Shown: positions 1 through 64,000 of the stretch, piece by piece
Position numbering within the stretch: position 1 is the first letter of the stretch
Layout: each line of letters opens with the position of its first letter
NCBI GenBank assembly: GCA_902812465.1
Contig: CADDZE010000012.1
Location: forward strand, 1 to 64,000
Source: Acidobacteriota bacterium
Lineage (GTDB): Bacteria; Acidobacteriota; Terriglobia; UBA7540
DNA: 64,000 nt
Direction: 5' to 3'
The notes under the pieces: generated by a model
Databases searched by the model: none
What the model was told of the DNA's origin: nothing
Seen by the model: only the letters and a program-made list of their open reading frames with translations
Translations under genes and position numbers: made by a program

Positions 1-1
1 T

Positions 2-529
2 CCCCAGCCCGTGCAGATCACCATTCCCTCCGGTACCGCGGTGACGGTGCAGATGATTGACAGCGTCGATACCAGCCGCAACCATCCAGGTGACGAGTTT
101 GCCGCCAGCCTCGCCACGCCCATCGTGGTGGGTGACAAGGTGGTGGTCCCACAGGGGGCGGATGCCCGCGTGCGCCTCGTGGAGGCGTCGAGCTCAGGAA
201 AATTTCGCGGCTCCTCCCAACTGAGCCTGGAGCTGGTCTCGGTCGCTGTGCACGGCACTCCCTACTCGGTCCAGAGTAGCTACTACACGCAGCAAGGGTC
301 CTCGCGCGGCAAGCGGACGGCTGAAGCCGTGGGCGGCGGTGCCGTTCTCGGCGGCCTGATCGGCGCTATCGCCGGCGGACGCAAAGGAGCTGCCATCGGG
401 GCCGGGGTGGGTGCCGGCACCGGAGCCGGCGTCGAGGGTCTGAGTAAAACCCAGGTGCTAAGGGTGCCGTCCGAAACGAAGATCGACTTTACCTTGAAGG
501 CTCCTCTGACCGTGACGTTGAAGCAGTGA
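2..529 (+). CDS. Glycine-zipper protein, 5' end cut by window
   Basis: The reading frame is open back to the window edge, so the first codons, and probably a signal peptide, are missing. The first GTG in frame (position 11) lies inside what looks like an ongoing domain and is unlikely to be the real start. The visible protein has a beta-rich domain of about 95 residues, then a Gly/Ala-rich stretch with repeated GxxxG spacing (for example [10 protein letters not shown]) typical of a membrane-inserting glycine zipper, then a short beta-rich tail. Proteins of this layout are common, uncharacterised envelope proteins in Acidobacteriota. Function unknown; an envelope location is inferred from the glycine zipper. 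Confidence 0.7.
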
Positions 530-654
530 GCCGCCGAAGCGGAAGATAGCTGAGCGGCGCCCTCCGACAAGTGCCTCTTGACGAGGCCGGCGTTCTTCAT
601 GGACGTTTCGACGCGTTTTCGAACCTGCGAATGGTTTGGGCGCGGAGGCTAGGA

Positions 655-2220
<1,566 letters not shown>

Positions 2221-2315
2221 GGCGGGCCGAGACGCCGCTCTTTGGTAGGGTCGCCTCCAGGGACCGGCGCTCAGGAATCGCCGCTCACAGATTCAGGAAG
2301 TAGCGCTGCAGAACG

Positions 2316-3305
2316 GTGAAACCTAAGGTCTTCGTCACGCGTCCCTTGCCTCAGCCCGCGCTGGACCTAGTGGCTGCAGCCTGTGACCTGGAAGTCCATG
2401 CTTGGGACGCCCCGTTGTCCCCTCCTGAGCTGGCGGAACGCTGCCGCGACGCGGAGGGCATCATCGTGTGCGGGGCTTGCCTGACGGCCGAGGTCCTGGA
2501 GAAGGCCCCGCGGCTGCGCGCCGTAGCCAACGTCAGCGTGGGGTACGACAACCTGGATGTGGAGGCCTGCACTCGCCGCCGCATCCTGGTCACAAACACC
2601 GGAGGTGCGGCGCAGGAGACCACCGCCGACCTGGCGTTTGCCTTGCTCGCCGCTGTGACGCGGCGCGTTGTGGAGGCTGACCGTTACGTGCGCGAGGGGC
2701 GCTGGCAGCATTGGGCCTGGAATCTGCTTTGGGGTGCCGACCTTCATCACCGCACGTTGGGGATCCTGGGTTTCGGCCGCATCGGCCAGGCGATGGCGCG
2801 CCGGGCACGTGGCTTTTCCATGCGGATTCTTTATCACTCGCGGCATCGCGCACCGGAAGCCGTCGAGCGCGAGCTCGAGGCGGTTTACGTTGACCGCGAC
2901 CGGCTGCTGGCCGAATCGGACTTTGTCAGCCTGCACGTCCCGCTGACCCAAGAAACGCACCACCTGATGGGCCCGCGCGAATTTTCGCGGATGAAGCCCT
3001 CTGCTTTCTTAATCAACACCTCGCGCGGCGCCGTGGTCGACGAACAGGCGCTAGTTGCAGCCCTCGAGCAGAAGCAGATCGCCGGAGCGGCGCTGGACGT
3101 CTTCGAGCACGAACCGCGCGTCCATCCCGCCCTACTCGGAAGGGATAACGTCGTGCTGGCTCCGCACATCGGCAGCGGCACCGCCGAAACGCGAACGAAG
3201 ATGGCCCTGCTGGCGGCTGAGAACTTGCTGGCGGCGCTTGCCGGCAAGCGCCCGCCTAATTTAGTGAACCCGGAAGTCTATGCCGGGGAGGCCGGTGATG
3301 CATGA
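2316..3305 (+). CDS. D-2-hydroxyacid dehydrogenase (glyoxylate/hydroxypyruvate reductase type)
   Basis: This NAD(P)-dependent oxidoreductase interconverts 2-keto acids and D-2-hydroxy acids. The 329 residues show the full family layout: an N-terminal catalytic half, a Rossmann motif GFGRIG at about residue 152, the substrate-binding Arg in NTSRGAV (about 236), the Glu in DVFEHEP and the catalytic His in APHIGSG (about 284). The closest named subfamily is GhrB/GyaR glyoxylate reductase, but the exact substrate cannot be read from sequence. The start is GTG. The gene overlaps the glutaredoxin-like gene by eight bases, so the two are probably co-transcribed. Confidence 0.88.
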   Translation: MKPKVFVTRPLPQPALDLVAAACDLEVHAWDAPLSPPELAERCRDAEGIIVCGACLTAEVLEKAPRLRAVANVSVGYDNLDVEACTRRRILVTNTGGAAQETTADLAFALLAAVTRRVVEADRYVREGRWQHWAWNLLWGADLHHRTLGILGFGRIGQAMARRARGFSMRILYHSRHRAPEAVERELEAVYVDRDRLLAESDFVSLHVPLTQETHHLMGPREFSRMKPSAFLINTSRGAVVDEQALVAALEQKQIAGAALDVFEHEPRVHPALLGRDNVVLAPHIGSGTAETRTKMALLAAENLLAALAGKRPPNLVNPEVYAGEAGDA

Positions 3306-3555
3306 GGTGGTTGTCTATTCCAAACCTGGCTGCTATCTCTGCGACGACGTCAAGGAGCGCCTGCGGCGGCTCGAGGCGACGCGCCTCTTCCGCTGGCGAG
3401 AGGTCAACATCCTGGATGATCCGGAGACCTTTGAGCGCTATAAGCTCGACATACCTGTGGTGACGATTGATGGTGAGCCGGCGTTCCGCCATTACTTCAG
3501 CGAGCGCGCCTTTCTGGAGCGCCTCCAGGCCCCAATTCCAGACCAGCCAGCTTGA
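3298..3555 (+). CDS. Glutaredoxin-like protein (DUF836/thioredoxin fold)
   Basis: This small cytoplasmic thioredoxin-fold protein of 85 residues carries a redox-active Cys pair, Cys12 and Cys15, in PGCYLCDD. A cis-proline segment (DIPVVTIDG) in the second half is typical of the glutaredoxin-like family. The ATG at 3298 overlaps the stop of the preceding dehydrogenase and is preceded by GGGGAGG, so it is preferred to the in-frame GTG at 3280. It lies just upstream of the bacillithiol gene bshB1. A thiol-redox role tied to bacillithiol is possible but only inferred from position. Confidence 0.82.
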   Translation: MHEVVVYSKPGCYLCDDVKERLRRLEATRLFRWREVNILDDPETFERYKLDIPVVTIDGEPAFRHYFSERAFLERLQAPIPDQPA

Positions 3556-3567
3556 GCGGCCCAGAAG

Positions 3568-4281
3568 ATGGATCTCGATGTGCTTTCCATTGCTGCCCAT
3601 CCGGACGATACCGAGCTGACGTGCGGTGGGACGGTGATCAAGATGGTCGAGGCAGGCTACCGTGTCGGCGTCCTCGATCTGACGGCCGGAGAAGCCGGCT
3701 CGCGTGGCAGTGCCCGCCTGCGCAGCCGCGAGTCCGCGCGCGCCTCCAAGACGATGGGGCTCGCCCTGCGCGATAACCTGGGCTTGCCCGATGCGGGTCT
3801 GGCCGACGTGCGGGAATACAAGCTGAAGATTGCCCAGAAGATTCGCGACCTTCGCCCGCGCACCGTCATCCTTCCCTATTGGGACGGCCGCCACCCCGAC
3901 CATTACACCGCCGGGCGCATCGGCTACGAAGCCTGCTTCCTCGCCGGCCTGGCCAAGCTGCCGCTGGCCGGCAAACCCCATCGCCCCCACAAGATCATTT
4001 ACGCCTCCCTCTATGTCCCAGCCCTCCGCCCGACCTTCGTCGTGGATATTACGCCTTACTTCGAAAAGAAGCTGAAGGCCATTCTTTGCTATGCGTCACA
4101 GTTCTCCTCACGCGCCGATACTCAGAATCTTTTTCCCAGCCGTGCTGACCTGCGGGAGCGTGTGGGGTCGCTGGCGCGGCACTTCGGGCTAATGATCGGA
4201 GTCCGTTATGGCGAGCCTTTTGTGACGCGCGAGGTGACGGCGGTGGATGATATCGTCACCATGCCGGTCAGGTCGATTTGA
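3568..4281 (+). CDS. bshB1: Bacillithiol biosynthesis deacetylase BshB1
   Basis: This zinc-dependent N-acetylglucosaminyl-malate deacetylase carries out the second step of bacillithiol synthesis. It belongs to the PIG-L/LmbE fold. The zinc-binding motif AHPDDTE is at residues 10-16, and the second metal motif HPDH is at about 109-112. The C-terminal segment with YASQF, the overall length of 237 residues and the N-terminal start right before the AHPDD strand fit BshB1 better than general LmbE proteins. It follows the glutaredoxin-like gene by 12 bases. A YfiT/BstA-like bacillithiol transferase is encoded at 52018-52539, which supports bacillithiol as this organism's low-molecular-weight thiol. 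bshA and bshC are not in the window. Confidence 0.9.
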   Translation: MDLDVLSIAAHPDDTELTCGGTVIKMVEAGYRVGVLDLTAGEAGSRGSARLRSRESARASKTMGLALRDNLGLPDAGLADVREYKLKIAQKIRDLRPRTVILPYWDGRHPDHYTAGRIGYEACFLAGLAKLPLAGKPHRPHKIIYASLYVPALRPTFVVDITPYFEKKLKAILCYASQFSSRADTQNLFPSRADLRERVGSLARHFGLMIGVRYGEPFVTREVTAVDDIVTMPVRSI

Positions 4282-4326
4282 GGCCGGGTGCAAACCCGCC
4301 ACCACACAACGCTGGCGGTGCCCGGA

Positions 4327-4947
4327 CTACGTCCGCAGCCGTTTCTTCCAGCGGTTATGGACGAACCAGGCCGCTGCGGCGATCAGCGCGACGCCGATGG
4401 CGAGGTCGAAGCGGCGGAAGTATTCGCGTAGAACGGGCCATCGCGGTCCCAGCCGAAGCCCCGCATAGGCAAGCATCCAGCACCAGGGCAGAGAGCCCAG
4501 GAAGGTGTAGAGATTGAAGCGTAAGAAGTTCATGCGTGTGACGCCTGCGGGAAGCGCGATGAAGGTGCGCACCACCGGCAGCAGCCGAGAAAAGAAGACG
4601 GTGGTATCGCCGTAGCGCCCAAACCAACGGTCTGCCCGCTCAAGGTCATGGCGGGTCACCAGGACGGCTCGCCCATACCTTTCTGCCAGCGCCCTGCCTC
4701 CCCGGGCGCCTACCCAGTAAGCCGCCGCCGAACCCAGGTTGCATCCCACGGCGCCGGCTACCGCCGCCCACTCTAGCGTGAAGCGCCCCAGCGAGACGAG
4801 ATATCCCGAAAAGGGCATGATGATTTCTGAGGGTAGAGGTATGCAGGCGGACTCGATGGCCATGAGCAGGACGATGCCCAGGTAGCCCGAATGCCAGATC
4901 ACGCTAGTAATGAAGCTCCCCAGGGACTCGAGCAGGCTGGTGACCAT
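4327..4947 (-). CDS. DedA family membrane protein
   Basis: This is a 206-residue polytopic inner-membrane protein of the DedA/SNARE-associated family. Members take part in membrane-potential homeostasis and lipid (undecaprenyl phosphate or phosphatidylethanolamine) flipping. The diagnostic segments are ESACIPLPSEIIMPFSGYL near residue 32 and the amphipathic re-entrant region FFSRLLPVVRTFIALPAG near residue 118. Four to five hydrophobic segments are visible. It converges with bshB1; the 45-bp gap holds a small inverted repeat (CCGCCA 4296-4301 with TGGCGG 4313-4318) that could be a weak shared terminator but has no T run. The exact substrate cannot be told. Confidence 0.9.
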   Translation of the reverse strand: MVTSLLESLGSFITSVIWHSGYLGIVLLMAIESACIPLPSEIIMPFSGYLVSLGRFTLEWAAVAGAVGCNLGSAAAYWVGARGGRALAERYGRAVLVTRHDLERADRWFGRYGDTTVFFSRLLPVVRTFIALPAGVTRMNFLRFNLYTFLGSLPWCWMLAYAGLRLGPRWPVLREYFRRFDLAIGVALIAAAAWFVHNRWKKRLRT

Positions 4948-5093
4948 AGGTTATCACGCGCGGCCGTCAACGCTCATGTTCTCGGCGATGAGCCTTCTCG
5001 CGGCGCGGCATCGTGGCAACCGCCGGTCAGCCAACCGGCGCTTCGCTGCCGCTCATGAACGGGCGGAGAAGGCCAGGCTGCTGCCCGCGTTCG

Positions 5094-5312
5094 TTAGACT
5101 GCGCCGATCAACGTGAAACCGGGCAGGGTCAGCCCGCCGCCGGATTCTTCGAGCTTAACGCGCAACAGATCCGCGTCCCAGGTAGCATCCCCGGCTCGGC
5201 GCAACACGGCATAGGTGCTAAACATCTCCGAGTACGTGCGGGTCACCACCCAGTCCTCCCCTGTTTCGTTTGACCGCCAAACCTGGCCGGTTCTGATCGT
5301 CAGGCCTTCCAC
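5094..5312 (-). CDS. Small conserved-looking hypothetical protein
   Basis: This soluble protein of about 72 residues is rich in Thr, Val and Trp, with the core TGQVWRSNETGEDWVVTR followed by an alternating beta-strand pattern. It has no cysteines, membrane segments or recognisable catalytic motif. The frame extends to a TTG at 5330 with no ribosome binding site; the GTG at 5312 has AGGA five bases upstream and is preferred. It is divergent from the M48 protease at 5379, so the two share a short promoter region. I do not recognise a family with certainty. The codon pattern looks coding, and short proteins of this kind occur in Acidobacteriota. Confidence 0.55.
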   Translation of the reverse strand: MEGLTIRTGQVWRSNETGEDWVVTRTYSEMFSTYAVLRRAGDATWDADLLRVKLEESGGGLTLPGFTLIGAV

Positions 5313-5342
5313 GGAAATCCTGCTTGACAAGCGGTTCGAGTA

Positions 5343-5348
5343 TATAAT
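5343..5348 (+). promoter_or_regulatory. Candidate -10 hexamer upstream of the M48 protease
   Basis: A perfect TATAAT lies 30 bases before the protease ATG. A perfect TTGACA lies at 5324-5329, but the spacing between the two is only 13 bases instead of about 17, so they cannot be a normal sigma-70 pair. Either the -10 works with a weaker -35, or the hexamer is chance. Confidence 0.3.
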
Positions 5349-5378
5349 GGGGGTGAGATCTGCGCCAGGAGTCCAGCC

Positions 5379-6371
5379 ATGAGAAGCTCGCGCGCCGCCT
5401 GCGTCTTGGCGATGCTCGCCTTGGGTTCGCTGGCCTTACCCGCCTGGGCCGACGACAAGAAAGATAACGTCAATGACATTGGCAACCGCCGTGTGGCCCA
5501 CCGCAGCATCATCTCCCAGGAGAAGGAGATTGCCGAAGGCAAGCAGTATGCCATGGAGATTGACCATCAAGCCAAGCTGATTACCGATCCCGTGATCAAC
5601 GAATACGTCAATCGCGTGTCGCAGAATGTAGCCCGCAACTCCGACTTGGCCATACCACTCACCGTCAAGGTCATTGACTCCCCCGAAATCAACGCCTTTA
5701 CTCTGCCCGGGGGGTTCATCTACGTGAATAGCGGCACCTTGATGGCTGCCGACGAAGAGGACGAGCTGGCCGGCGTGATCGCCCACGAGATCGCCCACGC
5801 TGCGGCGCGTCACTGGGCGTCCACCATGACGCGCATGACCCTGCTGCAGTATGCGACTCTGCCCTTGCTCTTCACCCCCATGTCCATTGGTACCTATTAC
5901 GGCCTGTCAGCGGCCATGAACGGCATCCCCCTCGCCTTCTTGAAATTCAACCGCAACCAGGAGGCCGAGGCAGACTTTCTGGGGCTGCAATACATGTACA
6001 AGGCCGGCTACGACCCCAATTCTTACGTGGCCTTCTTCGGCAAGGTGGTGCAAGAGGAGCGGCGTATGCCGGGCAGTGTGCCGGCCATTTTTGCCGACCA
6101 CCCGCCTACTCCTGACCGCATCGTCAAGTGCGAGCAAGAGATCAAGACCATCCTGCCTCAGAAACCCCAATACCTAGTCTCGACCTCGGAGTTCGACGAC
6201 ATCAAGGCCCGCCTGCAAACCATGCTGACCACACGGAGGAGGGGTGGGACCAGGCAGAATCAGCCCACGCTTGACAAGCGCCAGCCCGAGAACAAAGACA
6301 CGGCCCGACCCGCCAGCAAAGGCGACGACAGTGACAAGCCGCCCGTCTTGCGCCGGCGCGACGACCCGTGA
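5379..6371 (+). CDS. M48 family zinc metalloprotease, periplasmic (BepA/LoiP type)
   Basis: This 330-residue secreted metalloprotease has an N-terminal signal peptide (hydrophobic core ending in LPAWA before DDKKD). The zinc motif HEIAH is at residues 136-140, with the third ligand Glu in QEAEADFLG at about 195-197. It lacks the many membrane segments of Ste24/HtpX, so it most resembles the periplasmic BepA/LoiP group that degrades or assembles outer-membrane proteins. The last 60 residues are hydrophilic, Arg/Lys/Pro-rich and probably disordered. The ATG at 5379 is directly followed by the signal peptide. A second, membrane-embedded M48 protease is encoded at 55363-56757. Confidence 0.9.
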   Translation: MRSSRAACVLAMLALGSLALPAWADDKKDNVNDIGNRRVAHRSIISQEKEIAEGKQYAMEIDHQAKLITDPVINEYVNRVSQNVARNSDLAIPLTVKVIDSPEINAFTLPGGFIYVNSGTLMAADEEDELAGVIAHEIAHAAARHWASTMTRMTLLQYATLPLLFTPMSIGTYYGLSAAMNGIPLAFLKFNRNQEAEADFLGLQYMYKAGYDPNSYVAFFGKVVQEERRMPGSVPAIFADHPPTPDRIVKCEQEIKTILPQKPQYLVSTSEFDDIKARLQTMLTTRRRGGTRQNQPTLDKRQPENKDTARPASKGDDSDKPPVLRRRDDP

Positions 6372-6485
6372 GAGCCATCAGGCTCCCGAAGAGAGGTGCC
6401 TTCTGGCTGCGGTTATACCCCTATGGTATTCAGTTTTCCGCCCGGCAGGAGGCTGGCAGCTCCCTCGTCAGCAATCGGGCGGGGA

Positions 6486-6650
6486 TTAGCTCTTCTTGGC
6501 CGACACGGCGAAGAACGTAGCGGGCTTCTGTTCGACCTTTTTGCTCTTGCAGCTTGGGCAGGTCACCTTCGCCTTTTCGTAGTCCGCCAGGCTCATCGTG
6601 ACCGTGAACGATTTCTTGCAGTCCTTGCAGACATAGGCGTAGCTAGGCAT
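6486..6650 (-). CDS. FmdB family zinc-ribbon regulatory protein
   Basis: This 54-residue protein starts MPSYAYVC and carries two CxxC knuckles (CKDC and CPSC), the hallmark of the FmdB/CxxC_CxxC_SSSS family of putative regulatory zinc ribbons. The family start lies at the ATG at 6650; the upstream in-frame start at 6668 would add six residues not typical of the family. The function of these proteins is largely unknown. The gene ends 116 bases after the M48 protease on the opposite strand and is downstream of holB, with a gap of about 200 bases. Confidence 0.85.
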   Translation of the reverse strand: MPSYAYVCKDCKKSFTVTMSLADYEKAKVTCPSCKSKKVEQKPATFFAVSAKKS

Positions 6651-6851
6651 GGTTAAAACCCCCGTCAAGATGAATTCTTAAGGAGATAAGTTTAAAGGCT
6701 AAACACCGAAGCGTAAAGCCGGTCTTCCAAAGGCGGAGCTACCATCTGACCACGGTTCGGAGGGTATCCCGCCGGAGGGGCTAGCTGGGGAAAAAAGGGA
6801 GCTGGTATGGCACGAACCCTCTGGTTGTCCGGTGAACCCTCCCGGGGCGCC

Positions 6852-7934
6852 CTACCGGCTGACCAAGGGCTCCAGGTCGATAGCCATCGTCTCGAAGCCA
6901 AGCTGCTGGTTGACGTTGCGAGTTTGAAGGCGGTACGCCTGGTCAAGGCCATTCTTCAGCTTTTCGACGCCTTCCAGCCCAAGCCGCACGGCCCAGGTTT
7001 TTAACTGCGGCAGCAGATCGATATTGGTAAGTGCGGACTCCGGCTGGTTCTCCACCACCCGTAGCAAGTCGCTGAGCAGCAAATAGCCGATGCGCAATGT
7101 TTGCTCAAACGTACTGCGATCCTCACCGAGCGCCTTCGCAGCTTCGGAGATGGACTTCCAGTCAAGCGCCCGACGCCCACCGGCCGGACTCCCGGCCAGG
7201 CTGTCCAGAAACTGTACCCAGGGACGGCGGCGCCGTTCGAAGGCCTCGGGATCAAATGACCGCGCCGCGCCTATGCTGCCCGCTGCAAGCCTTGCCACTA
7301 GCGCGCGGCGCGCCTCCGGCACCTTGCCATCTGCCGCCAGGACCGTGCGGAGGGTGGCTTCTTCCACCACGTGAAACGCCACACGGCGGCAGCGTGACCG
7401 CAACGTGGCGCGGAGCTCGTAGGCGTTGGGGCAAACGAGGATGAGGGTGGTGGTGTCCGGCGGTTCTTCCAGCACCTTCAGCAGCAGGTCGGCCGCCTGC
7501 CAGTGAATTGCCTGCGCATCGTCCACCACGAAGACCCGGCGAGGGAGCTGGAATGGCCGGGTGTAAGCGATGTGACGGAGCTGCCGGATCTGCTCGATAA
7601 GGATGTAGCGAGTGAGCGGCTCGATGAGTTGCACGTCGAAATAGACCAGACCGTCGAGGCGCCGGGCGGCATCCTTCGCCTCGCGGCGCCGGGCCAAATC
7701 CTCCCGCGCTGCGGCTATCATCGCGTCACACTGGCGGCAGCGGCCGCACTCCCCACAGAAATCGTCGCGCCGCCGCTCGCAGTTGAGCGCCTTGGCCAGC
7801 ATCAGCGCCAGCGTCTTTTTGCCTACGCCCTCGGGACCCGCGAACAGCAATGCCGGCGGCATGCGGCCGGAGGCAAGCATCTCGCGAAGGGCTTCCACAG
7901 CCTGCGGATTGCCGAGAAACGAGTCGAAAGGCAT
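6852..7934 (-). CDS. holB: DNA polymerase III delta' subunit (clamp loader)
   Basis: This AAA+ clamp-loader subunit of 360 residues opens the DNA sliding clamp together with DnaX and HolA. The nucleotide-binding loop GPEGVGKK (33-40) has Lys where Ser/Thr normally follows the P-loop lysine, and a Thr next to it, a mild degeneration often seen in delta'. A four-Cys zinc module (CGECGRCRQC at about residues 59-68), a Walker-B-like VFVVDDAQ and the SRC motif in LRSRC follow. These features separate it from DnaX, which would be longer and have a canonical P-loop. It is the only gene of the replisome in the window. Confidence 0.88.
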   Translation of the reverse strand: MPFDSFLGNPQAVEALREMLASGRMPPALLFAGPEGVGKKTLALMLAKALNCERRRDDFCGECGRCRQCDAMIAAAREDLARRREAKDAARRLDGLVYFDVQLIEPLTRYILIEQIRQLRHIAYTRPFQLPRRVFVVDDAQAIHWQAADLLLKVLEEPPDTTTLILVCPNAYELRATLRSRCRRVAFHVVEEATLRTVLAADGKVPEARRALVARLAAGSIGAARSFDPEAFERRRRPWVQFLDSLAGSPAGGRRALDWKSISEAAKALGEDRSTFEQTLRIGYLLLSDLLRVVENQPESALTNIDLLPQLKTWAVRLGLEGVEKLKNGLDQAYRLQTRNVNQQLGFETMAIDLEPLVSR

Positions 7935-8106
7935 CGTTGCTGCGCATGCGCCGGTAGCGGCGGGACCCGTCGGACGCTACCGTACCATCGGAAAGAATAG
8001 CCCAGGCAAGCCCTTATCAGCCACCTGTGGCCGGCAGGCCGCCTGCGGTATGATTGCGCTTTAGTCTTCCGGCTGCACGTTCGAGCTTCGACGGAGGAGC
8101 ACAGTC

Positions 8107-8847
8107 ATGAGTACCGCCGTAAAGCCTACCGGCTACCTGCTGAAGCTGATCGCCCGGGAGCAAGTGGCCGAAGGCACGATGGCCTTCCGGTTTGAGAAAC
8201 CGGACCGCTTCAGCTTCAAGGCTGGCCAGTTCATTGAGGTCACCGAGCCCGGCCCGGCGGAGACGGATGCAGAGGGCAATGCCCGTGCCTTCTCCATCGC
8301 CAGCGCCCCTCACGAGGAGACCCTGATGGTGGCCACCCGCATGCGAAGCACTGCTTTCAAACGAGTGCTGGGGTCCATGCCCATCGGCACCCAGGTCCGG
8401 GTGGAAGGTCCCTTTGGAAACCTGGTTCTGCATAACAACGCCAGCCGGCCGGCGGTGTTGCTGGCGGGAGGTATCGGCATTACGCCCTTCCGCAGCATGG
8501 TGCTGCGCGCTGCCCAAGAGCGGTTGCCACACCGCATTTTTCTCTTCTACAGCAACCGGCGTCCCGAGGATGCAGCGTTTCTTGAGGAGCTGCGCTCTCT
8601 CGAGCAGCAGAATCCCAACTACACCTTCATCCCCACTCTCACCGCGATGGAGAAACCACAACCCGGGTGGCAGGGTGAAACCGGACGCATCAACAAGCAG
8701 ATGCTTTCCAAGTATGTTGGGGACTTGACCGGGCCAATTTACTACATCGCTGGCCCCCCCGGGATGGTTAGCGGCCTGCACGCCATGCTGAATGAGGCCG
8801 GGATCGACGACGACGATATCCACACCGAGGAGTTTGCCGGCTACTGA
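8107..8847 (+). CDS. FAD/NAD(P)-dependent oxidoreductase, ferredoxin-reductase fold
   Basis: This flavoprotein of 246 residues has an N-terminal FAD-binding barrel and a C-terminal NAD(P) domain. The FAD motif is RAFSIAS (60-66, the family R-x-x-S), the nucleotide loop is GGIGITPFRS (121-130) and the C-terminal YYIAGPPGMV is the usual family signature. It has no iron-sulfur cluster domain, so it should pass electrons to a separate acceptor that I cannot name. The ATG has a strong GGAGGA upstream. It is divergent from holB and stands alone. Confidence 0.85.
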   Translation: MSTAVKPTGYLLKLIAREQVAEGTMAFRFEKPDRFSFKAGQFIEVTEPGPAETDAEGNARAFSIASAPHEETLMVATRMRSTAFKRVLGSMPIGTQVRVEGPFGNLVLHNNASRPAVLLAGGIGITPFRSMVLRAAQERLPHRIFLFYSNRRPEDAAFLEELRSLEQQNPNYTFIPTLTAMEKPQPGWQGETGRINKQMLSKYVGDLTGPIYYIAGPPGMVSGLHAMLNEAGIDDDDIHTEEFAGY

Positions 8848-8951
8848 GCCGCAAGATCGGAAGAAGGCTGGTTCGGTGGAAGCGCGTTCGTGCGGCGCGC
8901 GGCCGGTGCGGAGACGGCATGGGGCTGGGGCCAGCCTCGCAAGGAGAAACG

Positions 8952-9016
8952 TGACCTGAAGCCGGTGGTTAGCCTCGAATAGCCGCTTGTTGCTGTGGGC
9001 GGACGGCTTCAGGTTA
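8952..9016 (+). promoter_or_regulatory. Structured leader of larC (long inverted repeat)
   Basis: A perfect 11-bp inverted repeat (8954-8964 ACCTGAAGCCG with 9004-9014 CGGCTTCAGGT) can be extended by a G-U and an A-U pair to about 13 bp. It encloses 39 bases that hold at least one smaller hairpin (GGTTA 8967-8971 with TAGCC 8980-8984) and possibly a second (CCGC 8983-8986 with GCGG 8999-9002). The 3' arm contains the only purine-rich sequence (AGG, 9011-9013) near the larC start at 9026, so pairing could hide the ribosome binding site. It could be a cis-regulatory RNA or only a chance repeat. Confidence 0.4.
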
Positions 9017-9025
9017 TGATGGCTT

Positions 9026-10258
9026 ATGTTCCGTTTGGCCTATCTCGACTGCTCGTCCGGCATCAGCGGTGACATGTTTCTGGGTGCGCTGCTGGATGCT
9101 GGCGTCGGGGCGGAAAACCTCGCCGCCCAACTGCATACCCTTCCCCTGTCGGGGTACGACTGGAAGCACTCGCGCGTCGCCCGTAAAGGCCTGATGGGCA
9201 CGCGGGTGGAAGTGGTGGTGGGCGAACCGCAGCCCCATCGCCACCTGCACCAGATCGAGCAGGCCCTGAAGGCGAGCGGGCTTTCCGAGTGGGTGAAGAC
9301 ACAGGCAATCGCGATTTTCCAACGGCTCGCCAGCGCTGAGGGCTGGTTGCACGGCAAGCCACCCGGCGAGGTCCATTTCCACGAGGTCGGCGCGGTGGAC
9401 GCCATGGTGGACATTGCCGGGGCCTGCATTGGGATGGAACTGCTTGGCCGGCCGGAGCTCGTCTGCTCGCCCCTGAACCTGGGTGCGGGACGGGTGGAGG
9501 CTGCCCACGGATCGCTCCCGGTCCCCGCACCGGCCACCATGGAGCTGCTGAAGGGCGTGCCAGTCTACTCGACTGGCATCGAGGCCGAGTTGGTTACGCC
9601 GACCGGGGCGGCAATCGTCTCGACGCTGGCTGCCCGCTTCGGGCCCTTCCCGGCCATGAAGGTTGAGCGGATTGGCTACGGCGCGGGCGCGCGCGACCTC
9701 GCTGAGCAACCGAACTTGCTGCGGCTGTTTGTGGGAGAACCATCGATGGCCGCCCATCCCGGAGCCTCGACCCCGAGTTCCGGCCTGGTCTCCGTCATCG
9801 AAGCCGATGTGGACGACATGAGTCCCCAAATCTATGGCTACGTCATCGACCGGGCGCTGGCGGCGGGGGCGCTTGACGTTACCTGCACCTCGATCCAGAT
9901 GAAGAAGAACCGTCCCGGCATCGAAATCCGCGTCCTGGCGCCGCCCGATCGGGCCGAAGAGCTGGCCGACCTCCTCTTCCGCGAGACCACCACCATCGGC
10001 GTTCGCATCTACGAAGCACGCCGGAAGTGCCTGGACCGCGAGTGGGTAGCGGTGGAGACCGAATTCGGCCCGGTGCGGGTCAAAGTAGCTCGGGAAAACG
10101 GGCGCGTGCTCAACGTCGCGCCTGAATACGATGACTGCCAGCGTTTAGCGGTGGAACGTTCCGTACCCTTAAAACAAGTTATGCTAGCCGCCCAGTGGGC
10201 ATACCTAAAAAGCCAGGAATCGGCCCCAGGGAGTCGCGGCTCGGTGGGCGGCGGTTGA
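9026..10258 (+). CDS. larC: Nickel-pincer cofactor biosynthesis protein LarC (nickel insertion)
   Basis: LarC is the CTP-dependent cyclometallase that inserts nickel into the pyridinium-3,5-bisthiocarboxylate mononucleotide made by LarB and LarE, giving the cofactor of lactate racemase and related LarA enzymes. The 410-residue protein starts with the family signature YLDCSSGISGDM, contains the His-rich segment PHRHLHQ (about 70-76) and VHFHEVGAVDA (about 116), and ends with the conserved C-terminal domain (QMKKNRPG, TTTIGVR). Here the two parts are one continuous frame; in Lactobacillus plantarum they are joined by a programmed frameshift. No larA, larB or larE is in the window. Confidence 0.9.
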   Translation: MFRLAYLDCSSGISGDMFLGALLDAGVGAENLAAQLHTLPLSGYDWKHSRVARKGLMGTRVEVVVGEPQPHRHLHQIEQALKASGLSEWVKTQAIAIFQRLASAEGWLHGKPPGEVHFHEVGAVDAMVDIAGACIGMELLGRPELVCSPLNLGAGRVEAAHGSLPVPAPATMELLKGVPVYSTGIEAELVTPTGAAIVSTLAARFGPFPAMKVERIGYGAGARDLAEQPNLLRLFVGEPSMAAHPGASTPSSGLVSVIEADVDDMSPQIYGYVIDRALAAGALDVTCTSIQMKKNRPGIEIRVLAPPDRAEELADLLFRETTTIGVRIYEARRKCLDREWVAVETEFGPVRVKVARENGRVLNVAPEYDDCQRLAVERSVPLKQVMLAAQWAYLKSQESAPGSRGSVGGG

Positions 10259-10426
10259 ACGGGACGGACACGTTGAGAAATCTTACAAACAAAGCCGTAA
10301 TGTGCTTCAGCATCAACGCGATATGAAATTGCGGATTTTAACGGATGCTTCCTGCCTAGCCGATCGGTTGAGGTCGGGTGCGCCCGGCGGTGTCGCGGCG
10401 TAGCACTGCTATTCAACGTAAACAAA

Positions 10427-12607
10427 GTGGACAAATTCTACATCACGACGCCTATCTACTATCCCAACGCACGCCCGCACATTGGCTCAGCCTATACCAC
10501 CATCGCGTGCGACGTGCTTGCTCGCTACAAGCGCATGTGTGGCTACGAGGTGGCCTTCCTGACTGGCACGGATGAGCATGGGGAAAAGCTCCAGCGAGCA
10601 GCGGCGTCGGCTGGCTTGCCCGTCGAACAGTTTGTGGTCGAGAAGCGCGAGCTGTTCAAAGAACTGTGGCGGACCCTCGGCCTCGGCGAGTTTCGTTCGG
10701 TTGGCGAGGTATCCCGCGCCCAGGAAGCTGGCCAAACCCCTCCGCCTATCAAGCGGCTGTTTGTCCATACCTCCCAAAATCCGGCCCACGTGAAGTCAGT
10801 ACAGTGGATGATCCGGCAGGCAGACAAAGCAGGCTATATCGAAAAGAAGCGATACGAAGGGCGGTACTGTGTTCACGATGAGCGCTACGTCTCCGATAAC
10901 CCGGAGCCCGTCAACTGCGACATCTGTGGACGGCCGACGGAACTGATCAGCGAAGAGAACTACTTCTTCAGGCTTTCCGCATTCCAGGACCAACTGCTAC
11001 AGCACTACGAAGCCCATCCTGAATTCGTGCAGCCCCCCTACCGGCTGAACGAGGTGAAGAGCTTCGTCCGGAGCGGTCTGCGGGATATTTCGATCAGCCG
11101 GAAGCGGCTGAAATGGGGCATTCCGTGGCCGGACGATCCCGAGCAAGTGGTCTATGTCTGGTACGATGCCTTGACGAGTTACCTCACAGGCATCGGCTTC
11201 GCCGGTGAGGAGCGCAGCGAGGAGTTTGAGCGATACTGGCCCGCCGACGTCCACATGATCGGCAAGGACATCCTCCGTTTCCACGCCGTCTACTGGCCTG
11301 CCTTCCTTTGGGCCGCCGGCTTGCCTCTTCCCAAGGCCATCTTTGCCCACGGCTGGATTTACTACGCGCAGGACAAGATGAGCAAGTCGAAGGGCAACGT
11401 GGTCTATCCCGAACCGATTATCAAGGCATTCGAGGAATTCGGCGCACCCGGCAATGACGTGCTGCGCTATTACCTGCTGCGGGATACGCCGTTTGGCGAG
11501 GATGGGAGTTTTTCGTACGAGGGCCTGATTCAGCGATACAACTCGGACCTGGCAAAAGACCTCGGCAACCTGGCCCACAGAGTGATTAGCATGATTCATC
11601 AGTATTGTGGCGGTGCGGTGCCGGATCGGACGGAGATCTGGGACCGCTGGCACAAATTGGTCGAGGCCACTGGACAGGTACAGGACCAAGCCGCGCTGGC
11701 TGACTGGAACCAGCTACCTCAGAAACTCCTTGGCGAATCAGGACTACGGGACCTTCTCCAGTGCGCTGCCGTCGGGTTGAAGGTCTACCCTTTCCGGTTC
11801 GACAAGTGCGAATTCTCCATACCGCTTGATTATATCTTGGCGCAACTCGTCGCTGATGCCAACAAGTACTTGACGAGGAACGCCCCCTGGAAGCTCGCGG
11901 AGGCAAAGAGCCCTGACAACCTTTGGCAAATCGAGACTACTCTCAGTGCCGCGGCGGAAGTTGTTCGCCTTGTCGCCGTTCTTCTTGCTCCGGTTTTGCC
12001 GGCGAGTGCGGCGCGGCTCTGGCAGCAGCTCGGGTGCGAAGGCCGCATCCAAGACCAGCGAATCGATCAGCTTAGCTGGGGCCAGCTCCAGCCTCGCACG
12101 AAAGTCGGCAAGCCGGAGCCGCTTTTCCCTCGCCTAGACAACGAGAAGATGCTGCACAGGCTGCACGAGCTGGCGGAAGAAGACCGCCTTAGAGACCAGA
12201 AGACGAAGGAGACATCGACCAAAGTGGAAGCGTCCCCTAGGCCGAAGTTTGCGAGTGTCGAATCGCAAGTCTCAACTCCCGGAAGAATTACCATCGAAGA
12301 CTTCGCCAAGGTGGATCTGCGGGCGGGAACCATCGTCTCCGCCGAGCCGATCCCTGGCGCAACGAAGTTGCTGAAGCTGCACGTGGATCTCGGCAGCGAG
12401 GTACGGCAAGTGTGCGCTGGCCTGGCTGAGTACTACCGTCCCGAGGAGCTGCTGGGCCGCAAAATTGTGCTAGTGGCCAACCTGGAACCCCGCAAACTGC
12501 GCGGCGTGGAATCGAACGGCATGCTGCTGGCGGCCACCGGTGCGGATGGCCGCCCGGTGCTGGCCACCTTCAGCGAGGAGGTGCCGAACGGAGCGAGGCT
12601 GAAGTGA
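10427..12607 (+). CDS. metG: Methionyl-tRNA synthetase
   Basis: This class I aminoacyl-tRNA synthetase of 726 residues charges tRNA-Met and initiator tRNA in the cytoplasm. The HIGH motif appears as HIGS (18-21) and KMSKS is intact (317-321). Only one zinc knuckle is clear (VNCDICGR); the first knuckle is reduced to YCVHDE. An anticodon-binding helical domain follows, and the last 100 residues form a Trbp111-like tRNA-binding domain (DLRAGTIVSAEPIPGATK). The start is GTG, directly followed by DKFYITTPIYY. It overlaps the upstream-extended tatD frame by four bases, so metG and tatD may be transcribed together. Confidence 0.95.
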   Translation: MDKFYITTPIYYPNARPHIGSAYTTIACDVLARYKRMCGYEVAFLTGTDEHGEKLQRAAASAGLPVEQFVVEKRELFKELWRTLGLGEFRSVGEVSRAQEAGQTPPPIKRLFVHTSQNPAHVKSVQWMIRQADKAGYIEKKRYEGRYCVHDERYVSDNPEPVNCDICGRPTELISEENYFFRLSAFQDQLLQHYEAHPEFVQPPYRLNEVKSFVRSGLRDISISRKRLKWGIPWPDDPEQVVYVWYDALTSYLTGIGFAGEERSEEFERYWPADVHMIGKDILRFHAVYWPAFLWAAGLPLPKAIFAHGWIYYAQDKMSKSKGNVVYPEPIIKAFEEFGAPGNDVLRYYLLRDTPFGEDGSFSYEGLIQRYNSDLAKDLGNLAHRVISMIHQYCGGAVPDRTEIWDRWHKLVEATGQVQDQAALADWNQLPQKLLGESGLRDLLQCAAVGLKVYPFRFDKCEFSIPLDYILAQLVADANKYLTRNAPWKLAEAKSPDNLWQIETTLSAAAEVVRLVAVLLAPVLPASAARLWQQLGCEGRIQDQRIDQLSWGQLQPRTKVGKPEPLFPRLDNEKMLHRLHELAEEDRLRDQKTKETSTKVEASPRPKFASVESQVSTPGRITIEDFAKVDLRAGTIVSAEPIPGATKLLKLHVDLGSEVRQVCAGLAEYYRPEELLGRKIVLVANLEPRKLRGVESNGMLLAATGADGRPVLATFSEEVPNGARLK

Positions 12608-12747
12608 TGGCGGGATGGGGTCTGCGGGTCATGGTGCTGATTCCGCGGCTGCGCCTTTCCGCTGGGAGCTCCTGTTCCCAGCAACAAACCGTTGCCCGCC
12701 CTGCTGCTGCCTTGCGCGGGGCAGAAGCTTGCATCACCGTGAACGCG

Positions 12748-13569
12748 ATGTACGTTGATTCCCACGCTCACCTGGAAGGCCCCGAGTACGATGCTGACCG
12801 CGCGGCCGTCCTCGAGCGAGCCCGCGATGCCGGGGTGCGCTACCTTTTGCTAATCGGCGGAGCAAGGGGCCCGGAGACGCTGGGTGCGGCCGTGGCAGCC
12901 GCGGATGCCAACCCAGTTGCCGGCGGTGGCCAGTGGATCTATGCCAGCGAGGGGATTCATCCCCATGAAGCATCGAGAGCAGATGCATCGCACTACGATA
13001 TATTGCGCCGGCTGGCCCGGCACCCGCGGTTTTTGGCCATCGGCGAAATCGGGCTTGACTACCACTATGACCATTCACCACGCGGCGTCCAGCGTGAAGT
13101 TTTCATCCGGCAGCTCGAGCTGGCGCGGGAGCTCCGCCTGCCGGTGATCATTCACTGCCGCGAGGCGTGGGCGGACCTGCGGGCGATTATCGCCGAGCAT
13201 TGGCAGAGCTCCGGCCTTGGCGGCATCTTGCATTGTTTCAGCGGCACCCGGGACGATGCGTTTGCGCTGATGGATTGCGGCTTTCTCGTCTCTTTTGCCG
13301 GCAACATTACGTTCAAGAAGGCCGACGCTCTGCGGAGCGTAGCGAGCCAGATCCCTCTCGACCGGCTGCTGACCGAAAGCGACTCTCCGTACCTGGCGCC
13401 GGTCCCGCACCGCGGGAAGCGCAATGAACCGGCCTTCGTTCGCGAGACCGCGCGCGCCCTGGCTGAACTCCGTGGCGTGGATGAGGCGGAGCTGGGGAGG
13501 CAGGCGGTCGAGAACTTTAAAGGGTTCTTTCGCCTGCCGGAAGGGCGCTCACTCAGCCCTTCGCGTTGA
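12748..13569 (+). CDS. TatD family metal-dependent hydrolase/DNase
   Basis: This TIM-barrel nuclease of 273 residues belongs to the TatD/YcfH family, whose members act as 3'-5' exonucleases or DNA repair enzymes. Metal ligands are visible: HAH near the N-terminus (VDSHAHL), Glu in GEIGLDYH, His in VIIHCREA, His in LHCFSG and Asp in ESDSPYLAP. The ATG at 12748 starts right at MYVDSHAH as in the family; the longer frame from 12604 would add 48 residues with no similarity. It follows metG, a common pairing in bacteria. Its 3' end overlaps the end of the convergent small HMA-like gene by 17 bases. Confidence 0.88.
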   Translation: MYVDSHAHLEGPEYDADRAAVLERARDAGVRYLLLIGGARGPETLGAAVAAADANPVAGGGQWIYASEGIHPHEASRADASHYDILRRLARHPRFLAIGEIGLDYHYDHSPRGVQREVFIRQLELARELRLPVIIHCREAWADLRAIIAEHWQSSGLGGILHCFSGTRDDAFALMDCGFLVSFAGNITFKKADALRSVASQIPLDRLLTESDSPYLAPVPHRGKRNEPAFVRETARALAELRGVDEAELGRQAVENFKGFFRLPEGRSLSPSR

Positions 13570-13855
13570 CGGGTGAGAGTCCCTCGACTGGCCAGGCGAA
13601 ATCCTTGAACTCCCCGGTATGGTCGAAGCCGCCCGGGGGGATCGGCTGCAAGGGCGCGGCGGGAATGCCGGCCTTGCGCACGGCGGAGAGCACTTCCGCC
13701 TCGTGGAGGCGCGAGGCGTCGTATTCCACGAGGAGGTGGTCGCCGTCGACGTCCAGGCTGCGGATGCCGTAGACGGTGGAAAGGTTTCCCAGGCGAGCGT
13801 AGTCCTTCATGTCGAGCGGGCGCGTTAGCCGGTAACGCGTCAACAGGAACGTCAT
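13553..13855 (-). CDS. Cysteine-free HMA-like small protein next to copA
   Basis: This protein of about 100 residues is encoded just downstream of the copper ATPase on the same strand. Residues 25-68 (GIRSLDVDGDHLLVEYDASRL with AVRKAGI) follow the beta-alpha-beta pattern of the second half of a heavy-metal-associated domain, but the CxxC metal site is absent and the protein has no Cys at all. The ATG at 13855 has GGAGG nine bases upstream and is preferred to a start at 13942. It may be a degenerate copper-chaperone fold used for regulation or protein contact. The HMA relationship is an inference from pattern only. Confidence 0.6.
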   Translation of the reverse strand: MTFLLTRYRLTRPLDMKDYARLGNLSTVYGIRSLDVDGDHLLVEYDASRLHEAEVLSAVRKAGIPAAPLQPIPPGGFDHTGEFKDFAWPVEGLSPVNAKG

Positions 13856-13967
13856 GGCGCAAGCCTCCGAACAACAGATGATATACCACGCCGCGCCGAG
13901 CGGGCCGGCGACGCGTGCTATTTGCTGGTTCATGCCAAGCACGTTTCGAGCGGCCTATCGCCTTTAC

Positions 13968-16433
13968 TTAAAGCGGCAGGTGCCGGAGGCGGAGTGCGTT
14001 AGCGATGACCGAAACGGAGCTGAAAGTCATGGCCGCGCTAGCCACCACCGGGCTCAGCAGCAGCCCGAACCACGGATAGAGGACGCCGGCCGCCAGCGGA
14101 ATAGCCAGCGAGTTGTAGAGGAAGGCGAGGAAAAGGTTCTGCCGGATGTTGCGCATCGTGGCGCGGCTGAGGCGGCGGGCCCGAGCGATACCGCGCAGGT
14201 CGCCTTTTACCAGAGTGATACTCGCACTCTGCATCGCTACGTCGGTCCCCGTGCCCATGGCGATGCCCACGTCGGCCTGAGCGAGCGCCGGGGCATCGTT
14301 GATGCCATCGCCCGCCATGGCCACCTTGTGCCCCTGCGATTGCAACCGCTTGACGAACTCCCTTTTATCCTGGGGCAGTACTTCCGCCACCACTTCGTCC
14401 AAGCCGAGCTCGCGGCCCACGGCCTCGGCGGTGGCGCGATGGTCGCCGGTAAGCATGACGATCCTCACACCATCGCTGCGCAGCATGGCGATGGCCTCGC
14501 GGGTGGATTCCTTGACCGGATCAGAAACGCCCAGCAGGCCGGCGAGGGTTCCGTCCACGGCCACCAGCATCACGGTGTAGCCCTCGCGGTGCAGGTCGTC
14601 GGCTCGCGCTGCCCACTCCGCCAAGGCGGTGCCCGCACCGATCTCCTCGCACAGCCTGGCATTGCCGACAGCCACGGTGTGCCCGTCCACCTGCCCCAGG
14701 ACGCCTTTCCCTGCGAACGATCGGAAGCCTGTCGGGTCGGACAAACGGAGATTCCTCTCCTGCGCCGCTGCCACAACAGCGGCCGCCAGGGGATGTTCGC
14801 TGGCACGCTCGATGCTGGCGGCCAGGCGCAAAACCTCCGCCTTCTCCCAGCCCGGGGCAGCCACGAGTTGGGTCAAGCGCGGTTTGCCCTCCGTGAGCGT
14901 TCCGGTCTTGTCCACCACCAGCGTGTCCACCTTCTCCAGGGCCTCGAGGGCTTCGGCGTTCCTGATCAACACGCCGGCAGTAGCGCCGCGCCCTGTTCCC
15001 ACCATGATGGACATGGGGGTGGCGAGCCCCAGCGCGCAAGGACAGGCGATGATGAGCACCGTCACAGCGCTCAGGAGCGCGTGCGCCAGGCGCGGGCTGG
15101 GACCAAACAGGGCCCAGGCCACGAACGTGACCGCGGCGATGGCAATAACCGCTGGCACGAACCAGCTGGCCACCCTGTCGGCCAGGCGCTGAATAGGTGC
15201 TCGGCTACGCTGGGCCTCGCTCACCAGGTGCACGATCTGCGCCAGCAGCGTCTCATGACCTACGCGCGTGGCCTCCATCACCAGGCTTCCGGTCGTGTTG
15301 ACCGTGCCGCCGATCAGCCGGCTGCCAGGCTCCTTTTCCACCGGATTGGGCTCGCCGGTGACCATGGATTCATCCACGTAGCTCGACCCTTCCAATACCA
15401 CACCGTCCACCGGAATTTTCTCCCCAGGGCGCACGCGCAGCCGGTCGCCCGGTGCGACGCGCTCCAGCGGAATGTCCTCTTCGCTGCCGTCCTTGGCGAT
15501 GCGCCGGGCCGTCTTGGGAGCGAGCGCCAACAATGCTCGGATGGCGCTCGAGGTGCGGCTGCGCGCTCGCAGCTCCAGCACCTGGCCCAGCAGCACCAAC
15601 GTGGTGATGGCTGCTGCCGCCTCGAAGTAGACAGGCACTTGGCCGCTCGTGTCCCGAAAAGTCTGGGGAAACCGGTCGGGAAAGAGGGCGGCCGCCAGGC
15701 TGTAAACGTAGGCGGTGCCCGTCCCCAAGGCGATCAGAGTGAACATGTTCGGGCTGCGGTTCATCAGGGAGGCCCAGGCGCGCTCGAAGAACGGCCATCC
15801 ACCCCAAAGGACTACCGGCGTGGCCAGTGCAAGTTGTGCCAGCACCCGAGTGTGGCCGCTGAGCCTGTCGGCCGCCGACCACATCGCCGCCATGCCCAGC
15901 AAAACCATGGGCGCTGTCAGCAGAAGGCTTGCCCAGAAGCGGCGCGTCATCCCGGTCAGCTCAGGATTGGGCTCCTCATCAGGCGAGACGGTTCGCGGTT
16001 CAAGGGCCATCCCGCAAATAGGACAGGCCCCCGGCTGCGCGCGCACCACTTCGGGATGCATGGGACAGACGTATTCGGTTCGGAGGACGGTCAGGCTGGG
16101 CTCAAGCGCCATGCCACACTTCGGACAGGCACCCGGGCCGGTGGCGAGCACATCGGGATCCATCGGGCAGAAATAGGTGCCTTCCTGGGCTGCCGATGCG
16201 GGAGTGTGGCCGGGGGCCGGGGCAACTCGAGCACTACCTGCGCGCTCGGTTGTCCAATACTTCGATGGCTCGGCACGAAACCTCTCCAGGCATCCCTTGC
16301 CACAGAAGTAGTAGGTGCGGTCGTTGTGCTGGAAGTGCAGCGCCTTTTCCCGCTGCACTTGCATGCCACAAACGGGGTCTTGGGCGGATGTTCCCACAGG
16401 CAGCGGCGCTTTAGCGTTTCTCGACACGTCCAC
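13968..16433 (-). CDS. copA: Copper-translocating P1B-type ATPase with YHS and two HMBD domains
   Basis: This 821-residue inner-membrane pump exports copper or a related soft metal using ATP. Instead of the usual N-terminal HMA domains it carries a YHS domain (19-58, DPVCGM and CGKGC) and two heavy-metal-binding domains of the CPM type (87-112 and 121-146, each YxCPM...CPxCGMAL). The pump core is intact: CPC in the sixth helix (ACPCALG, about 463), the phosphorylated Asp in DKTGTLT (about 506), the HP motif in SEHPLAA and GDGINDAPA (about 707). The start is GTG. The small HMA-like gene downstream is probably in the same unit. Copper is likely, but silver or another metal cannot be ruled out. 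Confidence 0.92.
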
Positions 16434-16636
16434 CTAGTAGGGATGAATCTCTTTCAACCTCAGTTCCCATATAACCGCAGGCGGCGCAACCCGCAAGGGG
16501 ACCCAGCAACTTTGCCGGGTCCGGCGTGTTGTAAGTATAGCGGTGGTGTGCTCGGGAGCCAGTGGGCGGCCATAAGCGCGGCGCGTTGTGGTATGGTGAG
16601 GGGCGCGCTCATGGAAGCAGGAGAGGGGAGCGGACT

Positions 16637-17689
16637 TTGGCAAAAGGCGTAGCCCCGGGCTGGGAAGGCGTGCACGCCCATTGGCGCGGGCTGCCGTATG
16701 CTCTGCTGGTCCTGTCATGGGTAGCACCTATCGGGGTGGCTCAGGATTGTGACCTCCCGGACGAGTGTTTCGACCGGTTTCTCATCGAGCCCCGCGGCTT
16801 CACTGCCTACGAAGACTTCTCCCTCAGCACGGACTCCTTCGGACAACTCTTCCGCTTTGATACCAACCTCGGCTACGACTTCAACCGCCACTTTAGCGCG
16901 GATGCCGGTATCCCGCTCTATATCGCTCACGACACCCGGCCGCCCACAGACTTCAGCGCTTTCAAAAGGACGGGAGGCGGCCCCGGCGACGCCTATATCG
17001 ACTTGCGCTTCACGCTCCCGCTTTCCAGCTTCACATTTACCTCGATATTAACAGGGACTGCCCCCACCGGCAGGAAGTCAGCAGGGTTGAGTACGGGGCG
17101 GGCGACCTTCAGCTGGGATAACCGCTTGGAGCGCGATGTGGCGGCGTTTCACCTGTTTGGTGCGGTAGGGGTAGCCAATAGTATTTACGACACGACATAT
17201 TTTGTTCGCCCATTTACAACCTTGGGCTTTGTGACCCACTTGGAGGCGGGCGGCCTATATCGGGTGCGTGGCTCGCTGTCAGTCGGTGTTTCACCCTACG
17301 CGGACCTTACGTCCGGCCAGCAGAAGCTATTCAGCCGGCTGCTGTCGGTTGGCGGACGGCCCCAGACAGCTCCTCCGCCCTCGCACGAGCCACCGAATGC
17401 TCCGCCCGGATTGCCACCTCCGTCTTTCTTCGCCACCTGTACCGGCGCCACCGCCTTCGCTTGCGCTGCCGAAACGGTCGGGTCAGCCGCCCTGACCCGC
17501 GATTATGGCGGTACGGCCTGGGCCATGTGGAGCGCCACACGCGAACTAACCTTCCGCGCCGCCTATACGCGAAGTGTCGGCTATAACTTTAACACCTTCT
17601 CGGCGGGTGTCACTGTGAGACTTGAGCCGTTGTTCCACAAGGCCGGAGGGGCGCTCATCCATCGCGGAAGAGACGCAACCGGTGACTAG
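16637..17689 (+). CDS. Predicted outer-membrane beta-barrel protein
   Basis: This secreted protein of 350 residues has a signal peptide (hydrophobic LPYALLVLSWVAPIGVAQ) followed by alternating hydrophobic strands ending in an aromatic-rich C-terminus (FNTFSAGVTVRLEPLF), a pattern expected of an outer-membrane barrel. A Pro/Ser-rich insertion lies around residues 240-265 and a Cys-containing loop (ATCTGATAFACAAE) follows it. I chose the TTG at 16637 because GGGGAG ends six bases upstream; the frame is open to a GTG at 16562. It diverges from copA, so a role in metal handling is possible, but no motif supports it. Its last bases overlap the convergent thioredoxin gene. Confidence 0.7.
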   Translation: MAKGVAPGWEGVHAHWRGLPYALLVLSWVAPIGVAQDCDLPDECFDRFLIEPRGFTAYEDFSLSTDSFGQLFRFDTNLGYDFNRHFSADAGIPLYIAHDTRPPTDFSAFKRTGGGPGDAYIDLRFTLPLSSFTFTSILTGTAPTGRKSAGLSTGRATFSWDNRLERDVAAFHLFGAVGVANSIYDTTYFVRPFTTLGFVTHLEAGGLYRVRGSLSVGVSPYADLTSGQQKLFSRLLSVGGRPQTAPPPSHEPPNAPPGLPPPSFFATCTGATAFACAAETVGSAALTRDYGGTAWAMWSATRELTFRAAYTRSVGYNFNTFSAGVTVRLEPLFHKAGGALIHRGRDATGD

Positions 17690-18279
17690 GGGCTTCCGCT
17701 GCGGCGAAATCGACGGCTCAGAAGCCTTGGCCACGCTCGTGCCCGCTCCCCCGCATGGGCCAATTCTTCAACGAATTCCGCTATGCGCGGATCGTCCCAG
17801 TCGATGGCGCCAATGATCTTCTCAGCTACCCGCCCTTGCCGGTCAAGGATGTAGGTCTCGGGGAACTTGTAGGTGCCGTAGCGGCCGGCAAGGCGCTGGT
17901 CCGGGTCGCGTCCAACGGGATAAGAAATGCGGTAGCGGCCCACGAAATCTCTCAGCGCTGTTTCGTCTTGGTCCACGCTCACTCCGAGCACAGCAACGTC
18001 TTGGCTCCGCATCCTTTCGGCGAAACGCTCAAGGCTGGGTGCCTCCTCGACGCAGGGCGGACACCAGGTAGCCCAGAAGTTGAGCACCACGACCTGACCA
18101 CGATGGCGCTCCAGCGTCAGCCAGTCAGCAGTCAGCGTCGGGATGTTGAAGTCCCACGCTGCGTCACCGACCTCAAGCGGGTGAGTACTCGTGGGGTGAG
18201 CGACCGCCAGAACAACCGCGACGGCGGCGGCCGCCAGGATCAAAACCAGGAGTGCATTTCGCTTTCCCGCAGCGCCCAC
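17686..18279 (-). CDS. TlpA/ResA-like membrane-anchored thiol-disulfide oxidoreductase
   Basis: This 197-residue protein has a single N-terminal membrane anchor (residues about 8-27) and a periplasmic thioredoxin-fold domain with the active site WCPPC (Cys73 and Cys76) within NFWATWCPPC. The cis-Pro region (YKFPETYILD) is intact. Proteins of this type reduce disulfides in the periplasm, for example in cytochrome c maturation, though no ccm gene is nearby. It overlaps the end of the convergent barrel gene by four bases and is divergent from the glycosyltransferase, sharing a promoter region of about 100 bases. Confidence 0.88.
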   Translation of the reverse strand: MGAAGKRNALLVLILAAAAVAVVLAVAHPTSTHPLEVGDAAWDFNIPTLTADWLTLERHRGQVVVLNFWATWCPPCVEEAPSLERFAERMRSQDVAVLGVSVDQDETALRDFVGRYRISYPVGRDPDQRLAGRYGTYKFPETYILDRQGRVAEKIIGAIDWDDPRIAEFVEELAHAGERARAWPRLLSRRFRRSGSP

Positions 18280-18314
18280 GGAATCTTCCTACCATAGTAC
18301 CACTCAACTGTGGG

Positions 18315-18320
18315 TATAAT
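18315..18320 (+). promoter_or_regulatory. Candidate -10 hexamer upstream of the glycosyltransferase
   Basis: A perfect TATAAT lies 66 bases before the preferred GTG start at 18386. No convincing -35 is visible at the expected distance. If used, transcription would begin near 18327, which makes the TTG at 18326 an unlikely start codon. Confidence 0.3.
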
Positions 18321-18385
18321 GAGGGTTGGATTCGGTTCGTTCCCAGCATGCCAGCCACCTTTCTTCCTCTGGTCAGGATGTCCGG

Positions 18386-19432
18386 GTGTCGGTAATTATC
18401 CCTGTGCGCGACGAGGAGGTGAACCTGGACCGGGTCATCCGCAGCCTGGCGCAACAGCAAGGGGTGCGGGAAATCCTGGTTGTGGATGACGGATCGACGG
18501 ATGGCACGGCAGCCATTCTCGGCAGTCTGGAGCAGGCGGTTCCCCTTTTGCGTGCGATCCGCGTGGATGGGTTGCCCGCCGGGTGGACGGGAAAGGTGCA
18601 TGCCGCCGCCCTGGGGGCCAAGGAAGCTCAGGGAGAATGGTTCCTCTTTACCGACGCGGATACCGAGCACCTTCCAGGGAGCGTCGCAGCGCTCGTGGAT
18701 CTGGCCGAGCGTGAAGATGCCGCTCTGCTGTCCGTTTCGCCGGGGCAAGTGACGCCAACCTGGTGGGAGAAGGCGGCTATTCCCCGGATTTTTACTGAGT
18801 TGGCCCAACTGTATCGCTTTGAGGAGGTGAGCGATCCTGCCTCCACGGCGGCTGCGGCCAACGGCCAGTACATGCTCATTCGGCGCGACGCTTACGAGCG
18901 CGCCGGGGGATGGGAGGCGGTGCGCGATGAGCTACTCGAGGACGTGGAGCTGGCGCGCCGCATCAAAGCGAAGGGAGGAAAGGTATTATTTCTTCCGGGC
19001 GCCACCTGGGTGCGAACGCGTATGTATCGCACCTTCAGCGCCATGTGGAAAGGGTGGACGAAGAACCTTTACCTCATCTACGCCCGTAACCTGCGGAGCA
19101 TGGCCGCTAGCCTGGCTAAGGCGTGGCTGCTCGATCTACTCTTGCCCACTGCTTATGTGGCCGCGTGCGTTGGGCTGCTCGTTTCTCCCGGGCGAAGCTG
19201 GCTTTGGCTGGCGGTGGTGGGCGCCTGGGCCTTGCTGATGGCACGACTGCACGCGTACCGGAGTTCGTTGAGGAGACTTGGCTTGGACCCGGCGCTGGCC
19301 AACTACTTGGTGCCGGGTGCAGCATTGTTCGGTCTGCTCCTGCTGAGTTCAGCGTACGCCCACTGTTGGACCGGAAAGGTAGAGTGGAAGGGAAGGGTGT
19401 ACCAGACTCGATCGCCGAAGCAGGCAGTGTAA
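18386..19432 (+). CDS. Family 2 glycosyltransferase with C-terminal membrane segments
   Basis: This inverting GT-A glycosyltransferase of about 348 residues begins directly with the nucleotide-binding strand SVIIPVRDEE. DDGSTDG follows, then the metal-binding DxD in FTDADTEH, and the acceptor/catalytic region LLEDVELARRIK. The last 120 residues contain three or four hydrophobic segments, so it is probably anchored to the inner membrane. The layout resembles carotenoid CrtQ-type or hopanoid HpnB-type transferases, but the substrate cannot be read. I preferred the GTG at 18386, which has AGGA upstream; the frame is open to a TTG at 18326 that lies next to the TATAAT hexamer. Confidence 0.82.
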   Translation: MSVIIPVRDEEVNLDRVIRSLAQQQGVREILVVDDGSTDGTAAILGSLEQAVPLLRAIRVDGLPAGWTGKVHAAALGAKEAQGEWFLFTDADTEHLPGSVAALVDLAEREDAALLSVSPGQVTPTWWEKAAIPRIFTELAQLYRFEEVSDPASTAAAANGQYMLIRRDAYERAGGWEAVRDELLEDVELARRIKAKGGKVLFLPGATWVRTRMYRTFSAMWKGWTKNLYLIYARNLRSMAASLAKAWLLDLLLPTAYVAACVGLLVSPGRSWLWLAVVGAWALLMARLHAYRSSLRRLGLDPALANYLVPGAALFGLLLLSSAYAHCWTGKVEWKGRVYQTRSPKQAV

Positions 19433-19551
19433 GGGCTGGCGCGCGAGCGGCCGCGTTACTTCGAGATGACCGCCCGGTAAATTGGAAACTACGGCCCTCT
19501 TCCAGCGAGGACAACGCGGGATTAGACTGGAGGATTTCAGTCTTTGGAATT

Positions 19552-19959
19552 ATGATTTATGTGACGCGCAAGGCAGAATTCTCCGCCTCACACTATTACC
19601 ACAATCCGAGCCTCAGCCCCGAAGAGAACCGTCGTATGTTCGGCAAATGCAATAACCCGCACGGCCATGGCCACAACTATACGCTGGAGGTTACGGTGGC
19701 CGGCGAGATCGATCCCGCGACGGGCATGGTTCTGGATCTCAAGGATCTCAAGCGGATCCTGGAAGCCGAGGTGATCCAGCTGATGGACCACAAATTTCTC
19801 AACAAGGAGGTTCCCGCTTTCGCTTCCAAGATTCCCACCACCGAGAACATCGCTATCGAAATCTGGAACCTGCTGGCACCCAAACTGACCGTCGGCCGGC
19901 TGCATCGAATCAGGTTGTACGAGACGCCGGACCTGTTTGTGGATTACTACGGCGACTGA
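19552..19959 (+). CDS. 6-pyruvoyltetrahydropterin synthase homologue (first copy)
   Basis: This pterin enzyme of 135 residues belongs to the PTPS/QueD family. Zinc ligands His14, His39 and His41 and the catalytic Cys33 are present in FSASH and GKCNNPHGHGHNY. The segments EIDPATGMVLDLKDLK, MDHKFLN and PTTEN follow the animal-type PTPS pattern closely, which suggests synthesis of 6-pyruvoyltetrahydropterin rather than the 6-carboxy product of QueD. Its stop overlaps the next gene's ATG by one base (ATGA). The long frame extends upstream to 19123 but only the part from 19552 is related to the family. Activity assignment is inference. Confidence 0.88.
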   Translation: MIYVTRKAEFSASHYYHNPSLSPEENRRMFGKCNNPHGHGHNYTLEVTVAGEIDPATGMVLDLKDLKRILEAEVIQLMDHKFLNKEVPAFASKIPTTENIAIEIWNLLAPKLTVGRLHRIRLYETPDLFVDYYGD

Positions 19960-20405
19960 TGATTTATCTCACAAGGCGTTATCGCTTTTCTGCCTCACAT
20001 CGCCTGCACCGCGACGCGCTGAGCGAGGAGGAGAATGCGCGCCTCTACGGCAAGTGCAACAGCCCCTACGGACACGGCCACAACTACGTGCTGGAAGTGA
20101 CCCTCGCCGGCCCGGTAGACCCGGCGACGGGTATGCTCTGCGACCTCTCGCAGCTAGACGCCACCGTGGACCGTGAGGTGATCCAGCGTTTTGACCATAC
20201 CCACCTCAACCTCGATGTGGAAAATTTCCGCAGCCGGGTGCCCACCACCGAGAACCTGTGCGTCGAGATCTTCCGCCTGCTCGAGACCAAGGTCCCCGGG
20301 GGGGACGGCGTGCGTTTGGAACGCGTGCGGCTGGAAGAAACCAGCTCCAATTACTTCGAGTACGAGGGCGAGCATGCAGGCGCCCTCTCCAGGAGGCGCG
20401 TTTGA
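19959..20405 (+). CDS. 6-pyruvoyltetrahydropterin synthase homologue (second copy)
   Basis: This 148-residue paralogue of the preceding gene has the same residue numbering of its active site: His14, Cys33, His39 and His41 ([18 protein letters not shown]), plus DPATGM, FDHTHLN and PTTEN. It is not a simple duplicate, since the two differ over most of the surface, so they may act on different pterins or form a mixed oligomer. It is translationally coupled to both neighbours: its ATG overlaps the stop of the first copy and its stop TGA overlaps the TTG start of folE. One copy may supply queuosine precursor (QueD) and the other a biopterin-type product. Confidence 0.88.
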
Positions 20406-21025
20406 AGGGGGATCTCGAGAATACTTGCGTGCGGGAAGGCCGGGAGGATGCGCCGAGGTCTTCCGCATCCGACCTTTCCCTGGAGGAGAACCTGCGGCAG
20501 ATTCTGGTGGAGCTGGGTGAGGACCCCAACCGCGAGGCGTTGGTGAAGACTCCCCGCCGCGTCGCCAAGTCGCTGCGCTTTCTCACGCGCGGATACCGGC
20601 TCGATATCGATAAGGTGTTGAACGGCGCCCTCTTCGATGTCTGCTACGACGAGATGGTCATCGTTAAGGACATCGAACTGTTCAGCCTTTGCGAACATCA
20701 CTTGCTACCCTTTTTCGGCCGGTGTCACGTCGCTTATATCCCCAAGCGCAAGGTGATCGGGCTCAGCAAAATTCCGCGGATTGTGGAGGTGTTCGCGCGG
20801 CGACTGCAAGTGCAGGAGCGGCTCACCACTCAAATTGCCCGCACCATCATGGAGAAGATCGATCCCCTAGGCGTTGGCGTGGTGATCGAGGCGCGCCACC
20901 TATGCATGATCATGCGCGGCGTCGAGAAGCAGAATTCCGTCGCGGTGACGTCCGCCATGCTGGGCGCCTTCCGTGACAATCCGCAAACGCGAGAGGAATT
21001 TCTGACGCTGGTGAGAGGAAATTAG
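20402..21025 (+). CDS. folE: GTP cyclohydrolase I
   Basis: This enzyme converts GTP to 7,8-dihydroneopterin triphosphate, the entry to folate and biopterin. The 207-residue protein holds the zinc ligands Cys97 and His100 (SLCEHH) and Cys168 (ARHLCM); the 71-residue spacing between the two cysteines equals that of the Escherichia coli enzyme. The TTG start at 20402 has a perfect AGGAGG five bases upstream and overlaps the stop of the pterin synthase gene; a longer frame from 20258 would overlap that gene out of frame and is rejected. It sits between two pterin synthases and an SDR. Confidence 0.93.
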
Positions 21026-21029
21026 CGGC

Positions 21030-21788
21030 GTGCCCTCGCGCCTGCGCATTACACCTCGCCTCCCGCAAGAGCTCATGGCTAGCCAGAGATTGAAAGGCAA
21101 AGTCGTGCTGGTCAGCGGTGCCAGCCGGGGTATCGGTCTGGCTATCGCTGAGCTGTGCGGAAGCGAGGGCGCAATCCTGGTGCTAGTGGCCCGCCGCAGC
21201 CGCGCCTTGGCAGAGGCTGCCAGGCGCATTCGCGGGCAGCCTCTGGTTCTACCGGCAGACATCACCCAGCCCCAGGAAGCGGATGCTCTATTCCGCCGCG
21301 TGCAACAGCGCTTCGGGCGGCTGGACGTGCTCGTGAACAGCGCCGGCGTCTTCACTTTCAAGCCCTTTCGCCAGACCACGCTCGAGGACTGGTGCGCCAA
21401 CCTAGAATCGAACCTCACGTCGCTGTATCTTACGACTCGCGCCGCCCTGCCGTTGCTTCGTCGCAGCCGGGGACCTCACATCGTCAATATCCTTTCCATC
21501 GCCAGCCGGCAGGCTTTCCCGAATTGCTCTGCCTACTGCGCCGCCAAGTTCGGCGCCCTGGGTTTCACCAGCGTGCTTCGGGAGGAGTTGCGGCCGCGAA
21601 TCCGGGTGACGGCGGTCCTGCCAGGGCCCACCAACACGCGGATGATCCGCGAATTCGGGTTTCCCGTGCGGCGTGCCAGCTTGGTGCAACCGGGCGACGT
21701 GGCGCAAGCAGTCCTTGCCGCGCTTTTGCTGGCGCCGCGCGCCAGTGCGGACGAAATTGTGGTGACGCCCTCGCGCGGCAAGCTGTAA
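21030..21788 (+). CDS. Short-chain dehydrogenase/reductase, candidate sepiapterin-type reductase
   Basis: This classical SDR of 252 residues has the cofactor motif SGASRGIG (29-36), NSAG (103-106), the catalytic Ser156, Tyr169 and Lys173 (YCAAK), and PGPTNT near the C-terminus. It begins four bases after the folE stop, with GAGAGGA before the GTG at 21030; an internal ATG at 21075 is an alternative start and fits the usual N-terminus (RLKGKVVLVSG). By position it would be the carbonyl reductase that finishes a biopterin-like pathway. That role is inferred from operon order only; SDR sequences do not show their substrate. Confidence 0.8.
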   Translation: MPSRLRITPRLPQELMASQRLKGKVVLVSGASRGIGLAIAELCGSEGAILVLVARRSRALAEAARRIRGQPLVLPADITQPQEADALFRRVQQRFGRLDVLVNSAGVFTFKPFRQTTLEDWCANLESNLTSLYLTTRAALPLLRRSRGPHIVNILSIASRQAFPNCSAYCAAKFGALGFTSVLREELRPRIRVTAVLPGPTNTRMIREFGFPVRRASLVQPGDVAQAVLAALLLAPRASADEIVVTPSRGKL

Positions 21789-21916
21789 GTCAGTTATTGG
21801 AGTGAGCTTGAAGCAATTCGGCTAGGAGCCGCTTCCTGAAAACGCCGGCAGCCTGCATAGCGCCTTCTTGACGCCAGGAGGCTTCCGCCTCAAGATGCGC
21901 CAACGGAGGATATGGC

Positions 21917-22885
21917 ATGGCGGAAGCTCCTCCAAGAGCACTACCCGGAATTCGCATCGGTCACGCCAGCGACTATGGCGGCCTTACGGGATGCACGGTG
22001 GTTCTGTGTGAGCGCGGTGCCGTATGCGGGGTCGATGTTCGTGGCTCGGCCGCGGGTACGCGCGAGCTGGCTGCCTGCGAAGCGGGACACATCGTGGAGC
22101 GAATTCATGCGATTCTGCTAACGGGTGGTAGCGCCTTCGGGCTCGATGCAGCGACTGGCGTCATGGAGTATCTCGAGCGGCGCGGTGTCGGCTTTCCAGT
22201 CGGCGCCGGCGGCAGGCTGCGAATTCCGATCGTGCCCGCCGCCGTTATCTTCGACCTGAACATAGGCTCCGCCACCGCACGGCCCAGCTCCCGTATGGCG
22301 CGGCGGGCGTGCCAAAATGCCTTAACGGTGGTTGCCGAAGGCTCCGTCGGAGTGGGCACCGGAGCCACCGTGGGTAAGCTTTTCGGCGTGCGACAAGCGA
22401 CTAAGGGAGGTGTGGGATTCGCTAGCCTGACGATGGCCCGAGGGATCAAGGTACAGGCGCTGGCCGTCGTGAATGCCTTTGGTGACGTCGTGGACCCGTC
22501 CATGGGAGAGGTGGTCGCGGGTGCCCGCGCGGCGCCGGATTCGTCGCGCTTTGTTCGCACCGAGGAACAGATGATGCAAGGGGTTGTGCGAAAGAGTTTC
22601 GGCAATACAACGCTGGTCGTGGTTATGACCAACGCCCAGCTGGGGAAACTCGAAGCAACGAAGGTGGCACAAATGGCGCACGATGGCTTGGCACGCACCA
22701 TCCGTCCGGTACACACTCGATTTGACGGCGACTTGGTGTTCGCGCTTTCCCTGGGTGCGCGGCGTGTTGACACGAACGTGGTGGGGACAGGCGCTGCCGA
22801 GGCGACTGCCCGGGCGATCCTGCGCGGTGTGCGAACGGCGCACAGCCTAGGCGGTGTGCCCTCGTGTGCCGATTTGCATGCGTAG
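21917..22885 (+). CDS. P1 family peptidase (S58, DmpA/BapA-like)
   Basis: This Ntn-type hydrolase of 322 residues belongs to the self-cleaving aminopeptidase family S58. Family segments are GIRIGHASD at the N-terminus, LTGGSAFGLDAA (about 68-79), VGVGTGATVGK, and the predicted autocleavage site in FGNTTLVVVMTNA, where Asn-Thr would expose Thr as the nucleophile. DmpA and BapA themselves cleave at Gly-Ser, so this one belongs to the Thr subgroup. No signal peptide is visible. The ATG at 21917 has GGAGG seven bases upstream; a second ATG at 21912 is out of frame. Substrate is unknown: beta-peptides, D-amino-acid amides or ordinary N-terminal residues are all possible. Confidence 0.87.
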   Translation: MAEAPPRALPGIRIGHASDYGGLTGCTVVLCERGAVCGVDVRGSAAGTRELAACEAGHIVERIHAILLTGGSAFGLDAATGVMEYLERRGVGFPVGAGGRLRIPIVPAAVIFDLNIGSATARPSSRMARRACQNALTVVAEGSVGVGTGATVGKLFGVRQATKGGVGFASLTMARGIKVQALAVVNAFGDVVDPSMGEVVAGARAAPDSSRFVRTEEQMMQGVVRKSFGNTTLVVVMTNAQLGKLEATKVAQMAHDGLARTIRPVHTRFDGDLVFALSLGARRVDTNVVGTGAAEATARAILRGVRTAHSLGGVPSCADLHA

Positions 22886-23059
22886 GCCGCCGTACAGCTT
22901 GCTCCTGGCAAGGCTCCTTGTGCTTCTGCTGCGAAGGGTAAGGAACGCCTACGGAAGAAACAATGTATACGGCCCTGTGCGCCGTGGTTTGATAAGTGCC
23001 GAATCGAAGGCGGTTGTTTGTTTACAAGCGAGTCGAAAAGCACGGCCGGAAGAACAGCA

Positions 23060-23848
23060 ATGAGGACCTTGACCCGTTCCTTGCCGCTCGGAGCCTTGTT
23101 GGAAGGCCAGGTGGCGGTCGTGACGGGTGGTTCGCGAGGAATCGGCGCGGCGACTGTCCGACTGCTGGCACACGCAGGCGCAAAGGTCGTCTTCAACTAC
23201 CACCAAGCGGGAGGAGCGGCGCGGACACTGGTGCGCGAATTCGAGGCCGGTAGTGTTGTGGCCGTTCGCGCTGATGTCTCGAAGATGCGCGATGCCGCCC
23301 GGCTGATCGGAACGGCGGTGAAGCGATTCAAGCGGTTGGATATCCTGGTGGCCAACGCCGGTATCTGGCCAGCCGACCCGCTGCCAGTCGAGCGCATCAG
23401 CGAGCGCGATTGGGACGAGCTGATGGGCGTTAACCTGAAGGGCGTCTATAGCGTCATCCACTATGCAGTCCCTCACATGAAGCGACAGAAGTACGGGCGC
23501 ATCGTCGCCATCTCTTCGACTTCCGGCCAGCGCGGCGAGGCCTTTCACACTCATTACAGTGCATCGAAGGGGGGAATTATCAGCTTCGTGAAAGGACTTT
23601 CGACAGAGCTGGCCCGGCACGGCATTCTGGTGAACGCGGTAGCACCTGGTTGGGTAGACACGGACATGTGTGCTCCCGTGGTGAAGAACAGGCGACAGTT
23701 GCGCGCCGTTTGTGCGGGAATCCCTCTTGGGCGCTTCGCCACGCCGGAGGAGATCGCCACGCCCATTCTTTTCTTAGCCTCAAACATGGCATCCTACATA
23801 ACGGGCGAGATACTCAACGTGAACGGGGGAAACGTGCTTTGCGGTTGA
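23060..23848 (+). CDS. Short-chain dehydrogenase/reductase (FabG-like)
   Basis: This classical SDR of 262 residues has the cofactor motif TGGSRGIG (22-29), ANAG (98-101), the catalytic Ser153 with Tyr166 and Lys170 (HYSASK), and the C-terminal TGEILNVNGG typical of FabG-like 3-oxoacyl reductases. The ATG at 23060 is preferred; the frame begins at 23018 but the extra residues do not match the family. No acyl-carrier or fatty-acid gene is next to it, so a fatty-acid role is not supported and the substrate is open. Confidence 0.85.
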   Translation: MRTLTRSLPLGALLEGQVAVVTGGSRGIGAATVRLLAHAGAKVVFNYHQAGGAARTLVREFEAGSVVAVRADVSKMRDAARLIGTAVKRFKRLDILVANAGIWPADPLPVERISERDWDELMGVNLKGVYSVIHYAVPHMKRQKYGRIVAISSTSGQRGEAFHTHYSASKGGIISFVKGLSTELARHGILVNAVAPGWVDTDMCAPVVKNRRQLRAVCAGIPLGRFATPEEIATPILFLASNMASYITGEILNVNGGNVLCG

Positions 23849-23880
23849 GAGCGAACGGCCTTACCGAAACGAGCCGCACC

Positions 23881-24705
23881 ATGACGACGCGAGCGCCGAT
23901 CTCCGCGGTGCTATTGCTATCGATCCTCTACCCCTCGCCTGTTGCTTCCAGCTTCTCCGCGCCAGCCGGTGGTCGCGCCCGAATGGCGCTCCTACAAGCG
24001 GCTTCTAACCTCCCGTCGCGCGTTGATCCCAAAGCCCAGGAGATTTTGGATCGCACCCTCCAAGCCTTGGGTGGTCCGGCGTTTTTGCACTTCCGGACCC
24101 TGACGACGCGCGGCCGCGTGTTCTCCATCGACGATGGCGCTACCTCTGGTTTTGTGACCTTCGAGAGCGAGGTGGAATATCCGGACAAGCGGCGGTTCGC
24201 TTATGGAATGGGCAAGAAGAAGCCCATCGTTCTCTTCAACAATGGGGACCGCGCCTGGGAAATCGACCCCATGGGTCTCACCCACCAGCTCCCTGAGCAA
24301 GTCGAGCGCTGGAAAATCACGAATCGCTATAGCCTGGAAAACCTGTTGCGGCTTCGCATCCACGAGCCGGGAGTCCTCATCCAGGATGCTGGCACCGACT
24401 TCGTAGACAACTTGGCGACGCGCGTGATCGAAATTGTCACGGCCAGTCACGACGAAGTGAAGCTTTACGTGAACCAGAAGGACTTCCTGCCCGTGCGCAT
24501 CGCCTACACGGTGCGCAACGCGAGGACGGGAGAGAGGCAGGAATACGTCGATTCATACGCGGACTACCGCAATATCCAAGGCATCCAAACCCCCATGCAC
24601 ATCACTCGGTACCTGGATGAGGAGCGCCAGGCGGAGATTTTCCGCAACTTTGCCCGGTACGACGAAATCTATCCGGCCAATTACTTTCAGCCACCAACGG
24701 AATGA
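23881..24705 (+). CDS. Secreted LolA-like (outer-membrane lipoprotein-sorting fold) protein
   Basis: This 274-residue protein has an N-terminal signal-like hydrophobic segment ([18 protein letters not shown]). It is followed by a single domain that begins with a helix containing [11 protein letters not shown] and continues with long alternating strands ([43 protein letters not shown]). This pattern is the half-barrel seen in LolA-like and related lipid-carrier proteins, which are abundant in Acidobacteriota. The ATG at 23881 directly follows the SDR gene by 32 bases; the longer frame overlaps that gene and is rejected. Function unknown; a periplasmic lipid or lipoprotein carrier is a guess. 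Confidence 0.72.
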
Positions 24706-24723
24706 GGCGAGGGATACGTCTGC

Positions 24724-24729
24724 TATAAT
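24724..24729 (+). promoter_or_regulatory. Extended -10 element upstream of hslVU
   Basis: The sequence TGCTATAAT matches an extended -10 (TGnTATAAT) and lies 16 bases before the preferred hslV GTG. No good -35 is present, as expected for extended -10 promoters. It would drive hslV and hslU. Confidence 0.4.
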
Positions 24730-24745
24730 GACATCCGGAGGCGCA

Positions 24746-25288
24746 GTGAAGCAGTCTTTACGGTTGCGCTCCACCACCATTCTCAGCGTGCGGCGGGATG
24801 GCCGGCTGGCGATGGGAGGCGACGGCCAGGTCACCATGGGGGAGAGCGTTGTTAAGCAAAGAGCGCGCAAAATCCGCCGCCTCTTCAACGACAAGGTGTT
24901 GGCTGGGTTTGCGGGCAGCACGGCGGACGCACTATCGCTCTTTTCCCGCTTCGAGCAGAAGCTGGAGGAATACCACGGCAATCTGAGCCGGGCCGTCGTC
25001 GAGCTCGCCAAGGACTGGCGGACGGATCGGGCTCTGCGGCACCTCGAAGCACTTTTGCTGGTCTGCGACGACAAGGTGACATACTTAGTCAGCGGCAACG
25101 GAGACGTCATCGAACCGGATGATGGCATTGTGGCGATCGGCTCGGGAGGACCCTACGCCCTCTCCGCCGCCCGCGCTTTGGCGAAGCATACGTCGATGAG
25201 CGCACGGGAGATTGTTCAGGAGGCCATGCAGATCGCTGGCCAAATCTGCATCTTCACCAATGAGGAGATTGTGATCGAGGAGCTATAG
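24746..25288 (+). CDS. hslV: ATP-dependent protease proteolytic subunit HslV
   Basis: HslV is the threonine protease that forms a double-hexamer chamber capped by the HslU ATPase. The 180-residue protein has the catalytic Thr at the start of [10 protein letters not shown] (Thr10), GGDGQVTMG, the salt-bridge region KVLAGFAGS and the [11 protein letters not shown] segment. I chose the GTG at 24746 because GGAGG lies four bases upstream and because it leaves a short propeptide (nine residues) before Thr10; an ATG at 24728 would give 15 residues and overlaps the promoter hexamer. The propeptide must be removed to free the Thr. Confidence 0.93.
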
Positions 25289-25456
25289 CTGCCCGGCGGA
25301 AGCGGAAGGTTTGCCCGCAGCTCTCGCGAGCAACCATTGCTGCCCGAAGCGGTGAAGACCGGAGTGAGCGCAAAGGCTGAGGCTGAACCGTCAAGTCAGA
25401 GGGCCGGGCGGCTGTAGCGGTGAACCCAGGCACAGGCAGGGAGCGCCGCAAAACTT

Positions 25457-26851
25457 ATGGTGTTTTACTTGCCCGAGAGCATGGAGTCCGCAGCGACGCT
25501 GGAGGAGATGACTCCCCGCCAGATCGTCGCGGAGCTGGACAAGCACGTGGTGGGCCAGGCGGAAGCCAAGCGCGCGGTGGCCATCGCCCTGCGCAACCGC
25601 ATCCGCCGGCAGAAGCTTCCCGAAGAGCTGGCGGAAGAGATCCTGCCGAAGAACATCATCATGATCGGGCCCACGGGCGTGGGTAAAACGGAAATCGCTC
25701 GCCGCCTCGCCCGCCTCACCAACTCCCCGTTTCTCAAAGTAGAAGCTTCCCGTTTCACTGAGGTGGGCTATGTGGGACGCGACGTGGAGTCCATGATTCG
25801 TGACCTCGTGGAGATTGCCATTGACATGGTGCGCGAGGAAAAGGTGAATGAGGTGGCAGATAAGGCCGAGCAGAACGCCGAGGAGCGCCTGCTTGATCTG
25901 TTGCTGCCGCCGCGTGAGGCCAAGGAAAGAACGACCGGCGACGATGGTACCACCTCCATCGCCGAGGCGGCGCAGCGGACGCGTGAGAAGCTGCGTGCCC
26001 AGCTCCGCGAGGGCAAGCTGGACGATCGGTTGGTCGAGGTCGACGTTCGCGAGCGCAGTTTCCCGGCTTTCGAGATCATCTCTTCCCAGGGTATCGAGGA
26101 GATGGACATCAACATCAAGGATATTCTTCCCGGCATCTTCGGCCAGCGCTCTAAGAAGCGCAAGATGCGCGTCGCGGAAGCCATGGACTATCTCATCCAG
26201 GAGGAGGAGAATCGCCTGATTGACATGGATCAGGTCACGCGCGTGGCGGTGGAGCGCGTCGAGCAATCGGGGATTATCTTTCTCGATGAAATTGACAAGA
26301 TTGCTGGCCGCGAACGCGGCCATGGGCCTGACGTGAGCCGTGAGGGCGTTCAGCGCGACATCTTGCCTATCGTGGAAGGGACGACAGTCAACACGCGCTA
26401 CGGCATGGTGCGCACCGACCATATCCTGTTTATCGCTGCGGGCGCGTTCCACGTCAGCAAGCCTTCCGACCTCATTCCTGAGCTGCAGGGCCGCTTTCCT
26501 ATTCGCGTCGAGCTGCATTCGCTGACCGTTGAAGACTTCATCCGCATCCTCAAGGAGCCGCAGAGCGCGCTTGTGAAGCAGTACACCGCACTGCTCGAGA
26601 CGGAAGGTGTGAAGCTCACTTTCACCGATGACGCGCTGGAGGAAATCGCAACCTTTGCCGCCAGGGTCAATGAGCAGACAGAAGACATCGGCGCCCGCCG
26701 CTTGCACACCATCATGGAAAAACTGCTGGACGAAATCTCCTTCGAGGGGCCAGACCTGAAGAAGAAGAATATCCGTATAGATGCTGCCTACGTGCGGAAG
26801 CAGCTTGCCGACATTGTCAAGAATCAGGACCTGAGCCGGTATATTCTGTAG
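25457..26851 (+). CDS. hslU: ATP-dependent protease ATPase subunit HslU
   Basis: HslU is the AAA+ unfoldase that feeds proteins into HslV. The 464-residue protein has Walker A GPTGVGKT (71-78), the pore motif [10 protein letters not shown] just after it, an insertion (I) domain from about residue 110 to 245, Walker B IIFLDEID, the second-region arginine motif ([10 protein letters not shown]) and the C-terminal LSRYIL tail that docks into HslV. It begins 168 bases after hslV; the two are the only heat-shock-type genes in the window. Confidence 0.96.
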
Positions 26852-26857
26852 CGCTTG

Positions 26858-26883
26858 AAATCCGGAGATCTTCCTTCCGGTTT
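26858..26883 (+). terminator. Possible terminator after hslU
   Basis: AAATCCGGA and TTCCGGTTT form a stem of about eight pairs with one bulged T and a nine-base loop, just after the hslU stop. The T stretch is only three bases long and lies in the stem, so termination would be weak. Confidence 0.3.
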
Positions 26884-26901
26884 CTGGAGCTGCGGAGCCG
26901 A

Positions 26902-28029
26902 GTGACTGCCCGCCACCACGCCACAGTTTCAAGAGCCAGCCAGACGCTCGCCGCGCTCGCGGCCAGCGCGCTAGTTGTCTCGTGCGCTGCCCAAGCTCCG
27001 CCGCAACCTCCCCGCGTGGAGGTGCCTCAGGCGGTTGCGGACCTGGCCGTTCGACAGGTCGGAGCTACCCTCGAGCTGAGTTTCACTCTTCCCAAGCTGG
27101 CTATGGATGGCGAGCAGCTCACCAAGCCCCTCGAGATCCAAATCTTGCGTGGAACCGCGCCCGCACCAGGAAACGGATCCACCGTATTGACTCCGTGGGT
27201 GAGCCTGAGTGCTGCTGACGCAGCCCGATTCCAGCGCGGCCCTAAGATTGCCTATTCTGAAGGGTTTTCTCAGGAGCAGCTCCGCCAGTCGGTGGGGACG
27301 AGGTTCACCTTCGCCATTCGCACCCTTACCCGCGGCTTTCGCGGCCGTCCCATCTTTAGCCCGGTTTCACAACCCGTATCCTTTACTCTGCTTGACGTCT
27401 CGGAGCCAGTCGGCGACGTGATGGCGCAGGTCACCGAGCGTGCCATCGTGTTGACGTGGCCGGCTCCTTCACGCAGTCTCACGGGTGGACCGGTGCAACG
27501 TCTTTCCGGCTATCACGTCTATCGCAGCGACGGCGATCGGCCGCGCGGCGCGGGTGAGTCGGCTGCACAGGACTTCCGGCTTGTCGGCCAGCCGGGGGGC
27601 ACGCGATTCGCCGATTCGGAGTTCCGGTTTGGGCATACTTACGCGTACCGCGTGCGGGCGGTATTCAAGCAGGATGCCGAGATCGCAGAAAGTTCGGATT
27701 CGCCGCCGGTGTTTGTGCATCCCGTCGATGTGTTTCCTCCTGCTCCTCCTACAGCGCTTACCGGAACCTACACCGGAGCACAGGTCGAGCTGATATGGAA
27801 TATCAGTAAGGAAGCGGATCTGGCAGGGTACAACGTTTACCGGAGCGAGGGCACGGGTTTCAGGAAGCTCAACAGCGCATTATTGCCGACTCCGGTCTAT
27901 CGCGACGCGGACGTCGTGCCGGGGCGCACTTACGCATACCGCGTCACGGCGGTGGACCAGGCGGGTAACGAGAGCGCACCGAGCGAGGTGGTGAGGGTCG
28001 CGGTAGAGTTGCAGGGAGTGGTGAAGTGA
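26902..28029 (+). CDS. Lipoprotein with fibronectin type III domains
   Basis: This 375-residue envelope protein has a lipoprotein signal (AALAASALVVSCAAQ, with Cys28 as the likely lipidated residue). Three beta-sandwich repeats follow: an irregular first one and two clear fibronectin type III domains, marked by GYHVYRSDG with YAYRVRAVF and by GYNVYRSEG with YAYRVTAVDQAGNES. The GTG start has GGAG five bases upstream. Such proteins are usually outer-membrane or surface lipoproteins in adhesion or cell-envelope assembly; no enzymatic motif is present. It converges with the following TPR gene with a 44-base gap. Confidence 0.82.
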   Translation: MTARHHATVSRASQTLAALAASALVVSCAAQAPPQPPRVEVPQAVADLAVRQVGATLELSFTLPKLAMDGEQLTKPLEIQILRGTAPAPGNGSTVLTPWVSLSAADAARFQRGPKIAYSEGFSQEQLRQSVGTRFTFAIRTLTRGFRGRPIFSPVSQPVSFTLLDVSEPVGDVMAQVTERAIVLTWPAPSRSLTGGPVQRLSGYHVYRSDGDRPRGAGESAAQDFRLVGQPGGTRFADSEFRFGHTYAYRVRAVFKQDAEIAESSDSPPVFVHPVDVFPPAPPTALTGTYTGAQVELIWNISKEADLAGYNVYRSEGTGFRKLNSALLPTPVYRDADVVPGRTYAYRVTAVDQAGNESAPSEVVRVAVELQGVVK

Positions 28030-28073
28030 TTCATAAGCCTGGGACTTCCGGAAGGAATGTGTTCTGGTCTGCC

Positions 28074-29636
28074 CTAGGGCTTGGTTTCACTCTGGGATCC
28101 GAACGGACGCCGCAGACCGGCCTGCACCGCAGCCACAGCGCTCGGATAGGCGCTGGCCGTGACCGAGGCCGAGCGATACTGGGCCAGCGCCGCTTCTCGC
28201 TTTCCCTCCACGTCATACAGGCGGCCCAAGTAGATGTGTGACCAGGTCACGATGCGAAGATCCCGCGCCACGTCGAGCGTCTTCAGAAAGTATTCTTCCG
28301 CCAGGTCCGGTTTCCGTAGATTGCTGTCAGCGACGGCTATGCCGAATAGCGCGCGCTCGTCCTTGGGGTCGAACTTCTGAAGCACTTCCTGAAATGCCGC
28401 TTTCGCTTCGATGTACTTGCCCTCGAAGATCAGGTCGTCAGCCTGGTTCAGTAGCCGATCCTTGGGAGAAAGGGGGGGCGACGCACCCTGCACCTGGTTA
28501 CCGGAAGCAGGCGAGGTTGCCCCCGCAAACTTGACAGAGGCGAGGCGCTGCCTTTCGTCCTTGAGATTGATCTTCAGAATCATTTCCTTGTAGAAGACAC
28601 TCATCGAGGCGGGCTGCCGCCGGAACTCATCCAGCGCCTGGTAGAAATAAGGGACCAGGATCAAGCCGGAAGCAGTCAGCTGGCCCACCGCTCGGTCAGG
28701 CTGGGCCATTTTGTCCATGCGTAGCTCAGCGGCCCGGATCAGACATTCCGTGACCAGCAGGGAGAAGTCCTCCTTGAAGTCGGAGCTCAAGGCGGGGGCG
28801 CGCCGCGCGATCTCTTGCAGAGAGGCCTTCTGGTGAATCTCGGCCGCGTATTTTACGGCCAGCGGATCGAGGAGAAAGTGGAGATACTGATGGCGGATCT
28901 CGGCGAGTTTGAGTTGCGCCGATGGTGTAATCACCAAGTAGTAGTTCTCACCGTAGATTCGCGCCTGCACCTGTTCCGGCGCGCCTAAAAGGCAGAGATT
29001 GATGGTGTACGTGCGCCCGAGATACGCGCCTGCGGGAAACCGAAGGTAGGCGTCCGTGAGCGCGATCGTATGGCGCACTTCATCGCCGTAACGCGCCAGG
29101 GCCTGGTCGTACCTCGGCCTGACTTTCGCCCAGAGCAGCTGCAGGTCCGCTTGCTGGTAGAATCGCCGCAAAAGGGGGACGAACCCTTTGAGTGCCTTGG
29201 CATCAGGGGGTAGATCGGTTTCCGGGACCGTGAAGCTGAACTGCGGTGGCGGGCCGAGAAACAACGCGAGCGAAACGAACTGAGCAAGGTCGGCCGCGGC
29301 ATTACCGACCTCTCGATGATCCGCGTAGAACTTTCGCAGCTCGTCCCGGACTGGAATGGGGAGCTGTTCAAGGACGTTTCGCACCTGTTCGCGGGTGTCG
29401 TCGCCCGCAGGACTGCCCAGCCCCGAGTCGTAGCCCGCCGCATTGAGGGCTGCTAGGACACAAAAAAGCTGCTCGTTCGAGTCCAGAACGACGTTCCCTT
29501 GCTGGGCTCGGGCGGCGGGCGGAGAGGCAATTAAACCGGCGGCCAACACCCAAACGAGAAGACGCGAAGCGTGCCCAGAATAGAGCGCCGCTTGCCAAGA
29601 CTCAGTGAGTCTAACAGTTTGTGGTGTCGTTGGCAT
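28074..29636 (-). CDS. Secreted TPR-containing protein with HQxxH-like segment
   Basis: This 520-residue protein has an N-terminal signal peptide (LLVWVLAAGLIASPPAARA) and a large helical middle region. Its last 130 residues contain TPR helices (DDLIFEGKYIEAKAAFQEVLQKFDPKDERALFGIA, given here only to about the first helix pair at residues 400-435, and further repeats). In the middle region, RHQYLHFLLDP resembles a metalloprotease helix in which the usual Glu is replaced by Gln, so catalysis is doubtful. It lies downstream of the anti-sigma gene on the same strand. I do not recognise a named family. Confidence 0.72.
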   Translation of the reverse strand: MPTTPQTVRLTESWQAALYSGHASRLLVWVLAAGLIASPPAARAQQGNVVLDSNEQLFCVLAALNAAGYDSGLGSPAGDDTREQVRNVLEQLPIPVRDELRKFYADHREVGNAAADLAQFVSLALFLGPPPQFSFTVPETDLPPDAKALKGFVPLLRRFYQQADLQLLWAKVRPRYDQALARYGDEVRHTIALTDAYLRFPAGAYLGRTYTINLCLLGAPEQVQARIYGENYYLVITPSAQLKLAEIRHQYLHFLLDPLAVKYAAEIHQKASLQEIARRAPALSSDFKEDFSLLVTECLIRAAELRMDKMAQPDRAVGQLTASGLILVPYFYQALDEFRRQPASMSVFYKEMILKINLKDERQRLASVKFAGATSPASGNQVQGASPPLSPKDRLLNQADDLIFEGKYIEAKAAFQEVLQKFDPKDERALFGIAVADSNLRKPDLAEEYFLKTLDVARDLRIVTWSHIYLGRLYDVEGKREAALAQYRSASVTASAYPSAVAAVQAGLRRPFGSQSETKP

Positions 29637-29751
29637 GTGATGTCATCTTAATCTCGCAGATCCATGTTGAGAGCTGAAAATGAGGAGTTCCGCCCAGCTG
29701 AGCAAGCCTCGGACGGATAATTGGTTAAGCGTGGTTTCGTGCTATGAGACC

Positions 29752-30390
29752 CTAGCCTCGAACCGTAATGCGCCTCAAGGAAAGAACGATGCGCCCTTCG
29801 GTGGGCTTCCCGAACAAAGTGGCGGGGTGGAAGAGGCTGAAGAGCATCATCTGCGCCAAGCCAGGCGAGGGCTGGCCAGAAAGCACCTTGTAATCCAGGA
29901 CCCGTCCCGAGGCATCGATGTGCGTCAGCAAAGTCAGGCCCTGATCGCCCGTGTTGAAATCAATCGGAGCCAGAGCCTCGACCCGCGGTGGCGTGGCCAG
30001 CTGCAGGGGCACGTCCGGAGTGTTGGCACGTGGTGGGCTACCTGAGGCCATCAGCACCCCAAAGCAGATGACGGCTGTCAATACCGCGGTCGAAGCGGGA
30101 ACCAGAAGCGGTTCTATCGCATTCTCAATCCGCACCCGCAGCCGCTCCAGAAGATTGCGGTGTAGCCGTTGAGAGAGCTGCACGCGGAGCCTGAGGGCAA
30201 GGTCTTCCGGAACGCGACGGTGTGGGAGCAACTTTAATTCAGCACGCACGGCTTGCAGGCTGTCCAGCGCGGCGCGGCATGCCTCGCAATAGCGCAGGTG
30301 AAAGCGCACCGCGGCGCTTGCCTCTCGGTCACACTGCCCGTCAACGTAGTCAGAGAAGAGCTGCCGCACTTCCAAGCACGATTCGAACAT
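29752..30390 (-). CDS. Anti-sigma factor with zinc-finger (zf-HC2) domain
   Basis: This 212-residue membrane protein begins with a ZAS-type anti-sigma domain (CLEVRQLFSDYVDG, then HLRYCEAC with His30, Cys34 and Cys37 in the HxxxCxxC arrangement). A single membrane helix follows at about 105-125 (AVLTAVICFGVLMASG), then a periplasmic C-terminal region with a strand pattern like the TonB C-terminal fold (HIDASGRVLDYKVL). It is encoded just after the ECF sigma gene, so it should hold that sigma factor at the membrane until an envelope signal releases it. The signal is unknown. Confidence 0.85.
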   Translation of the reverse strand: MFESCLEVRQLFSDYVDGQCDREASAAVRFHLRYCEACRAALDSLQAVRAELKLLPHRRVPEDLALRLRVQLSQRLHRNLLERLRVRIENAIEPLLVPASTAVLTAVICFGVLMASGSPPRANTPDVPLQLATPPRVEALAPIDFNTGDQGLTLLTHIDASGRVLDYKVLSGQPSPGLAQMMLFSLFHPATLFGKPTEGRIVLSLRRITVRG

Positions 30391-30436
30391 ACGCGCCCCC
30401 GTTGTCCCCCGCCGCGGCCGGGAGCAATCCAGGCTC

Positions 30437-31072
30437 CTAACCCAGTATGCTTCCCAGTCGCCGCCTAAGCATTTCCCGGCCCCGTAGCAGTCTGGATTTT
30501 ACCGTGCCCTCAGGGATGCCGAGGACTTCTGCAATCTCGCGATAAGATAGGTCCTCAATCTCGCGCAAAACTACCACTGCCCTGAAAACTGGTGGCAGGT
30601 CAGCGAGTGCCCGCTTTACCAGATCCTGCCGCTCCGCCTGTTCCAAAACTTGATAGGGGTTTGCCGTTCTCCCCGCCTGCTCTCTCCAGGATGCTGCGGT
30701 TTCCTCGTGCGACTCATGGTCGAAGGAAGCGGTCTCCCGCAGCCGGCGCCGCAACCAGCCTCGGCGATGATTTGAAATTTCGTGAAGGGCAATACGGTAA
30801 ATCCACGTCTTGAGACTGCTCTGGCCGTGGAAATGTCGGATCCCTTTAAAGACCTTTACAAAGACCTCCTGCAGAACATCCGCTGCTTCCGAGTCGTTGC
30901 CCAGAATGTGCGAGATCAGGTTAAAAACGGGATTCTGATATACTCCCAGCAGGTAGGCAAAGGCATCCTCTGACCCTGCTTGCAATTCGGCTACAAGCGA
31001 CGCCTCCGAAGCAACTGCCGGAAGCGATTGCGTGCGGTCAACCGCCAGATCCATTGAATGTGAGCGGGGCAT
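30437..31072 (-). CDS. ECF-type RNA polymerase sigma factor (RpoE-like)
   Basis: This sigma-70 family extracytoplasmic-function factor has about 211 residues. Region 2 is visible as AFAYLLGVYQNPVFNLISH with DVLQEVFVKVFKG and WIYRIALHEISNH; region 4 as LPPVFRAVVVLREIEDLSYREIAEVLGIPEGTVKSRL (first and last motifs only are diagnostic). It is followed after 46 bases by its likely zinc-finger anti-sigma factor. The start is uncertain: ATG at 31072 is used here, but TTG at 31111 and ATG at 31054 are in frame and none has a clear ribosome binding site. The regulated genes are not evident; the TPR gene downstream is a candidate. Confidence 0.88.
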   Translation of the reverse strand: MPRSHSMDLAVDRTQSLPAVASEASLVAELQAGSEDAFAYLLGVYQNPVFNLISHILGNDSEAADVLQEVFVKVFKGIRHFHGQSSLKTWIYRIALHEISNHRRGWLRRRLRETASFDHESHEETAASWREQAGRTANPYQVLEQAERQDLVKRALADLPPVFRAVVVLREIEDLSYREIAEVLGIPEGTVKSRLLRGREMLRRRLGSILG

Positions 31073-31360
31073 CGCCAATGACAGAATAGCAGCTCCAGGG
31101 CGATCGTTCAAGAAACCGGCGGCCCCGGCAACTTTGACACCAGGAATCGACGATTTGTTCCTTGTCCGGTTGGGAAGCCCTAAATGGAGGGTACACTAGG
31201 ACCCTGCCGTTAAGGCGAGAGCGAGATCATGAGTTATGAACGACAAGGTAAGTCTCGTTGAGGGGTGCTCGTTACGGGCACAGCAGACGCTGCGTCCGCC
31301 AGGGTAGCGATTGACAGCGGTTGCTCCCCGTGTTACAAGGAGGCCATCGAGCAGAACCGT

Positions 31361-31436
31361 GGGCCTGTGGCGCAGATGGGAGCGCGCATGACTGGCAGTC
31401 ATGAGGTCGAGGGTTCGAATCCCTCCAGGTCCACCA
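31361..31436 (+). tRNA. tRNA-Ala (anticodon GGC)
   Basis: A full cloverleaf can be drawn. The acceptor stem GGGCCTG pairs with CAGGTCC (one G-U), the anticodon stem CATGA/TCATG encloses the loop CTGGCAG with anticodon GGC, and the T arm contains GGGTTCGAATCCC. The CCA end is encoded (31434-31436). A run of seven T follows at 31438-31444, which may help termination. Reading the other strand through this gene produces open frames that are not real proteins. Confidence 0.97.
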
Positions 31437-31763
31437 GTTTTTTTGACGGGTTGGATCGGTTGACCTAAGTAACGGTAAGCTAGGTCGTTCACCGAGTAGA
31501 ATGTCCGATTTGATTGCCCGCGGGCCGTCCTGTCGGGGGGACGGAAGCATGCGGCCTTTATTCCTTGTATCGGCTGTGTGCCTCCTCTGCGAGTCCAGCG
31601 CGTAAGGCATGCGACGATTCCCCCGCGCGCGAATTCGAGGGAGCCGGCCGTCGTGGCCTCAGCACGATCTGGCGAACCGGGATCATCGTGCCATGCCACG
31701 AACGGTTTGGCAACGCACTCTGACGGCTAATAATTACAGGGCCAGACAATACGGGTCTGGAGG
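31437..31763. other. Intergenic region between tRNA-Ala and rhomboid
   Basis: No gene is supported here. It begins with a T run after the tRNA. At its end, a hairpin (CCAGAC 31742-31747 with GTCTGG 31755-31760) takes in the first two bases of the rhomboid ribosome binding site GGAGG (31759-31763). The open frames in both directions lack ribosome binding sites or family resemblance. Confidence 0.6.
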
Positions 31764-32516
31764 ATGTTTCCGATCCGCGACACAATTCCGAGCCGTAACC
31801 CTCCTATCGCGACCTGGCTACTGATTCTTATCAACAGCTTGGTTTTCTTCTTCGAGCTGGGCATGCCACCGCAGGAGCTGGAGCAATTTTTCCGCCTGTT
31901 CGGACTGGTGCCAGCGCGCTTCACCCATCCTGGATGGGCCGTCTTCTTTGGTTTGCCGGCGGATAACTACTGGCCTTTCCTTACGAGCATGTTTCTTCAT
32001 GCGGGCTGGCTTCATATCATCGGCAATATGTGGGCTCTGTGGATATTCGGTGACAATGTGGAAGACCGAATGGGTCCGGTTCGGTTCTTGATTTTCTACC
32101 TGCTGTGCGGATTGGCGGCCGCGTTGGTCCAGTGGTTCACCAATCCGAACTCCACGGTTCCCACCGTGGGTGCCTCCGGCGCGATTGCAGGCGTTATGGG
32201 TGCGTATTTCTTCCTCTTCCCCTACTCCCGGGTCGTTGTCCTGGCTCCCATTCTGTTCTTTCCCGTCTTTTTTGAACTGCCGGCAATAACGTACCTAGGT
32301 TTCTGGGTGCTCACTCAAGTATTCGGCGGTACGCTATCGGCAGTGATTCCAGTCGGCGGGATCGCGTGGTGGGCGCACGTAGCTGGTTTCGCGGCGGGGA
32401 TTGCTCTCCATTTTCTTTTCATCCGCAGAGGTAGGGCATACCGGCCGCCTTGCAGAGACGAATATGAAAGCGAGGTAGCCTGGGTACCCTTTGGTTACTG
32501 GGAGGACTCATGGTGA
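31764..32516 (+). CDS. Rhomboid family intramembrane serine protease
   Basis: This 250-residue inner-membrane protease has six or more hydrophobic helices. The catalytic Ser138 lies in VGASGAIAG and the catalytic His205 in WWAHVAGF; the conserved HxxxN is HIIGNMW (84-90). It begins MFPIRDTIPSR, the usual N-terminus of this bacterial group, which fixes the start although GGAGG directly abuts the ATG with no spacer. It overlaps the next gene by seven bases, so the two are co-translated. Substrates are unknown. Confidence 0.93.
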   Translation: MFPIRDTIPSRNPPIATWLLILINSLVFFFELGMPPQELEQFFRLFGLVPARFTHPGWAVFFGLPADNYWPFLTSMFLHAGWLHIIGNMWALWIFGDNVEDRMGPVRFLIFYLLCGLAAALVQWFTNPNSTVPTVGASGAIAGVMGAYFFLFPYSRVVVLAPILFFPVFFELPAITYLGFWVLTQVFGGTLSAVIPVGGIAWWAHVAGFAAGIALHFLFIRRGRAYRPPCRDEYESEVAWVPFGYWEDSW

Positions 32517-33349
32517 CGCCTGGCGACATCCTTTGGCTCTTTTTCATGTTCTCGGCTCTTCAACCGGTCCTCAAGCAGCGATACCTGGAGGCTTCCCGGC
32601 AACGTCTCATCGCTAAGATCGAACGCCAGCGGAACTCTCGGGTCATTCTTCTTGTGCATCGGCAGGAAACCATGAGCATTTTGGGGTTCCCCGCCTTTCG
32701 CTACATTGATGTGAATGATTCCGAGGAGGTGCTGAGGGCCATCCACCTGACCGATCCCGCCATCCCCCTGGATATCGTGCTGCACACGCCTGGAGGCTTG
32801 GTACTCGCCGCTTTGCAGATTGCCCGCGCCATCCACAAGCACCCGGGCAAGGTTACTGCTTTCGTGCCACACTATGCGATGTCGGGCGGCACGCTGATCG
32901 CGTTGGCTGCCGATGAAATCGTCATGAGCGAGTATGCCGTGCTGGGGCCTGTCGATCCCCAATTGGGTCAGTATCCGGCCGCTTCAATTCTGAAAGCCGT
33001 TGCCAAAAAGCCAGTTGCCGAGGTGGATGACGACACGCTCATACTGGCGGACCAAGCGGAGAAGGCCGTATCCCAACTCCATCAGAGCGTGCGTGAACTG
33101 CTGGCCGACAAATGCTCACCCGAGAAGGCTGAAGAACTTGCTAGTTTGCTCTCCCAGGGCACCTGGACACACGACCACCCGATCACCTTTGAGACTGCAG
33201 CCAGCTTCGGCCTACCTGTAAGTTCGAATATTCCCGCCGAATTTCTCGACTTAATGAGCCTTTATCCGCAGCCGGTTCGGCGCCAGCCAACCGTGGAATA
33301 CCTTCCGGAACCACGACGCTCAAGGGGCGTTCGGCGACCATCCGAGTGA
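32510..33349 (+). CDS. Membrane-anchored Clp-fold serine protease (SDH/SppA-like family)
   Basis: This 279-residue protein has one N-terminal membrane helix (GDILWLFFMFSALQ) and a ClpP/crotonase-fold domain. The probable nucleophile Ser125 is in YAMSGGTLIALAADE, and the oxyanion-type loop is HTPGG (92-96). This matches the SDH_sah/Clp-fold serine proteinase family (PF01972), related to SppA signal-peptide peptidases. Its ATG lies inside the end of the rhomboid gene. Two membrane proteases in one overlapping unit suggest linked cleavage of membrane proteins. The substrate is unknown. Confidence 0.85.
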   Translation: MVTPGDILWLFFMFSALQPVLKQRYLEASRQRLIAKIERQRNSRVILLVHRQETMSILGFPAFRYIDVNDSEEVLRAIHLTDPAIPLDIVLHTPGGLVLAALQIARAIHKHPGKVTAFVPHYAMSGGTLIALAADEIVMSEYAVLGPVDPQLGQYPAASILKAVAKKPVAEVDDDTLILADQAEKAVSQLHQSVRELLADKCSPEKAEELASLLSQGTWTHDHPITFETAASFGLPVSSNIPAEFLDLMSLYPQPVRRQPTVEYLPEPRRSRGVRRPSE

Positions 33350-33550
33350 TTTTTGATCCAGCTTGGGGTTCAGAGTGAGTTGGAAGCGATTTTGTTCTAT
33401 CCCGGTTGAACAGGACAGGGCATCGCCGCCAAGGCGGCTGCCCCCCCATGTCTGGGTCACCTTAGAGAAGCCACAACATCCCCCCCGCCCGGCATGGGAG
33501 CGGCGGGACCGCGTCGATCACGATGGACATAATAAGAAAGGTGAGAAAGA

Positions 33551-33575
33551 CCCCGGGGTCGATTCGACCCCGGGG
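33551..33575 (-). terminator. Strong hairpin terminator after the small basic protein gene
   Basis: An 11-bp perfect stem (CCCCGGGGTCG with CGACCCCGGGG) encloses the three-base loop ATT. On the minus strand it lies about 45 bases after the stop of the gene at 33620-33880 and is followed by CTTTCTC, a short pyrimidine tail. The stem is unusually GC-rich. Confidence 0.65.
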
Positions 33576-33619
33576 GTCCGTACAGGGTATGAGGTTACGT
33601 ATGAGGCCAAGCCGCACTG

Positions 33620-33880
33620 CTACTTCGCCGGCTGAGCCGGTGCTGTGGCTGGCTGGGTCCCTTGACGAGCCTGCTTGGCCGAACGCTTGGACCCCTTGCG
33701 CGCCTGCTTGCGTTGACTCTTTTTGTGGGAATGCTTCTTCACTTTGGTGCTCTTGGCCTGCGTCGATTGCGCCATAGTTGTGGAAGTGGACTGCGTTCCT
33801 TGTGCTTGCGCAAACGAGGGGACACCCAAGGCAAGCACAAATACTAGGGTAGCGAAGATCGTGAGTAGCTTGTTTTTCAT
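33620..33880 (-). CDS. Small secreted Lys/Gln/Ala/Thr-rich basic protein
   Basis: This 86-residue protein has a clear signal peptide (LLTIFATLVFVLALGVPSFAQA) and a low-complexity mature part rich in Lys, Ser, Gln and Ala (KVKKHSHKKSQRKQARKG). The ribosome binding site AAGGAGG (33894-33900 read on the minus strand) is strong but 13 bases from the ATG, and it sits in a small hairpin (GAACC 33891-33895 with GGTTC 33903-33907), so translation may be held back. The gene is followed by the strong terminator hairpin. Small basic secreted proteins like this occur in Acidobacteriota without known function; binding to polyanions is a guess. Confidence 0.7.
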   Translation of the reverse strand: MKNKLLTIFATLVFVLALGVPSFAQAQGTQSTSTTMAQSTQAKSTKVKKHSHKKSQRKQARKGSKRSAKQARQGTQPATAPAQPAK

Positions 33881-34243
33881 AGTCTATCCTGAACCTCCTT
33901 CCGGTTCAACCTTGGCTATAGCAATGTTCCTGCCAAACCTCTATCGCTCAAGTGGCAGAGTAAGTGTCGATTTATCAACCGACTGTGGCGGCTGTCAGCA
34001 AAGCCACACGCCATGCCGAGGGAAGCGGTGGAATTGCTCCACGCTTTCGTGTGCTGACCAGACGGAAGCGGGCGGTTGCGGAATGATAAGTGACCGGTTC
34101 GGAATTCAGAAGCCGGATGCACCCGAAGCAGCACCGGGCGGCGTATTGGGGGATGCGTCATTGCTCGCGTGACGTCATGTCGCCTAAATCGCTCGACTTT
34201 CGCGGTCTCCTCCGGCAAGCTAACTGTAAGCTGGAAGTACTCG
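33881..34243. other. Intergenic region between the small basic protein and the CRTAC1 gene
   Basis: This is the divergent promoter region of the two neighbours. Apart from the hairpin at 33891-33907 over the minus-strand ribosome binding site, I see no promoter pair, repeat or gene. Short open frames here have no ribosome binding sites. Confidence 0.55.
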
Positions 34244-35956
34244 ATGGAGCTCTCACGCCGGCGAATCGTACAAATGTTGGCTGGCTGGGGTTTGTCGCCT
34301 ATGGTAGGGCGGTTACCTGCCGCCGCAGTGCAGCCTGAGCCGGGCGGGGAACTCGGCGTGCCACTTTTTGAGGAAGTACCATCTTCGAAAAGCGGCATTG
34401 CCTGGGTTCACACTAACGCAATGTCCCCGGAGCGCTACCTGCCCGAGACGCTGCCGCCCGGTGTAGCTTTCCTGGACTACGACAACGACGGCTGGATGGA
34501 CATCTACCTGGTCAACACGGGGCCCTGTGACTTTTACAAGCCCACGAAGCCTACTCCCAATGCTCTTTATCGGAATAACCGCGACGGCACCTTCACCGAT
34601 GTGACAGATAAAGCCGGCGTACCTGGCGGAACTTTCGGCATGGGCGTGGCTGCTGGAGACTACGATAACGATGGTTTTCCGGACCTCTTCATCACCGCTT
34701 ATGGCCGTTGTACTCTCTACCACAACCAGGGCGACGGTACGTTCCGCGACGTCACCGACAAGGCTGGCCTCGCTTGTCCCGGCTGGACTACCAGCGCGGT
34801 ATGGTTCGACTACGATAACGACGGCCGCCTGGACCTGTTCGTTTGCAGCTTCGTGAATTATGGCCCGGAAAGCCGCCTGGCCTGCGGCGATAACCACTTG
34901 GGCCGCCACTACTACTGTATCCCGCGCGCCTTCAAGCCCACGCATAGCTTTCTTTTCCACAACAATGGCGACGGCACATTCACTGACGTGACGCGTGGCA
35001 CCGAAATCGAGCGTGCGCTCGGGAAAGCCCTGGGCGTTGTGGCCACAGACATCAACAACGATCGCCGCCTGGATCTGTTTGTGGCTAACGATACCGTGCA
35101 AAACTTTCTATTCGTTAACCGTGGTAACAACAGGTGGGACGAAGTGGCGCTTGCTGCCGGCGTCGCTTACAGCGAGAACGGCGATGCTCGCTCTGGCATG
35201 GGTGTGGACGCGGCCGACTTCGACCAGGACGGTTGGCAGGACCTCTTTGTCAGTAATATTGACCAGCAGATGTATTCGCTTTATCGCAACGACCACGACG
35301 AGTCCTTCAGCGACGTCGCCCGGGCTAATGACGTCGCTCAGGCCACACGTCTGATGAGTGGCTGGGGACTGAAGTTCTTTGACTTTGACAACGACGGCTT
35401 TACGGACCTTTTTCTGGCCAACGGACACCCCGATGACATGGTAGAGCGCTACACCCTGAGCGTGAAATACAAGGAGCCCCTCCTCCTCTTCCGCCAGTAC
35501 GGAGGCCGGCTACATGACATCAGTGCTCAGGCTGGTCCTATATTTCATAAAGATTTCGCTGCGCGCGGTCTGGCCATCGGCGATTACAACAACGACGGCC
35601 GCATCGATGTTTTGGTGGGGAACAACGGCGGGGCTCCGCTGCTGCTGAGGAACAATGCGGGGGCTGGTAACCATTGGCTAGGCTTAAAGCTGGTCGGCAG
35701 ACATTGCAACCGCGATGCCGTCGGTGCGCGGATCATCTGGTCGGCCGGCGGTCTAAAGTGGTCGCGCTTGAAGACCGGCGGTGGCAGCTATCTCTCCTCA
35801 CACGATCCCCGCGAAGTGCTGGGGCTCGGTCCCGCCAGAAAGGTCGATTGGGTGGAAATCCATTGGCCGCTGCCCAGCAGCCGAGTGGAGCGATTCGTCG
35901 ACCTTCCGCTGAATCGCTACGTAACGCTGGTGGAAGGCGAAGGGCATGCCAACTGA
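34244..35956 (+). CDS. CRTAC1-type FG-GAP/UnbV protein, probably Tat-exported
   Basis: This 570-residue secreted protein has a twin-arginine-like leader ([16 protein letters not shown]). It is followed by repeated calcium-binding FG-GAP/VCBS blades marked by [28 protein letters not shown] and DYNNDGR, so a beta-propeller of about seven blades is likely. The C-terminal 100 residues match the ASPIC/UnbV domain ([25 protein letters not shown]). Such proteins are very common in Acidobacteriota, often as surface adhesion or sugar-binding proteins, and their function is unknown. The ATG at 34244 directly precedes the leader. It overlaps the permease gene by 11 bases. Confidence 0.87.
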
Positions 35957-37310
35957 ATTACAGCACGAGCACGCAGGAAGGGGTTTCGAGGCCATGCCCA
36001 GCGGAGCGGTCTCGAGGATCGAGAGACTCTTCAAGCTCGAAGGGAACCACACCACGGTGCGGCGTGAGCTGCTCGGGGGGCTTACCACGTTTCTAACGAT
36101 GGCCTACATCGTGGTCGTTAACCCGAGGATTCTGGCCGAAGCAGGCATGCCGCTCGACGGCGCCCTATTTGCCACTTGTGTCGCCTCGGCGGCCGCCACC
36201 CTAGTGATGGGCCTGTGGGCCAATTACCCAATTGCGCTGGCTCCTGGAATGTCGCTCAACGCGTACTTTGCCTACTCGGTCGTCATCGGCCGCGGAATTC
36301 CTTGGACTACGGCACTGGGCGTCGTGTTCCTTTCTGGAGTACTGTTTCTGTTTCTAACACTGACGCGGGTGCGCGAGCAGATTGTCAATAACCTCCCTGA
36401 TTGCCTGAAATACGGCACCGCGGGAGGCATCGGACTCTTCATCGCTTTCGTCGGCTTGCGGAGTGCGAACCTGGTGGTGGGACACGCCTCGACGTTGGTA
36501 CGTCTGGGCAGTTTTTCGGATCCGCGGGTCCAAGCCGCCAGTTTCGGGCTCATCCTCAGCGCGGTGTTGGTGGCACGCCGGGTGACCGGAGCGATCCTGC
36601 TGGGCATCCTCGCCACGACCGCCTATGGCATTCTGCGCGGGCTCACCCATTGGCCGCAGCAGTGGTTCTCCCTGCCGCACCCGTCTGGCACGTTGCTGAA
36701 GCTCGACGTGGCGGGCGCCACGCGCTTCGGTCTTCTAGAACTTGTCTTCGCTTTTTTCTTTGTCGATCTTTTCGACAACGTGGGAACACTGGTGGGCGTA
36801 GCGGAGCAGGCAGGTTTTATGCACGATGGTCGGCTACCACGCGCCAGCCGCGCCCTCATGGCAGATGCGGCTGGCACCATCTTGGGTGCACTGATGGGAA
36901 CCTCTACGGTTACCAGCTACATCGAAAGTGCTGCTGGCGTGGCGGCGGGCGCGCGCACGGGCCTCGGCAACCTTGTGATTGCGGCGCTGTTTCTCCTGGC
37001 AGTTTTCTGCTCGCCCCTCGCCGCCGCCATTCCCGCCTACGCCACCGCGCCCGCTCTGATCCTGGTGGGTAGTCTGATGTGCGAATCGGTGTCGCGAGTC
37101 CGCTGGGATGACTTCAGCGAAGCCTTTCCGGCGTTTCTCACGCTGCTCGCCACGCCGCTCACCTTCAGCGTGGCAACCGGCCTCAGCCTCGGTCTAATGG
37201 CGTACACACTGGTAAAGTTGGGCAGCGGCAGGAAGCGTGAGATTAGCCCCCTGATTGCGGTGCTTACCATGCTGCTCTTGCTCCGTTATGCCTACCTGGC
37301 CATCGAGTGA
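35946..37310 (+). CDS. NCS2 family purine permease (guanine/hypoxanthine type)
   Basis: This 454-residue transporter of the AzgA-like NCS2 subfamily takes up purine bases by proton symport. About 12-14 hydrophobic helices are visible. The family signatures [12 protein letters not shown] (TM1), [12 protein letters not shown] (TM3), [21 protein letters not shown] (TM8, split by glycine) and [22 protein letters not shown] (TM10) are intact. The 11-base overlap with the preceding gene may be chance. The alternative, a uracil/xanthine UraA-type transporter, is less likely because of the YIESAAGV motif. Confidence 0.9.
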
Positions 37311-37406
37311 GTGCCCATCAATGCCGCCCCTGAGGAAATCCAGCCCTGTTCTCGCCGGAGGCTGAAGTCCTTGCCGCTCCCCCTAGGGCAGCGACCAAAG
37401 GCCGTG

Positions 37407-38549
37407 TCAGGTTTGCTGCTGAATCCCCGGGATTGGATTGCGGCGCCGGTCGGCGACGATGGTGACCTGAATGTCGCGTGCCAGGCGGACGACCCGCCTT
37501 ACTAGGTCAGGCCGCACGGCAATCAAACCGGACGGCGGCCGGGAGCGTGCTAGGAAAATCTGGGTGATGCCGTGCAGCCGGGCGAAGGCGATCAAGGTTT
37601 CAGCGACGTCCTCGCCCTCGAGGATGCGCGTCTCGATGTGCAGGTTGCGGGCAAAATTTAAGTGCTTCTCCACGGCCTCCCGCTCGTAGGGCTGCAAGTC
37701 ACGGAGGTCGGCGTGCCGGCCGACGAAAACGGCGAAACACTCCGCACGCAGGTAGTCAGTCACCCTTTTGTCGCGGCGAATGAGTGCGGCGCTGGCTGGG
37801 TCTGCGGTAACAACGATGAGAATCTTGTCGTGCCCAGCTGCCGCCGCAGGTGAGCCTGCAATAATTGGCTGGCCACTTGCGGACGGTGTCGAGTAGCGCA
37901 CGTCGATTTCGTGGGCGGTCTGCCGCAAAGCTAATTCACGCAGGGCCACGAGTGTCGATTCTTTGAAGAAGTTCTGCAGCGCGGTTTGGGCCTTTTCCGG
38001 AGGATAGATTGCTCCGCGCTTGAGTCGGTTCAAAAGGGCTTGCGGCGGCAGGTCGACCATCACCACTTCGTCAGCCTGCTGCACCACCCAGTCCGGAATG
38101 GTTTCGCGCACACGAACGCCGGTGAACTGCCACACCTGGTCATTCAGACTCTCTAGGTGCTGCACGTTCATAGTTGTTAAGACGTGGATGCCTGCTTCGA
38201 GGATCTGATGAACGTCTTCCCAGCGCTTGGCGTGCTCGGAGCCAGGCACGTTCGTATGTGCGAATTCGTCCACCAGGCAGTACTGGGGGTGGCGAGCCAA
38301 AACTGCCGCTGTATCCATCTCCTCAAACAGGACGCCTCGATATTCGATCTTCCTTCGGGGTACGAATTCGAGGCCTTCGGCGCGTGCGATAGTGTCCTTC
38401 CGCCCGTGGGCTTCGAGGTAGCCGACGACCACATCGGCGCCCCCCCGCTTTAGCTCATGGGCCTCTTCCAGCATTCGGTAAGTCTTGCCCACTCCAGCAG
38501 CGTAGCCGAGAAAGATTTTCAGCTGACCGCCACGGGGTGCATCCCGCAT
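37407..38549 (-). CDS. KdpD N-terminal domain plus universal-stress domain, separate protein (copy 1)
   Basis: This 380-residue cytoplasmic protein matches the N-terminal half of sensor KdpD and stops before the membrane and kinase parts. The nucleotide-binding motif GYAAGVGKT (15-23) and the Walker-B-like CLVDEFAHTNVPGS are both intact, followed by the family segment TTMNVQHLESLNDQ. The last 130 residues form a universal-stress-type domain (DKILIVVTADPAS, TRILEGEDVAETLIAFA). It lies 12 bases after the second copy, at the end of the kdp operon. The kinase half is encoded separately at 46735-48243. Confidence 0.88.
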   Translation of the reverse strand: MRDAPRGGQLKIFLGYAAGVGKTYRMLEEAHELKRGGADVVVGYLEAHGRKDTIARAEGLEFVPRRKIEYRGVLFEEMDTAAVLARHPQYCLVDEFAHTNVPGSEHAKRWEDVHQILEAGIHVLTTMNVQHLESLNDQVWQFTGVRVRETIPDWVVQQADEVVMVDLPPQALLNRLKRGAIYPPEKAQTALQNFFKESTLVALRELALRQTAHEIDVRYSTPSASGQPIIAGSPAAAAGHDKILIVVTADPASAALIRRDKRVTDYLRAECFAVFVGRHADLRDLQPYEREAVEKHLNFARNLHIETRILEGEDVAETLIAFARLHGITQIFLARSRPPSGLIAVRPDLVRRVVRLARDIQVTIVADRRRNPIPGIQQQT

Positions 38550-38561
38550 TCCAAGGGGTCC

Positions 38562-39662
38562 CTATTGGGGAAATACCCGCACGTCTATACCGTCGGCCTT
38601 CCGAATAAGCTCGTCGACGACGTCACCAAAGATGCGGCTTCGCCAGCTCTCGCGGAAAGTGCGCGGCACGAAGATTTGCGTTATGCCATGAGAACGAGCG
38701 AACCTTAAGATGGTATTAACCGGGTTGCTGCCTTCCAAGGCCTCGATCCGAGCCCCTGCCTGCCTGGCTAAGGCGAGGTTGCGCTCCAAGGCCACCTGTC
38801 GTTCCGCCGTAGTGCGGCGGTTGAGTACATAGACCACAAACCATTCGCCGTGAAAGCGCTGTGCATTGCGCTGGCCACTGGCGATCATCGCCTGTGCGTC
38901 AGCTCCTGGCGTAATCCATAAGAGGAAGCGCTCCCGAGTGCCCCACGTCTGCTCGAGACCGTGCTGCTCGAGGTACTTCTCGAGCTGCCGCTCTACCACG
39001 TCGGCTGCCACCAATAGAGCGATTTCGCGGAGTTGTGCCAATTCCAGCTGGCGGCGGGCGACATCACCGGCCCCTGCTTCAGACTCTTCGCCACGGCAAG
39101 AGTCAGGTGGGGCGTCCACAACCTCGATCTCGTCGGCGAGATTGAGAAAAGCCTGCGGGACGCTCTCCGCCACCCGGCGACCGCGGATTCGCTCGACTTC
39201 CTCTTTATACTCCTCGATGTACTGAAGGTTCACTGTGGTGATCACGGAAATGCCAGCCTGCAACAATTGCTGGGCATCCTGCCAGCGGTGAAGGTGGCGA
39301 CTGCCAGGCGGGTTGTCGTAAGCCAACCCGTCGATGAGGCAGACCTGGGGCCGCCGCTTAAGGATGCGTTCAGTATCCATCGTTGGCACACCTGCCAGGA
39401 CCCGCAGGGGGATTACCTCCATGCGCTCGAGACGCTTCGCCACCTCCGGCGCCACGTGAAGCTGAGTGGCGCCGACGACCACGTCTTCGCCGCGCTCGCG
39501 CCGCCTCCGCCCTTCATCCAGCATGCGGACGGACTTGCCCACGCCGGCCGCATAGCCCAGAAAGATCTTCAGCCGTCCCCGACCCTGGTTTTGCTCCTCT
39601 GCCTGTACCTTGCGCAGGAGCTCCTCGGGGTTTGGCCGCTTGAGGGCGGTGTCAGCAATCAA
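38562..39662 (-). CDS. KdpD N-terminal domain plus universal-stress domain, separate protein (copy 2)
   Basis: This 366-residue paralogue of the next gene downstream keeps the P-loop GYAAGVGKS (36-44), but its Walker-B-like segment is CLIDGLAYDNPPGS, with Gly and Tyr where copy 1 has Glu and His, so nucleotide handling is probably altered. A longer N-terminus (about 28 residues) precedes the domain. The second half is again a universal-stress-type domain (NTILRFARSHGITQIFV). It lies between the porin gene and copy 1. Two divergent KdpD sensor halves may allow separate inputs to one kinase. Function beyond that is inferred. Confidence 0.85.
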   Translation of the reverse strand: MIADTALKRPNPEELLRKVQAEEQNQGRGRLKIFLGYAAGVGKSVRMLDEGRRRRERGEDVVVGATQLHVAPEVAKRLERMEVIPLRVLAGVPTMDTERILKRRPQVCLIDGLAYDNPPGSRHLHRWQDAQQLLQAGISVITTVNLQYIEEYKEEVERIRGRRVAESVPQAFLNLADEIEVVDAPPDSCRGEESEAGAGDVARRQLELAQLREIALLVAADVVERQLEKYLEQHGLEQTWGTRERFLLWITPGADAQAMIASGQRNAQRFHGEWFVVYVLNRRTTAERQVALERNLALARQAGARIEALEGSNPVNTILRFARSHGITQIFVPRTFRESWRSRIFGDVVDELIRKADGIDVRVFPQ

Positions 39663-39752
39663 GGGTCGTCCACTCCTTCATTATTATCGCCGCCTTCGGC
39701 GAAAATTACAGGCAGATACTCCGAGGGCTTGGCCGCGGACGCCGGCGGGAAG

Positions 39753-40955
39753 TCACCACGAGGGATGGACCGCTGAGTCGAGCGTTAGGATGACGGCCAC
39801 AGCTAGCAAATGTTGAACCGGCTTGAGCCCGATGACGGCCGGGCGGATTACCCCATCATAGAAGAACCCGCCCCCGGGTCCGTTAGAGTCGTCAACTCGG
39901 TGCTCCAGCCTCAGGATGGCGATGGTCGCGTGGTACGGAAGCCGGTATTCCAGGGTTTCAGTATTGGCTACCACCGTCTGCGCGTGGCCGGTTATCCGCC
40001 CCTCGGGGTCCCAATATGTTTCGGCACGCTCCGTGACACTCCAACGCTTGCTCAGCACCAGGTGGAGCGGTAATTGTGATCCCATCCAGACCGCGTGCCG
40101 GTTTCCCTGTGACGCGATTCTTTCGGTTCCCACGTGGTACTCAAGGGCGGCGGTGATCCGTCTGGCCCTCCACTCCGCAATACTGTCCGAAAGGAAACGC
40201 CAGAACTCGATTGCCGTATCCCTTTGGTGCGGGCCGTAGAAGAGGGTCTGCTTCAGGGTCATGTGACTGGTGGGCTTGTAGGACAACTGGCCGCCAAAGC
40301 TGGGGACGTTGTTCGCGTGGGCCAGGTGCCAGTAGCCGTTTACGAGGAACGCGGCCACGCTCCACTTGTTGCTGAGCGGATAGCTGCCGTTGATGCCCGT
40401 CATCAGGTAGGGTGTGAAGTCGGCGCTCCACGGACGCGTGTAGTTGAAGTTGTCCTTGGCATAAAGTGAGTCGTAACCGATGAAGCTAGTAAAGACTCCC
40501 CCCTGAAGGGCGAGCCCCTTTCCGAAGGGGGCCAGATAGGAAATGTTCGTGGGCCCGAGGTGGCGCAGCCACTTCGCTCCCCGTAGATTCGGCGCAGTCG
40601 AGGAGAATGCGAAGAGCCTGGAGTCCTGGCCCGCCTGCCACGTCATTTGAAGACCCCAGCGGGAAGACTCGCTTGTATTCTTTTGCAGATAAACCGCAGC
40701 CATATCTAAGACTGGCTTATCGACGATGTAAGTTGTGCCACGGCTGCGGAATAAGTGGTTGGAGGGATCGTTGAAGTCGACTAGGTAGCTCACGTCGGCG
40801 AAGCCCCCGAATTGCCAAAGGGGTGCCAGCGGCGGCGCCGGAGCATCTTGAGCGGCACCGCGAACGCCCGTTGCTCCAGGGCTTTGGCCGTGCAGTGAAT
40901 ACACGATGAGGAGGCTCATCAGCAGGTGCGACGGTTTCTGAACCGAGTGAGTCAA
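39753..40955 (-). CDS. Outer-membrane porin of the kdp operon (BBP2-like)
   Basis: This 400-residue outer-membrane beta-barrel has an N-terminal signal region (LLMSLLIVYSLHGQ). It is followed by amphipathic strands with the family's start FGGFADVSYLVDFNDPSNHLFR and a conserved middle (YLAPFGKGLALQGGVFTS). It resembles the BBP2-type porins (PF07642 family) found with kdp genes in Acidobacteriota and Bacteroidota. It is placed between kdpC and the KdpD-like genes, so it may let potassium reach the periplasm at low concentration. Substrate specificity cannot be seen. The barrel assignment rests on strand pattern and gene context. Confidence 0.75.
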   Translation of the reverse strand: MTHSVQKPSHLLMSLLIVYSLHGQSPGATGVRGAAQDAPAPPLAPLWQFGGFADVSYLVDFNDPSNHLFRSRGTTYIVDKPVLDMAAVYLQKNTSESSRWGLQMTWQAGQDSRLFAFSSTAPNLRGAKWLRHLGPTNISYLAPFGKGLALQGGVFTSFIGYDSLYAKDNFNYTRPWSADFTPYLMTGINGSYPLSNKWSVAAFLVNGYWHLAHANNVPSFGGQLSYKPTSHMTLKQTLFYGPHQRDTAIEFWRFLSDSIAEWRARRITAALEYHVGTERIASQGNRHAVWMGSQLPLHLVLSKRWSVTERAETYWDPEGRITGHAQTVVANTETLEYRLPYHATIAILRLEHRVDDSNGPGGGFFYDGVIRPAVIGLKPVQHLLAVAVILTLDSAVHPSW

Positions 40956-40999
40956 TATGCCTCATTCCCATGGGCGGTCCGGCCTCCGGACGCAGGCCC

Positions 41000-41584
41000 C
41001 TACTGGTGTTTAGGCAGGCTGCGATCCAGCGCGAGATTAAGCAACAGCACGTTGATTCGCGGCTCGCCAAGCAGGCCCAGGGTTCGCCCCTCGGTATGCG
41101 CGGCAATGATCTGCTCAACCTGCCGTAGGCTGACACCGCGGGCCTTGGCCACGCGTGCAGCCTGGGCTTCCGCGGAGGCCGGGCTGATGTGGGGAGCCAA
41201 CCCACTTCCTGACGTTGTGAGGAGGTCTGAGGGGATTATCCCCGCGAATTCTGGATTTTCCCTGTGGAACTCCTCGACCGACGCCTCCACCCGCCTGATC
41301 AGTTTGTGATTCGTCGGTCCGTAATTAGAAGCGTTCGAGGCGCTTGCGTCGTACCCGTCGTTACCCGCCGCCGATGGGCGCGAGTGGAAGTACTCCGGCC
41401 GTTGAAAGTTTTGCCCGATGAGCGCGGAGCCCACCACGCTTCCCTCCGCTTCCACCAGGCTGCCATTCGCCTGCCACCGGAACAGCAACTGGCAGACGGC
41501 CGTCACCAGGCCAGGATAGAAGAGTCCGGTCAGGACCGTTAAGTACAACATCATGCGGAATGCGGATCCCAGCTGGCACCACAT
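41000..41584 (-). CDS. kdpC: Potassium-transporting ATPase subunit C
   Basis: KdpC is a single-span membrane subunit of about 194 residues that raises the nucleotide affinity of KdpB. The N-terminal helix (MMLYLTVLTGLFYPGLVTAV) is followed by the periplasmic domain with GQNFQRPEYFHSRPSAAGNDGYDASASNASNYGPTN split over the family motif (only the start and NYGPTN are diagnostic). GIIPSDLLTTSGSGLAPHISP follows, along with the C-terminal NVLLLNLALD. The ATG at 41584 has GAGGAG six bases upstream and overlaps the kdpB stop region; the frame extends to a TTG at 41602. The gene appears intact. Confidence 0.93.
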   Translation of the reverse strand: MWCQLGSAFRMMLYLTVLTGLFYPGLVTAVCQLLFRWQANGSLVEAEGSVVGSALIGQNFQRPEYFHSRPSAAGNDGYDASASNASNYGPTNHKLIRRVEASVEEFHRENPEFAGIIPSDLLTTSGSGLAPHISPASAEAQAARVAKARGVSLRQVEQIIAAHTEGRTLGLLGEPRINVLLLNLALDRSLPKHQ

Positions 41585-41594
41585 AGGAGGCTCC

Positions 41595-42899
41595 TCAGGC
41601 AAGTTTCAGCCATGCGAGCAACTGGTCGATCAGCCAGATGCCAGGAAAGGGGGCGGCGATCCCGCCGAGGCCGTAGATGAGCAAATTCCGCCTGAGCAGG
41701 CTTGCCGCTCCTTGGGGTTTATACTTGACCCCCCGCAGCGCCAAGGGCACCAGGGCAATGATGATGAGAGCATTGAAGATCACCGCCGCCAGCACAGCGC
41801 TCTGTGGATTGTGCAAGTCCATGATGTTCAGATGGCTCAGTACCGGGTAGGCAGGCGCAAACATCGCCGGGATGATGGCGAAGTATTTGGCTACGTCGTT
41901 GGCGATGGAGAAGGTCGTGAGTGCGCCACGCGTGATGAGCAACTGCTTGCCGATCGCGACGATTTCGATCAGCTTTGTCGGGTTACTATCGAGGTCCACC
42001 ATGTTGCCTGCCTCTTTGGCGGCCATGGTGCCAGTGTTCATAGCCACGCCCACGTCAGCCTGCGCGAGGGCCGGGGCGTCGTTGGTCCCGTCGCCGGTCA
42101 TGGCCACCAGCCGGCCTGCTGCCTGCTCCTTTTTGATGTAGTCCATCTTATCTTTGGGGGTGGCCTGAGCCAGGAAATCGTCTACGCCAGCCTCATTGGC
42201 GATGGCAGCAGCGGTAAGCGGGTTGTCCCCGGTAATCATGACCGTTCGAATTCCCATGGCGCGGAGCTGAGCCAGACGCTCTCGCATCCCACCCTTGACG
42301 ACGTCCTTGAGATGAATGAGTCCCAGCAGCCGCCCGCCATCTGCCACGGCTAGTGGTGTCCCTCCGGTGCGCGAGATGCGATCCGCGACCTCAATCACTG
42401 ACGGAGGAACCCGTCCGCCGTGTTCTTCGACAAAACGGATGACAGCCTCGACGGCGCCTTTGCGCAAGCTGCGGCTTCGCAGGTCCAGGCCGCTCATCCG
42501 CGTGTAGGCGGAAAAGGGAACGAAGCGCGCCTCCCAGCCGGAAATATCCCGCCCACGCAAGCCATACTTCTGTTTGGCCAGCACAACGATGGAACGGCCC
42601 TCCGGTGTCTCATCGGAGAGGCTCGAAAGTTGAGCTGCATCGGCCAGCTCGAGCTCGCTCACACCTTCGGTGGGAATAAACTCGATTGCTTGGCGATTAC
42701 CAAGCGTGATCGTACCTGTCTTATCTAGGAGAAGCGTGTTGACATCGCCGGCGGCTTCCACGGCCTTGCCGCTCATCGCCAGTACGTTGTGCTGCATCAC
42801 GCGGTCCATGCCGGCGATGCCTATGGCGGAAAGCAGCCCGCCGATGGTCGTCGGGATCAGGCAGACAAGCAGCGCGACCAGCACCGTGACCCGTGGCAC
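41595..42899 (-). CDS. kdpB: KdpB, C-terminal portion after frameshift
   Basis: This frame carries the catalytic two-thirds of the potassium-pump ATPase: the phosphorylated Asp in [13 protein letters not shown], the nucleotide domain, [25 protein letters not shown] and the last membrane helices. Its apparent start at 42899 falls in the middle of the membrane helix that ends [13 protein letters not shown], so it is not an independent gene. It joins the N-terminal frame at a run of eight C (42903-42910) on the plus strand; one extra C, or two fewer, restores a single frame of about 705 codons. KdpB hydrolyses ATP to pump K+ through KdpA. It is either a frameshift mutation or an assembly error. 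Confidence 0.9.
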
Positions 42900-43711
42900 C
42901 TGCCCCCCCCGGCGGAGGTCACGGCGTAAACCGAGAAAGGCTGCAGCGTCACGACCGCCACCAGGAAGATCAGCGTAAGCCCGGAGATCAGAATGTTGAG
43001 GGCAATTTCATTAGGGGTCTTCTGGCGCTCAGCTCCCTCGACTAGTGCGATCATCCGATCGAGAAACGTCTCACCGGGATTTGAGGTGATCTTGATCTTG
43101 ATACGGTCCGAGAGAACGCGGGTGCCGCCGGTGACGGCACTGCGGTCGCCGCCGGATTCGCGGATGACGGGGGCGCTTTCACCGGTGATGACTGACTCAT
43201 CCACCGTAGCAATACCTTCGATTACCTCTCCGTCGCCCGGAATCGTATCGCCCGCCTCACACAGGACGATATCGCCGGCGCGAAGCCGCGATGCGGGAAT
43301 CATCTCTATTTTGGCTCCCGCGAGAATACGCTTGGCTACAGTGTCGGTCTTAGCCTTGCGCAAGGTATCGGCTTGCGCCTTGCCACGCGCCTCAGCCATC
43401 GCCTCGGCGAAGTTAGCGAAAAGCACCGTGAACCAAAGCCAAAGCGCAATCTGGAGCGAGAATCGGATGTCGGATGCGTGCCGGATGGCGTCGCGCACGG
43501 CCAAGATTGTGGTAATGCCCGCGCCAACTTCCACCACGAACATGACCGGGTCTCTTGCGAGAGTGAAAGGATTCAGCTTACGCAGCGATTGGCGTGCTGC
43601 GCGTCTAAAGATTGGCCCGTGGAACAGCGGCTGCGCATGGACCAGCTTCCTGGGGAGCAGATGGGTTACAGCTTCGGTGTTTGTACTGGGTTGGGCGACT
43701 ACGGTGCTCAT
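42857..43711 (-). CDS. kdpB: KdpB, N-terminal portion before frameshift
   Basis: This frame encodes the first third of KdpB, from MSTVVAQP through the actuator domain with the TGES dephosphorylation motif (VITGESAPV) and [12 protein letters not shown], as far as [17 protein letters not shown]. Beyond that it leaves the family and runs out after a few non-matching residues. The ATG at 43711 lies 20 bases after kdpA with AAGG upstream. The break is at the C8 run. The same operon has a broken kdpE, so decay of the whole locus is possible. Confidence 0.9.
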
Positions 43712-43731
43712 GGAATTCGCCTTGCGCGGTA

Positions 43732-45546
43732 CTAACCCCAGAGTGGAGCCCTAAGGGCAGCGAACAACTTACCCTCCAGCATCAGAAAGTGCTCGACCAG
43801 CGGGCCTAGCGATAGCGCCGGAAAGTAGGTCAGCGCCCCCACAATCATCACTGTTCCAATCAGCAAGCTGACAAAGAGTGCTCCGTGGGTCGGCAAGGTT
43901 CCGCTAGTGGCAGGGATCCGTTTCTTCGCTGCCAGGCTTCCTGCCACTCCAAGCATCGGTATGATAAAGAGAAAACGGCCTACCAACATGGCAACCCCAA
44001 GAGTCAGGTTGTACCAGGGCGTGTTGGCGTTCAGTCCGGCGAAAGCGCTGCCGTTGTTGGCATTGGTGCTGGTGTAGGCGTAAAGGATTTCGCTGAAGCC
44101 ATGTGGGCCGGGGTTGTTGACGTTGGCCACCGCCGGACCGGGCGGGTTCCAATAGCCATTCTTCTGGAAACCGACGACGGAGCTAATCGCAGTGAACACA
44201 AGTACGTTGGCCGCCATGATAATCAGAGCCAGCATGCACAGCTTCACCTCTTTCTGCTCGATCTTCTTCCCGATATATTCCGGCGTGCGGCCCACCATCA
44301 GCCCAGCGACGAAGACTGCGAGGATGGCAAACAGCAGCATCCCCTTAAGCCCGGCGCCGACGCCACCAAATACCACCTCGCCGAGCTGCATGTTGAAGAG
44401 GGGAATGAGGCCACCGATCGGCGTATAACTGTCATGCATGCTGTTGACGGCACCACAGCTCGCATCTGTAGTCACCACCGCAAACAGAGCCGAAGCTGCA
44501 ATGCCGAAGCGCACCTCCTTGCCTTCCATGTTGCCACCTGGCTGAAGCGCAGTGGCATGAGTGTCCACTCCGAGCTGAGCGAGCTCCGGATTACCCGACT
44601 GTTCGGCTCCATAGCATATGAACGCGCCTATTAAGAATAGCACGCTCATCGCTGCAAACAGCGCCCACCCCTGGCGCGTGTCGCCTACCATCCTGCCAAA
44701 CTGATAGGTCAGGCCGGCGGGGATCACAAAGATCATCAGCATTTCAACGAAGTTCGTGAGCGGGGTAGGATTCTCGAACGGATGGGCCGAATTGGTACTA
44801 AAGAAGCCGCCCCCATTGGTTCCCACGATCTTGATAGCTTCTTGTGATGCAACGGGACCTTGGGCGATGGTCTGTGTGATTCCCTCAAGGGTTTTCACCG
44901 TGGTGTAGGGCTTGAAGTTTTGAATCACGCCCTGCCAGCAAAGAAACAGCGCGGCCGCGAGCGAGAGCGGCAGAAACAGGTAAAGGGTCGAGCGCACCAA
45001 GTCCACCCAGAAGCAGCCGAGAGTGTTCGCTTGCCGGCGCGCGAAGCCGCGGATCAGCGCCACAGACGCTGCTACGCCCGCCGCAGCCGAGGCGAAGTTC
45101 TGCACGGTAAGCGCGGCCATCTGTACCAGGTAGCTGAACGTGTTCTCACCCCCATAGCTCTGCCAGTTCGTGTTAGTGACAAAGCTGGCCGCGGTATTGA
45201 ATGCCAGGTCCGGGGTGACGCGCGTGGCATTAGACGGAGCCTGCGCCGAGCCAAAGTGCATTGGGTTGAGAGGCAGGAGGCCCTGCAGGCGCTGAATCAC
45301 GTAGACCAACAGAAAGCTAGCCACGCTGAAGGCAATCAGTGATGCCGCGTATTCCGTCCAGCGCTGCTCTGTATCCTCTCGCACTCCGCAGAGGCGGTAG
45401 AGGAGCTTCTCCAGCGGGCGCAGCAGCGGGTGGAGAAAGGTTCGTTGGCCCTCAAAGACTCTCGTCATGTAGAGGCCTAGCGGCTTGGTCAGCGCCAGAA
45501 TCGCCAGGAAGAAGATCGCGATATTGAAGGCTCCGAGAGGCGTCAT
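43732..45546 (-). CDS. kdpA: Potassium-transporting ATPase subunit A (K+ channel-like subunit)
   Basis: KdpA is the 604-residue membrane subunit that selects and conducts K+. The four filter regions are recognisable: [45 protein letters not shown] and [13 protein letters not shown]. The family start [23 protein letters not shown] is placed at the ATG at 45546; the frame is open to 45636, but the extra 30 residues do not match the family. About ten membrane helices are visible and the gene looks intact. Confidence 0.95.
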
Positions 45547-45646
45547 GCTGCGACTCAACGATCCCGTGGGGCAGAGCGCCGAGACCAGCTCCGAAGGCAG
45601 CTCGAGGCCCAAGCCGGCCGCTTCGCGTTCCACCATTTGACGCGGT

Positions 45647-45730
45647 CTAGAACCGCTCGGGACGCAACAGGGTGTAGACCAAATAACCGAAAAGCAGCAG
45701 CGCTACCACCCCGGCCAGAACGTAATCCAT
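45647..45730 (-). CDS. kdpF: KdpF, small stabilising subunit of the K+ pump
   Basis: This 27-residue membrane peptide (MDYVLAGVVALLLFGYLVYT, then LLRPERF) matches KdpF in size, position before kdpA, and the C-terminal LLRPERF pattern. Its ATG at 45730 has GGAGAG six bases upstream. KdpF stabilises the KdpABC complex in the membrane. Confidence 0.9.
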   Translation of the reverse strand: MDYVLAGVVALLLFGYLVYTLLRPERF

Positions 45731-45742
45731 GCGTGCTCTCCG

Positions 45743-45826
45743 CTAGAGCCGGTCACAGGCCTTGGTAAAAACCCAGCATCCCGCGAAAAAGACTAGCGCG
45801 AGCAAAAGGTAGAACGCGTCGAGCAT
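45743..45826 (-). CDS. Unnamed 27-residue membrane peptide ahead of kdpF
   Basis: A short frame begins at ATG 45826, ends 12 bases before kdpF, and encodes a single hydrophobic helix: MLDAFYLLLALVFFAGCWVF, then TKACDRL. AAGGA lies almost next to the ATG. Similar short peptides ending in a cationic or CDRL-like tail precede kdpF in some other bacteria, as I recall, but none has a known function. It is the first gene of the operon, just after the repeat array, and could be a further small Kdp subunit or a leader peptide. Confidence 0.6.
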   Translation of the reverse strand: MLDAFYLLLALVFFAGCWVFTKACDRL

Positions 45827-45898
45827 ATCCTTTGCAACCGCTCCCAGCTCCGCTGAGTGCGGGTCGTTTGTTGCACCAACACACATTAAGGCGTGAAC

Positions 45899-45942
45899 CA
45901 TAAACGAGGCATAAATCGGCCATCAAAACGGCATAAACGCGG
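45899..45942. repeat. Four phased 11-bp direct repeats, candidate KdpE operator
   Basis: Four consecutive 11-bp units occupy 45899-45909, 45910-45920, 45921-45931 and 45932-45942: CATAAACGAGG, CATAAATCGGC, CATCAAAACGG, CATAAACGCGG. On the coding strand of the operon this reads TTTATG repeated once per helical turn. OmpR-type regulators such as KdpE bind direct repeats with about this period, and the Escherichia coli KdpE site is also T-rich with a TTTATA-like half-site. It lies about 75-115 bases before the first small gene of the operon. The regulator assignment is inferred. Confidence 0.7.
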
Positions 45943-46027
45943 CGTGGACCTAGGGACTCCGCCTGGAGCTGCTGAGCCTATCGATGAAGAGCAAGGGTGG
46001 TGAGGTTGGTCACCAAAAGTTAGTCCG

Positions 46028-46321
46028 CTATTCTACTAGGCAAAGGCGATATCCCACCCACGGCTCGGTGAGCAGATAACGAGGGTGGGCAGGATCGGGC
46101 TCGACCTTCTTGCGAAGGCGGTTGATAAACACCCGCAGGTATTCCTGCTCGTTGCCGTAGTCGGGACCCCAGACCGCCTGCAGGAGTTCACGGTGGGTGA
46201 GCGTTTTGTTAGGGTGCGTAACAAGGTAAGAGAGGAGGTCTACCTCTTTGGGCGTCAGGTGCGTGCAGCCTTGGCAGCCTCTGACCTGCCGCTGCTCGAA
46301 ATCGATCGTAACCTCGCCTAG
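46028..46321 (-). pseudogene. kdpE: KdpE DNA-binding domain, cut off by an in-frame TAG
   Basis: This stretch continues the KdpE frame directly after the stop codon at 46322-46324. It encodes a complete OmpR-type winged-helix domain: LGEVTIDFEQRQV, LTPKEVDLLSYLVTH, LTHRELLQAVWGPDY, YLRVFINRLRKKV and EPWVGYR, ending in a natural stop at 46028-46030. No start codon or ribosome binding site lies at its beginning, so it is made only if the stop is read through or is a sequencing error. It is essential for operator binding. Confidence 0.85.
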
Positions 46322-46738
46322 CTAGACTTGCCTAGGGCTGGCTTCGGGGCTGGAGGGTAAACGGCGCAGCGCGGCGCGAATGCGAGCCAGCAGCTCGGGA
46401 GTGCTGTAGGGCTTGGTGACGTAGTCGTCCGCTCCAGCGTCCAACGCCGCCACTTTGTCCTTCTCGGCGTCACGGACGGTCAGCATAATTATAGCGGTGT
46501 CGAGCGGCGGGCGGGCCGCGCGGACCATCCGACAGGTTTCAACACCGTCCATGCCATTCAGGCCGGGCAGGTTCATATCCAGCAGGATCAGGTCATATCG
46601 ATTCACGCGCACGCTCTCGATAGCCTCGTCGCCGGTGCTTACTGCCGTGACTTCGTATCCTGCCGCGCTCAGTGTGGTCCGCATGACACGGCGGATTTGT
46701 GGGTCATCGTCTACCACCAAAATGCGCCCGGCGCTCAT
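46322..46738 (-). CDS. kdpE: KdpE receiver domain (response regulator, truncated)
   Basis: This 138-residue CheY-like receiver has the acidic pocket (Asp10-Asp12), the phosphorylated Asp54 in LILLDMNLPG, Thr87 in IIMLTVRD and Lys109 in YVTKPYS. It belongs to the OmpR/KdpE group and should be followed by a DNA-binding domain, but a TAG stops translation in the linker. The ATG overlaps the stop of the kinase gene by four bases (ATGA), so the two are translationally coupled. As it stands the product could be phosphorylated but not bind DNA. Confidence 0.88.
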   Translation of the reverse strand: MSAGRILVVDDDPQIRRVMRTTLSAAGYEVTAVSTGDEAIESVRVNRYDLILLDMNLPGLNGMDGVETCRMVRAARPPLDTAIIMLTVRDAEKDKVAALDAGADDYVTKPYSTPELLARIRAALRRLPSSPEASPRQV

Positions 46739-48243
46739 GGGCTGACCTCGGATTCCGCTAGCGGGATAATTAGGCTGAATTCGGAGCCCTCTGCGCCCGT
46801 ACGTTCTAGCCGGACGTCGCCGCCGTGGGCGCGAGCGATCTCGCGACCAATGGCCAAACCCATGCCGGTTCCGCGCGTCCGCCTGGCGTTCGAGCCTCGA
46901 TAGAACTTTTCGAAGATGCGAGACTGCTCGCCGCTGGGAATGCCCGGACCTCGATCCCTTATGCTGACCACGATGGTACTTCCGTCCCGCCGTGCGCCGA
47001 TCCAGACCGGAAATTTTGGCGCGGAATAACGCAGAGCATTATCGACAAGCTGGCGTAAAGCCAATTCCATCAGGCTCCTGTCTACTTCGACGGGCGGAAG
47101 GCCCTGCTCCAGTTGGGCATGAATGATTTTCTCCCCGGCAGCCGTCTTCATCCTCCCGATCACGGCGGCGATCATCTCGCCGACGGCATGCGCTTGCCGG
47201 TGCAGTCGAATACTCCCAGCCTCGATGCGCGCCATCTGAATCGCCTCCGTGACAAGTTGATTAAGATGGTCAATCTCTTCGTCGACCACGGTGAGCAATT
47301 CTCTCTGCTCCGGGCCCTGGCCCACTGTGTCGGAAAGCAAGGCGCTGGTGGCAGCCTTCATCGACGTCAGTGGGGTCTTAAACTCGTGAGCGACAGCGTC
47401 GAGCAAGGCTGACTTCAGCTCCTGGCTCTGGCGCGCCGCTTCTGCCCGGTTGGCTGCATCCTGCGCGCGCGCCCTTTCGAGGCCGATAGCCGCCAGGTTG
47501 GCCAGGCCTTGCAAGACAGTGTCCGAGGGCCACACGCCGCAAACCGCTAGGCTGCCGATGGGCTCTCCACCGAGGCGGACGGCCGTCACCACTGTCCCCG
47601 TAGCATCGTCACGAAAAAGCGTCCCTTGTGTTGCGGCCTCGCGCAGCCGTGGCTCGATGCCCGGTAGGTCTTCGGGACCCGCACGATGGATCTCACCGCT
47701 GTTGCGATCGAAAAGCATGACGGCATCAAATTCAAAGACCTGCGCAATTTCAAAGGCAATCTGCCGGGCCACCGCTTGGTCTGGCCGGGTCAGCAATATC
47801 GACCGGCTGAGGGCATACAGGCGCTCCATGTCGTGTTGGCGGTCAACTGCCTCGCGGGCGCGCTGCCGGGCGCGAGCCGAAAGGTAACTGGCGACAATCG
47901 AAGTGGCCAGGAAAGCGAACAGGGCGACCCAGTTTTGTGGGTCGGCTATGGTCAGAGTGCCCACGGGAGGGAGAAAATAGTAGTTGAATAGCAGCATCGC
48001 CACGAGTGATGCAATCGTCGCTTCGGCCAGCCCTCCCACGGTTGCCACTATTAGTACGGCTACCAGGTAAACGAAGCCCACGGTGGTGGCGTTGACACGG
48101 ATGATGCGAACACAGACGAAGGTGAGACTTGCAACAGCAGCCACGGCTGCCAGCGCTCGCAACGCTAAACCCCAAACGGGCCCTAGGCGAGGGGCTGCGT
48201 GGCCCGATGCCTCGGCTGCGGCTGAATAAGCGAGAGAAGCCAT
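46735..48243 (-). CDS. kdpD: Sensor histidine kinase, C-terminal KdpD type (DUF4118-GAF-HisKA)
   Basis: This 502-residue inner-membrane kinase corresponds to the second half of KdpD. Four membrane helices (DUF4118, residues about 27-122) come first, then a GAF-like domain (about 140-260), a HisKA domain with phosphorylated His286 (AVAHEFKTPLTS), and a HATPase domain with DNALRYS, DRGPGIP and GTGMGLAIG. The N-terminal nucleotide-binding and USP domains of standard KdpD are missing and are found as two separate genes at the other end of the locus. The ATG at 48243 follows a long antisense open frame; everything upstream is a shadow of the M20 peptidase gene. Confidence 0.88.
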   Translation of the reverse strand: MASLAYSAAAEASGHAAPRLGPVWGLALRALAAVAAVASLTFVCVRIIRVNATTVGFVYLVAVLIVATVGGLAEATIASLVAMLLFNYYFLPPVGTLTIADPQNWVALFAFLATSIVASYLSARARQRAREAVDRQHDMERLYALSRSILLTRPDQAVARQIAFEIAQVFEFDAVMLFDRNSGEIHRAGPEDLPGIEPRLREAATQGTLFRDDATGTVVTAVRLGGEPIGSLAVCGVWPSDTVLQGLANLAAIGLERARAQDAANRAEAARQSQELKSALLDAVAHEFKTPLTSMKAATSALLSDTVGQGPEQRELLTVVDEEIDHLNQLVTEAIQMARIEAGSIRLHRQAHAVGEMIAAVIGRMKTAAGEKIIHAQLEQGLPPVEVDRSLMELALRQLVDNALRYSAPKFPVWIGARRDGSTIVVSIRDRGPGIPSGEQSRIFEKFYRGSNARRTRGTGMGLAIGREIARAHGGDVRLERTGAEGSEFSLIIPLAESEVSP

Positions 48244-48624
48244 CACTGAAACTGTAGCGAACCCCGAGGCGAATTTCACCCCACCCGTGCAGGTGGCTGA
48301 ACCATTGCACCTGTGCTGGAGAAACAAACGGTATAGGGTAAGGGTGGATCGAGCCAGCCCTAAGATTGTGTGAGGCGCTGATTCATGCCGGGCAGACGGT
48401 TGCAGGCTGCCCCACGCTCTGGGCCGCACCCAGGAGCGATGCCCTAGCTTGCTTTTCTGGGCTCCCGCGAATACCTTTGTCGATTCGGCTGCTGGGTGCT
48501 GCCCGGAGTGGGCGGGCGCGGTCGGCCTTGGTGATAGCGGTGGGACGGTGCGGGCACGTTTCGCACTCTTGATGCCGGTAGCGGCGTAAACGCCTGCTAA
48601 GCTAGTAGCGAGGGACTTGTTCCG
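48244..48624. other. Divergent intergenic region between the Kdp kinase and M20 peptidase genes
   Basis: No gene, clear promoter pair or repeat could be recognised. Short open frames here are antisense or lack ribosome binding sites. It must hold the promoters of both neighbours. Confidence 0.5.
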
Positions 48625-50061
48625 ATGACGAGAGCGGTAAAGAGGACGTGGGTAGTTTGCCTGATCGCGGCGACGGCGTGCCTGTCTCACCTGGACGCCC
48701 AGGTCGACGCTACCACGAAGGCGCTGGCCCGCGACCTTTTCAAGCAGCTGATCGAGATCAACACCACCGACTCGGTCGGCAGCACGACGGTGGCGGCGGA
48801 GGCCATGGCCAAGCGCCTGCGGGATGCGGGATTTCCCTCGTCGGATGTCGTGGTGCTCGGGCCTCACCCGCGCAAAGGGAACCTGGTGGCGCGGTTGCGC
48901 GGTACCGGTGCCCGCAAGCCCATTTTGCTCATCGGCCACCTCGACGTGGTAGAGGCGCGGCGCGAAGACTGGACCACTGACCCCTTTCAGTTCGTCGAGA
49001 AGGACGGCTATTTCTACGGCCGCGGCACCCAGGATATGAAGGAAGGCGACGCCATCTTCGTCACCACGTTCATCCGGTTCAAGCAAGAGGGATACAAGCC
49101 GGACCGTGACCTCATTCTTGCCCTGACGGCTGACGAAGAGGGTGGAGGGTTCAACGGTGTCGATTGGCTCTTGAAGAATCATCGCGACCTGATTGACGCG
49201 GAGTATGTGCTCAACGCGGACGGCGGCGGCGTCGAAAGCGAAAACGGAAAGCCGCGGGTGGTGAGCGTGGACGCCAGCGAGAAGCTCTATTCCGACTTCC
49301 AGCTCAAGGTAACGAACCCGGGGGGTCATAGTTCCCTGCCCGTGCCAGACAACGCCATCTATCATCTGGCGGAAGGGCTGGTGCGACTTGAGCACTTCCA
49401 ATTTCCTTTCGAGCTCAACCCCGTCACCCGCGCGTACTTCGAGCGCATGGCTACGGTCGAAAGAGGGCAGAGAGCTTCGGATATGAAGGCCATCCTTGAG
49501 ACGCCGCCCGACCCGAGGGCCATCCAGCGGCTTTCCGCGGACCCCATGCTGAACGCCACGATGCGTACCACTTGCGTGGCTACCCGGCTCGACGCCGGAC
49601 ACGCCAACAACGCACTGCCCCAGACGGCGCGTGCCAACATCAACTGCCGCATCCTGCCCGGACACTCGCGGGAGGAGATCCGGCAGACGCTCATCAAGGT
49701 TCTGGCCGACCCGAGGATCGCTGTCGATTACGTGAATAACGCGGGCCGGGTTCTCGACCGCGCGCCCGAAGGTCAGGCGTTCCCGCCGGTCGAGCTGCGT
49801 CCCGAAGTGATAAAACCTCTCGAGCGCCTGGCTGCTCAGATGTGGCCCGGCGTGCCGGTCGTTCCCACGATGGCTACGGGAGCATCCGACGGTGTTTACA
49901 CCAACGCCGCTGGCCTGCCCACCTATGGAATCTCCGGTGTGGCTATCGATAGGGACGACGTCCGGGCTCACGGAAAAGACGAGCGCCTGCGTGTGGAATC
50001 TTTCTACCAAGGGGTCGACTTTTACTACCGTTACCTCAAGATGCTTACGTCGCCTCAGTGA
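48625..50061 (+). CDS. Secreted M20 family metallopeptidase
   Basis: This 478-residue di-zinc peptidase has a signal peptide (VVCLIAATACLSHLDAQ). Metal ligands are visible: His in GHLDVV with its Asp, Asp in GRGTQDMKEGD, the catalytic and metal Glu pair in LTADEEGG, and the Asp in LNADGGG. The dimerisation domain contains NPGGHSSLP, and the C-terminal His in AHGKDER closes the site. Signal-bearing M20 enzymes of this type act on peptides or acylated amino acids in the periplasm. The exact substrate is not visible. It is followed with a four-base overlap by an upstream-extended frame of the next gene. Confidence 0.88.
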   Translation: MTRAVKRTWVVCLIAATACLSHLDAQVDATTKALARDLFKQLIEINTTDSVGSTTVAAEAMAKRLRDAGFPSSDVVVLGPHPRKGNLVARLRGTGARKPILLIGHLDVVEARREDWTTDPFQFVEKDGYFYGRGTQDMKEGDAIFVTTFIRFKQEGYKPDRDLILALTADEEGGGFNGVDWLLKNHRDLIDAEYVLNADGGGVESENGKPRVVSVDASEKLYSDFQLKVTNPGGHSSLPVPDNAIYHLAEGLVRLEHFQFPFELNPVTRAYFERMATVERGQRASDMKAILETPPDPRAIQRLSADPMLNATMRTTCVATRLDAGHANNALPQTARANINCRILPGHSREEIRQTLIKVLADPRIAVDYVNNAGRVLDRAPEGQAFPPVELRPEVIKPLERLAAQMWPGVPVVPTMATGASDGVYTNAAGLPTYGISGVAIDRDDVRAHGKDERLRVESFYQGVDFYYRYLKMLTSPQ

Positions 50062-50135
50062 TCCGAAAGCTGGGGCAGGAAGGCCCTTCACTGGAAGAGG
50101 CAACGCGAAGTGTAGCGCACTCATCCACGCCACTC

Positions 50136-50717
50136 ATGAAACCCTTCACGCGTGAGGCTGCTGTACTGGCTGCTCTGATCACGGGCGTGCCCGCGTTTTT
50201 GGGAGCGCAGGTCCCCCGGGTTGCGCTCTTCGGAGGGTACACTTATGTACGCGCCAAACATAATAGCGGCACAGGGTTTAACCTTAATGGCTGGGAGGTG
50301 TCCCTAGAAGGAAAGTCCGCATCGTGGCTCGGCTGGCTGGTCGACATCAGCCAGCAGTACGGTTCGCCTTCCGGCGTTCGCGAGAACCAAACAGCCGCGC
50401 TCTTTGGCCCGCAAGTCTCCGTGACGGCATTTCCGCGCTTCACGCCTGTCGCGCACGCTCTCGTCGGGCTGGTCCACGGTACCAACAATGTTTCTGAGCG
50501 CTTGGGCGGCACCGAGCCCTGCCCGCCAGCGTGCGGACCGGCGGTCAGCACCGGTACAACGCTGGGCACGGCGGTCGGCGGCGGTCTAGACTTCCAGCTA
50601 GCGGGTCCAGTCTGGATCCGCGCCGCGCAGGTGGATTATCTGCACGCCCGGCTCTCACCGGACCACCACAACCAAGTCCGCATCGCCGCGGGTCTGGTGC
50701 TGCGCCTGGGGCGGTGA
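50136..50717 (+). CDS. Small outer-membrane beta-barrel protein
   Basis: This protein of 193 residues has an N-terminal signal peptide (AAVLAALITGVPAFLGAQ). Eight or so amphipathic strands follow (VALFGGYTYVRA, GWEVSLEGK, LGWLVDISQQYG, LVGLVHGTNN, VRIAAGLVLRLGR), typical of OmpA/OmpW-like eight-stranded barrels, ending in an Arg after hydrophobic residues instead of the usual Phe. The ATG at 50136 begins the signal peptide; the frame is open to 50058. No specific family can be assigned. Confidence 0.72.
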   Translation: MKPFTREAAVLAALITGVPAFLGAQVPRVALFGGYTYVRAKHNSGTGFNLNGWEVSLEGKSASWLGWLVDISQQYGSPSGVRENQTAALFGPQVSVTAFPRFTPVAHALVGLVHGTNNVSERLGGTEPCPPACGPAVSTGTTLGTAVGGGLDFQLAGPVWIRAAQVDYLHARLSPDHHNQVRIAAGLVLRLGR

Positions 50718-50817
50718 CGAGGCCGCGGCTCCGCACGCGAGCTGGTGATTCGCGTAAGAAGACTCTCCAGGAAGCGCAGGCTGGAATTCGAGCGCGAAGG
50801 GTAAAACGCGCGCCGGA

Positions 50818-51414
50818 TCAAAGGCCGCACTTTCTCAGAAAATAGCGATGGATGGTCTGGTCGTCAGTGAGTTCCGGATGGAACGTGGCGGCGAGCAGAT
50901 GGTCCTGCTCGACCAGTACCGGCAGACCCTCCGCCCACCCGAGTACCCGCACCCGCTTGCCGACGCGGCGAATGATCGGCGCGCGGATGAAGACCATCTC
51001 GAGCGGATGATCAGCGATGCTCGGGCACTCGCCTTGCCGTACCGCACTATCCACCTGGCGGCCGTACGCGTTGCGCTCGATCGTGATGTCCATCAGGCCC
51101 AGGCGCTGCTGCGCGGGGTTCAGCACTTCCTTGGCCAGCAAAATGGCGCCCGCGCACGTCCCGAAAATGGGCTTGCCCCGGGCAGCGAACTCACGAATGG
51201 CCGCGTCCATGTGTTCGTCCGCCAGGACGTTCAGCATAGTGGTACTTTCGCCGCCCGGTATGATCAATGCGCTGATGCCATTGAGGTCCGCGGTGTGCTT
51301 CACCAGCCTCCAGCGCGCGCCAAGGCGTTCCAGCATCTTGGCGTGCAGGGCGAAATCACCCTGGATCGCTAAGATGCCAATCACAGCCTCGGTGGGTTGA
51401 TGGCCGTTGTTCAT
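50818..51414 (-). CDS. pdxT: Pyridoxal 5'-phosphate synthase glutaminase subunit
   Basis: PdxT releases ammonia from glutamine for PdxS. The 198-residue protein has the oxyanion loop PGGEST (about 53-58), the nucleophile Cys87 in GTCAGAIL and the His179/Glu181 pair in FHPEL. The start at ATG 51414 is chosen because an upstream ATG (51435) would only add residues before the first strand; neither has a clear ribosome binding site. It is separated from pdxS by the OsmC and BstA-like genes on the same strand. Confidence 0.93.
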   Translation of the reverse strand: MNNGHQPTEAVIGILAIQGDFALHAKMLERLGARWRLVKHTADLNGISALIIPGGESTTMLNVLADEHMDAAIREFAARGKPIFGTCAGAILLAKEVLNPAQQRLGLMDITIERNAYGRQVDSAVRQGECPSIADHPLEMVFIRAPIIRRVGKRVRVLGWAEGLPVLVEQDHLLAATFHPELTDDQTIHRYFLRKCGL

Positions 51415-51499
51415 AGCGACCGAGATCGGAAGCATGTTGCGGACTTTCGACCGCGCGTATCATTCTGCTGCGCGTTTTTCAGCGTCTTCTATACTGCGC

Positions 51500-51940
51500 T
51501 TACGCCCCGGCCGCCTGCACTAGCCGGGCTTGAAGGTTGATCTGTGTGCCCGCCAGTGCCTTCGAGACGGGGCAGCCTTGCTTGGCAGCTTCTGCCAGCT
51601 CCTGAAACTTGGCGTTATCGATGCCGGGCACCTCAGCTTCGGTCGTCAGGTCAATGCGGGTAATCGCAAAGCCGTCCCCGACCTTCTCGAAATGCACAGC
51701 GGCTTTCGTGCTGACGCGCTTGGGATTGAACCCCGCCTTGCCCAAGCCGGCGGAGAAGGCCATCGAGAAGCAGCCGGCATGTGCGGCCCCGATCAGTTCT
51801 TCCGGGTTGGTGCCGGGCCCTTCTTCCATACGCGACTTAAAGGAGTACGGCCCTTCGTAGGCCCCCGTACCCAGCTTCATGCGTCCCTGGCCTTCGAGAA
51901 GATTCCCTTTCCATTCAGCTTCTGCAGTGCGAACTGGCAT
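51500..51940 (-). CDS. OsmC family peroxiredoxin
   Basis: This 146-residue protein reduces organic or fatty-acid hydroperoxides using two cysteines. These are the peroxidatic Cys57 in HAGCFSM and a second Cys near residue 123 in QGCPVSKAL. The sequence follows the OsmC rather than the Ohr subgroup (ELIGAAHAGC, ITRIDLTTEAEVPGID). It lies between the B6 synthase genes with a BstA-like gene, so an oxidative-stress unit is possible. The GGAGG-rich region before the ATG (AAGGAGGAGG) is strong. Confidence 0.9.
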   Translation of the reverse strand: MPVRTAEAEWKGNLLEGQGRMKLGTGAYEGPYSFKSRMEEGPGTNPEELIGAAHAGCFSMAFSAGLGKAGFNPKRVSTKAAVHFEKVGDGFAITRIDLTTEAEVPGIDNAKFQELAEAAKQGCPVSKALAGTQINLQARLVQAAGA

Positions 51941-52017
51941 ACCTCCTCCTTAGAGCGGAGCTTCTAGCGCCAAACTGCGGTGCCGAGGAGCTCGCGCAGC
52001 TTTTTGCAGCCTCCAGT

Positions 52018-52539
52018 TTACCAGCCCATCCGCTCGCGCAGAGCGGTGATGTGTGCCACATGGTGCCGCCCATGCCAGGCGTAGAGGGCCAGCATGCGGT
52101 TGAGGTCTAGGGTACCCAAGTCCGGGTGATTGAGAGTGCGGGCAAAGTCCTCCCCGGACATCGACCGCAGCAGATGAACCCAGCGCTCGTGCAATGAAGT
52201 CAGCAACCTCAGCGACGTTTCGACCGGCACACCTTCGGAATCGGGAAGTTGCGCCCAGCGGTCCTGGTCGTACGTCTTGATGATTGGTGTGTTTTCCGTG
52301 AGGGCCAACTTGAAGCGAACGTAGGCGTTCAGGTGGCTGTCAGGAAGGTGATGCACCACCTGCCGCACCGTCCAGCCACCAGGCCGATAGGGCGTGGCCA
52401 GTTGCTCGTCATTCAGACCCTCCACGGCGGCTCGAAGCCTTGCAGGCGCCTCAGCGATCTGACCAATGAGTTCCTGGCGGGCGGCTTCCGTCATCGAACC
52501 GTGCCATTCAAACCTTCCTACCGGGTATCGTGCGTCCAC
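52018..52539 (-). CDS. YfiT/BstA-like bacillithiol transferase (DinB superfamily)
   Basis: This 173-residue four-helix-bundle protein begins with the signature DARYPVGRFEW typical of Bacillus YfiT/BstA-like transferases. Metal-binding histidines are visible: VVHHLPDSH (about 62-70) and WHGRHHVAHI (about 155-164). Such enzymes link bacillithiol to electrophiles or antibiotics. It fits with the bshB1 gene at 3568. It sits between the OsmC gene and pdxS on the minus strand. The exact electrophile cannot be told. Confidence 0.85.
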   Translation of the reverse strand: MDARYPVGRFEWHGSMTEAARQELIGQIAEAPARLRAAVEGLNDEQLATPYRPGGWTVRQVVHHLPDSHLNAYVRFKLALTENTPIIKTYDQDRWAQLPDSEGVPVETSLRLLTSLHERWVHLLRSMSGEDFARTLNHPDLGTLDLNRMLALYAWHGRHHVAHITALRERMGW

Positions 52540-52727
52540 GAATCACCTCACACGTGCGTCGCATTTGTCTACGTTGTATCGTTTTGTGCATTTTGTTCGC
52601 GATTGGTTCCGAGTTCAGAGTCTGAAACCACCGTCCAGCAAGCGCCCCCTCTGAGTATTTTCAATAACTTGGTGGCTTCGAACCTTCAAAATTATGTTTG
52701 CGATCGCCCTTCGCCGGGATCCCAGGC

Positions 52728-53615
52728 TCACCATCCCCGGGTCTGGAGCAGCTCTTCGGGCTTCAGCTTGGCCACGTCGATCCCACGCATTGGCTCACCC
52801 AAGTCCTCGGAGCACTCGGCGATCACCTGCGGCTCGTTATAGTGCGTTGTGGCACGTACGATGGCCTTGGCGCGTTTTTCCGGGTCTGCCGACTTGAAGA
52901 TGCCAGAGCCCACGAACACCGCTTCGGCGCCCAGCTGCATGACCAGCGAAGCATCCGCCGGCGTCGCGATGCCCCCGGCCGAGAAGTTGGGGACGGGCAA
53001 CCGGCCGTTCTTAGCCACCCACTTGACGAGCTCAAACGGCGCACCCAGCTCCTTGGCTTTGGCCATCAGCTCGTCGTCGCGCAGCGTGGTGAGCTGCCGA
53101 ATCTCACCGGTGATGGCGCGCAGATGGCGCACGGCCTCCACGATGTTACCTGAGCCTGCCTCGCCCTTGGTGCGGATCATCGCGGCGCCTTCGCCGATGC
53201 GGCGCAGGGCTTCACCCAGATTGCGCGCGCCGCAGACAAAGGGTACCTTGAAAGGCCACTTGTCGATGTGGTGTTCTTCGTCGGCAGGTGTCAGCACCTC
53301 GCTTTCGTCGATGTAGTCGACACCCAGGGCTTCGAGCACCTGGGCCTCTGCGAAGTGGCCAATGCGCGCTTTGGCCATCACCGGGATCGTCACTGCACTC
53401 ATGATCTCTTTGATCACCTTCACCGAGGCCATGCGCGCCACGCCGCCTTCCTTGCGGATGTCCGCCGGGACGCGCTCGAGCGCCATGACCGCTGCCGCCC
53501 CGGCGCCCTCGGCGATGCGGGCCTGTTCTGCTGTGGTAACGTCCATGATCACGCCGCCCTTCAGCATCTCGGCGAGCCCCACCTTGAGTTTCATCTGCTC
53601 ATCGTACTGCCACAT
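52728..53615 (-). CDS. pdxS: Pyridoxal 5'-phosphate synthase lyase subunit
   Basis: PdxS makes pyridoxal phosphate from ribose 5-phosphate, glyceraldehyde 3-phosphate and PdxT-derived ammonia. The 295-residue length fits the family, with Lys82 in VMAKARIGH as the Schiff-base lysine, Asp25 in [12 protein letters not shown] and the second site in [11 protein letters not shown]. The ATG at 53615 has AGGAGG upstream and matches the family N-terminus ([14 protein letters not shown]); the frame extends to 53699 without support. It lies 85 bases after the MocR-type regulator gene. Confidence 0.97.
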
Positions 53616-53700
53616 AAAGCCTCCTCGACGGATGTTTTCGGAGTTCGCGGCAAGGCGCTGCTTGCGGAACCGCCCCTGCCACGCCCCATGAACTGGCACG

Positions 53701-55218
53701 CTACACCAGGGCGACGCCAGCCGCGGCGCGCCGCTTCCTGTCGGTCCGGCGTACCTGCTGGATCCCTTCCTTTAGCACCTCGCCCAGAACGGCTGCACCC
53801 TGCTCAATCTGCTCGTTCGTTAAGGAAGTGAAGCAGAGGCGCAACGCGTTGTGGCGCACATCCTGGAAGTAGAAGTATCGCCCGGGCGCAAAGATGACGC
53901 CGCGATCGCGGGCGCGCGTAAGGAGTTCAGCCGCATCGACGTCCTCGGGCAGCTCCACCCAGACGGACATTCCGCCTTCCGGCTCGACCACCCGGGCCTC
54001 GGGCGGGAAGCAGCGCCGAATGCACTCGAGCAGCAGGCCTAGCTTTTGGGCATAGGCCTTGCGGGTGCGGCGGATGAGTTGGTCCAACCACCCGCGGCGT
54101 CCCAGCTCCTCGAGCACTGCCTGGGCAAGGAGGTTAGTATGCAAGTCGGCGCTTTGCTTGGTCCAGCGCAGGCACTCGATGACCCGCGGCGCCGCCACCA
54201 TCCAGCCGACGCGCAGCCCAGGGAACCCTACCTTGGAGAAGCTGTTCACGTAAATCACCATGCCGGACGTGTCCAGCACCTTGAGCGGTGGCAGCTCACG
54301 CCCCCGGTAACGCAAGGCACCGTAAATGTCGTCTTCCACCACGGGCACCTGAGCGCGGCGGGCGATCTCGAGCAGACGCTTGCGCGCCGCGAGCGGCATG
54401 GTGTGCCCCGTCGGGTTGTGAAACGTCGGGCAGCACAAGATCAGCTTCACCTTGTTCCGTTCCAGCGCCGCCTCCAAGTAATCGAGGTCTAGACCCTCCG
54501 CCCCGACCGGAACAGCGATCATCCGGATGCCGGTAGACTGCAAGAGGTTCCACAGCCCGGTGTACGTTGGGTTTTCGCATGCCACTGTGTCACCCGGCGA
54601 AAGCAGGGAACGCCGGACAAGGTCGAGCGACTGTTGGCAGCCGCTGGTGATCAGGCTCTCGCACTCTTCGGTGAAGATGCCGTCGCGCCCCAAGCGGCTC
54701 TGCAAGAATTGCTTGAGCGGCGCGTAGCCATCCGTGGACCCATACTGGAGCAGTTTGGCCCCCTCCCGGCGCCACACGGCGTCCGTCACCCGACGCACGA
54801 GGTCCACGGGGCTCAGCTCCTCACTACTGCGCGTCATGGCAAAGGAGATGACGCCGGGCTCGAAGGCGCTGGATAGCAGGCGGGCGAGTGAATCGTCGCG
54901 CGGGCCCTCAGTAAGGAAGCCCTCCCAAAACAGGTTGTTAGCCCGCCGGCTATGCGCCTTCCTGGCCTGCAGATGGGCTGCTAGCGGCGAAACAAAAGTG
55001 CCCCTTCCCACCGTGCCCACAATTAAACCTTCCGCCTCCAGGTCGGCGTAGGCGTTGCCGATGGTGGTGCGGTGTACGCCCAGGCGCTTCGCCAGCTCGC
55101 GGCTCGGCTCAAGGCGATCACCGACCTTTAGCGCGCCGGAGAGGATGCGCTCGCGAATCTGGTCGCGAATCTGCGCATAAAGCGGCTTATCGAGGCCGCT
55201 ATCCAAAGTAAGTACCAT
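53701..55218 (-). CDS. MocR-type GntR/aminotransferase regulator, PdxR-like
   Basis: This 505-residue transcription regulator joins an N-terminal GntR winged-helix domain ([35 protein letters not shown]) to a type I aminotransferase domain. The latter carries the PLP-binding Lys in [15 protein letters not shown] and the Asp/Tyr contacts in [13 protein letters not shown]. MocR proteins of this form, such as PdxR, sense pyridoxal phosphate and control pdxST. Placement directly upstream of pdxS on the same strand supports that role. The ATG at 55218 fits the family; an ATG at 55281 is in frame but would include residues before the first HTH helix. Confidence 0.85.
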
Positions 55219-55362
55219 GAGGGGCGAGGCCCACGAATTGGTCGGCCTGCGCCAGCCAATATTAGGCGATGGATCATGCAATGTAAAGAGCCAAATAGGC
55301 CAATCTACGCCGAGGGATGTATTCGGGCGCGCCCTTTGCTATGGTGATGGCAGAGGTGCAGC

Positions 55363-56757
55363 TTGAAGCGACCCTGGAGTCGACCCCTTGGTTTAGCGGC
55401 GACGCTACTGCTGGTTGCACGCCTCGCGGTGGCGGGGACAGCGGCCAGCGGCCACGAAACGCTCAGCAAGCCACACGCTAGCGCCTTTAGGGGGCCGGAT
55501 GCGCCAGTGTCCCCGATAGGAAAGGAGGCAGGCTTTACAGCGACTCCAACGAACATTCCGTCTCAGCCGGTCACTGGCTACCGTCTTCCGCCAGACAAGT
55601 ACCGCCGGGCAGTGGCCTACTCGCGGGCGCGCTACCGCCTCTACTTCGCCAGTGTGGCCTGGGAGTTGCTGATCCTGCTGGTTCTGGTTCAGCGACGCGT
55701 GGGAGTGCGGCTTCGCGATCTGGCAGAGCGGGTCTCGCAACGGCGATTCCTTCAGGCGGCGGTCGTCACGCCCTTGCTGCTGACCATCATCGGGGTACTG
55801 GAGCTGCCAGCCGACGCCTATGGCCACTGGCTAGCGCTCAACTACCAGCAATCGGTGCAGGGATGGGCATCGTGGCTGTGGGACTGGAGCAAGGGCGGCC
55901 TACTCGCCTTACTGTTGGCGGTGTTCCTGGCCTGGATGCTTTACGGCATCGTCCGACGCAGCCCGCGCCGCTGGTGGTTCTATTTCTGGCTGGCAGTGAT
56001 TCCCGTCATTGTCTTCCTCATGTTCATCCAGCCGTTGGTTCTCGAGCCGCTCTTCTTTCGCTTCGAGCCGCTTGAACGCTCGAACCCCGCACTCGTAGCG
56101 GAGATCGGCAAAGTGGTCCGGCGGGCCGGCATGGAGATTCCGCCTTCCCGCATGTTCGAAATGAAAGCCAGCGAGAAGACGCGCGAGCTCAACGCCTACG
56201 TAACCGGCCTGGGGGCGTCCAAGCGTGTGGTGGTTTGGGACACGACCATTGCCCGCATGACCCTGCCGCAGGTGCTGTTGGTGTTCGGCCATGAGATGGG
56301 GCACTACGTCCTGGGCCACCTGTGGAAGGGGATGCTGTTTGCAGTCGGGGGACTTTTCTTAGCGTTCTATCTGGCCTACCGTGCCGTGAACTGGGTTCTG
56401 GCCCGCTGGGGAGCAGGAATGCGCGGCGCCAGCGACTGGGCCAGCCTTCCGCTGTTGCTCTGGATTCTCTGCTTTCTTAGCTTTGTGGCTTCGCCGGTCT
56501 TCAACGGCTACCGCCGCTACCTCGAGCACCAGGCGGACGTCTACAGCCTCGAGGTAACCCACGGCGTCGTGCCTAACAATCAGCAAGTCGACGCCCAGAC
56601 GTTCCAGATTCTGGGCGAAGTGGACCTGAGCGATCCCAGTCCCAGCCGCTTCATCGAGTTCTGGCTTTACTCCCACCCGTCGATCAGCGAGCGCATCGAC
56701 TTTGCGCTGCACTACGACCCATGGTCGAAGGGAGGCAAACCCCAGTTTGTGCGATGA
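55363..56757 (+). CDS. Membrane-bound M48 protease (Ste24/CAAX-protease-1-like)
   Basis: This 464-residue integral membrane metalloprotease has six or seven hydrophobic helices. The zinc motif HEMGH (310-314) follows GVxxVFG and the third ligand Glu is in YLEHQADVYSLE. The first 25 residues look like a signal peptide or first helix. Homologues are Ste24-type CAAX proteases; bacterial members cleave membrane proteins of unknown identity. The start is TTG with GAGGTG upstream. It diverges from the MocR gene. Confidence 0.88.
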   Translation: MKRPWSRPLGLAATLLLVARLAVAGTAASGHETLSKPHASAFRGPDAPVSPIGKEAGFTATPTNIPSQPVTGYRLPPDKYRRAVAYSRARYRLYFASVAWELLILLVLVQRRVGVRLRDLAERVSQRRFLQAAVVTPLLLTIIGVLELPADAYGHWLALNYQQSVQGWASWLWDWSKGGLLALLLAVFLAWMLYGIVRRSPRRWWFYFWLAVIPVIVFLMFIQPLVLEPLFFRFEPLERSNPALVAEIGKVVRRAGMEIPPSRMFEMKASEKTRELNAYVTGLGASKRVVVWDTTIARMTLPQVLLVFGHEMGHYVLGHLWKGMLFAVGGLFLAFYLAYRAVNWVLARWGAGMRGASDWASLPLLLWILCFLSFVASPVFNGYRRYLEHQADVYSLEVTHGVVPNNQQVDAQTFQILGEVDLSDPSPSRFIEFWLYSHPSISERIDFALHYDPWSKGGKPQFVR

Positions 56758-56866
56758 CCTGAATCCCGGCGGGCTCAGTTAGTAGCCGTCTGCCTGTATT
56801 CCTTGCGGTTGCGACGGCCACCGGCCTCTCTCCAGCGACAGCCAACGCACCCGGCGCCTGCGCCGG

Positions 56867-57943
56867 CTAAACCCTCGGGGCAGCGGCGGTGGATTCGCGC
56901 ACTACCAGTTCCGGCTCCACCATGACCACCGGGGGTACGGCTGCCCGGCGCCCTTGGCTGATGCGCCGCAGGAGCGTTGAGGCGGCGAGCTGGCCCATCT
57001 TCCACAGCGGCTGGCGGATGGTGGTCAGGGCAGGGTTGTGGAAGGCGGCACTCTGGATATCGTCGAAGCCGATGACGGATACATCCTCCGGCACACGGCG
57101 CCCGGCGCAGCGCAGGGCACGGATGGCCCCGATGGCCGAAACATCGTTGAACGCCACGAGGGCGGTGAAGGGCTGGCCGGCACTTAACAGCTGGCACGTC
57201 GCCGCGTAGCCGAGCTCGGGTGATGACGAATCGCCTTCGAGCTGGGCTACCAGCCGCGGGTCCACGGCGATGCCGCGGCAGCGTGCCTGGCGCTCGAAGC
57301 TCTGCCAGCGCAGCGCGGTGTCGGAGCTAAATGCCTGGCCCTGGATGAAGGCAAGGCGTGTGTGCCCGAGTTGCTGCAAGTGTCCCAGCGCCAGCTCCGC
57401 GGCGCGCTCGTGGTCGATCACTACGTACGTCACACCCTTTACCCGCGGCTGCCCAGAAACTGCCACCACCGGTACCGTCAGGCGATGACGGCAGGGGGTG
57501 TCCACGGCGATCAATCCCTCGACGGAGCGCTCAAGCAGCAATCTCGGGTATTCGTCGATGAGGTCGTCTTTGTGGCGGTGGCTGGCGACGAAGTAGAAGT
57601 ACCCTTCCTGCAGCAGGTGGTCCTCGATTCCGCTCAGCACCAGCGCGGCGTAGCCTTCGCTGACCTCAGGCACCATGACCCCAATAGTGTAGCTGCGCTG
57701 AGAGCGCAGCGAGCGGGCGACAAAGTTGGGTCGGTATCCGAATTGGCGTGCAGCGTGAAAGATGCGGTCCTTGGTCCTCTGGGGAATCGAAGCGGCAGCC
57801 GGCGAGCGGTTCAGGACCAGGGAGAGGGTGGCGGGCGAAAGCTCGAGATAGTCGGCCAGTTCCTTCAAGCTGAGCGGCCGCTGGGACGGAGCGCCGGTCC
57901 GGGCACCCGCCGGAGCCACGCGACCACGATCGCGTACGCGCAT
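56867..57943 (-). CDS. LacI family transcriptional regulator
   Basis: This regulator of about 358 residues has an N-terminal LacI helix-turn-helix (SLKELADYLELSPATLSLVLN, with RSPAA hinge-helix start). A periplasmic-binding-protein-like effector domain follows (SYTIGVMVPEV, GLIAVD, VVIDHERAAELALGHL, ALVAFNDVSAIGAIRAL, VSVIGFDDI). The ligand is probably a sugar but cannot be read. Start at ATG 57943 is used; another ATG at 57991 is in frame and overlaps the TTGACA of the divergent promoter. It is divergent from the TonB-dependent receptor, whose promoter carries a matching operator. Confidence 0.9.
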   Translation of the reverse strand: MRVRDRGRVAPAGARTGAPSQRPLSLKELADYLELSPATLSLVLNRSPAAASIPQRTKDRIFHAARQFGYRPNFVARSLRSQRSYTIGVMVPEVSEGYAALVLSGIEDHLLQEGYFYFVASHRHKDDLIDEYPRLLLERSVEGLIAVDTPCRHRLTVPVVAVSGQPRVKGVTYVVIDHERAAELALGHLQQLGHTRLAFIQGQAFSSDTALRWQSFERQARCRGIAVDPRLVAQLEGDSSSPELGYAATCQLLSAGQPFTALVAFNDVSAIGAIRALRCAGRRVPEDVSVIGFDDIQSAAFHNPALTTIRQPLWKMGQLAASTLLRRISQGRRAAVPPVVMVEPELVVRESTAAAPRV

Positions 57944-57984
57944 GTCTGGAAGTCTGACACAGGCCGGTAAGTCCAGCAAGGGCC

Positions 57985-58013
57985 TTGACATGCCTGGCGG
58001 CTGGTGGTATGAA
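57985..58013 (+). promoter_or_regulatory. Sigma-70-type promoter for the TonB-dependent receptor
   Basis: TTGACA (57985-57990) and TATGAA (58008-58013) are separated by 17 bases. Transcription would begin near 58020, giving a leader of about 145 bases before the receptor ATG at 58166. Confidence 0.5.
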
Positions 58014-58029
58014 TGGCGCAGCGTCGGAA

Positions 58030-58041
58030 TAAATCGATTTA
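58030..58041. promoter_or_regulatory. LacI-type palindromic operator
   Basis: TAAATCGATTTA is a perfect 12-bp palindrome with the central CG typical of LacI-family operators. It lies about 10-20 bases after the predicted transcription start, where a bound repressor would block RNA polymerase, and between the lacI-type gene and the receptor gene. Confidence 0.55.
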
Positions 58042-58165
58042 CTAGCCTTTCGGGGAGGGTGTTGGGCCAGGGGCGCGGGGGCTTGGATCAGGTCGCCGGA
58101 GCCAACCAGGAAACGCCCGCGATTCCGTAGCAGGCACGCTATTGAACTGCAGAGAGGAGCTACCC

Positions 58166-61100
58166 ATGAAGAAGACACTTCTCCGTCCCATGGGGATTGT
58201 GGGATTTGTGTGTCTGGTGTCGATGGCCGCGGCCCCCGTCCTCAGGGCCCAGTATCGCGCCGGGCTCCAGGGAGCGGTAACCGATCCGCAAGGCGCTGCC
58301 ATTCCCGGTGCCACGGTCACGCTGATCAGCAAGGAGACGGGTATTTCCCGGACCGCTACCACTGACGCGCGTGGTGTTTACAGCTTCACTAACTTAGCTC
58401 CGGGTCATTATTCCATGACGGTGGAGTCGGCGGGATTCAAGAAGAAGGTGTATGACGATGTGCAGGTAGTAGCCGAGCAGATGAATGCCTTGAACGTGCA
58501 ACTCGAGGTGGGTGAGGTCACTGAGTCCGTCACCGTCTCTGCCTCCGTGGCGCCTGCGATCGATACGGAGACGGGCAACGTGGCCGGCACCCTCACCAGC
58601 CAACAGGTCCAACTGCTGCCCTCGTTCGGCAGTGACCCTTACCAGTTGTTGCGCCTCGCGCCGGGCGTTTTTGGCGACGGAGCGATGGGGGCAGGAGGTG
58701 GTGGCACTGCGCTACCCGGCAGCAACCAGAGCTCCTCCGGTTCGACGGGCAGCATCTTCATGACGGAGAACCAGCCGCAGATCGTGGCGGCCGGCACGCG
58801 GAACAACGGCAACAGCTACCAGATTGACGGAGTCGAAGTGAACAGCCTGGCCTGGGGAGGCTCCGCCGTCATTACCCCGAACGAAGAGTCGGTGAAGGAG
58901 ATCCAGATCCAGGCCAATCCTTACAGCGCCGAAAACGGCCGCAACAGCGGCGCCCAAGTTCTGGTCGTCTCCAAGAATGGGACGAACGACTTTCACGGCT
59001 CCGCCTTCTTCAAGTTCCACCGGCCGGGACTAGATGCCTTCCAGGCTTGGAACGGTCCTTTTGGGCAGCCGCAGCGTGACGCCAACCGCTTTAATCAGTT
59101 TGGGGGCAGCATTGGCGGCCCGGTGGTGAAGAACCACCTGTTTTTCTTCTTTTCCTACAACACGTTGCGCAATGAAAGTGTCGGCACCGGCAACGGCTGG
59201 TACAACACCTCCGAGTTCCTCTCTGCCGTCCGAGCCGCGGCTCCCAACAGCATCGCGGCCAAGTATGCAGCGCTTCCGGGCATCAATGCCGTTTACAGCC
59301 GGGTGAATTCAGTAACCTGCGCTCAGGTGGGCTTGCTAGCCACGCAGTGCCAGACGGTGTCCGGAGGTTTGGACGTCGGCTCGCCGCTCAAGAACGTCCC
59401 CCTCGGAACCCACGACCCCACCTACGGGCAACCGGCAACGCCCTTTGGTGTGGGTGGGGGCCTGGACGGTGTGCCGGACATCTTCAACGTCACCACTACT
59501 CTGCCCATCAAACAAACGGCTACGCAGTACAACGGCCGCGTGGACTGGCAGGCTACCAGCAAGGACCTGCTCACCTACACCATCTACTGGGTCCCCAATG
59601 ACAGCACGTTCTTGAACGGCCCCGCCCGCGCCATCAATATCTGGCACAGTAACCGCCTGAATTACTCCGACACCCTGCTGTGGCAGCACACGTTTGGTCC
59701 AACGGTCATCAACGAAGCGCGGGGCAACGTCACACGCTGGTATTTCAACGAGGTGAAATCCAACCCGCAAGAGCCCTTCGGATACCCCGCCGACAATATT
59801 AACGGCATCGGCCCCATCGGTTTCCCCGGCCCCTTCTTTGGCGCTCCGGGTCCGGGCGTGTTCTACCAGACCACTTACAACGTGCGCGACACCTTGACCA
59901 AGGTCCTCAACAGCCATTCCCTCAAGTTTGGCACTGACCTCTACCGGGAACAGGACAACGACCAGGCACCCTGGGGCGGTATCCCCACCTACCAGTTTAA
60001 CGACCTGTGGGATTGGGGCAACGACGCTCCTATCAGCGAGAGTTCGAACTTCGATCCTAGGACCGGAAGGCCAACCTCAGCGGTTAAGTATGTGCGTTCG
60101 AGCATCTGGGCCCTGTTCGCCCAGGATGATTACAAGTTCCGGCCTAACCTGACGCTCAACCTCGGCCTGCGCTGGGAGTATTTCAGCCCGCTGCACGAGA
60201 AATACAACAACCAGAGCACGGTCATCCTCGGCAGCGGTGCTAACGCCTTGACCGATCTCCGATTGAGGATCGGTGGCGACCTTTACAGTGCCAGCCACCA
60301 CAATTTTGGACCCCAAATCGGCTTTGCCTGGAGCCCGGGCGGGATCTTCGGCCACGGGTTTAACAACAATTTCGTGCTGCGCGGCGGCTTTGGCATCGCC
60401 TACAACCGGATGCAGGAAGCGATCACCCTCAACGGCCGCTTCAACCCGCCACTGGTCACCAACCTCTTCTTGACGGGGCCGAATATCTTCTACGCCTTAG
60501 GTGGCTCGCCGCACGACGTCTACAGCTACCCGTCGAACCCTGCTGCCGTGGAGACCTTTTCCCCCACCACCGGGTTGCCGACTTGCGCGCCGGCCACCTG
60601 CGCGCCGGTCAGCCTGACAGCCTTCGACGTCAACTTGCCCACGCCCATCGTCTATCGCTATTCGGTGGAAGGCCAGTACGAGTTCGCGCACAATTGGGTA
60701 GCGACCGTGGGTTACCAAGGCAGCCAGAGCCGCCACTTCACCCGCCAAATCATTAACCTGAATTGGCTCTATTATCCGAACCTCAATCCAGCAGTGCAGG
60801 GTGTCGACTTTTATACAAACGATGCCAATGCCCATTACAATGCGCTACTGGCCGGGGTTCAGCATCGCTTCTCCCGCTCATTCCAGGTGGACGCGCAGTA
60901 TACGCTGAGCTCCTGCTTCGACCACGGGTCGCAAGATTATTATGCTGATCCTTATCCCTTCAACATCGCCGCGTCCTATGGCCACTGCGACTATGACGTG
61001 ACCCATGCCTTCAAGGCCTTCGGCATATGGTCGCCGCGCTTCTTCCACGGCCAGGGCTGGAAGGAGAAGGTCCTGGGCGGCTGGCAGTTCAGCCCGGTCG

Positions 61101-61678
61101 CCACGTTTCACACCGGCTTTCCCTTCACACCCTTCTACGGCGTCAACGTGGTCTATCCCCCGGGCTCCGGAGTTGGCGGCTGCAGTCTGATCTACCCCAA
61201 CAGCGGGTTCTGCAATGCCGAGCCCGCGGCCTATAAAGGCGGGGCAGGCAGCAACTACAGCAACGCCACCTTTGAGAAGCCGTTCGGAAACTTCCCCGAT
61301 CTGGCGACGAACCCCACGGCGTACTTCACGCTGCCTGCCCTGTCGGCGACAGGTGTTCCCCCGCTGCCAGGCGTGCAGCGCAATCTGTTCCGCGGGCCGC
61401 ACTATCGCGATCTCGATCTCACCCTCGCCAAGGACTTTGGACTGCCGCCGATCAGGGGCTTGGGTGAGAACGCCAGATTCTCCCTGCGCGCCTACTTCTT
61501 CAACCTCTTCAACACGCTGAACCTGACGCCTCTGGGCTCGCAGCAATTTCTGGGTAACATCACCCTGGATCAGGCCACGAACACCATCACCTCGTTCACC
61601 CCGAATCCGGCCTTTGGCCAAGCCCAAAGTGCTCTGGGCGCACGGGTGATCGAGCTGGTAGCCAGGTTTGAATTCTGA
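58166..61678 (+). CDS. TonB-dependent receptor with carboxypeptidase-regulatory domain (Oar-like)
   Basis: This 1170-residue outer-membrane receptor has a signal peptide (MGIVGFVCLVSMAAAPVLRA). A carboxypeptidase-regulatory-like domain follows (about 30-115, LQGAVTDPQGAAIPGATV), then a plug-like region containing NGNSYQIDGVEVN and AENGRNSGAQV, and a long barrel ending in VIELVARFEF with a terminal Phe. Such Oar-like receptors are greatly expanded in Acidobacteriota and take up large or scarce nutrients. Context with a LacI regulator and a glucanase suggests an oligosaccharide. The ATG at 58166 with GAGGAG upstream is preferred to a start at 58142. Confidence 0.9.
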   Translation: MKKTLLRPMGIVGFVCLVSMAAAPVLRAQYRAGLQGAVTDPQGAAIPGATVTLISKETGISRTATTDARGVYSFTNLAPGHYSMTVESAGFKKKVYDDVQVVAEQMNALNVQLEVGEVTESVTVSASVAPAIDTETGNVAGTLTSQQVQLLPSFGSDPYQLLRLAPGVFGDGAMGAGGGGTALPGSNQSSSGSTGSIFMTENQPQIVAAGTRNNGNSYQIDGVEVNSLAWGGSAVITPNEESVKEIQIQANPYSAENGRNSGAQVLVVSKNGTNDFHGSAFFKFHRPGLDAFQAWNGPFGQPQRDANRFNQFGGSIGGPVVKNHLFFFFSYNTLRNESVGTGNGWYNTSEFLSAVRAAAPNSIAAKYAALPGINAVYSRVNSVTCAQVGLLATQCQTVSGGLDVGSPLKNVPLGTHDPTYGQPATPFGVGGGLDGVPDIFNVTTTLPIKQTATQYNGRVDWQATSKDLLTYTIYWVPNDSTFLNGPARAINIWHSNRLNYSDTLLWQHTFGPTVINEARGNVTRWYFNEVKSNPQEPFGYPADNINGIGPIGFPGPFFGAPGPGVFYQTTYNVRDTLTKVLNSHSLKFGTDLYREQDNDQAPWGGIPTYQFNDLWDWGNDAPISESSNFDPRTGRPTSAVKYVRSSIWALFAQDDYKFRPNLTLNLGLRWEYFSPLHEKYNNQSTVILGSGANALTDLRLRIGGDLYSASHHNFGPQIGFAWSPGGIFGHGFNNNFVLRGGFGIAYNRMQEAITLNGRFNPPLVTNLFLTGPNIFYALGGSPHDVYSYPSNPAAVETFSPTTGLPTCAPATCAPVSLTAFDVNLPTPIVYRYSVEGQYEFAHNWVATVGYQGSQSRHFTRQIINLNWLYYPNLNPAVQGVDFYTNDANAHYNALLAGVQHRFSRSFQVDAQYTLSSCFDHGSQDYYADPYPFNIAASYGHCDYDVTHAFKAFGIWSPRFFHGQGWKEKVLGGWQFSPVATFHTGFPFTPFYGVNVVYPPGSGVGGCSLIYPNSGFCNAEPAAYKGGAGSNYSNATFEKPFGNFPDLATNPTAYFTLPALSATGVPPLPGVQRNLFRGPHYRDLDLTLAKDFGLPPIRGLGENARFSLRAYFFNLFNTLNLTPLGSQQFLGNITLDQATNTITSFTPNPAFGQAQSALGARVIELVARFEF

Positions 61679-61755
61679 AAACAAGTACCGAAGTCAGGAA
61701 GAAGAATTAGGGACTTTCTCTTGCGGGGGAGAGACGCATGCGGTGAGGGTGGTAG

Positions 61756-62955
61756 ATGAAGGTTAACCGGCACGTTGCGCGTCCAGCCTGCAACCTTCAT
61801 AGTGTGACGATTCGGGTTGCTCCCCTTCTGGCAATCTGGGTTTTCCCACCCTGGGGGGTGGCAGCATTAGAGGCGCAACTCTCCTTCTCCGCTCTCGCGC
61901 AGCAGGCCGATGCGGCGCGCGAGGCTAACCGCCTCGGGGACGCTTTAGCCTTGTATCAGGAGGCACTGGCACTGAGGCCTACGTGGGCCGAGGGCTGGTG
62001 GTCCTTAGGCACCATTCATTACGACCGGAACGAGTACCGCGAGGCAGCGAAGGCCTTCGAAAAGCTCACCGCTCTTGCCCCTCAGGACGGAACTGCCAAG
62101 GTAATGCTCGGGCTGTGCGAGTTCGAGCTTGGCGAAGACGACTCCGCCCTGCGCCATCTTCAGGAAGGTCGCCAGCTAGGGACGATCAAGGACGCCCAAT
62201 TACGGCACGTAGCACGCTTCCATGAGGGCGTCCTGCTGCAACGGAAAGGAAGGTTTGAGACGGCCATCGAGACGCTGCAGGCTCTCTGCCGTGACGGCCT
62301 CGAGACGGACGGCCTCGATCAGGTATTGGGCATGGCCGCGCTCCAGATTCGGGCGCGCGAGCCTCATCAGACCACAGAAGCTGCCGTGGCGAGTCGGGCC
62401 GGCCACGCTGAGTGCCTGGCCGGGCAGCGCCGATTCGATAGCGCACGGTCGATCTACGCCCGGCTTGTTGAGGAGCATCCCAATTTCCCCAACTTGCACT
62501 ACGCCTACGGCGGCTTCCTGCTTGAAGCCCAGGATACCAGGGCGGCGGTGGCCGAGTATCAGCGCGAGCTGGCCCGCAATCCCCGGCACGTCCTGGCACG
62601 CCTCAAGATCGCGGCAGTAGATTACCGTGTGGATTCGGTGACAGGGCTGAAATATGCGGAAGAGGCGGTGAAGCTTGATCCCCAGCTTCCGTTCGCCCAC
62701 TACCTGCTGGGTCTTCTGCTGGTCGACACACGCCAGTACGAGCGAGCGATTCCGGAGCTCGAAACCGCCCGGCGCGCTCTTCCTCGCGAGCCGAAGGTGT
62801 ATTTCGCGCTGGGCGAGGCCTACGCCCACGCCGGACGCAAGGAGGAGGCGGCCCGAGCCCGCGCCCTGTTCGTCCGCTTGAGCCATGAATCAACCGCGAC
62901 AGCATCCGGGGTTTCGGAGCTCGCTGGCCAGCTGGTCGCGAAGCCGCAGGACTAA
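61756..62955 (+). CDS. Secreted tetratricopeptide-repeat protein
   Basis: This 399-residue protein has an N-terminal signal or anchor segment (APLLAIWVFPPWGVAALEA). It is followed by repeated TPR helix pairs, for example ADAAREANRLGDALALYQEA, AWEGWWSLG-type second helices, and the C-terminal YAHAGRKEEAARARALF. It appears to be a periplasmic scaffold that pairs with the receptor 77 bases upstream. Homologues follow TonB-dependent receptors in many Acidobacteriota loci. The binding partner is not known. Confidence 0.82.
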   Translation: MKVNRHVARPACNLHSVTIRVAPLLAIWVFPPWGVAALEAQLSFSALAQQADAAREANRLGDALALYQEALALRPTWAEGWWSLGTIHYDRNEYREAAKAFEKLTALAPQDGTAKVMLGLCEFELGEDDSALRHLQEGRQLGTIKDAQLRHVARFHEGVLLQRKGRFETAIETLQALCRDGLETDGLDQVLGMAALQIRAREPHQTTEAAVASRAGHAECLAGQRRFDSARSIYARLVEEHPNFPNLHYAYGGFLLEAQDTRAAVAEYQRELARNPRHVLARLKIAAVDYRVDSVTGLKYAEEAVKLDPQLPFAHYLLGLLLVDTRQYERAIPELETARRALPREPKVYFALGEAYAHAGRKEEAARARALFVRLSHESTATASGVSELAGQLVAKPQD

Positions 62956-63120
62956 GGCAAGGAATGAAGGGCGGTGCCCGGCTCGGCAGGATGCACGAGG
63001 CACTCTATGGCTTGATCGTGAGATGGGTGGTGAAATATATACTTTCTCCACGCCGCCCGCTGACCCGACGGTTTGCCACGCCTTCGGAGTCCACCAATTT
63101 CCTCGCGGCGGCGCAAACCG

Positions 63121-64000
63121 ATGACGAAGATTTCCCGCCGGGAGTCATTGCGCGTGCTTAGCGCAGTGCCACTTCTGGCGGGAGGGGGAAACCCGTTTCC
63201 TGCAGCGCCTTGGGCGTGCGCTTCAAATGAGCCCAATGCGCTTACACCTGAAGACCAGGCTTTCCTGGAGGATCTTCGGCACCGTGCCTTTCTCTTTTTC
63301 CTGGAACAGGCTGATCCGGGCACTGGCCTAGTGCGGGACCGGGCGCGTACCTCAGGCGGGGTGGAGAGCGCCCATGACCGTGACGCAGCCAGTATTGCGG
63401 CGACGGGCTTTGGCTTGACGGCCTTGTGTGTTGGTGCCGAGCACAGCTGGATCTTGCGCAGTGAGGCGCGAAGTCGGGTACTGACGGCTCTGCGCTTTTT
63501 CGCCGGGCACGCCCCGTCCGAGCACGGATGGTTCTACCATTTCCTCGCTGCGGCGACCGGCGAGCGCAAGTGGAAGTGCGAACTTTCGTCAATCGATACG
63601 GCCTTGCTGCTGGCCGGCGTGCTCACGGCGAGGCAGTATTTCGCCGACGACTCGGACGTCGCGGCCCTCGCGGAAGCGATTTACCGGCGCGTCGATTTCC
63701 GGTGGATGCTCAACGGCGACCCCTACTTGCTGGCGATGGGGTGGTTCCCAGAGAAGGGCTTCGTTCCCCAACGCTGGGATCATTATTGCGAACTGATGAT
63801 CCTCTACCTGCTGGCCATCGCCTCTCCCTCACGCCCCCTCCCCGTCGAGTCCTGGTACGCATGGAGCCGCCCGCCGATTACCTATGGACCTTATCATTAC
63901 ATCTACGGTGACCGCCCTTTGTTTGTGCACCAGTACGCCCACGCCTGGATTGACTTCCGCCATCGCCGCGAATCGCGGCCGCCCCACATCGACTGGTTTG
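63121..64000 (+). CDS. GH144-like glucanase (glucoamylase family), 3' end cut by window
   Basis: The frame runs off the window edge; 293 residues are visible. A twin-arginine-like leader (ISRRESLRVLSAVPLLAGG) starts it. The following domain has the features of the Glycoamylase family PF10091 (GH144): AFLFFLEQADPGTGLVRDR, SIAATGFGLTALCVGAE, GWFYHFLA, SSIDTALLLAGVL and QRWDHYCELMILYLLAI, given as short diagnostic segments. GH144 enzymes cleave beta-1,2-glucan. The ATG at 63121 has no clear ribosome binding site. It follows the TPR gene by 165 bases. Confidence 0.82.
   Translation, partial: MTKISRRESLRVLSAVPLLAGGGNPFPAAPWACASNEPNALTPEDQAFLEDLRHRAFLFFLEQADPGTGLVRDRARTSGGVESAHDRDAASIAATGFGLTALCVGAEHSWILRSEARSRVLTALRFFAGHAPSEHGWFYHFLAAATGERKWKCELSSIDTALLLAGVLTARQYFADDSDVAALAEAIYRRVDFRWMLNGDPYLLAMGWFPEKGFVPQRWDHYCELMILYLLAIASPSRPLPVESWYAWSRPPITYGPYHYIYGDRPLFVHQYAHAWIDFRHRRESRPPHIDWF

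Follow-up and report, generated by a model that had tools for sequence, protein, structure and literature searches.

The window, the whole 64,000-nt stretch that was analyzed, carries a kdp locus (Table 1). On the minus strand, gene order is a histidine kinase, kdpE, an array of short tandem repeats, a small membrane ORF, kdpF, kdpA, kdpB, and kdpC. The small ORF codes for an uncharacterized kdp-operon protein of 27 aa that ends in WVFTKACDRL. Further downstream, past kdpC and a BBP2 porin gene, two separate minus-strand ORFs at 37410-39677 code for the sensor domain of the KdpD N terminus (PF02702), which the second combines with a Usp domain. The sensor of KdpD appears to be split from its kinase, with a downstream coding location in the same orientation.

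Table 1. Coordinates of kdp genes and predicted promoter features in the window
Feature	Position	Strand	Remarks
KdpD-type histidine kinase	46735..50133	-	DUF4118, HisKA, and HATPase_c; no PF02702 sensor domain
kdpE	46028..46738	-	In-frame TAG at 46322-46324, between receiver and DNA-binding domain
Predicted KdpE half-site 1, TTTATG	45932..45942	-	Most upstream; about -61 to -56
Predicted KdpE half-site 2, TTGATG	45921..45931	-	About -50 to -45
Predicted KdpE half-site 3, TTTATG	45910..45920	-	Borders the -35 position; about -39 to -34
Predicted KdpE half-site 4, TTTATG	45899..45909	-	About -28 to -23
Predicted -10 element, TAATGT	45883..45888	-	10 nt past the last half-site
Small conserved membrane ORF, MLDAFYLLLALVFFAGCWVFTKACDRL	45743..45826	-	First after the array; equivalents before kdpF in relatives
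kdpF, MDYVLAGVVALLLFGYLVYTLLRPERF	45647..45730	-	Conserved in relatives
kdpA	43732..45546	-	TIGR00680; likely start at conserved MTPLGAF; listed ORF starts at 45636
kdpB, two frames	41595..43711	-	Split at a G8/C8 tract, 42903-42910
kdpC	41000..41602	-	TIGR00681

Repeat array between kdpE and kdpFABC

The array has units that start at plus-strand positions 45899 (CATAAACGAGG), 45910 (CATAAATCGGC), 45921 (CATCAAAACGG), and 45932 (CATAAACGCGG), with a step of exactly 11 bp. This confirms the coordinates and spacing of the four tandem 11-bp repeats described in an earlier sequence-only reading. The operon strand reads TTTATG-ccgtt-TTGATG-gccga-TTTATG-cctcg-TTTATG, followed by gttcacgcct and then by TAATGT (45888-45883). 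One TTTATG per helical turn had also been claimed, which is correct for the 11-bp step and for three of the units, but half-site 2 is TTGATG.

The array scores 22.5; 2,000 simulations of this upstream region under a first-order Markov model had a maximum of 19.8 and never reached the observed value. A three-unit pattern (CATMAA-n5-CATMAA-n5-CAT) is unique to the array within the 3.9-Mb assembly, and the single match in this genome to a half-site pair combined with a -10 pattern is at the same locus. Because the units are short and the stretch is AT-richer, a chance tandem repeat with no regulatory meaning was considered, but its probability is negligible given the simulations and the conservation of period, phase, and -10 distance across genera. 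The candidate for a fifth half-site, CGTGGAC at 45943 on the upstream side, was rejected; its position is at background in the family and in the remainder of the class, and scores in 2/6 loci from other classes. Other repeat families in the region were rejected as short two-copy chance matches.

Conservation in relatives and distance to the -10 element

Regions upstream of kdpA were gathered from the same family (n = 27), the rest of the class (n = 59), and other classes of the phylum (n = 40), and were scanned with one half-site score at every period from 6 to 16. Using a scoring matrix chosen after the family sequences had been seen, on loci that are related by descent and non-independent, a period-11 array reached the threshold (≥18.5) in 27/27 family loci; no other period did so, except for three cases at period 10. 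None of 270 regions simulated under a Markov null passed the threshold. Beyond the family, period-11 arrays were found in 31/59 loci of the same class and in 8/40 loci of other classes, leaving about half of the other Terriglobia loci and most of the other-class loci with no clear array by score. The array that the sequence-only reading proposed to look for before kdp is thus present in close relatives with its 11-bp period kept, and in its own genome it occurs only at this locus. Four units had been called unusual, which holds against E. coli; within the lineage they are common.

A second alignment used only the -10 element and the last two half-sites as anchors, so that loci were not selected for the upstream pair (n = 55). 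The upstream pair is conserved in these loci (T-60, 87%; A-58, 95%; T-49, 96%; A-47, 96%), and TnA is found in both upstream half-sites in 44 of the 55. In the two Terriglobia sets, the positions next upstream of the four half-sites do not rise above background, giving no fifth unit, and six half-sites are apparently present in 2/6 loci from other classes. Mean pairwise identity is 0.30 in the 10-nt spacer and in the 9 nt upstream of the array. The mean unit score is 5.5-5.7 in the promoter-proximal pair vs 4.6-4.7 in the upstream pair, and in 12/27 family loci no more than two consecutive units are strong. Judging from these alignments, four half-sites with a stronger proximal pair is the architecture of the lineage and no peculiarity of one genome.

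Across the phylum, 54/66 arrays have a hexamer of the form nAnnnT that starts exactly 10 nt beyond the last half-site (≤10 at any other offset), and 39/66 have the stricter TAnnnT there (≤4 at any other offset). Taking this hexamer as the -10 element places the half-sites at about -28, -39, -50, and -61. The array therefore overlaps the -35 region at a fixed distance of 10 nt from the -10, a feature absent from the earlier reading, and transcription in the window would be expected to start near 45876. A generic sigma-70 scan identified no consensus promoter and no -35 element at the array in the window, which is the expectation if an activator replaces the -35. An Rfam search of positions 45600-46400 gave no match, and a riboswitch explanation was therefore dropped.

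Pattern searches of 39 family genomes were used to assess locus specificity. The three-unit pattern (YTTAYG-n5) produced seven matches, all before kdp, and none in controls. The half-site pair plus -10 pattern produced 28 matches, of which 21 are at kdp and seven are elsewhere vs eight matches in controls. Since the seven off-kdp matches are about as frequent as the control matches, a wider KdpE regulon is not claimed from these counts.

Several arrangements outside the usual one were observed. Two species of one genus (L249 in G001 and L251 in G009) have a half-site pair and a -10-like hexamer before a serine/threonine protein kinase gene, which may be a second KdpE target or a result of shared descent. 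Genome G016 has no kdpA match; its array is found after kdpE and before an APC-type permease gene (AA_permease_2; L252, L238). A second array, at a distance of about 2.5 kb, precedes a small ORF similar to those near kdp in relatives. The permease is possibly another potassium transporter under KdpE control. The Acidobacteriota array at a 10-nt distance was not found in the named Rhizobiales and Chloroflexota loci. Rhizobiales loci, including L192 and L218, have TTTATA-n5-TTTATA and, 33 nt later and in phase (3 x 11), TTTATG or TTAATG, with no fixed 10-nt distance to a -10. This is possibly a different two-site KdpE layout.

KdpE as the predicted regulator

We propose, with a probability of about 0.9, that the array serves the response regulator KdpE as its operator at the kdpFABC promoter. 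A KdpE operator had been suggested from the sequence-only reading, and the suggestion is strengthened by the match of half-sites and 11-bp step to those of E. coli and by conservation of the array between kdpE and kdpFABC. The DNA-binding domain of KdpE aligns to that of E. coli KdpE (3zq7, 4kny) with the equivalents of R193, R200, and T215 kept. These residues are present in 52/57 loci, and also in the kdpE of the window, though a TAG precedes the DNA-binding domain there. Binding by another OmpR/PhoB-family regulator, with KdpE not involved, would be compatible with the use of 11-bp direct repeats by many members of this family, with at least five further OmpR-type domains in the genome, and with the interrupted kdpE. 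It is nevertheless very improbable, as the half-site sequence fits KdpE, unlike the TGTCA of PhoB, the array adjoins kdpE, and G016 keeps the array after kdpE despite having no detectable kdpA.

The interruptions in kdpE and kdpB bear on whether the predicted operator is active in the source strain, which is uncertain. The in-frame TAG falls in the linker of KdpE, and kdpB is frameshifted at its C8 tract. Among relatives, kdpE frames identified by tblastn are open in all but one, the exception being a partial frame. This locus (L030 in G002) has a kdpE remnant with an internal stop and an extra short ORF before kdpF. A search of relatives with the nucleotide sequence of the kdpB junction gave no match. 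The lesions reflect either early decay or mistakes in sequencing or assembly, the genome being a draft of 190 contigs. Together with the assembly having no second close copy of KdpE, they leave some room for the operator being a relic in a genome where kdpE and kdpB are decaying, an appreciable possibility that we nonetheless consider the less likely one. Each lesion is a single event in a draft assembly, one of them in a homopolymer, for which sequencing or assembly error is plausible, and the kdpE frame past the stop, the DNA-contact residues, the array, and the -10 are all still well conserved.

Predicted occupancy and comparison with known promoters

Phosphorylated KdpE dimers would occupy the 11-bp direct repeats in a head-to-tail arrangement, with a downstream dimer on half-sites 3 and 4 (-39, -28) and a second dimer on half-sites 1 and 2 (-61, -50), both facing the same side of the helix. 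The dimer on the downstream pair would cover the -35 region at a fixed 10 nt from the -10. From this position it most likely takes over the -35 contact and, like PhoB, brings in sigma region 4. The sites of the upstream dimer are weaker throughout the lineage, and this dimer would probably contribute cooperativity or make the response to scarce K+ steeper.

Occupancy of both half-site pairs in vivo is somewhat favored over its absence. If only half-sites 3 and 4 were functional and half-sites 1 and 2 were degenerate leftovers, the operator would hold a single dimer as in E. coli. The drop in mean unit score in the upstream pair and the family loci with only two strong consecutive units are consistent with this, but we consider it rather unlikely. 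The upstream T and A positions are in phase and conserved in 87%-96% of the 55 loci chosen without reference to the upstream pair, in contrast to the poorly conserved flanks on either side of the array, and half-site 1 in the window is a perfect TTTATG. Binding of two dimers may extend to an Acidobacteriota KdpE promoter class with two adjacent dimers on four phased half-sites, PhoB-like replacement of the -35, and cooperative, switch-like induction of kdp, a combined proposal for which we see even odds.

KdpE is a textbook two-component regulator. Its operator has been mapped in very few species, four according to a 2017 account (PMC5401905). E. coli KdpE binds TTTATA-n5-TTTACA, in which the TTTA of each half-site is essential; one DNA-binding domain occupies each half-site, and the footprint extends from -72 to -50 (PMC3264566). 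The array in the window shares with the E. coli kdpFABC site (3ZQ7, 4KNY) TTTA(T/C)R direct repeats with a 5-bp spacer and an 11-bp step, a conserved location before kdpFABC, and the KdpE contact residues R193, R200, and T215. The half-site is the same apart from the final G in the window. E. coli has two half-sites at -72 to -50, whereas the window has four at about -61 to -23. Because the array does not consist of a single half-site pair at -72 to -50, we regard it as a variant of the KdpE operator and not as an E. coli-type copy. The second E. coli half-site ends 42 nt before TACCCT, which by our own assignment is the likely E. coli -10 and fits the published footprint numbering, and the array ends 10 nt before its predicted -10. 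The Acidobacteriota half-sites would therefore be about three turns closer. For other species, the available part of PMC5401905 describes an E. coli-like KdpE site before kdp in Clostridium acetobutylicum and an unrelated A-rich 22-bp motif before kdp in Mycobacterium smegmatis, and reports a four-half-site array for neither.

PhoB promoters have a similar geometry. The pho box substitutes for the -35 region (PMC4971064), and pho box promoters have 11-bp direct repeats near the -10 in place of the -35 (PMC4415409, PMC4971064), with multiple boxes at some promoters. The array in the window has this class II arrangement, with repeats in place of the -35 at a fixed distance from the predicted -10. 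Its half-sites are TTTATG (TTTAYR) and not TGTCA, so it is not a pho box, and the regulator and signal differ. Relative to E. coli, the conserved promoter design differs in its four units and its placement; the KdpE half-site and the 11-bp step are shared. Four half-sites abutting the promoter appear to be usual in the lineage, whereas the two of E. coli sit farther away. A sharp conserved motif at a fixed spacing from the -10 could serve to find kdp promoters, and further targets of KdpE, throughout Acidobacteriota by prediction. The comparison suggests that one regulator serves two promoter geometries, acting as an upstream activator in one and replacing the -35 in the other.
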